A stretch of 12,182 bases of DNA from Bacillota bacterium (lineage in GTDB: Bacteria > Bacillota_A > Clostridia > Clostridiales > Clostridiaceae). Positions 1 through 12,182 of the stretch are shown piece by piece (the first letter of the stretch is position 1; each line of letters opens with the position of its first letter). The DNA lies in the NCBI GenBank assembly GCA_021780795.1, contig JAJXYA010000195.1:1-12182 (forward strand). Direction: 5' to 3'. Made by a program: the position numbers and the translations under genes. Under the pieces are notes generated by a model. That model was not told the origin of the DNA and made no database searches. It saw only the letters and a program-made list of their open reading frames with translations.

Positions 1-1165
1 TAAGCGATAAAACAACCTTTAATAGAGAGGACATTGCTGCAGAACTTACACCATGTCCAATATTAGGTTTTACAGAACCTACTCCACAAAATTGCTTTCT
101 GTCTGTGTACCTATCAAAGGCCATTTTAATTCCTTTAACTTCTATTGGATCTCCTAGAACTGTTCCTGTAGCATGAGCTTCGATATAGGAAATTGTTTCA
201 GGATTGATACCTGCATCTTCCCAAGCGCTTACAATCGCTTCAGATTGAGTTTCAGAGTTTGGAGAAGTAATTCCATTTGTGGCTCCATCGTTATTTATTG
301 AACCTCCTTTAATTACTGCATAAATATTATCCTTGTCCTTTATAGCTTCAGATAACGGTTTTAATATAACAAAACCAATGCCCTCTCCCCAAACTGTTCC
401 CTTAGAATTTTTATCAAAGGATGCAAGCTTACCATTTGTAGACTCTACCCCATCGAATTTTGCATCGATTTGTCTTAATAGATGTATTCCTCCAGCAATA
501 GCCATATTACATTCTTTATTTTTAATTGCTTTACATGCTAAATGTGTTGTTACTAGTGCTGAAGAGCATGCTGTATCTACTACAAAATTAGGTCCATGGA
601 GGTTTAAAACGTATGATATTCTACTAGCGAGAACAGAAGTCATAGACCCTGTCATAGATAATAAATCTTGCTGATCTGTCATTTTGTTATATTCCATTTG
701 ATATGTATGATCTATACCTACATATACACCAACTGGTGCTTTATCAAGGTTTTTGTTGCAATATCCAGAATCCTCCAAGGCTTCCCAAGCTGTTTCAAGG
801 AACAACCTTTGAGCTGGATGCATCGTTACAGCTTCTTTTGGCGAAATTCTAAAGAAACCTGCATCAAAGCCAGATATTTCTTGTAGCCACCCTGCTTTAA
901 GATCTATTGATTTTCCCATATCTTTTGCTCTGTTCTTAGGAAAATCTCCGATTACTTCAACACCATTTTTTAAATTTTCCCAATATTCATCTGCATTATC
1001 TGCGTAAGGAAATTTACATGCTATACCAACAATTGCGATATCTTTATTTTCTACCTCTTTATTTTTATTTAATTCTTGCAAAATAAGTAATGACATTTCG
1101 TTATCCAGTTGCCCATTTTGAACTCCTTCAAGTATATATCTATTGATAAGCTCTTTATTATTCAT
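1..1165 (-). CDS. Polyketide synthase, N-terminal part: docking segment plus ketosynthase (cut by left window edge)
   Basis: The reading frame opens with ATG at 1165 and stays open for 388 codons to the window edge, so the 3' end is missing. Residues about 1-38 form a charged helical head resembling the head of the upstream PKS, a probable docking element. From about residue 42 a beta-ketoacyl synthase (KS) follows. The catalytic Cys200 lies in DTACSSAL, His331 in EAHATGT and His371 in NIGHG, so the KS triad is complete and the domain should catalyse decarboxylative chain elongation. Two places differ from the neighbouring KSs: MHPAQR replaces the usual MDPxQR (residues 115-120), and the stretch after NIGH reads GVSSAAMSS. 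The gene lies 57 bases after the preceding PKS on the same strand and is presumably the next module of the line. What follows the KS cannot be seen. PKS identity is very secure; module composition is unknown. Confidence 0.95.
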   Translation of the reverse strand, partial: MNNKELINRYILEGVQNGQLDNEMSLLILQELNKNKEVENKDIAIVGIACKFPYADNADEYWENLKNGVEVIGDFPKNRAKDMGKSIDLKAGWLQEISGFDAGFFRISPKEAVTMHPAQRLFLETAWEALEDSGYCNKNLDKAPVGVYVGIDHTYQMEYNKMTDQQDLLSMTGSMTSVLASRISYVLNLHGPNFVVDTACSSALVTTHLACKAIKNKECNMAIAGGIHLLRQIDAKFDGVESTNGKLASFDKNSKGTVWGEGIGFVILKPLSEAIKDKDNIYAVIKGGSINNDGATNGITSPNSETQSEAIVSAWEDAGINPETISYIEAHATGTVLGDPIEVKGIKMAFDRYTDRKQFCGVGSVKPNIGHGVSSAAMSSLLKVVLSL

Positions 1166-1222
1166 TGTTTTCCCACTTCCTTATATTTTTATTTTTATAA
1201 TATTTTTACATGACTTTAGTCA
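1166..1222 (-). other. 57-base intergenic spacer, the largest gap in the operon
   Basis: This spacer separates the stop codon of the second PKS from the start of the third. It holds the ribosome binding site and a small dyad, TGACT-TT-AGTCA, at 1211-1222. The dyad is too short, with too tight a loop and no adjoining U-run, to be a convincing terminator. A weak promoter-like arrangement is present but could be chance in such AT-rich sequence. The genes are probably co-transcribed through it. Confidence 0.5.
1176..1182 (-). promoter_or_regulatory. Ribosome binding site of the third PKS gene
   Basis: On the minus strand the sequence AAGGAAG lies 10 bases before the ATG at 1165. It differs by one base from the AAGGAGG core and supports this start. 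It is weaker than the sites of the two upstream PKS genes. Confidence 0.6.
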
Positions 1223-4200
1223 CTAATTTGCTAAAAGCTTCATCGCTTCATCTATTGAAGTTGCTCCAGATTTTAAACCTTCCATCAAATCTTTAATATT
1301 ATTTCCTGCCTCGCCTTCCTCAAAAATTTGTTTTGATTTTTTGCTGCTGTCTTTACCTAGCTTATTATCTATATAGGTTGCCATTTGCTGTATAGATGGA
1401 TAAGAAAATATATCTGATATATCAATCATGTCTATAAACACTTTATTTATTTCTTTAAGCAATTGGATTGCAAGCATAGAGTCACCTCCAAGAGCCGAGA
1501 AATTATCATAAATATCAATTTCTTCGATTTCGAGAACTCTTGACCATACTTCAGCTAATTTATTTTCTGTTTCACTATAGCCAGCATTTCCTTTACCTTT
1601 TATCATGATTTTTGCTTTGCTATCCGAATTATTTTTAGCATTACTTTCAGTTTCTAATTTGACCTTTTGCTTTTCAAGCATATTTTCAAATTTCTCACAT
1701 AAATTAAAAGATAGGTTTTCCTTAATTTTTAAAAGCTTTTTAATATTTAATTCTCCTGGTAACGCCTTTGCTGAACTTGAATTTAATATTTCTTCAAAGC
1801 TATCTAAAGCTCTTTCAGTTACTATGGAATTTACTGTATTTTCGCTTTCACTTATTCCATAGTCTACGGCCATCCCTGTTTCCTTCCAAGCAGGCCAATT
1901 TATTGATTTGATATTTTTACCTTCTCTTTGACCTTTTACTGCAAAAGCATCCATATAACTGTTAGCTGCTGTATAATCTCCTTGTCCTAAATCACCAAAG
2001 ATAGATAGCATTGAGGAGAATAATACAAAGAAGTCCAAATTATCCTTTTGTGTTAGCTTATCTAATATAAAGGTTCCTTTAACCTTAGGTGCTAGTACAG
2101 AATTGAACACCTCTTTATCCTTTCTCATAATAAAGCCATCTCCTGCAAGCCCTGCACAGTGAATAATTCCGTTTATATTACCAAAATCTTTTCTTACTTC
2201 CATTAATATTTGTTCCATATCTTTTATGGAGGTAACATCTCCGCTAAAACTTTTTACTTTTGCTCCTAAACCTTGCATTTCTTTTATTCCATTAATTGTC
2301 CTCAATATTTTTTTGTTATCACCTTTTTTTATTACAGCTTCCCATTCATTTTCATTTGGAAGCTTAGAACGATTGATGAATACGATATTTACCTTCTTTT
2401 TAGAAGCTAAATACTTGCCCATTTCAAGGCCTAGACCCCCTGTTCCTCCAGTTATTACATAAGCTCCATTTTCTTTAAATTGTATTTTTTCACTTTCTTC
2501 TAACGTTAAGGTATCAAGTTCCTCTTCATATCTTCTATTATTTCTATATGCTACCTTGTAATTTTTCTTAGAATTTCTAATTTCATTTATTATCTTGTTG
2601 CTGTCAGTATTATCATCTATATCAACAGCTTTAATTATAAATTGAGAATATTCTAGAGGAATTATTTTACTTAGTCCAAACAATGCTGAATTTTCTGGCT
2701 TAATTGTTTTTTCATCACCTGTTACCTCATCTGAGTAATTTGATAAAACAACAATCTGAAGCTTCTTGTTATATTTATTTGTTACTAGAGCTTTTGTTAG
2801 ATAAAACAAGCTATTTACTCCCTTGTTTAGCTGTGGATCCAATTCGTTAAGCTCTGCTAACGCCTCTCCACTACTAAGAGCTGCTGCATGAATAATATGT
2901 GTTATATTTGCATCTACAAGATCTTTTGTAAGTTTTACATAGTCATCTTCTTCACCACTAATTACAAATTTATCTTTGCTAAGTCTTTCATATGCCTCTC
3001 CAAATTGAACTTTAACTACGCTACAATTATTATCTTCTAAGTTTTGTATTATATCTTCACCTATTTTTTCTTTGTTAGTGAAAATTAACACCTTGCTTCC
3101 TTGTATACTATTTGTAGCAGCTATGTTTTCACAATTTACCCATCTCAAATGCGAATAAGCGTTACTTTTATTTCTTTGTTCTCTCCTTATAAATTCAGCT
3201 TCATCTACCTTTTTAATACTGTAATCTTTGACCTCTGCAAAAGCTTTACCATCTTCATCTAATAAAGAAACATCAAAGGTTATGGTTTCCATTCCCTTGA
3301 GCAATTTTTCATTTATTCTAATATAGCTATAGAAATTATTTTTCATCTTCCCAAATACCTTTATAGATTTATAATAGAATGGAAGATATAAGCCTTTCCC
3401 TATCTTTTGACTTACTGAATTTACCGCATTATCTAGCATAGACACATGTAAGCAAAAATCCTCTACATCATATGCGATATGCTCTGGCAATTGAATTTTA
3501 ACTAGAGCTTCATTTTTACCTACCGCTATTATTTTTTCATTTTGCCACCTCTCACCTAGATCGATGCCATTCTTTTTAGGTGTCATGTCAATTAAACTTT
3601 TACTTTCTTTTTCTTTAACTAATTTATCTTCAATTGCTTTAATATCATATAACTTGCTGCAAAATTCACTGTTTTTATAAGCCTTACATTCTACATGCCT
3701 AATCCACTTTTCATTTATCTCTCCCTCATTTATTTTGCTAGCGAAGGTTATTTCAAAATGATCCTCCTTTTTAACTATTATGGATTGAACTTCTCTAACT
3801 TCATGTTCTACTACGCTTACTGGCGAATAGTAAATTACATCTTTAATCTCAACATTATATCCAAAGTGTTTTCTGCAGGTTTCAATAGCCATTTCGATGT
3901 AAGTGGTACCTGGAATTACATAGTTTCCAAGAATCTTATGATCACTAACCACCCACTGTCTATCTGTACTAAATTGAGTTACATAAATATCTTCATAAAT
4001 GGATTCAGCTAGACATCTGTCTACTAAAGGATGTTTAATGGTTTTGCTCACTATTATAGTTTCATTATTTTCTTTGACCTTTTCATCATACCAATAGCGA
4101 GTTTTTTGAAGTGGATACACTGGTAGGCTGACTCTTTTTATATTTTTTCCTTCATATAAACTTTCCCATTCTATCTTTGCACCTTTAATATATAAATCGC

Positions 4201-6061
4201 ACAGCTCAGCTGCTGTAGGATAATCATAGCTTTCCTTAAGCTTCAAAAGCTTCATCTCTGCAAATCTTGTAAGCTTTCTTCTTTCTGCCTCCGAATTCTC
4301 ACCGCTTTCACGATATGGTTTATTGTCTGAAACTAATTTGTGTTCACCATAATAAACTCCAAACTTACATATATCATCAAAGCCTGTTTCTGCTACATAT
4401 TTTATTTTTTCTTTAAGTTCTTCATAATCCTTAGCTAATATAATTAGTCTGTTACTATAGTGGCCTCTTCCTGTATTGGATGTATATGCCAGTTCATTAA
4501 TTGAAATATTTTTTTCCTCAAAATATTTTAAATAGTTATCCACTAATTGTTTTAAAGTTTCTCTACTTTTTGTTGATATTGTGAATATTTCAAATTCAGA
4601 TTCCTTAGTTTCCTTTTTAATCGAAACCTCAGGCGCTTCTTCCAATATTACATGACAGTTTGTTCCACTAAAACCAAAGGAATTGATTCCTGCTCGTCTT
4701 GGTGTTTCTCCTTTATACCAAGGCATATTTTTATCTGTTACATACACAGGTGAGTCGCAGAAATTTATGAAAGGATTAGGTTCATCGAAATTTAAGCTTT
4801 TTGGTATACTCTTATTTTTTAGCATCATAATTACTTTTAAGATTGAAGCCAAACCTGAAGCTCCGACAAGATGTCCTATACTTGTTTTTACTGTTCCAAC
4901 CCCACAAAATTGCTTCTTATCAGTAACTGCTTTAAATGCCTTCGTCATAGATTTTATTTCTATTGGATCTCCAAGCACTGTACCAGTTCCATGTACCTCA
5001 ATATATTGTATCGATTGTGAGTCTACCTCTGCATTTTTCCAAGCATTCAACAATAAACTTTCCTGTGCTTCTGCATCTGGAGCTGTAATACCATTTGAAG
5101 CACCATCATTATTTATTGAACTCCCCTTAATTACTGCATGAATAACATCTCCATCTGAAATAGCTTTACTAAGAGGTTTTAATAATACAGCACCTACTCC
5201 TTCTCCCCATACAGTTCCATTTGCTTTTTTATCAAAGGTTCTCACTGTATTATCTTTAGATTCAACTGAATCCAATTCTTTCAGTTCACTTTTAAACTTT
5301 ATTGGCCTATAATAAAAACTACTTAACCCACCTGCTATTGCCATATCACATTCACCATTTCTAAGAGAATTGCATGCATTATGTATGGAAACAAGACCTG
5401 ATGAACAAGCAGTATCTATAACCATACTTGGACCGCTAAAATTATAAATATAAGAAAGTCTGCTAGCAAGAATTCCGGGCCAAGTTCCTGTTACAACCAT
5501 TGGATCCTTAGCTGCTAATTGCTTATATTTTAAATCTGAAACATGATCTATTCCTACAAAAACTCCTGTATTGCTTCCATATACGCTATTTCCAGAATAA
5601 CCTGCACTTTCAATAGCTTCATAGGCTGTTTGCAAAAATATCCTTTGATCTGGATCCATTGTTTTTGCCTCTCTAGGTGGTATCCCAAAGAAATCCGCAT
5701 CAAACTTATCTATTTCCTTTACATATCCCCTAATCTCATAATTTAGAGCTAAGTGTCCATCTTCTTTAATTGCTCCTTCCTCCAATAACTCTTTTCTATG
5801 AAATTTTAGAAGAAAATCCTCCACATCCTTAACTCTTTCTTTTGGCAATTCCCCAATACAAGTAACGTTATTTTTTATATTATCCCAATATTCATCTAGA
5901 TTTTCTGCTTTTGGGAACTTCCCAGACATTCCGATAATAGCAATTTCCTCTTTGCTTTTAGTAGTTGAATTTTTAATTTCTATCAGCATTTCTTTCGCTT
6001 TTTCTTGTGTTAGATTATGCTCAGCAACTTGACTAAATATATAGTTTTTAATTGTCTTCAT
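1223..6061 (-). CDS. Single-module AT-less polyketide synthase, KS-DH-KR-ACP
   Basis: A 1612-residue protein forming one elongation module. Residues 1-35 are a helical docking-like head. KS spans about 37-475 with Cys219 (DTACSSG), His357 (EVHGTGT) and His397 (SIGH), the full catalytic triad. A linker at 476-657 ends in SLPVYPLQKTRYW, the motif normally found after an AT, but no AT is present (no GHSxG). The dehydratase at about 676-955 has the canonical HxxxGxxxxP (His708 to Pro717) and Asp877 in LDNAVN. The ketoreductase covers about 970-1430: TGGTGGLG nucleotide loop, Lys1326, Ser1350, Tyr1363 and Asn1367. Asp1308 in AGLAGDG fits a B-type KR. The carrier domain (1496-1567) has Ser1528 in GGDSM for phosphopantetheine. 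A helical tail (1585-1612) follows. No ER or methyltransferase domain is seen, so a complete cycle gives a 2-enoyl thioester. ATG at 6061 is preceded by AAAGGAGA. Malonyl units should come from the acyltransferase two genes upstream. Confidence 0.97.
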   Translation of the reverse strand: MKTIKNYIFSQVAEHNLTQEKAKEMLIEIKNSTTKSKEEIAIIGMSGKFPKAENLDEYWDNIKNNVTCIGELPKERVKDVEDFLLKFHRKELLEEGAIKEDGHLALNYEIRGYVKEIDKFDADFFGIPPREAKTMDPDQRIFLQTAYEAIESAGYSGNSVYGSNTGVFVGIDHVSDLKYKQLAAKDPMVVTGTWPGILASRLSYIYNFSGPSMVIDTACSSGLVSIHNACNSLRNGECDMAIAGGLSSFYYRPIKFKSELKELDSVESKDNTVRTFDKKANGTVWGEGVGAVLLKPLSKAISDGDVIHAVIKGSSINNDGASNGITAPDAEAQESLLLNAWKNAEVDSQSIQYIEVHGTGTVLGDPIEIKSMTKAFKAVTDKKQFCGVGTVKTSIGHLVGASGLASILKVIMMLKNKSIPKSLNFDEPNPFINFCDSPVYVTDKNMPWYKGETPRRAGINSFGFSGTNCHVILEEAPEVSIKKETKESEFEIFTISTKSRETLKQLVDNYLKYFEEKNISINELAYTSNTGRGHYSNRLIILAKDYEELKEKIKYVAETGFDDICKFGVYYGEHKLVSDNKPYRESGENSEAERRKLTRFAEMKLLKLKESYDYPTAAELCDLYIKGAKIEWESLYEGKNIKRVSLPVYPLQKTRYWYDEKVKENNETIIVSKTIKHPLVDRCLAESIYEDIYVTQFSTDRQWVVSDHKILGNYVIPGTTYIEMAIETCRKHFGYNVEIKDVIYYSPVSVVEHEVREVQSIIVKKEDHFEITFASKINEGEINEKWIRHVECKAYKNSEFCSKLYDIKAIEDKLVKEKESKSLIDMTPKKNGIDLGERWQNEKIIAVGKNEALVKIQLPEHIAYDVEDFCLHVSMLDNAVNSVSQKIGKGLYLPFYYKSIKVFGKMKNNFYSYIRINEKLLKGMETITFDVSLLDEDGKAFAEVKDYSIKKVDEAEFIRREQRNKSNAYSHLRWVNCENIAATNSIQGSKVLIFTNKEKIGEDIIQNLEDNNCSVVKVQFGEAYERLSKDKFVISGEEDDYVKLTKDLVDANITHIIHAAALSSGEALAELNELDPQLNKGVNSLFYLTKALVTNKYNKKLQIVVLSNYSDEVTGDEKTIKPENSALFGLSKIIPLEYSQFIIKAVDIDDNTDSNKIINEIRNSKKNYKVAYRNNRRYEEELDTLTLEESEKIQFKENGAYVITGGTGGLGLEMGKYLASKKKVNIVFINRSKLPNENEWEAVIKKGDNKKILRTINGIKEMQGLGAKVKSFSGDVTSIKDMEQILMEVRKDFGNINGIIHCAGLAGDGFIMRKDKEVFNSVLAPKVKGTFILDKLTQKDNLDFFVLFSSMLSIFGDLGQGDYTAANSYMDAFAVKGQREGKNIKSINWPAWKETGMAVDYGISESENTVNSIVTERALDSFEEILNSSSAKALPGELNIKKLLKIKENLSFNLCEKFENMLEKQKVKLETESNAKNNSDSKAKIMIKGKGNAGYSETENKLAEVWSRVLEIEEIDIYDNFSALGGDSMLAIQLLKEINKVFIDMIDISDIFSYPSIQQMATYIDNKLGKDSSKKSKQIFEEGEAGNNIKDLMEGLKSGATSIDEAMKLLAN

Positions 6062-6070
6062 TATTTTTCA

Positions 6071-6078
6071 TCTCCTTT
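6071..6078 (-). promoter_or_regulatory. Ribosome binding site of the second PKS gene, overlapping the upstream stop
   Basis: AAAGGAGA on the minus strand begins inside the TAA stop codon of the first PKS (6077-6079). Its GGAG core sits 10 bases before the ATG at 6061. A nearer ATG at 6071-6069 is out of frame. The overlap suggests translational coupling, which would keep consecutive modules in similar amounts. Confidence 0.8.
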
Positions 6079-9000
6079 AAAAATACTTATCCGCATCATT
6101 AATTGTCATTTCTCCTTGCGCCAATTTATTAAGCAGATCATCTAAATCCTCTAAATCTTCCTTAATAATAACTTCAGTTTTATTATCCTTATTTTTCATT
6201 TCATCTAAGTGCTTTGCCATAGCGTTTACTGTAGAATATGCAAATACATCCGCTATATCTATCATTCCTTCATATTCTAGTTCAAGCTTTTTCAAAAGCC
6301 TTATTGCTAGTATGGAATCTCCACCCATATTATTGAAGCTATCATATATATTCACTTCTTCAAGACCTAGCACCTGTGCCCAAATTCCTGCTAGCTTAAT
6401 CTCCGTTTCTGTAAATACATTGTCTTCTCCAAAGCCTTTAAGCTGAACTTCTTCTTTTAAAGTTTTCACATTATCTGATTTATTTTTCTTTAATTTTAAC
6501 TCCTTATTCCTCATTACCTTTGAAAGTTTTTTATCAAAATATATTGGAAGCTCTTCTTTCTTATTTATTAGCATTTCATAATTTAATTGTCCAATTATTA
6601 CCCTATTAAGGTTGCTATTTAATACAGCATCAAATGCATTAATAGCTGTAACTGTTTCAATTGCTTTTAGACTATTTTTGCTCTCATCCAAGCCATAATC
6701 TACAGCCATACCAACTTCTTTAAAAGCCCCCCAGTTTATACATAAGGTCCTCTTTCCTTTTTTATTTCTATATTCAGAGAAGGAATCCAAATAACTGTTT
6801 GCAGCTGTATAATCGCCTTGTCCTTGACCTCCTAAAATCGAGGTTATAGATGAGAATAAAACAAAGAAATCTAAATTTTCATCAGAAGTAACACTATTTA
6901 ATATAAAACTACCGTCTATTTTAGGCTTTAAAACTTTTTCAAAATCTTCAAAGCTTTTTTTAAATATAAATCCATCTCCTGCAATACCTGCACAATGAAT
7001 CACTCCATTTACAGCATAATACTTTTCTTTTATATCCTTAATGATAGTTTTCATATCATTAATACTTGCCGAATCTCCACTATAGCAAGTAACCTTGGAG
7101 CCTTTTGCTTCAGTTTCCATTATGGTCTTCATTGCTCTAATCAACTTTTTATTTTTCCCATTTTTTATAATTCCTTCCCACTCAGAACTATGGGGCATTT
7201 CGCTTCTGTTAATTAATATGAGGTTAACTTTATTCTTTGATGAAAGATACTTAACCATCTCAAGTCCTAAAGCTCCCATACCACCTGTGATAATATATAC
7301 ACCTCCGTCTTTTAGCTTTATATTATGAGCTTCAGAAGCTTCTAAATGTAGGTCCGTAAATTGTTCTGTATATCGAATGCCAGCTCTATACGCACACTTA
7401 TTTATATCTTTTCCATATTTAATTTCTGAAATAATATTTTTAGCTTGCTTTTCATCATCTACATCAATACATTTGCAGGTTATATTGTTATACTCTTGAC
7501 TTATTACTTTTGAAAAACTGAAATATGCTGCGCTAAGTGAATTAATATTTTTTTCTATACCTGTAACTTTATTTGCATTGTTTGAAACTAATATCATATG
7601 AATTTTATTATTATACTTACAATTAATTAGTGCTTTAGTTAGAAAGAACAAGCTGTCGATTCCATATTGCCTCTGTTTTTTCAATGCCTTAAGCTCTTCT
7701 ACCTCAGGCTCTTGTCCAAAGGTCCACATATGAATTATAGTGGCTATATCTTTTTCTTTAATACTGTTTAAAATCTCAATATAATCTTGTTCACTGCTTC
7801 CAACTATATAATTATCTACGTTTAATTTTTTATAGCCCTCCCCTAATTTAACTTCTATAACTTCATATCCTTCAGTTCTAATTTTAGCTGCAAGCTGACT
7901 ACTAACTCCAAATTCATCAGTAAAAATAATAGTATTCCCTGTGGCATATTTTTCATTTTTTTGAGCGATCTCATTTACATTCCAAACTAAGTTATGATAT
8001 AAATTGTCATCACTATTTGCTTTAAAATCATTTTCCTTTACTCTCTTTACAATGTAATCTTTAACTTCTACAAAGCACTTACCTGTTTTATCAAAGAGCA
8101 AAACATCGAAGCTCATTGTCTCTGAATTATTATCATTTCTGCCTCTTCTTTTTATATAGCTATAAAATTCTTTTGGAGAAGGTCCATATACCTTCATACT
8201 GCCATAAGAAAAAGGTAAGTAAGTTCCATTTCCTAAATAGGTATTTGCTGCATTAATACTTCTATCTAATGCAGGAGGGTATAAATAATAATTTCCTAAA
8301 TCCTCCTTATATTCATCTGAAACATTAAAATGAGCTATAAATTCGTTATTTTTACACTTATACATCTTCTTACTAATATTTGTCCATCTTGGACCAATTT
8401 CTACAGATATTTTTCTCTCAGAAGCCTCAGCCTTTAATTCCTTCACTTCATTTTCTATGTCACAAAATAATAATGCCTCTACATTTATTTTTCTGACTAT
8501 TCCCTCCACATGAACAATCCATTCACCTTCTGATTCGCTTGTAATAATAAATTCAGAAAAACTTTCTTTTTGTTTTAATACTATTTGTAATTCTCTATTT
8601 TCATCTTCTTTTAAGCTAAAGGGTGACATAAATATTACTTTTTGAAACTCAATATTTTCATTATCTAAGGCTTCAGAATATACTTTTCTTATCATCTCCA
8701 AATATGCTGTCCCCGGCAACACATATTTATCTCCTACCTTATGTTGTCCTAACACCCAATTTTCCTTAGGATTAAAGGTCTTTGAATATATCCTTTCATC
8801 AAAAGCTTTAACTATTAAGCGATCTATTAAAGGATGTAGTGCTTTACCTTCATTAGAAAACTTATATCTAGTTTCCCTAAAGTTTTCTTCTGCCCAGCAT
8901 CTATGACGCTTGAACGGATATATTGGTAAGCTAAGTTTTCTCCGAACCTCATCCTCATATAGTAAATCCCAAGGCACTTCTGCACCTTCCACATATAAAT

Positions 9001-10747
9001 CACATAGCCTTTGTAATACTTCTTCTTCTCTTTCAAAAGAATTAATATATTCCTTCAAGGTTTCTGCAGCTAATTTGCTTAATCTTTTAAAATCTACTTC
9101 GCTTGCATACTTAACTATTATTTTTTTATAATTCTTTTTTAAACAATTTAGCTTTTCCATTAATTCAGTTTTGTTATTAGCAGTTATAGCAATTCTAAAC
9201 TTATGATGAACTCTACCTGTATTGACTGTGTAACAAATATCTCTTATGTCAGCCTCTTCATTTTTTTGGAGAAAACTTAAATATTTATCTACCAATTCAT
9301 AAACTTGCTCTTCACTCTTTGCTGCAAGAGTAAATATTTGAGGTCTAGCTGTGCTTTTTCTTATTTCCTCCCTATCTTCCATGTACTGCTCTAGCACTAT
9401 GTGACAATTTGTCCCAGCAAGTCCAAAGGAACTTACGCCACCTCTTAACTTTGTTCCATCACTTTCCCAATTATTTGTCTTATCATTTATATATACTGGA
9501 GAATTTATAAAATCTATTTTTCTGTTCGGTCTTTGAAAATGTATAAGCCTTGGAAGCTTTTCATGTTTAAGGCACAATACTAATTTTATGAGTCCTACCA
9601 GACCAGAAATATTATCTAAATGCCCAATATTTGTTTTTACAGAGCCTATAGCACAAAAATTCTTTTTACCAGTAAATCTTTTAAAAGCTCGCTCAATGCC
9701 ACTTACTTCTATAGGATCACCAAGATTCGTAGCTGTTCCATGTGCTTCTATATACAAAATACTTTCTGGATTTATATCTGCATTCTCCCAAGCTTCAATA
9801 ATTACTGCTTCTTGAGCTTTAGCATTTGGTGCTGTCAATCCGATACTGTTTCCATCTTGATTTACTGCACTTCCTTTAATTACTGCATATATATTGTCTC
9901 CATCCTCCACTGCCTTGTTAAGCTGCTTCATTAAAATCGTTACAACACCTTCTCCTGAGCCTATACCATCTGAGCTATCATCAAAGGTTTTTGCTCTATC
10001 CATTGCAGATCTTATTCCAACCTCATTATCTAAACCTTTTTTAATAGGCATAAGATTTATTTTTACTCCACCAGCCATAGCCATATCACAATCGCCTTTA
10101 AGGATTCCCTGACAAGCTAAATGTACTGCTACTAAAGCTGAAGAACAGGCTGTATCAACTAAAATACTTGGTCCTTTCAAATCCAAAAGATAGGAAATTC
10201 TGCTTGCTATTATAGATTTAACATTTCCTGCTAAAGAAATATTTTCATATAGCTTTGGATAAAACATTTTTATATACATATGGTAATCTAAATTAAAATC
10301 ACTGCTGTGTCCAACATAAACTCCAGTTTTTGTCCCCTTTACCTTCTCACCACTATATCCTGCATCTTCTAGTACTCCCCAAGCTGCCTGTAGAAATAGT
10401 CTTTGGTTTGGATCCATTAACCTTGCTTCCATCGGTGAAATATTAAATAACTCATAATCAAATTTATCAATTTCGTCTAAATATGCTGCTTCACATAATT
10501 TTTCTTCACCTTCTATTACCCTTTTATAATCTTCAAGTCTTTGGGAAGGAAAGTTTCTAACACAATCTTCCCCTTTCATAAGATTGTCCCAAAATTCATC
10601 TAAATTATTTGCCATAGGTAATTTACTGTACATTCCAATTATAGCTATGTCCTTAGTAGATATTTTATCTTGCTTTCTTATTATTCTATTTTCAGCTAGC
10701 TGACTTTCAATTTCTTCAAAATTTACTAACCTATTTAACAATGCCAT
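6077..10747 (-). CDS. Single-module AT-less polyketide synthase, KS-DH-KR-ACP
   Basis: A 1556-residue elongation module. KS at about 32-455 has Cys201 (DTACSSAL), His336 (EAHGTAT) and His376 (NIGH). The linker at 456-618 ends in SLPIYPFKRHRCW and holds no acyltransferase domain. The dehydratase is at about 637-905. Its catalytic region reads QHKVGDKYVLPG: His669 and Pro678 are correctly spaced but the Gly of HxxxGxxxxP is Asp673, shifted by one. The second-site Asp828 is in ALDRSIN. The ketoreductase (about 917-1395) has TGGMGALG, Lys1276, Ser1300, Tyr1313 and Asn1317, and Asp1258 in AGIAGDG fits the B type. The carrier domain (1446-1517) has Ser1478 in GGDSI. The acidic helical tail (about 1529-1556) resembles that of the next PKS. 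The short head (1-31) does not match the heads of the two downstream PKSs. There is no ER or MT domain, so the expected output is an alpha,beta-unsaturated chain if the DH works. The start is not fully settled: TTG at 10741 has better spacing to the ribosome binding site than ATG at 10747. Confidence 0.97.
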   Translation of the reverse strand: MALLNRLVNFEEIESQLAENRIIRKQDKISTKDIAIIGMYSKLPMANNLDEFWDNLMKGEDCVRNFPSQRLEDYKRVIEGEEKLCEAAYLDEIDKFDYELFNISPMEARLMDPNQRLFLQAAWGVLEDAGYSGEKVKGTKTGVYVGHSSDFNLDYHMYIKMFYPKLYENISLAGNVKSIIASRISYLLDLKGPSILVDTACSSALVAVHLACQGILKGDCDMAMAGGVKINLMPIKKGLDNEVGIRSAMDRAKTFDDSSDGIGSGEGVVTILMKQLNKAVEDGDNIYAVIKGSAVNQDGNSIGLTAPNAKAQEAVIIEAWENADINPESILYIEAHGTATNLGDPIEVSGIERAFKRFTGKKNFCAIGSVKTNIGHLDNISGLVGLIKLVLCLKHEKLPRLIHFQRPNRKIDFINSPVYINDKTNNWESDGTKLRGGVSSFGLAGTNCHIVLEQYMEDREEIRKSTARPQIFTLAAKSEEQVYELVDKYLSFLQKNEEADIRDICYTVNTGRVHHKFRIAITANNKTELMEKLNCLKKNYKKIIVKYASEVDFKRLSKLAAETLKEYINSFEREEEVLQRLCDLYVEGAEVPWDLLYEDEVRRKLSLPIYPFKRHRCWAEENFRETRYKFSNEGKALHPLIDRLIVKAFDERIYSKTFNPKENWVLGQHKVGDKYVLPGTAYLEMIRKVYSEALDNENIEFQKVIFMSPFSLKEDENRELQIVLKQKESFSEFIITSESEGEWIVHVEGIVRKINVEALLFCDIENEVKELKAEASERKISVEIGPRWTNISKKMYKCKNNEFIAHFNVSDEYKEDLGNYYLYPPALDRSINAANTYLGNGTYLPFSYGSMKVYGPSPKEFYSYIKRRGRNDNNSETMSFDVLLFDKTGKCFVEVKDYIVKRVKENDFKANSDDNLYHNLVWNVNEIAQKNEKYATGNTIIFTDEFGVSSQLAAKIRTEGYEVIEVKLGEGYKKLNVDNYIVGSSEQDYIEILNSIKEKDIATIIHMWTFGQEPEVEELKALKKQRQYGIDSLFFLTKALINCKYNNKIHMILVSNNANKVTGIEKNINSLSAAYFSFSKVISQEYNNITCKCIDVDDEKQAKNIISEIKYGKDINKCAYRAGIRYTEQFTDLHLEASEAHNIKLKDGGVYIITGGMGALGLEMVKYLSSKNKVNLILINRSEMPHSSEWEGIIKNGKNKKLIRAMKTIMETEAKGSKVTCYSGDSASINDMKTIIKDIKEKYYAVNGVIHCAGIAGDGFIFKKSFEDFEKVLKPKIDGSFILNSVTSDENLDFFVLFSSITSILGGQGQGDYTAANSYLDSFSEYRNKKGKRTLCINWGAFKEVGMAVDYGLDESKNSLKAIETVTAINAFDAVLNSNLNRVIIGQLNYEMLINKKEELPIYFDKKLSKVMRNKELKLKKNKSDNVKTLKEEVQLKGFGEDNVFTETEIKLAGIWAQVLGLEEVNIYDSFNNMGGDSILAIRLLKKLELEYEGMIDIADVFAYSTVNAMAKHLDEMKNKDNKTEVIIKEDLEDLDDLLNKLAQGEMTINDADKYF

Positions 10748-10755
10748 CTCCTCCT
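10748..10755 (-). promoter_or_regulatory. Strong ribosome binding site overlapping the acyltransferase stop codon
   Basis: AGGAGGAG on the minus strand shares its first two bases with the TAG stop of the acyltransferase gene (10754-10756). The GGAGG core ends only two bases before the ATG at 10747, closer than usual, but is 8 bases from an in-frame TTG at 10741-10739. The real start may therefore be TTG, which would remove two residues. The overlap points to coupled translation of acyltransferase and PKS. Confidence 0.75.
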
Positions 10756-12031
10756 AATTGTTCGATATTAGATATTCCTTTTCTTCCGATGGCATGACAA
10801 AGTTCTCAAATAAATGTCTAGTTCCAGTTTCATTAAATATTTGCTCAAATCTTTCAATTTGCTCTTCAACTGGAGTTCTCTTAGTTTCAAAAACAGACTT
10901 TAGCATTTCTAAAGCTGCTTCCATTTGAGCTACCGTAGGGTATTGTCCACTTTTTTCAATCTCCTCTTGCATTTGTTCTATTTTTTTATATGGTATTGAA
11001 ACACCAGCTTGATATTCATCATTGTTCCAATTAAAGTTTCTTGTGCAAACTGCAACTGCCATACTTCTAGTAACTACTGTTGGCTCATTTGCCTTTGGCT
11101 TTAATTCTTCTTTTAAAGCCTCTATATCTTCGCTGTTGTCATAAGAAAAAGCCTTAATACTTGGAACAGTCTTTCTTACAATATTTCTCAAAACATTTTG
11201 AGGTCCCATTTCAACTCCTATATTTATACCTTTTTTCACAAAATAATCCATAGTCTTCGTCCATTGAACTGGTTGTACAAGCTGTTTTGTAAGATTGCTA
11301 ACAATTTGTTCTACACCCTCATATGGTGCTGCACTTACATTTGAAATTACAGGGAACTTCAAGGGATTAAATTTATATTTTAGTAGCTCATCCTTCAATT
11401 TATCAGCAGCTTGTTGCATAATTGGACTGTGGAAAGCAGCGCTAACCTTTAAGTAGGTTACTCTTGCACCCATTCCTTCAAGTTTATGTCCTACCTTCTC
11501 AACTGCATTTTTATGTCCAGAAATAACCGTTTGATTTGAAGAATTATAATTTGAAATAACAACTATGTTATCAGTAGTAGATTCTGCAATACACTCCTTT
11601 TCGATTACAGCTATATCAACATCTCCTACTGCTGCCATTAGCCCTTCTCCTGCTAATGCTGCTTCCTGCATAAATATTCCACGTTTCCTTACAATTTTAA
11701 CTGCATCTGATAATTCTATTGCACCACTTGCTGTTAAAGCTGTATATTCACCAAGACTATGTCCAGCTGCACAAATTGGTATGATTCCATTTCTATCTAA
11801 ATACGTCCTATACGCTGCTACACTTGCAGTTAAAATTGCAGGTTGTGCATTTTCTGTTTTTGTTAATTGTTCAATATCACCTTCAAAACATAACTTCGCA
11901 ATATCTAATCCAAGTGCCTCATTTGCTATTTTAAAAACTTCCCTAGCTACCTTTGATTCATCATATAATGCCTTACCCATTCTTACATATTGTGATCCTT
12001 GACCTGGAAACATAAATCCTAATTTTCTCAT
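10754..12031 (-). CDS. Free-standing malonyl-CoA:ACP acyltransferase (FabD-like trans-AT) with C-terminal extension
   Basis: This 425-residue protein should transfer malonyl units from CoA to carrier-protein phosphopantetheine in the cytoplasm, serving the AT-less PKS modules downstream. Visible motifs are PGQGSQ (Gln11), GHSLGEY with nucleophile Ser92, RGIFMQ with Arg117 that binds the malonyl carboxylate, and AAFHSP with His201. These positions equal the well-known E. coli FabD numbering (Gln11, Ser92, Arg117, His201), which supports ATG at 12031 over an in-frame TTG at 12052. AAAGGTGG lies 10 bases before that ATG. The FabD-like core ends near residue 305. The remaining 120 residues are an extra region with no motif I recognise, rich in charged helices, containing a CTRNFNWNNDEY segment. 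A housekeeping fatty-acid FabD is less likely because of this tail and the operon position. The gene starts 25 bases after the upstream partial gene and ends 6 bases before the first PKS. Confidence 0.93.
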   Translation of the reverse strand: MRKLGFMFPGQGSQYVRMGKALYDESKVAREVFKIANEALGLDIAKLCFEGDIEQLTKTENAQPAILTASVAAYRTYLDRNGIIPICAAGHSLGEYTALTASGAIELSDAVKIVRKRGIFMQEAALAGEGLMAAVGDVDIAVIEKECIAESTTDNIVVISNYNSSNQTVISGHKNAVEKVGHKLEGMGARVTYLKVSAAFHSPIMQQAADKLKDELLKYKFNPLKFPVISNVSAAPYEGVEQIVSNLTKQLVQPVQWTKTMDYFVKKGINIGVEMGPQNVLRNIVRKTVPSIKAFSYDNSEDIEALKEELKPKANEPTVVTRSMAVAVCTRNFNWNNDEYQAGVSIPYKKIEQMQEEIEKSGQYPTVAQMEAALEMLKSVFETKRTPVEEQIERFEQIFNETGTRHLFENFVMPSEEKEYLISNN

Positions 12032-12041
12032 AATATTTTTA

Positions 12042-12049
12042 CCACCTTT
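12042..12049 (-). promoter_or_regulatory. Ribosome binding site of the acyltransferase gene
   Basis: AAAGGTGG on the minus strand is one mismatch from AAAGGAGG and sits 10 bases before the ATG at 12031. It would lie inside the coding region if translation began at the TTG at 12052, so it decides the start in favour of the ATG. Confidence 0.7.
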
Positions 12050-12056
12050 CAAATTC

Positions 12057-12182
12057 CTATAAATTATTTTTTATCGTATTAATAATATTTATATAAAGCT
12101 GTAGTAATTTTTCAGCTTTATTTATTTTAATTACTTTAAAATTATAATGTAGTGATATTTCTGCACGATTTCCTAAATCTTT
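12057..12182 (-). CDS. C-terminal end of an unidentified protein (cut by right window edge), possibly condensation-domain-like
   Basis: Reading inward from the right edge, 41 codons stay open until a TAG at 12057-12059. An open frame of this length is unlikely by chance at this AT content, so I read it as the 3' end of a gene on the same strand as the PKS operon. The peptide runs from KDLGNRAEISLHYNFKV through a segment rich in Leu, Ile, Asn and Lys, ending in LQLYINIINTIKNNL. A beta-strand-like stretch followed by a final amphipathic helix recalls the C-terminal edge of NRPS condensation or related acyltransferase domains, but 41 residues are too few to assign this. It lacks the tail motif found on the two complete PKSs. 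It ends 25 bases before the acyltransferase start, so the operon continues upstream. Confidence 0.55.
   Translation of the reverse strand, partial: KDLGNRAEISLHYNFKVIKINKAEKLLQLYINIINTIKNNL

Follow-up and report, generated by a model that had tools for sequence, protein, structure and literature searches.

The closest characterised system that we found for the assembly line analysed here is that of epifadin, a nasal antibiotic described as short-lived, membrane-perturbing and broad-spectrum (PMC11310079). The reference cluster (efiA-G, O, P and T) lies on plasmid pIVK83 of Staphylococcus epidermidis IVK83 (PMC11310079; NZ_CP088003.1). According to its description, the epifadin PKS proteins are proposed to act iteratively, and the formation of the tetramate by the terminal domain of EfiE, there called condensation-like, is put forward as a proposal only; clusters that resemble it moderately are already mentioned for Clostridium and Lachnotalea (PMC11310079). 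A 2012 paper lists several Clostridium species as carrying trans-AT PKS/NRPS clusters (PMC3250452), so that the rarity of such systems in strict anaerobes, as claimed in the original prediction for this locus, was overstated. Our literature searches found no study of the clostridial version described below or of its product.

The window, by which we mean the whole 12,182-nucleotide stretch of Bacillota DNA under analysis, carries four genes encoding PKS3, PKS2, PKS1 and the AT on one strand (Table 1), separated by 57 (PKS3/PKS2), 15 (PKS2/PKS1) and 6 (PKS1/AT) bases, exactly the co-directional, closely spaced arrangement first reported. It forms the centre of a ten-gene, 33-kb same-strand run that encodes an NRPS, the AT, three PKSs, a thioesterase, two ABC transporters, a KS-ACP-C-A-PCP-terminal-domain hybrid and a PPTase. 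The last codons of the NRPS gene fall within the window (12057-12182), and the line is therefore a PKS/NRPS hybrid; the earlier description of a polyketide line holds for the AT-less modules and their discrete AT but misses the NRPS upstream. The run adjoins an agr-type locus, which is likely to control the cluster. A scan for promoters and terminators upstream of the NRPS gene found nothing on the NRPS strand. One ORF of 59 amino acids, named AgrD-like from its position and look, has no Pfam match. A search for COX1 gave no match in the genome, whose family also includes Clostridium akagii, in keeping with the Clostridium-like anaerobe originally proposed.

Table 1. Features of the window, with whole-gene coordinates on C97 for the two genes cut by its edges
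Feature	Window positions	Strand	Length or residues	Whole gene
NRPS 3' end (last ~41 codons + stop); whole protein A-PCP-C-A-PCP + C-terminal tail	12057..12182	-	1840 aa (whole protein)	C97:66875-72397
AT, discrete malonyl acyltransferase, FabD-like (start taken at ATG, 12034; the ORF list starts at upstream TTG, 12052)	10754..12034	-	426 aa	
PKS1, KS-DH-KR-ACP without AT	6077..10747	-	1556 aa	
PKS1 ketosynthase domain	9383..10654	-	residues ~32-455	
PKS1 dehydratase domain	8033..8836	-	residues 638-905	
PKS1 ketoreductase domain	6719..7303	-	residues 1149-1343	
PKS1 acyl carrier protein	6206..6397	-	residues 1451-1514	
PKS2, KS-DH-KR-ACP without AT	1223..6061	-	1612 aa	
PKS2 ketosynthase domain	4637..5950	-	residues ~38-475	
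PKS2 dehydratase domain	3197..4033	-	residues 677-955	
PKS2 ketoreductase domain	1880..2467	-	residues 1199-1394	
PKS2 acyl carrier protein	1370..1561	-	residues 1501-1564	
PKS3 5' part including most of KS (cut by window edge); whole protein KS-DH-KR-ACP	1..1165	-	1585 aa (whole protein)	C97:51226-55983

Pfam finds KS, DH, KR and ACP domains in each of the three PKSs. Acyl_transf_1 (PF00698) is absent from all four KS proteins that the cluster encodes, while the AT protein consists of a single Acyl_transf_1 domain and passes the NCBIfam fabD model (298.3 bits against a cut-off of 260.9). The two complete AT-less proteins (PKS1 and PKS2) and the discrete FabD-like acyltransferase of the original prediction are thus borne out, as is the trans-AT type that follows from their presence in one run; the third KS protein is also there, although it proves to be a full KS-DH-KR-ACP protein rather than a KS alone. 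Just one other PF00698 protein is encoded elsewhere in the genome. By motif and alignment, the KS Cys-His-His, DH His and Asp, KR Ser-Tyr-Asn and ACP GGDS residues are all present, and the AT carries GHSLGE and AFH; the KS histidines of PKS2 were missed by the motif patterns but can be read in the translation (EVHGTGT and SIGH). The histidine of the DH motif HxxxGxxxxP is kept in PKS1-3, EfiC and EfiD alike, its glycine being replaced by Asp in PKS1 and PKS3 and by Asn in EfiC and retained in PKS2 and EfiD. Chance cannot account for open frames of 1556-1612 amino acids that match several domains each, and the idea of a decayed cluster was dropped, since the frames are open and the catalytic residues in place.

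The AT, PKSs and hybrid align with their epifadin counterparts over nearly their full length at 33-34% identity: the hybrid with EfiE (33% over 2250 columns), the AT with EfiB (34% over 404 aa) and the three PKSs with EfiD (33-34% over 1584-1644, with 34% over 1584 aa for PKS1 and 34% over 1644 aa for PKS2). Similarity extends to the PPTase (36% over 167 to EfiP), the thioesterase (28% over 225 to EfiT), the NRPS (28% to EfiA) and the transporters (~27%). When plasmid records were ranked by coverage multiplied by identity, pIVK83 and its S. saccharolyticus twin came top both for PKS1 (1255 records) and for the hybrid (2848 records), although for the hybrid one Nostoc plasmid exceeds them in summed score, in four pieces.

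The two lines have in common an NRPS, a discrete AT, AT-less KS-DH-KR-ACP proteins and the hybrid, here in one run, together with a thioesterase, a PPTase, two ABC transporters, an acidic signature in the last A domain and the type of terminal-domain motif. They differ in that identity is only 27-36% and gene order is not the same; there are three DH-KR proteins here against two in epifadin, and an O-methyltransferase, an ABC-2 exporter and the agr locus are additional. Two A domains precede the PKS part, against four in epifadin, for five residues, by the numbering of the paper (PMC11310079). The oxidoreductase EfiO, which in epifadin lies between the last PKS and the hybrid, was found neither in the cluster nor elsewhere in the genome, and we treat it as specific to epifadin rather than as a feature of the class because, according to the paper, it is also missing from related clusters in S. 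mutans and L. lactis (PMC11310079). On this evidence the window probably represents the PKS core of a peptide-polyene-tetramate assembly line of the epifadin type. As the line is of epifadin type, the earlier view that its product type could not be recognised is not upheld: judged by homology, the class is already known and the clostridial line is a variant of it.

The A-domain signatures bear on the building blocks. The hybrid reads DAKDVGVVDK, which we take to be glutamate-like, and EfiE, read by the same method, DLTKIGHIGK, presumably aspartate-like; the second A domain of the NRPS, read by eye, gives DILQIGVVWK, which we assume to be glycine-like. For EfiE this agrees with the aspartate given in the paper (PMC11310079).

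The terminal domain of the hybrid is an epimerisation-domain homologue over ~440 residues, matching the solved domains of tyrocidine synthases 1 and 2 and gramicidin S synthase 1 at 278-296 bits. HHxxxDG and EGHGR, which are thought to be catalytic in epimerases, here read HQMIIDH and GNHGRS. The same replacement, HHxxxDG by [HN]QxxxDH and EGHGR by G[NS][HN]GR, is seen in all 13 hybrids of this length examined, from sources that include Bacillus, Paenibacillus, Clostridium, Lachnotalea and Staphylococcus, whereas canonical epimerisation domains in the protein set searched still carry HHxxxDG (56 pattern matches) and EGHGRE (52 pattern matches). In a tree of 67 epimerisation-type domains thinned to 43, with all 13 remodelled domains kept and four condensation domains added, the 13 form one clade at 100; the EfiE domain has the same type of motif and a very long branch (4.5). 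The sequence thus points to descent from an epimerisation domain, and the domain is not filed as one because both motifs are missing. These rewritten motifs are a new observation. We propose that the domain forms the tetramate and, more tentatively, at rather less than even odds, that it represents a new class of the condensation superfamily, in which an epimerisation domain became a Dieckmann release domain through replacement of both motifs, across Bacillota peptide-polyene-tetramate lines including the agr-adjacent clostridial branch. A literature search, mostly of journals outside subscription, returned no title on a tetramate-forming domain of epimerisation type.

Two other accounts of the terminal domain deserve consideration. 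The line may be a trans-AT hybrid from which the thioesterase releases a linear acid or a macrocycle, the terminal domain being inert or structural and no tetramate being made. The run does contain a thioesterase with GHSMG, and the loss of both canonical motifs would suit a domain without activity; free-standing thioesterases encoded next to NRPSs mostly have an editing role, however, and the conservation of one replacement motif in 13 hybrids across genera argues for a selected function. Epifadin activity disappeared when efiT and efiP were removed together (PMC11310079), but the missing PPTase would be enough to account for this result. We regard this account as unlikely. Less likely still is that the domain remains an epimerase, the product ending in D-glutamate and release chemistry lying elsewhere: the homology is clear, but the positions thought to be catalytic are replaced in all 13 hybrids and retained in the canonical domains. 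We prefer the reading in which the terminal domain forms the tetramate.

The trans-AT assignment was examined by KS phylogeny. In two trees the four cluster KSs fall inside an AT-less clade of 35-36 KSs with support of 99. The first omitted 11 of 81 KS rows (duplicates, near copies and second KSs) and had FabF added, the second omitted 15 of 81, three of them long or doubtful, and a Streptomyces KS in which no AT was detected was flagged as uncertain. The hybrid KS groups with other hybrids (89) and with EfiE (80), and the PKS1 KS shares its part of the tree with EfiC (94). The phylogenetic check suggested with the original prediction gives the AT-less clade, while neither joining all AT-less KSs (p-AU 0.385) nor joining the clade with cis-AT KSs (p-AU 0.407) is rejected. 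The sister group in one tree comprises three Chroococcidiopsis cis-AT KSs and one KS from a B. velezensis plasmid region that we take to be bacillaene-type; the other seven of that region's eight KSs lie outside the group formed by the window KSs and this sister. The PKS of that region is modular and AT-less like that of the window. In each of the four KS proteins the CurL-like Pfam linker model scores higher than the RhiE-like one, but the linker test does not separate cis from trans here: EfiD, from a line described as trans-AT, shares the preference (EfiC has a weak RhiE-like match only). A cis-AT or fatty-acid-type PKS that merely looks AT-less, for which the linker scores, the Chroococcidiopsis sisters and the second p-AU value might speak, is very improbable and, as far as the architecture goes, close to refuted given AT-less KS proteins throughout and the clade at 99.

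Relatives of the cluster occur in C. akagii DSM 12554 and Lachnotalea glycerini DSM 28816, each with an AT, PKSs matching PKS1 and PKS2 at full length, an O-methyltransferase and a hybrid (52% and 48% identity, respectively); both have two such PKS proteins against three here. C. akagii also holds an NRPS and the ABC-2 trio and, unlike the cluster here, an EfiO homologue (45% to EfiO), and in L. glycerini another AT-like ORF lies at the margin of the region read. A literature search on polyketide and nonribosomal clusters in these two species found no paper. Among the matches listed, hybrids of B. velezensis, B. spizizenii, Bacillus sp. AF62 and Paenibacillus riograndensis are full-length at 52-56% and share the glutamate-like signature and the terminal motif, a likeness at the level of the hybrid proteins. 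A scan of genome contigs with PKS1 found no relative. A second scan, with the terminal domain, picked out just C. akagii and L. glycerini, which is no census given the close hybrids present in Bacillus and Paenibacillus protein sets. Protein searches listed the best 120 matches of capped candidate sets, and genome searches scored up to two, four or eight candidates per genome, depending on the search.

Taken in order, the NRPS would load one amino acid and then add glycine, while the discrete AT would charge the ACPs of the AT-less PKSs with malonyl. PKS1, as the putative entry PKS module, PKS2 and PKS3 would each extend, reduce and dehydrate the chain, giving three conjugated double bonds if each acts once and more if they are iterative as proposed for epifadin. 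The KS-ACP part of the hybrid would add a last, unreduced malonyl unit to give a β-ketoacyl chain, its C-A-PCP part would add glutamate, and its terminal domain may release the chain by Dieckmann-type closure as a tetramic acid. Tailoring by the O-methyltransferase and export by the ABC transporters are likely to follow. The predicted product would comprise two amino acids, a polyene chain and a glutamate-derived ring.

Because it would combine a shorter peptide with a glutamate cap and, probably, O-methylation, the clostridial branch would reveal which features of the class are required and which are variable, and [HN]QxxxDH with G[NS][HN]GR offers a simple sequence tag for finding such lines and for testing tetramate release. 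Clostridium clusters of this kind are reported to be silent under standard culture (PMC3250452), and the adjacent agr locus suggests a way in which such a cluster might be woken.

The window occupies C97:54819-67000 of an 82,514-base clostridial contig (C97), and every one of its genes lies on the minus strand. The reading of the contig, which took in everything from position 20,000 onwards, places these genes within a ten-gene same-strand run (C97:72397 down to 39446) that encodes, in order of transcription, an NRPS (1840 amino acids), the discrete acyltransferase (AT), PKS1, PKS2 and PKS3 (the last of 1585 amino acids), a thioesterase, two ABC transporters, a hybrid protein of 2232 amino acids and a PPTase. 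An ABC-2 ATPase, two permeases and an O-methyltransferase are encoded upstream on the same strand. Next to the O-methyltransferase, on the other strand, lies a 541 amino acid protein (stretch L011 of the contig, 11549-13174, plus strand; C97:77548-79173) with weak DUF4135 and LANC_like matches, possibly lanthipeptide-synthetase-like, and close to the contig's right end are short adjoining ORFs of fragmentary appearance (L011 14095-15910, minus strand), PHP-like and nucleotidyltransferase-like by eye.

Coordinates of features in the window and in stretches L009 and L010 of the same contig
Feature	Position	Strand	Remark
PKS3 start	window 1-1165	minus	
PKS2	window 1223-6061	minus	
PKS1	window 6077-10747	minus	
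Discrete acyltransferase	window 10754-12034	minus	
NRPS end	window 12057-12182	minus	
Terminal domain of the hybrid	L010 2183-3526 = C97:40183-41526	minus	epimerisation domain by sequence, both catalytic motifs replaced, as in all 13 hybrids examined
agr-type locus	L010 426-602, 583-1218; L009 16266-17961 (C97:36265-39218)	minus	beside PPTase gene

Downstream of the run, again on the same strand, the agr-type locus comprises AgrB (PF04647), an AgrD-like ORF of 59 amino acids (one cysteine, a YEPK tail, no Pfam match), a GHKL histidine kinase and a LytTR response regulator; that it controls the cluster is a guess from position. A COX1 search that was positive in 8 of 14 control genomes found none in this one, which is consistent with anaerobic life, short of proof.

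Pfam matches define PKS1, PKS2 and PKS3 as KS-DH-KR-ACP proteins, the NRPS as A-PCP-C-A-PCP and the hybrid as KS-ACP-C-A-PCP followed by a second condensation-family stretch. The C-terminal ~200 residues of the NRPS, past the second PCP (L011 876 to about 1480, minus strand), have no Pfam match and may represent a docking tail or an incomplete condensation-type one. Pfam detected no AT domain in the cluster's four KS proteins, and the separate AT is a FabD-family protein scoring above the NCBIfam cut-off, with a single further PF00698 protein elsewhere in the genome. The AT-less line with a discrete acyltransferase put forward in the original prediction is upheld, and its AT-less architecture is firm. 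Catalytic residues are kept in PKS1, PKS2, PKS3, the AT and the thioesterase (the KS histidines of PKS2 being read from its translation). In the DH motif HxxxGxxxxP the glycine is replaced by aspartate in PKS1 and PKS3; EfiC, from the epifadin (Efi) cluster of Staphylococcus epidermidis IVK83, deviates at the same position.

The suggestion that the line is of an unrecognised type was not supported; it is a new variant within the epifadin class. That class is already known: PMC11310079 names epifadin as the founder of the peptide-polyene-tetramic acids and assigns its synthesis to an NRPS together with a discrete AT and AT-less PKSs that are presumed to be iterative, and a 2012 paper (PMC3250452) lists trans-AT PKS/NRPS clusters for several species of Clostridium. 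Ranked by coverage multiplied by identity, pIVK83, the plasmid that carries the epifadin cluster, and its twin from S. saccharolyticus head the 1255 plasmid records matching PKS1 and likewise the 2848 matching the hybrid; for the hybrid, one Nostoc record exceeds these two in summed score, but in four pieces. Identities are 33% over 2250 columns (hybrid and EfiE), 34% over 404 (AT and EfiB), 33-34% over 1584-1644 (the three PKSs and EfiD), 36% over 167 (PPTase and EfiP), 28% over 225 (thioesterase and EfiT), 28% (NRPS and EfiA) and about 27% (the ABC transporters).

In a 71-row KS tree, an AT-less clade of 36 (support 99) unites the cluster's four KSs with the three from Efi proteins and with their relatives. 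Within it, the PKS1 KS falls in the part that also contains EfiC (94), those of PKS2 and PKS3 in the part containing EfiD and EfiE (99), and that of the hybrid groups with other hybrids (89, or 80 with EfiE and Lachnotalea glycerini added). The sister group in this tree (89) contains a KS from the bacillaene-type region as well as three cis-AT KSs of Chroococcidiopsis. Removal of long or doubtful rows left 66, with an AT-less clade of 35 KSs (99); here, the data reject neither a single clade of all AT-less KSs (p-AU 0.385) nor a union of the clade of 35 with the cis-AT KSs (p-AU 0.407). Both trees come from a short search, with SH-aLRT as the only support measure.

Among the matches listed, full-length hybrids of 48-56% identity occur in Bacillus, Paenibacillus, Clostridium akagii and L. 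glycerini, and the closest relatives of PKS1 (65%) and the AT (81%) are on metagenome contigs, each of 37,701 bases and probably one and the same. The relatives search covered 117 other genomes, none of them labelled with the same genus. With few candidates scored per genome, 31 of 206 genomes of the family have hybrid matches at E 1e-200 or better, only two of them whole-length (the window's own genome and G627, taken as C. akagii); in several others (e.g. G611, G603, G581) the match runs from about residue 3 to 1,800, ending before the terminal domain. A terminal-domain profile, similarly limited, scored above 700 bits in these same two genomes (next best 456) and, among 398 phylum genomes, in the window's own only (next 387).

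Gene order in C. akagii is NRPS, AT, PKS, PKS, EfiO-like oxidoreductase, hybrid, O-methyltransferase and ABC-2 trio, and in L. glycerini an AT-like ORF, PKS, PKS, AT, hybrid and O-methyltransferase; the window's line differs from both in having one extra PKS of this kind. Unlike C. akagii, it has no EfiO: none was found in the C97 stretches read, and the C. akagii protein gave only a 41-residue match (E 8e-4) in the genome. In L. glycerini, the AT gene and the second AT-like ORF lie at 8580-9836 and 19331-19900 (minus strand) of stretch L061, which cuts the latter; a second, larger region (stretches L062/L063, contig 1, 264-304 kb) has eight KS domains with no AT detected behind them.

Against what we take to be the reference signatures for glycine-, glutamate- and aspartate-like A domains, the second A domain of the NRPS (DILQIGVVWK, by eye) is glycine-like and that of the hybrid (DAKDVGVVDK) glutamate-like; the first A domain of the NRPS (DPRHLAILAK, by eye), with no amino acid assigned and given below as Xaa, has linear gramicidin synthase A as its best solved match. 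DAKD begins the signature in all 12 hybrids besides EfiE, whose aspartate-like DLTKIGHIGK is consistent with PMC11310079 and serves as a control. With one action per module, the line would extend Xaa-Gly by three double bonds plus a beta-keto unit and join this chain to glutamate through an amide, and ring closure could then yield a 3-acyl tetramic acid bearing a carboxyethyl side chain; the polyene would be longer if the line were iterative, as the epifadin proposal has it. A product with a glutamate-derived tetramate is probable.

The terminal domain of the hybrid scores 296 bits against tyrocidine synthase 2 (6ta8), 278 against gramicidin S synthase 1 and tyrocidine synthase A, 269 against bacitracin synthase 3 and 171-174 against PvdL, compared with 38 or less against presumed condensation chains (linear gramicidin synthase A, tyrocidine synthetase 3). 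Given our assumed assignment of each solved chain as an epimerisation or condensation domain, it is by sequence an epimerisation domain. It has HQMIIDH, however, where aligned domains carry HHxxxDG, and GNHGRS...GR where they carry EGHGRE...GW. Among 360 best matches listed from three protein searches, together with the cluster's own and the Efi proteins, there are 56 instances of HHxxxDG followed by S-x-R and 52 of EGHGRE...GWF, whilst [HN]QxxxDH is found in 13 distinct proteins of 2130-2248 amino acids (own counted once), all hybrids of this kind (by Pfam lists, or full-length alignment for EfiE). At the second motif, twelve of these proteins carry G[NS]HGR and the thirteenth, from L. glycerini, GNNGR. 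Two proteins speak against defining the changed motif more loosely. Protein P0214 has HQ but retains DG. The longer P0195 aligns over the whole hybrid and has a canonical-class domain at the matching place, followed by further modules; since that domain is non-terminal, the changed motif accompanies terminal position. Of 13 other matches in the phylum search none has the changed motif, 12 having EGHGR...GWF and one neither pattern.

The 13 remodelled domains form a single clade (100) nested among canonical epimerisation domains, the EfiE branch being very long. Coupled loss of both motifs, with a strictly kept replacement, argues that the domain has a function under selection where the chain is released. 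For epifadin, PMC11310079 proposes the tetramate as the work of a terminal condensation-like domain, and by analogy with the epifadin structure the function here would be tetramate formation. Of the new leads, the hybrid's remodelled epimerisation domain, which is outside the window, holds the most promise.
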